A stretch of 6,291 nt of DNA from Candidatus Methylomirabilota bacterium. GTDB lineage: Bacteria; Methylomirabilota; Methylomirabilia; Methylomirabilales; Methylomirabilaceae. The notes beneath the pieces were generated by a model, which worked only from the letters and a program-made list of their open reading frames with translations, ran no database searches and was not told the DNA's origin. Each line of letters opens with the position of its first letter. Within the stretch, counting starts at the first letter, position 1. Positions 1-6,291 of the stretch are shown here, piece after piece. The stretch lies in assembly GCA_016200385.1 (NCBI GenBank), contig JACQEV010000055.1, positions 1 through 6,291 of the forward strand, given 5' to 3'. The position numbers were made by a program, and so were the translations under genes.

Positions 1-18
1 CTGCTCGGTCAGGTCCAT
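1..18 (-). CDS. 5' end of a downstream gene, product unknown (starts MDLTEQ)
   Basis: Only six codons are in the window (M-D-L-T-E-Q), then the gene leaves the left edge. The ATG at 18-16 lies one base after the cysM stop codon (22-20), and a GGTGG stretch within the last cysM codons could serve as ribosome binding site, so it looks like the next gene of the operon with coupled translation. The family cannot be established from six residues. MoeB/HesA/ThiF proteins often start with a similar stretch ahead of their RYSRHI motif (compare F-S-E-E-Q-I-R-R-Y in the MoaD-MoeB fusion of this window), so a second E1-like enzyme is a guess. A Mec-type JAMM protease would be the other gene expected here from mycobacterial CysO-CysM clusters. 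Confidence 0.4.
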
Positions 19-19
19 C

Positions 20-955
20 CTACCACCAGAGGTGACTGTACATGTTCTCGCCCAACGCTGGGAACTCTTTATGCCAAACGCCCAGGCTCACATACTTCCA
101 TCCACCATCGCAGAGGATCACGACGATGTTTCCCTTCTCCATCCGATGCGCCATCCGTACCGCGACGTGAACGACAGCCCCGGAGGATACGCCTGCGAAG
201 ATCCCTTCCTTGGTTGTCAGATCCCTGGTCGCGGCAAAGGCGCACCGGGAGTCGACCATGATCTTGCCGTCCAACAAGCGTGTGTCCAAGATCGGCGGGA
301 TGAAGCCCTCCTCGAGGCTGCGCAGGCCCTGGACCAAGTCACCCGGATGAGGCTCGACGGCAATGACTTTGGTCTTGGGATTGACTTCCTTCAGCCGGCG
401 GCCGACACCCATCAGTGTCCCGCCGGTGCCAAGGCCTGCCACGAAGACATCGACGTCCGGCAGGTCGTTCAAGATCTCCACGGCCGTGGTCTCATAGTGG
501 GCCAGAGGGTTGGCCGGATTGCCGTACTGGAAGGGCATATAGAGCGACGTGTCTTCCGCCACAAGCTTCTGAGCCAGCTCGATGGCGCCGTTGCTCCCTT
601 TTGTCCCATCAGAATAGATCATCTCGGCGCCAAAGATCTCCAGGAGTTGGCGGCGCTCCGGTGTGGCATTCTCCGGAATCACCACCTTGACCTTATACCC
701 CTTCCTCCGCCCGATCATGGCCAGCGCGATGCCGGTGTTGCCGCTCGTCGGCTCCAGAATCGCCTTGTCCTTCGTAAGCTCGCCGCTCCGCTCGGCCTGC
801 TCAATCATGTATTTTGCGATCCGGTCCTTGAGGCTGCCGGTGGGGTTGTGTCCCTCCATCTTGGCGAAGATCCGGACCCCCTTCTTTGGACTGACCCGTG
901 GAAGCTCCACTAATGGCGTATTACCGATAGCCTCAAGAAGATCCGCTGTTCTCAT
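20..955 (-). CDS. cysM: CysM-type cysteine synthase, probably O-phosphoserine and sulfur-carrier dependent
   Basis: PLP-dependent fold-type II cysteine synthase of 311 aa, full length for the family, cytoplasmic. Visible motifs: the PLP lysine K43 in NPTGSLKDR, the substrate loop PTSGNTG (69-75), the phosphate-binding loop GLGTGGT (174-180) and the sheet motif EGIFAGVSSGA (250-260). Several features match Mycobacterium tuberculosis CysM rather than CysK: PENATPERRQLLE (94-106), QYGNPAN (143-149), G-L-R-S-L-E-E-G-F with R212 at the place of the arginine that selects O-phosphoserine, D-G-G-W-K-Y (283-288), and a C-terminal tail ending H-L-W-W, like the L-W-A tail that closes the mycobacterial active site. 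The inferred reaction is O-phosphoserine plus a thiocarboxylated carrier giving cysteine. The ATG at 955-953 has GGGG six bases upstream; an ATG four bases earlier is out of frame. The stop is TAG. It is separated from the upstream tusA by 123 nt. Confidence 0.93.
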   Translation of the reverse strand: MRTADLLEAIGNTPLVELPRVSPKKGVRIFAKMEGHNPTGSLKDRIAKYMIEQAERSGELTKDKAILEPTSGNTGIALAMIGRRKGYKVKVVIPENATPERRQLLEIFGAEMIYSDGTKGSNGAIELAQKLVAEDTSLYMPFQYGNPANPLAHYETTAVEILNDLPDVDVFVAGLGTGGTLMGVGRRLKEVNPKTKVIAVEPHPGDLVQGLRSLEEGFIPPILDTRLLDGKIMVDSRCAFAATRDLTTKEGIFAGVSSGAVVHVAVRMAHRMEKGNIVVILCDGGWKYVSLGVWHKEFPALGENMYSHLWW

Positions 956-1078
956 CCATGTCCCCTTTGTCGTTCAGTCCAGTCTGTGGGTCGCCTCAAC
1001 CCCCAGGTTGTCCGAAGGGCCCCTTTCCTCACTACCGCTCGCCGCCGGGTGGTGGCTCAGGGGCTGACGCTGCACGTG
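956..1078. other. 123-nt intergenic gap between tusA and cysM
   Basis: This is the longest gap in the cluster. Apart from the hairpin at its right end and the cysM ribosome binding site at its left end I see no gene. A TTGAGG hexamer on the minus strand (within 995-1005) could be a -35 element, but no convincing -10 box follows at 16-18 nt, so an independent cysM promoter cannot be supported. Confidence 0.4.
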
Positions 1079-1090
1079 TCAGCCCTTTTT
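1061..1090 (+). terminator. Terminator-like hairpin overlapping the 3' end of tusA, U-tract on the plus strand
   Basis: Perfect 8-bp inverted repeat GGGCTGAC (1061-1068) and GTCAGCCC (1078-1085), extendable inward by a C-G and a G-T pair to a TGCAC loop, followed by TTTTT (1086-1090) when read on the plus strand. That is the shape of an intrinsic terminator for plus-strand transcription, although no plus-strand gene precedes it. For the minus-strand operon the hairpin covers the tusA stop codon but is followed by CTGAGCC, without a U-tract, so there it may act as an mRNA-stabilising or attenuating hairpin instead. Confidence 0.45.
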
Positions 1091-1324
1091 GACTGTGATG
1101 GCCCAGTCCGTGTCGTTCAGTTTCTCAACATGCAGGATCTGATGTCCCTCACTGCTCAGGCTCCTGGGGACATTCGCGGCCGAGCCGGGGTTATCCACGA
1201 TGACCCTGAGCACCTGGCCGCTTTCCATCTCCTCGAGCGCCAACTTGCTCTTCACGAAGGTATAAGGGCAGACTTCTCCCTTCAGATCGAGAAGCTCGGC
1301 TACCTGTTGATGCCTATCACTCAT
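1079..1324 (-). CDS. tusA: TusA/SirA-family sulfur carrier, CPYT variant
   Basis: Small cytoplasmic protein of 81 aa, typical TusA length. TusA proteins carry sulfur as a persulfide on one cysteine and pass it between sulfurtransferases. Here the active cysteine is C19 in L-K-G-E-V-C-P-Y-T-F, early in the protein as expected, followed by the first helix (VKSKLALEEMESG) and the strand-turn-helix VIVDNPGSAANVPRSL, and a SEGH element before the last strands. The second proline of the classical CPxP motif is Thr (C-P-Y-T), a form I associate with TusA-like proteins in sulfur-assimilation clusters rather than with tRNA thiolation TusA. The ATG has GGAGG seven bases upstream. It lies 22 nt after the beta-propeller gene, and its TGA stop sits inside a hairpin. 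It differs clearly from the other TusA at 2380-2607. Confidence 0.9.
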   Translation of the reverse strand: MSDRHQQVAELLDLKGEVCPYTFVKSKLALEEMESGQVLRVIVDNPGSAANVPRSLSSEGHQILHVEKLNDTDWAITVKKG

Positions 1325-1346
1325 TCGCCTTCCTCCCAGGGGAAAC

Positions 1347-2318
1347 CTATCGAGCCGTCACGACCGCAACGGGCCTCCTGCCAACTGGAACCGTCCCGAT
1401 CACCTTCTGAGCCGAGATGTCGATCACATTCAGCTCGTTGGTCCCTTCACTTGTGACATAGAGGCGTTTCCCATCCGGGCTGGGCCTGATCCCGCAGGGC
1501 TTCCCGCCGACCTTGATTCGCCCCTTCACGCTGACCTGACCCATCACATCGCCGACCACCGCCACCTCGTTCGTCCCTCCCACCGTCACATAGAGAGTAT
1601 CACCGACGATGGCGAGATGGTTCGGAGCCATCCCAACTGTCAATTTCCCCAGTAATCTGTTGCTGAATGCATCAAGGGCATAGATCTCGTCGCCGCCGGT
1701 ATCCGTGCCCCAGATTCGCCGGCCGTCCGACGTCTCCTGAATGAAGGTCGGATGCTTCCCGACTTCGATCGTCGCAATCACTTTCTTTGAGGCCACATCG
1801 ATCGCGGACATTGTGCCGAGAGTTGGATTAGTCACGAAAGCCCGCGTCCCATTAGGAGTGAATCGGATGTAGCCTGTGCCGATGATATGACCCAGGTCAA
1901 CCCGTCCTACGATCTTCAATGAGGGAACATCCACAACCGTTAAATACTCTTCTTCCCCGTTCACCACCCAGACCCGTTTCCCATCTGGGGTCAGGGCGAG
2001 GGCGTGGGCCGCCCTCCCTGTCGGAATCGTGGCGATCACTTCGTGAGTGACGGTCTCGACCACCAGCAAGGTCCCATTGTGCATGTTGGTCGCAAAGAGC
2101 CTGGATTGATCGGGCGCCAGGAGAAGGTCGTCGGTTTGATACCCTCTGGCATCGATCGTGACAACGACTTTCATCAAGTCGGGATCGATGACAGAGACGG
2201 TGCCGGATTCCATATTCGCGGTGTAGACCCGGCCAGCCGCGTTCGCGTGCGCAGCGAATGCCAGCCCTGCAAGTGTCAGGCAGATCAGAATCAACCTGAG
2301 GAGGCCCACCGCGATCAC
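1347..2318 (-). CDS. Exported YVTN-family seven-bladed beta-propeller protein
   Basis: Protein of 323 aa related to YncE/YVTN beta-propeller proteins. A Sec signal peptide is visible: short N-region, hydrophobic core GLLRLILICLTLAGLAFA (5-22), likely cleavage after AHANA (about residue 27). The rest is built of seven repeats of about 40 residues of the form V-x-V-T-N-x-x-x-G-T-V-S-V-I-D-x-x-x-x-K-V-I-x-T-I-x-V-G, for example starting near residues 31, 74, 115, 160, 203, 243 and 285, enough for a closed seven-bladed propeller. The start is GTG (2318-2316) with GAGGGA five bases upstream; an in-frame TGA lies just before. The substrate is unknown. Its position between two tusA genes and near an exported rhodanese suggests a periplasmic role in the same sulfur process, perhaps as a binding or scaffold protein, which is inference only. 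Confidence 0.88.
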   Translation of the reverse strand: MIAVGLLRLILICLTLAGLAFAAHANAAGRVYTANMESGTVSVIDPDLMKVVVTIDARGYQTDDLLLAPDQSRLFATNMHNGTLLVVETVTHEVIATIPTGRAAHALALTPDGKRVWVVNGEEEYLTVVDVPSLKIVGRVDLGHIIGTGYIRFTPNGTRAFVTNPTLGTMSAIDVASKKVIATIEVGKHPTFIQETSDGRRIWGTDTGGDEIYALDAFSNRLLGKLTVGMAPNHLAIVGDTLYVTVGGTNEVAVVGDVMGQVSVKGRIKVGGKPCGIRPSPDGKRLYVTSEGTNELNVIDISAQKVIGTVPVGRRPVAVVTAR

Positions 2319-2379
2319 AACGATCCCTCGAGTTCAGGACGTCGCACCCGACCGGCCTGCAGCGAATCCGAGACGAAAG

Positions 2380-2607
2380 CTACGCCTTTTCCAGCACGAT
2401 TTCCCATTGGCTTCCGCCCATCTCCCGAACCGCCAGAACGGCGTGCCCTTCTTCCTTCGCCCACCTGGGGATGTCTTCGGCTGACTTCGCGTAATCGACG
2501 GTCACGACCAATTGATCGCCCTTTTGCAGCTTCCCCATCTCTTTCCTGGTCATGATCAACGGATAGGGGCAAATCTCTCCGGTCACATCGAGCGAACGTT
2601 GCGCCAT
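2380..2607 (-). CDS. tusA: TusA-family sulfur carrier, canonical CPYP
   Basis: Cytoplasmic persulfide carrier of 75 aa. It begins M-A-Q-R-S-L-D-V-T-G-E-I and carries the canonical CPxP motif as C13-P-Y-P16, followed by the helix LIMTRKEMGKLQKGD, the strand QLVVTVDYAKSAEDIP, the helix RWAKEEGH and a final strand SQWEIVLEKA, which is the complete TusA fold. The start at 2607 has GGAGG six bases upstream and leaves 14 nt to the rhodanese stop. A longer in-frame reading to 2751 would overlap the rhodanese gene by more than 120 nt and add a non-family N-terminus, so it is rejected. It lies directly after the rhodanese and the YedE transporter; YeeE-TusA pairs are known to take up thiosulfate (TsuA/TsuB in E. 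coli), so it probably receives the imported sulfur. Confidence 0.92.
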   Translation of the reverse strand: MAQRSLDVTGEICPYPLIMTRKEMGKLQKGDQLVVTVDYAKSAEDIPRWAKEEGHAVLAVREMGGSQWEIVLEKA

Positions 2608-2621
2608 CTCTTCCCTCCACC

Positions 2622-3533
2622 TTATTCCTCGATCGGCAGAGTCTCGGAATTCCCCCATTCGGACCATGAGGCGTCGTAGTTTTTGAGCTTCTGATATCCC
2701 AGGAGCCGCAGCACAAAGTAGTCGTGGGCGGCCCTGGCGCCGGTCTGGCAATAGGTGATCGTCTCCCGGTCCGGAGTCACCCCGGCGGCCTCGAAGATCT
2801 TTCGCAACTCCTCCGCGCTCTTGAACGTGTGATCATCCCGCCGCATGGTGTTGAGATAGTCCACATTGACGGCCCCTGGAATCCGACCGCCTCGCAGAGC
2901 CCAAAGATCTTCTCCGGTGTACTCTTTAGCCGATCGGGCATCCAGGAGGCATACCTTCGGGTTGCCAAGCCGACTTCGCACATCCTCGGCGGTGGCCAAG
3001 AGTTCTGGACGTGGCCGGGCGACGAAGGCGGCCTTAAGCGGTGTCGGCACCTCGGTAGAGACGGGGCGACCCTCTCGCGTCCACTTCGGGAAGCCCCCGT
3101 TCAACACCTGTACTTTGTCATGGCCGAAAAACTCCAGGACGAAGAAGAGGCGCGCCGCGCCGAACGGGGTCTTTGGGCCATCATAGGCAACCACCCTGGT
3201 GCCCTCGCCGATGCCCAGTCCGCCGAAGAGCTCCTCTGCCCGAGCCTTGGGGATCGGAAGGCCCTGCTGATTGGCCTTGAGATCGTCCAGGGCCTGCCAG
3301 GCCAGATGCACGGCGCCGGGGATGTGGCCACTGGCGTATTCTTCCGGCGTGCGAATGTCCACAACCCGCAACCCTGTCTCGGCCAAGTGGTTCGCCAGCG
3401 TCTCTGTCTCGATGAGAAGCTGCGGGTTGGCATATCCGTTGGTTGCGGTCGCCAGCGCCTGCGGCACCGCCGAAACCCAGGAAAGAACGATGGCTGTCAG
3501 AGAACCAATCCAGATACTACGCGCGTTGCGCAC
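2622..3533 (-). CDS. Exported two-domain rhodanese (thiosulfate/3-mercaptopyruvate sulfurtransferase type)
   Basis: Protein of 303 aa with an N-terminal Sec signal peptide (V-R-N-A-R-S-I-W-I then a hydrophobic stretch, likely cut after PQALA near residue 29), so probably periplasmic. Two rhodanese domains follow. The N-terminal one (L-R-V-V-D-I-R-T-P-E-E-Y, G-H-I-P-G-A) has Asp in the active-site position (V-V-A-Y-D-G), as usual for the inactive domain. The C-terminal one has C-L-L-D-A-R-S, G-R-I-P-G-A and the active loop Y-C-Q-T-G-A-R-A-A-H with catalytic C262. The CQTGAR loop is of the SseA/YnjE kind; the donor could be thiosulfate, mercaptopyruvate or a persulfide. The start is GTG at 3533, chosen because GGGGAG lies six bases upstream and the signal peptide begins there; a longer in-frame ATG at 3602 lies inside yedE. 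It overlaps the end of yedE by 17 nt. Confidence 0.92.
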   Translation of the reverse strand: MRNARSIWIGSLTAIVLSWVSAVPQALATATNGYANPQLLIETETLANHLAETGLRVVDIRTPEEYASGHIPGAVHLAWQALDDLKANQQGLPIPKARAEELFGGLGIGEGTRVVAYDGPKTPFGAARLFFVLEFFGHDKVQVLNGGFPKWTREGRPVSTEVPTPLKAAFVARPRPELLATAEDVRSRLGNPKVCLLDARSAKEYTGEDLWALRGGRIPGAVNVDYLNTMRRDDHTFKSAEELRKIFEAAGVTPDRETITYCQTGARAAHDYFVLRLLGYQKLKNYDASWSEWGNSETLPIEE

Positions 3534-4533
3534 TTCGGACTCCCCTTTCAAATGCCACACTCCCAAACAGGAGATAGGCGCCGGTCCAGACTCCCAAGAC
3601 AATGCTCAGTGTGGCCGTCAGGCTGCTTAGGCCAAAGAGTGGGATCCCGGTCAGGCCATGGCCGATGTTACATCCGCCGGCGATCCCGGCGCCCACGCCC
3701 ATGAGCAAGCCACCGCCGAGGGCCTGCAGGAGACGTTGCGCGCCGGGCGCGCGCCAGGCGAATTCTCCGTGCGACCGCGCCGCCAGGTAGGCGCCCGGGA
3801 TGATCCCCAACCACATGAAGCTGCCCCATGTGAGCGGATCCGTGTCGCCCGTGAACAGGAAGCCCGAGATCGACCGGATCCCCTCGGTGATCGAGAGGCC
3901 ATAGTCCCTCCCCGTCAGCGCGGAAATCGGCCAGGCGATGGTCGCGATCAGGCCGATCGTGACCCCACTCCTTGTCCAACTCCACCCTCTCTGATATCCG
4001 CCTGCCGGGCTTCTCAGGAGCCACCATCCGCCTGCCGCCAGAAAAAGGGCGACCAGGACCCATGGGTTCACGTGGAAGAGACGATCCAGGGTGGCCGGCT
4101 CCCCGTCCATCTCGACCACCCAGCTCCGGAGGGCAGTCTGGACCGGCTCAAGCACGCCGGCGCTCGTCATGGTGATGCCGAATGCAAATCCGAGCAACGC
4201 GATGATCGATCCCACCATCCCCTCACCGGACCGGTAAGTGCTGCCGCTCGCTCAGCCGCCAGAGAAGGCCATGCCCAGGCCGAAGACGAAGCCGCCCAGC
4301 AGGGTGGCCTCCCAGAAAAAGGGAGTAATGCCCAACTCGAACCAGCCCAACGCCGACATCGCCCTGACCCCGACCATCTGGATCAAGAGGGCCAGAAAGT
4401 AGGCTCGAAGCAGGGTAAGATCGCGCGCCACTAGAATATCGCGGAACGTGGAGTTCATGCAGAAGCGGCCGCGTTGAAGCGCGTATCCGAAGGCAACTCC
4501 AACGAGCAACCCCAGGGCAATCGTAAGTAGCAT
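3517..4533 (-). CDS. yedE: YeeE/YedE-family sulfur transporter, predicted selenoprotein with in-frame UGA (Sec94)
   Basis: Integral inner-membrane protein of 338 aa if the TGA at 4252-4254 is read as selenocysteine. About nine hydrophobic segments are visible (near 1-19, 38-59, 76-94, 107-127, 154-173, 188-206, 235-252, 272-292, 301-324). Family signatures: Q-R-G-R-F-C25-M-N-S-x-F-R-D, then G-G-U94-A-S-G-S-T-Y-R-S-G-E-G, then A-G-G-C288-N-I-G-H-G-L-T-G-I-P. Residue 94 is the family's conserved central cysteine; in the Spirochaeta thermophila YeeE thiosulfate transporter three such cysteines (C22, C91, C293 as I recall) are needed. The two pieces either side of the TGA are in the same frame and neither is a complete family member. 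The ATG at 4533 has GGGG seven bases upstream and follows moeB by 19 nt. Conventional gene calling would report two genes, 4252-4533 and 3517-4218. Alternatives are a nonsense mutation or a base error. Thiosulfate or another sulfur/selenium species is the likely substrate. Confidence 0.85.
3540..3545 (-). promoter_or_regulatory. Ribosome binding site deciding the GTG start of the rhodanese
   Basis: GGGGAG on the minus strand, six bases before the GTG at 3533. It lies within the last codons of yedE, so translation of the two genes is probably coupled. Confidence 0.7.
4222..4254 (-). promoter_or_regulatory. Candidate bacterial SECIS element after the yedE UGA
   Basis: In the mRNA, 13 nt after the UGA triplet comes CUUACC (4238-4233), loop GGUCC (4232-4228), and GGUGAG (4227-4222). 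The arms pair fully over 6 bp (one U-G). The apical loop opens with GG at nucleotides 23-24 counted from the U of UGA, followed by U. E. coli fdhF has its essential loop G and U at nucleotides 23-24, so distance and loop composition agree with the bacterial SECIS consensus bound by SelB. The lower stem is weak. The 3' arm (GGUGAG, then GGG) also resembles a Shine-Dalgarno just before the ATG at 4218, which may mislead gene callers or allow reinitiation. Confidence 0.7.
4252..4254 (-). other. In-frame UGA, predicted selenocysteine codon of yedE
   Basis: TGA codon 94 of the continuous yedE frame. It follows F-S-G-G and is followed by A-S-G-S-T-Y-R-S-G-E-G-M-V-G-S, so it replaces the conserved Cys of the YeeE/YedE GGC-x-x-G-T-x-Y-R motif. 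Downstream sense codons keep family similarity to the stop TAG at 3517-3519, with no other in-frame stop. Cys-to-UGA substitution at a functional cysteine with conservation on both sides is the classical sign of Sec. Confidence 0.8.
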
Positions 4534-4552
4534 CGTCTCGCCCCTCGTCTCC

Positions 4553-5701
4553 TTAGTGACCGGCGGCAGGAACCCCGCAGAATTCGTGGTAGTCGATCAG
4601 GTCGGTGATGGTCGGATAATCCCCGCAGACCGGGCAGTTCGGGTCACGCCGCACCTTGACCTGCCGGAACTCCATCCCTAACGAATCGATGAACAGAAGG
4701 CGTCCGGCCAGCGAGTCGCCGAGCCCAAGGAGCAGCTTGATCGCCTCGATCGCCTGCAGACTCCCGACGATGCCACACAGGACGCCCAGGACACCGGCCT
4801 CCTGGCAACTCGGGACGAGCCCCGGAGGCGGAGGGGCGGGGTACAGGCAGCGGTAGCAGCCTTGGCCCGGAGCAAACACCGTCACCTGTCCTTCGAACTT
4901 GAAGATGCTGCCGTCCACCAGGGGTTTCTTGAGGAACACACAGCAATCATTGACCAGGTAACGGGTCGGGAAGTTGTCACAGCCGTTCACCACGATGTCA
5001 TACTGGCTGATGATCTCCTTCGCGTTTTCTGAGGACAGGAGGGCCTGAAACGGCTCGACCTTCACGTCGGGGTTGAGCTGGGCGATGGACTCGACCGCGG
5101 ACTGGACCTTCGGTCGTCCCACGTCGTCCACGTGATGAAGAATCTGCCGCTGCAGATTGCTCATGTCCACGACATCGGCGTCGATGATGCCGAGCCGACC
5201 GACACCGGCTGCAGCAAGGTAGAGGGCCGCGGGCGAGCCCAGGCCGCCCGCCCCCACCAGGAGGGCGGAACTGTTCAACAGCTTGCGCTGCCCCTTGCCG
5301 CCCACCTCAGGGAGGATGATATGGCGACTGTAGCGGCGGATCTGCTCCTCGCTAAAAGGCACCGCCCCACCCGCCATGGCCGGGATCAGGGCTACTTCGT
5401 CTCCGTCCTTGAGTACTGTCCGTTTTCCCCCGAGCTCCTCGGCCGGCACATTGTTGACATACACGTTCATGTGACGATGAATCTCGCCAACCTCGTTGAA
5501 GACATGGTCACGGATCCCCGGAAAGCGCCTCTCCAGATCCTCCAGGAGTTCCGTCAGATTGTCCCCATGCCCTTCGACGAATGGTTGATTCCGCGTCAGC
5601 CTCCGATATGGAGTCGGAATATAGACACGGATCGCCATCGACATCTCACCCCCCGCTGATTCCCACCGACGGGATGATTCTAGAGCGCGATACGCATTCA
5701 T
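4553..5701 (-). CDS. moeB: MoaD/ThiS-like sulfur carrier fused to MoeB/ThiF-type adenylyltransferase
   Basis: Cytoplasmic fusion of 382 aa. Residues about 23-112 are a ubiquitin-like MoaD/ThiS/CysO domain (A-I-R-V-Y-I-P-T-P-Y-R-R-L-T to V-A-L-I-P-A-M-A-G-G) ending with the Gly-Gly that is normally the free C-terminus (G111-G112). The E1-like domain follows at once from P-F-S-E-E-Q-I-R-R-Y-S-R-H: nucleotide loop G-A-G-G-L-G (150-155), D-x-D-V-V-D-x-S-N-L-Q-R-Q (174-186), zinc CxxC pairs C282/C285 and C356/C359, and C299 in S-C-Q-E-A-G-V-L-G, which has the spacing of the catalytic Cys of MOCS3. There is no C-terminal rhodanese domain, unlike MoeZ/MOCS3; a separate rhodanese is nearby. The expected job is adenylation and thiocarboxylation of the carrier. 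The start at 5701 has AGGAG seven bases upstream; starts at 5644 or 5638 also have a GGGGGGTGAG and fit the domain boundary better. Confidence 0.92.
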   Translation of the reverse strand: MNAYRALESSRRWESAGGEMSMAIRVYIPTPYRRLTRNQPFVEGHGDNLTELLEDLERRFPGIRDHVFNEVGEIHRHMNVYVNNVPAEELGGKRTVLKDGDEVALIPAMAGGAVPFSEEQIRRYSRHIILPEVGGKGQRKLLNSSALLVGAGGLGSPAALYLAAAGVGRLGIIDADVVDMSNLQRQILHHVDDVGRPKVQSAVESIAQLNPDVKVEPFQALLSSENAKEIISQYDIVVNGCDNFPTRYLVNDCCVFLKKPLVDGSIFKFEGQVTVFAPGQGCYRCLYPAPPPPGLVPSCQEAGVLGVLCGIVGSLQAIEAIKLLLGLGDSLAGRLLFIDSLGMEFRQVKVRRDPNCPVCGDYPTITDLIDYHEFCGVPAAGH

Positions 5702-5708
5702 GGTTTGG

Positions 5709-5713
5709 CTCCT
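5709..5713 (-). promoter_or_regulatory. Ribosome binding site supporting the 5701 start of the MoaD-MoeB gene
   Basis: AGGAG on the minus strand, seven bases before the ATG at 5701 and between the cysK stop and this gene. It is the better spaced of two candidates; the other (GGGGGGTGAG, 5654-5645) would serve ATGs at 5644 or 5638 and remove 19 or 21 unconserved residues. Confidence 0.6.
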
Positions 5714-5720
5714 GCTAGAG

Positions 5721-6291
5721 TCAGAATGGGATCGTCAGATACCGCTCCCCTGTATCGGGGAGCACCGTGACCACAACCTTCCCGACTCCAAGCCGTTCAG
5801 CCACCACCGTCGAGGCGAAGACATTGGCCCCGGCCGAGATCCCCACCAGGAGACCCTCCTCTTTGGTCAAGCGGGAGGCCATCCGATAGGCGTCCTCGTC
5901 CTCGACCGCGATGATCTCGTCAAGGATTTCCACATTCAGGACTCCGGGGACGAAGCTGGCACCGATCCCCTGGATCCCATGAGGCCTAGCCCTCCCTCCC
6001 AGTAGGACAGGAGACTTTGCCGGCTCCACCGCGATCACCTGGACGCCCGGAACTTCCTTTTTTAATACCTCGCCTACTCCAGTGATGGTCCCGCCGGTAC
6101 CGACCCCAGCCACAAAGGCATCGATCTGCCCCTGGGTGGCCTTCAGAATCTCCCGAGCCGTGGTCTGGCGGTGGATTTCCGGGTTGGCCGGGTTCACAAA
6201 CTGCTGCGGCATGAAGTAACCAGGGTTCTTTGCCAGCAGCGATTCGGCAGCATACACGGCGCCGGTCATTCCCTCGATGGCTGGGGTCAGA
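5721..6291 (-). CDS. cysK: Cysteine synthase A (O-acetylserine sulfhydrylase), 3' part
   Basis: The C-terminal 189 residues of a PLP-dependent cysteine synthase; the 5' part lies beyond the right edge. The visible sequence opens with L-T-P-A-I-E-G-M, the CysK LTPxxxGM motif, so the frame continues past the ATG at 6269 to the edge. Other family marks: F-M-P-Q-Q-F-x-N-P-A-N-P-E-I-H, the PLP phosphate loop G-V-G-T-G-G-T-I-T-G, E-P-A-K-S-P-V-L, the H-G-I-Q-G-I-G-A-S-F-V-P loop typical of CysK, the G-I-S-A-G-A-N segment, and the C-terminal L-P-D-T-G-E-R-Y-L-T. It would make cysteine from O-acetylserine and sulfide, unlike the CysM at the other end of the cluster. It ends with TGA, showing TGA is a normal stop here. 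The PLP lysine and TSGNTG loop are outside the window. Confidence 0.95.
   Translation of the reverse strand, partial: LTPAIEGMTGAVYAAESLLAKNPGYFMPQQFVNPANPEIHRQTTAREILKATQGQIDAFVAGVGTGGTITGVGEVLKKEVPGVQVIAVEPAKSPVLLGGRARPHGIQGIGASFVPGVLNVEILDEIIAVEDEDAYRMASRLTKEEGLLVGISAGANVFASTVVAERLGVGKVVVTVLPDTGERYLTIPF

What the first reader, a model, noticed from the sequence alone, without database searches (positions are those of the whole stretch)
3517..4533. Selenocysteine-containing YeeE/YedE transporter: UGA at the conserved central cysteine
Two apparent genes are one frame interrupted by a single UGA. Reading through restores the family motif exactly (GG-U-ASGSTYRSGEG where relatives have GGC...GT.YR.GEG), and similarity continues to the proper end with the third conserved cysteine (C288). 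The replaced cysteine is one of the three that are functionally important in the thiosulfate transporter YeeE. I am not aware of a described Sec-containing member of this transporter family. A Sec in a membrane sulfur/selenium conduit would change substrate chemistry (selenolate relay, possibly selenium or thiosulfate transfer) and make transport depend on selenium supply.
Basis: partly seen in the sequence, partly recalled or inferred. Interest (0 to 1): 0.95.

Follow-up and report, generated by a model that had tools for sequence, protein, structure and literature searches.

The report
Selenocysteine in a sulfur transporter's pore
A bacterial gene for a membrane protein of the thiosulfate-transporter family carries the codon UGA exactly where relatives have a key pore cysteine, and this UGA is likely read as selenocysteine, which would place selenium in the route by which the cell takes up sulfur; selenium-containing members of this family had already been predicted in the literature.

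Summary
It is very likely a selenoprotein. The same genome has selA (two contig-end pieces), selB and a selD with its own in-frame TGA. The codon is TGA in 6 of 15 genomes of the genus and TGC/TGT in 9; 36 of 120 listed homologues are stumps that start just after it. A hairpin 3' of the TGA is intact in 10 of 11 TGA genes and 0 of 9 cysteine genes, though relatedness weakens this test. tRNA-Sec was not found in this 81%-complete genome; 13 of 15 of the genus have a hit. Added here: the gene sits in a conserved operon that suggests thiosulfate-to-cysteine assimilation, and TGA occurs at the other two relay cysteines elsewhere (first and third in 15, third alone in 6 of 30 Nitrospirota genes read; first alone in two other genomes). 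Transport and selenium chemistry are inferred.

The parts
3517..4533 (-). Sec-type YeeE/TsuA gene, 338 codons plus TAG stop; TGA at codon 94 read through
   Evidence: fold match to 6LEO/8K1R
4252..4254 (-). in-frame TGA, codon 94, counterpart of StYeeE Cys91
4222..4238 (-). SECIS-like stem-loop: 6-bp stem CUUACC/GGUGAG with loop GGUCC, 19 nt between UGA and loop
   Evidence: consensus fold of 10 TGA genes gives these 6 pairs; no covariation; RNAfold of the window gene alone prefers another pairing
4459..4461 (-). codon 25 (TGC), counterpart of StYeeE Cys22, cytoplasmic exit
3670..3672 (-). codon 288 (TGT), counterpart of StYeeE Cys293
2622..3533 (-). rhodanese (PF00581, two stretches); GTG start proposed here at 3533, overlapping the 3' end of the YeeE gene; N-terminus looks like a signal peptide by eye
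   Evidence: (scan of 2622-3602)
2380..2607 (-). TusA-family sulfur carrier (CPYP motif), second copy
   Evidence: PF01206, 82.6 bits
1347..2318 (-). YncE-like beta-propeller; N-terminus looks like a signal peptide by eye
   Evidence: PF21783
1079..1324 (-). TusA-family sulfur carrier (CPYT motif), first copy; ends at a TGA stop
   Evidence: PF01206, 79.6 bits; stop read
20..955 (-). PLP-dependent cysteine-synthase-like enzyme (CysK/CysM type)
   Evidence: PF00291
4553..5701 (-). ThiS/MoaD-ThiF fusion (sulfur-carrier activation)
   Evidence: PF02597, PF00899
5721..6291 (-). second PLP-dependent cysteine-synthase-like gene, cut by the contig end; ends at a TGA stop
   Evidence: PF00291; scan of 5721-6269; stop read

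Best explanation
Window 4533..3517 on the minus strand is a single gene for a YeeE/TsuA-family membrane protein whose codon 94 is UGA at the position of the central pore cysteine, and this UGA is likely decoded as selenocysteine by the SelA/SelB/SelD pathway. SHOWN by sequence: the UGA, its position, its recurrence in other genomes, the sel genes, and the gene order PLP enzyme - ThiS/ThiF - YeeE - rhodanese - TusA - propeller - TusA - PLP enzyme. INFERRED: thiosulfate (or its sulfane sulfur) enters at the Cys288 side, is passed by the central selenolate at position 94 to Cys25, and from there to the CPxP-type cysteine of a TusA partner, as proposed for StYeeE-StYeeD; the TusA proteins then feed the ThiS/ThiF carrier and the PLP enzymes for cysteine synthesis. 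INFERRED: Sec at the middle station is kept because a selenolate is ionised at neutral pH, exchanges sulfur faster and recovers from oxidation, while cysteine does the job in sister species, so it tunes the relay and is not a new activity.
For: TGA at this codon in 6 of 15 genomes of the genus and 5 of 5 fully read sister-family genes, cysteine in 9 of 15. A tree needs 4 Sec/Cys changes (least forced by well-supported branches: 2), with a Cys gene (G030) nested among Sec genes. Own genome: selB 383.5 bits (cut-off 242.25), selA in two contig-end pieces of 350.8 and 238.6 bits (cut-off 267.9), and selD with an in-frame TGA in GAGUACK, from recall the known Cys/Sec site of SelD. selB above cut-off in 15 of 15 genomes of the genus; tRNA-Sec hit above cut-off in 13 of 15, TCA anticodon confirmed in the two genus loci given to ARAGORN (L076, L077). 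Hairpin intact in 10 of 11 TGA genes, 0 of 9 Cys genes; random synonymous codons give it in 0.6-0.9%. 36 of 120 listed homologues start just after the codon, among them P0014 (97% identical over 69%, 22 member sequences). In the other TGA-bearing members that I read, the TGA falls on one of the same three cysteine positions, except G093, whose TGA lies near its C-terminus and is probably its stop. Gene order shared by TGA and Cys genomes. Model pLDDT 91.3; TM 0.89 to 6LEO.
Against: No tRNA-Sec found in the own assembly (the six weak hits are tRNA-Ser or tRNA-Leu), and in the stretch syntenic with G028 contig C369 runs on past the point where G028 has its tRNA-Sec, so a contig break there is not the explanation. 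One of the 13 genus hits (G031, 56.4 bits) scores like a second hit that G026, G033 and G034 have besides their main one, so 12 are clear. Folding energies do not separate Sec from Cys genes cleanly (window gene z -1.5 and -0.9; the Cys gene of G024 reaches -2.4), and RNAfold prefers another pairing for the window gene. The stem shows no covariation and was chosen from the Sec genes. Only 2 independent Sec/Cys contrasts on well-supported branches (4 on all), too few for significance. Several weaker TGA-bearing matches were not read. No protein, labelling, ribosome or transport data. Substrate is by homology; the protein scores below NCBIfam's TsuA equivalog cut-off (260.7 against 400).
Confidence: 0.87

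Rival explanations
1. UGA is a true stop. The locus is a split gene: the ribosome makes the N-terminal 93 residues and restarts at Met106 to make the rest, two halves forming the pore as PmpA and PmpB are proposed to do.
For: Gene callers start many homologues there, and half-size YeeE relatives exist (PMC11582611, passages). The TGA genes shown have Met or Leu at residue 106.
Against: The 11 codons in between are kept as protein within the genus although nothing would translate them; in the 11 TGA genes of the window's clade the internal break is always TGA and always at the cysteine, the only other stops being end stops in G013 and G008; 15 of 30 Nitrospirota genes read have two TGA at the two other conserved cysteines; a split would drop the cysteine whose C91A mutant is titled inactive.
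Confidence: 0.05
2. Nonsense mutation or assembly error in a cysteine gene.
For: One base separates TGA from TGC/TGT; the genome is a 411-contig draft; 9 of 15 genomes of the genus have Cys.
Against: The same TGA in 5 other genomes of the genus, which stay 83-84% identical over the whole length, and in sister families; 36 truncated homologues from several sources.
Confidence: 0.02
3. UGA is read as another amino acid by general readthrough or a changed code.
For: TGA is in frame and the gene is otherwise open.
Against: Two neighbours, TusA_1 (1079) and the PLP enzyme at 5721, end at TGA, and the best TusA_1 hits in the seven other genus regions have the same length, 80-82 aa; UGA here sits where relatives have cysteine, and in selD at its known Cys/Sec site by recall; selA, selB and selD are present.
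Confidence: 0.02
4. The protein contains Sec but moves selenium compounds, not thiosulfate, as suggested for YedE.
For: TIGR04112/YedE is linked to selenium genes (PMC5322559, passages).
Against: Scores 43.6 against a cut-off of 200 for TIGR04112 and 102.8 against 350 for NF033796; the Pfam matches of the seven neighbours are sulfur-carrier, rhodanese, ThiF, PLP-enzyme and propeller families, no sel gene; best fold and sequence match is the thiosulfate transporter.
Confidence: 0.06

Closest known systems
[quoted passage not shown] also listed in PMC9312934, 2022)
   Same: Same Pfam family and same motif: G-U-A-S-G here.
   Different: I saw only the table rows and a passage, not the example's sequence. 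NC10 members, the operon, Sec/Cys switching and Sec at the other two cysteines were not in the passages seen. The two papers credited for the entry do not name YeeE in their main text; their supplements were not readable here.
StYeeE/TsuA of Spirochaeta thermophila (6LEO, 6LEP, 8J4C, 8K1R)
   Same: Fold over nearly the whole length (TM 0.89, 37% identity), three aligned relay positions, TusA-family gene nearby.
   Different: Sec codon in place of Cys91; two separate TusA genes; ThiS-ThiF and cysteine-synthase-like genes beside it.
SoxT1A/SoxT1B of Hyphomicrobium (PMC11582611, passages)
   Same: YeeE-like proteins; soxT1A lies beside a rhodanese gene.
   Different: Serve sulfur oxidation and signalling; here the neighbours point to cysteine synthesis.
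YedE/FdhT selenium-linked membrane proteins (TIGR04112, NF033796)
   Same: Distant relatives in the same superfamily.
   Different: Far below both curated cut-offs; linked by neighbourhood to selenium genes in PMC5322559 (passages), not here.

Membership tests
YeeE/TsuA family (PF04143) | match to the family model over its length | tested here: met
   269.7 bits against 27, positions 1-310 of 310
YeeE/TsuA family (PF04143) | fold of the solved thiosulfate transporter | tested here: met
YeeE/TsuA family (PF04143) | three relay cysteine positions | tested here: met
   positions 25, 94, 288 align with Cys22, Cys91, Cys293; 25 and 288 are Cys codons, 94 is TGA
YeeE/TsuA family (PF04143) | TusA-type partner gene | tested here: met
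   two PF01206 genes in the window; a TusA-type gene in 9 of 9 regions read, two of them in 8 of 9. Physical partnership not tested
TsuA equivalog NF052577 | curated cut-off | tested here: not met
   260.7 bits against 400
Selenium YedE (TIGR04112, NF033796) | curated cut-offs | tested here: not met
   43.6 against 200 and 102.8 against 350
Bacterial selenoprotein | in-frame UGA aligned with a functional cysteine, with Cys orthologues | tested here: met
Bacterial selenoprotein | selA, selB, selD in the genome | tested here: met
   selA in two pieces on two contigs, one of them below the cut-off alone
Bacterial selenoprotein | tRNA-Sec (selC) in the genome | tested here: inconclusive
   not found in the 81%-complete own assembly; a hit above cut-off in 13 of 15 genomes of the genus, 12 of them clear
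Bacterial selenoprotein | SECIS hairpin just 3' of the UGA | tested here: inconclusive
   6-bp stem in 10 of 11 TGA genes and 0 of 9 Cys genes, but no covariation, overlapping energies and few independent contrasts; bSECISearch was not available
Bacterial selenoprotein | selenium in the protein | not testable with these tools
   needs mass spectrometry or 75Se labelling
Sec-YeeE of PMC13188914 | motif GUxSG in PF04143 | tested here: met
   GGUASG; motif from the table

The most novel reading that the evidence does not exclude
Selenium walks along the pore: in the YeeE family each of the three relay cysteines has been replaced by selenocysteine in some lineage, alone or two at once (Cys-Sec-Cys in NC10; Sec-Cys-Sec and Cys-Cys-Sec in Nitrospirota, with Dissulfurispira thermophila among them by its stored stump; Sec-Cys-Asp in an NC10 relative with many truncated metagenomic kin; Sec-Cys-Cys in a further genome), so these transporters form a natural set of selenolate/thiolate relays tuned station by station for moving sulfane sulfur across a membrane.
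Probability: 0.75. Interest if true: 0.78.

Novelty: new member of a known kind. Interest (0 to 1): 0.6.

Why it matters
If true, a thiosulfate importer uses selenium in its conduction path, so sulfur uptake in these NC10 bacteria would depend on selenium. Because sister species of one genus carry Cys or Sec at one codon of the same operon, and other lineages carry Sec at the neighbouring stations, nature offers matched pairs that make a long-standing question testable: what does Sec give that Cys does not? The literature entry for the family is a predicted one-motif row; the positional spread found here turns it into a family with at least five Sec/Cys patterns. It also bears on annotation: 167 of the homologues listed in three searches are stored as stumps that begin, or begin and end, at these codons.

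Tried and rejected
Considered and rejected: split gene, nonsense mutation or sequencing error, changed genetic code, selenium YedE (see rivals).

Literature: searches for YeeE, YedE, COG2391, TusA, Methylomirabilis or -ota, Nitrospirota or Dissulfurispira with selenocysteine or selenoprotein showed, in the listings and in the passages I opened, only the GUxSG entry; Sec at the other two cysteines was not seen. Several listed papers (for example PMC11097638) were not opened, supplements were not readable, and PMC12013261 is not held. Papers seen as passages only: PMC13188914 (plus part 2 of its reference list), PMC9312934, PMC11073785, PMC11582611, PMC5322559, PMC12170894; PMC2398784, PMC5029168 and PMC12013277 were searched for terms only.

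Rows dropped: in the tree two of 30 loci (L039, L041) were left out, and also L040; one search left out G033, whose protein equals that of G034; one search counts 118 of the 120 listed hits for each of the second and third protein searches, because two in each list had appeared before; only the first 120 of 334, 125 and 799 hits are listed; 30 loci were read, and at least 7 further matches there with one TGA were not, nor were weaker TGA matches (for example G007, G018, G073, G075, G076, G083, G084). In one search the rhodanese query was out of frame; one search repeats it in frame. In one search strands were wrong; one search replaces it.
Full report
What is there. The window (6291 bases, contig C188 of a 2.2-Mb draft, 411 contigs, 81% complete) carries eight genes on the minus strand. 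The gene in question runs from 4533 down to 3517 and has one in-frame TGA, codon 94, at 4254..4252. Read through, it is a full PF04143 Sulf_transp protein (269.7 bits). Its predicted structure has mean pLDDT 91.3 and pTM 0.89 and matches the thiosulfate transporter YeeE of Spirochaeta thermophila (6LEO, TM 0.89, rmsd 2.0). The sequence alignment puts C25, U94 and C288 on Cys22, Cys91 and Cys293. PDB entry 6LEP is titled 'inactive mutant - C91A', and PMC11582611 states that Cys91 and Cys293 are indispensable (passage). The three stand in a line perpendicular to the membrane, with Cys22 next to the active cysteine of the TusA-like partner YeeD (PMC11073785, passages).

Organism. Close homologues are named candidate division NC10 / Candidatus Methylomirabilota. 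Two TGA genomes of the same genus, G023 and G033, share contig lengths with records titled Candidatus Methylomirabilis (L102, L109), so the genus is inferred to be Methylomirabilis.

Is the TGA real and recurrent? All 15 genomes of the genus have the gene. The codon is TGA in 6 (G000, G022, G023, G028, G033, G034) and TGC/TGT in 9. All 5 fully read genes of sister families (G008, G012, G013, G016, G019) have TGA in GGUTTG.SYRSGEG, as do the partial G015 and the frame-broken G094:C216. A tree with the trait column masked needs 4 changes of state, at least 2 by well-supported branches; the Cys gene of G030 groups with the Sec gene of G022 at 95/81. TGA in all sister-family genes read makes Sec the likelier old state with repeated change to Cys, but I do not claim the direction. 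In the protein database 36 of 120 listed homologues lack the part before the TGA and start at the next start codons (17 at residue 107, 11 at 106, 4 at 111, 4 at 122), while 79 keep all three cysteines; for these I have no DNA. The stretch between TGA and the next start evolves as protein inside the genus (16 synonymous, 6 non-synonymous codon differences in 110 comparisons of 5 genes); with the sister families it is 84 and 110 in 495.

Is there machinery for selenocysteine? Own genome: selB 383.5 bits; selA 350.8 and 238.6 bits on two contig ends; selD 399.8 bits with its own in-frame TGA at GAGUACK, which is, from recall, the catalytic Cys/Sec of SelD. tRNA-Sec was not found: the six weak hits are Ser and Leu tRNAs. 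In the genus 13 of 15 have a hit above cut-off; 12 are clear (65-75 bits), while that of G031 (56.4 bits) resembles a second hit present in G026, G033 and G034. The two without (G000, G023) are about 80% complete, though three others of 80-83% (G024, G027, G029) have it. In synteny with G028 the own contig C369 continues past the place, so the gene is either in the missing part of the genome or lost. selB is above cut-off in 15 of 15 genomes of the genus, Sec and Cys alike, so the Cys state is not caused by loss of the pathway.

Is there a SECIS? A 6-bp stem, CUUACC/GGUGAG with loop GGUCN and 19 nt between UGA and loop, is complete in 10 of 11 TGA genes and 0 of 9 Cys genes (6 of 6 against 0 of 9 inside the genus; Fisher p 1.2e-4 and 2.0e-4 without regard to relatedness), and random synonymous codons give it in 0.6-0.9%. 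RNAalifold finds exactly these six pairs in ten TGA genes, without covariation. Against this: energies overlap, the window gene's own best fold differs, the stem was picked from the Sec genes, and on the tree there are only 2 to 4 independent contrasts. I call the SECIS plausible, not shown.

Operon. In nine regions read (five TGA and two Cys genomes of the genus, two TGA genomes of sister families) the order is PLP enzyme, ThiS/MoaD-ThiF, YeeE, TusA, TusA, PLP enzyme, except that only one TusA gene was hit in G008. The rhodanese lies after YeeE in the window and in G023, G028, G016, G008 and G094; no hit at E 1e-4 in the stretches of G022, G033, G034, G025 and G030. The window rhodanese overlaps the YeeE end by 17 bases if its GTG at 3533 is used. 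It and the propeller look exported by eye; no signal-peptide tool was run. From this anatomy I infer a thiosulfate-to-cysteine route: uptake by YeeE, hand-over to TusA, activation on ThiS/ThiF, use by the PLP enzymes. That a TusA docks to YeeE is by analogy with YeeD.

What is known. PMC13188914 (2026; [quoted passage not shown] PMC9312934 (2022; passages) lists the family. The credited papers PMC2398784 and PMC5029168 do not contain the name YeeE in their main text (supplements not readable here). So the window gene is a new member of a known, predicted kind.

Beyond the window. Following TGA codons through the family gave patterns that were not in the passages or listings I saw. (a) G006, an NC10 relative: TGA at the first cysteine (ERGRFUMLSAF), Cys in the middle, Asp at the third; of 118 homologues counted, 72 begin exactly at the residue after that codon. 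(b) G354, a single-contig genome whose YeeE is 100% identical to the one stored for Dissulfurispira thermophila over the stored part: TGA at the first and third cysteines, Cys in the middle. In its phylum, which the names and the taxonomy make Nitrospirota, 155 of 295 genomes had a match; of 30 genes read, 15 are Sec-Cys-Sec, 6 Cys-Cys-Sec and 9 Cys-Cys-Cys; of 118 stored homologues counted, 59 begin exactly after the first and end exactly before the second TGA position. (c) G211, outside the window's phylum: TGA at the first cysteine only. (d) Other paralogues in the window's phylum have TGA at the middle cysteine in the motifs GGYUPG (G028, G036, G038) and KGUATS (G058, G088). tRNA-Sec with TCA anticodon is in G006, G211 and G354. 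A clean hairpin signal exists for the third station in Nitrospirota, not for the first.

Mechanism and confidence. That UGA 94 is Sec: 0.87. That the protein imports thiosulfate or its sulfane sulfur for cysteine synthesis: about 0.7, by fold, motif and neighbours. That Sec speeds or protects the middle transfer step: about 0.5, chemistry from general knowledge, untested.

Verdict.

Noticed in passing
L138:8216-9181 (+) (G006:C170): NC10-relative YeeE with TGA at the first relay cysteine, Cys at the second and Asp at the third; 72 of 118 counted homologues start exactly after that codon.
   Followed up: partly
L156-L170 (G354, G448, G502 and 12 more); L180-L185: Nitrospirota YeeE genes with two TGA at the first and third relay cysteines (15 of 30 read) or one at the third (6 of 30).
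   Followed up: partly
L136 (G211:C18:6709-7620, -): YeeE with TGA at the first relay cysteine only, in a genome outside the window's phylum that has tRNA-Sec.
   Followed up: partly
L070, L071, L072, L073, L074: Half-size or divergent YeeE paralogues with TGA in GGYUPG or KGUATS; the own genome has the Cys form GGYCPG on C359.
   Followed up: partly
L186 (G000:C210:9680-10606, -): selD of the own genome has an in-frame TGA at GAGUACK.
   Followed up: yes
L004 and L005 (G000:C305, C411): selA is broken over two contig ends, and tRNA-Sec was not found in the assembly.
   Followed up: partly
window 2622-3533 and 1347-2318: Rhodanese and beta-propeller with signal-peptide-like starts by eye; the rhodanese follows YeeE in six of eleven loci compared and was not hit in five.
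   Followed up: partly
L135:3787-4394 (-): Two small genes upstream of the Sec-Cys-Sec gene of G354 resemble DsrE-type proteins by eye; Pfam gives no match.
   Followed up: no
   Followed up: no
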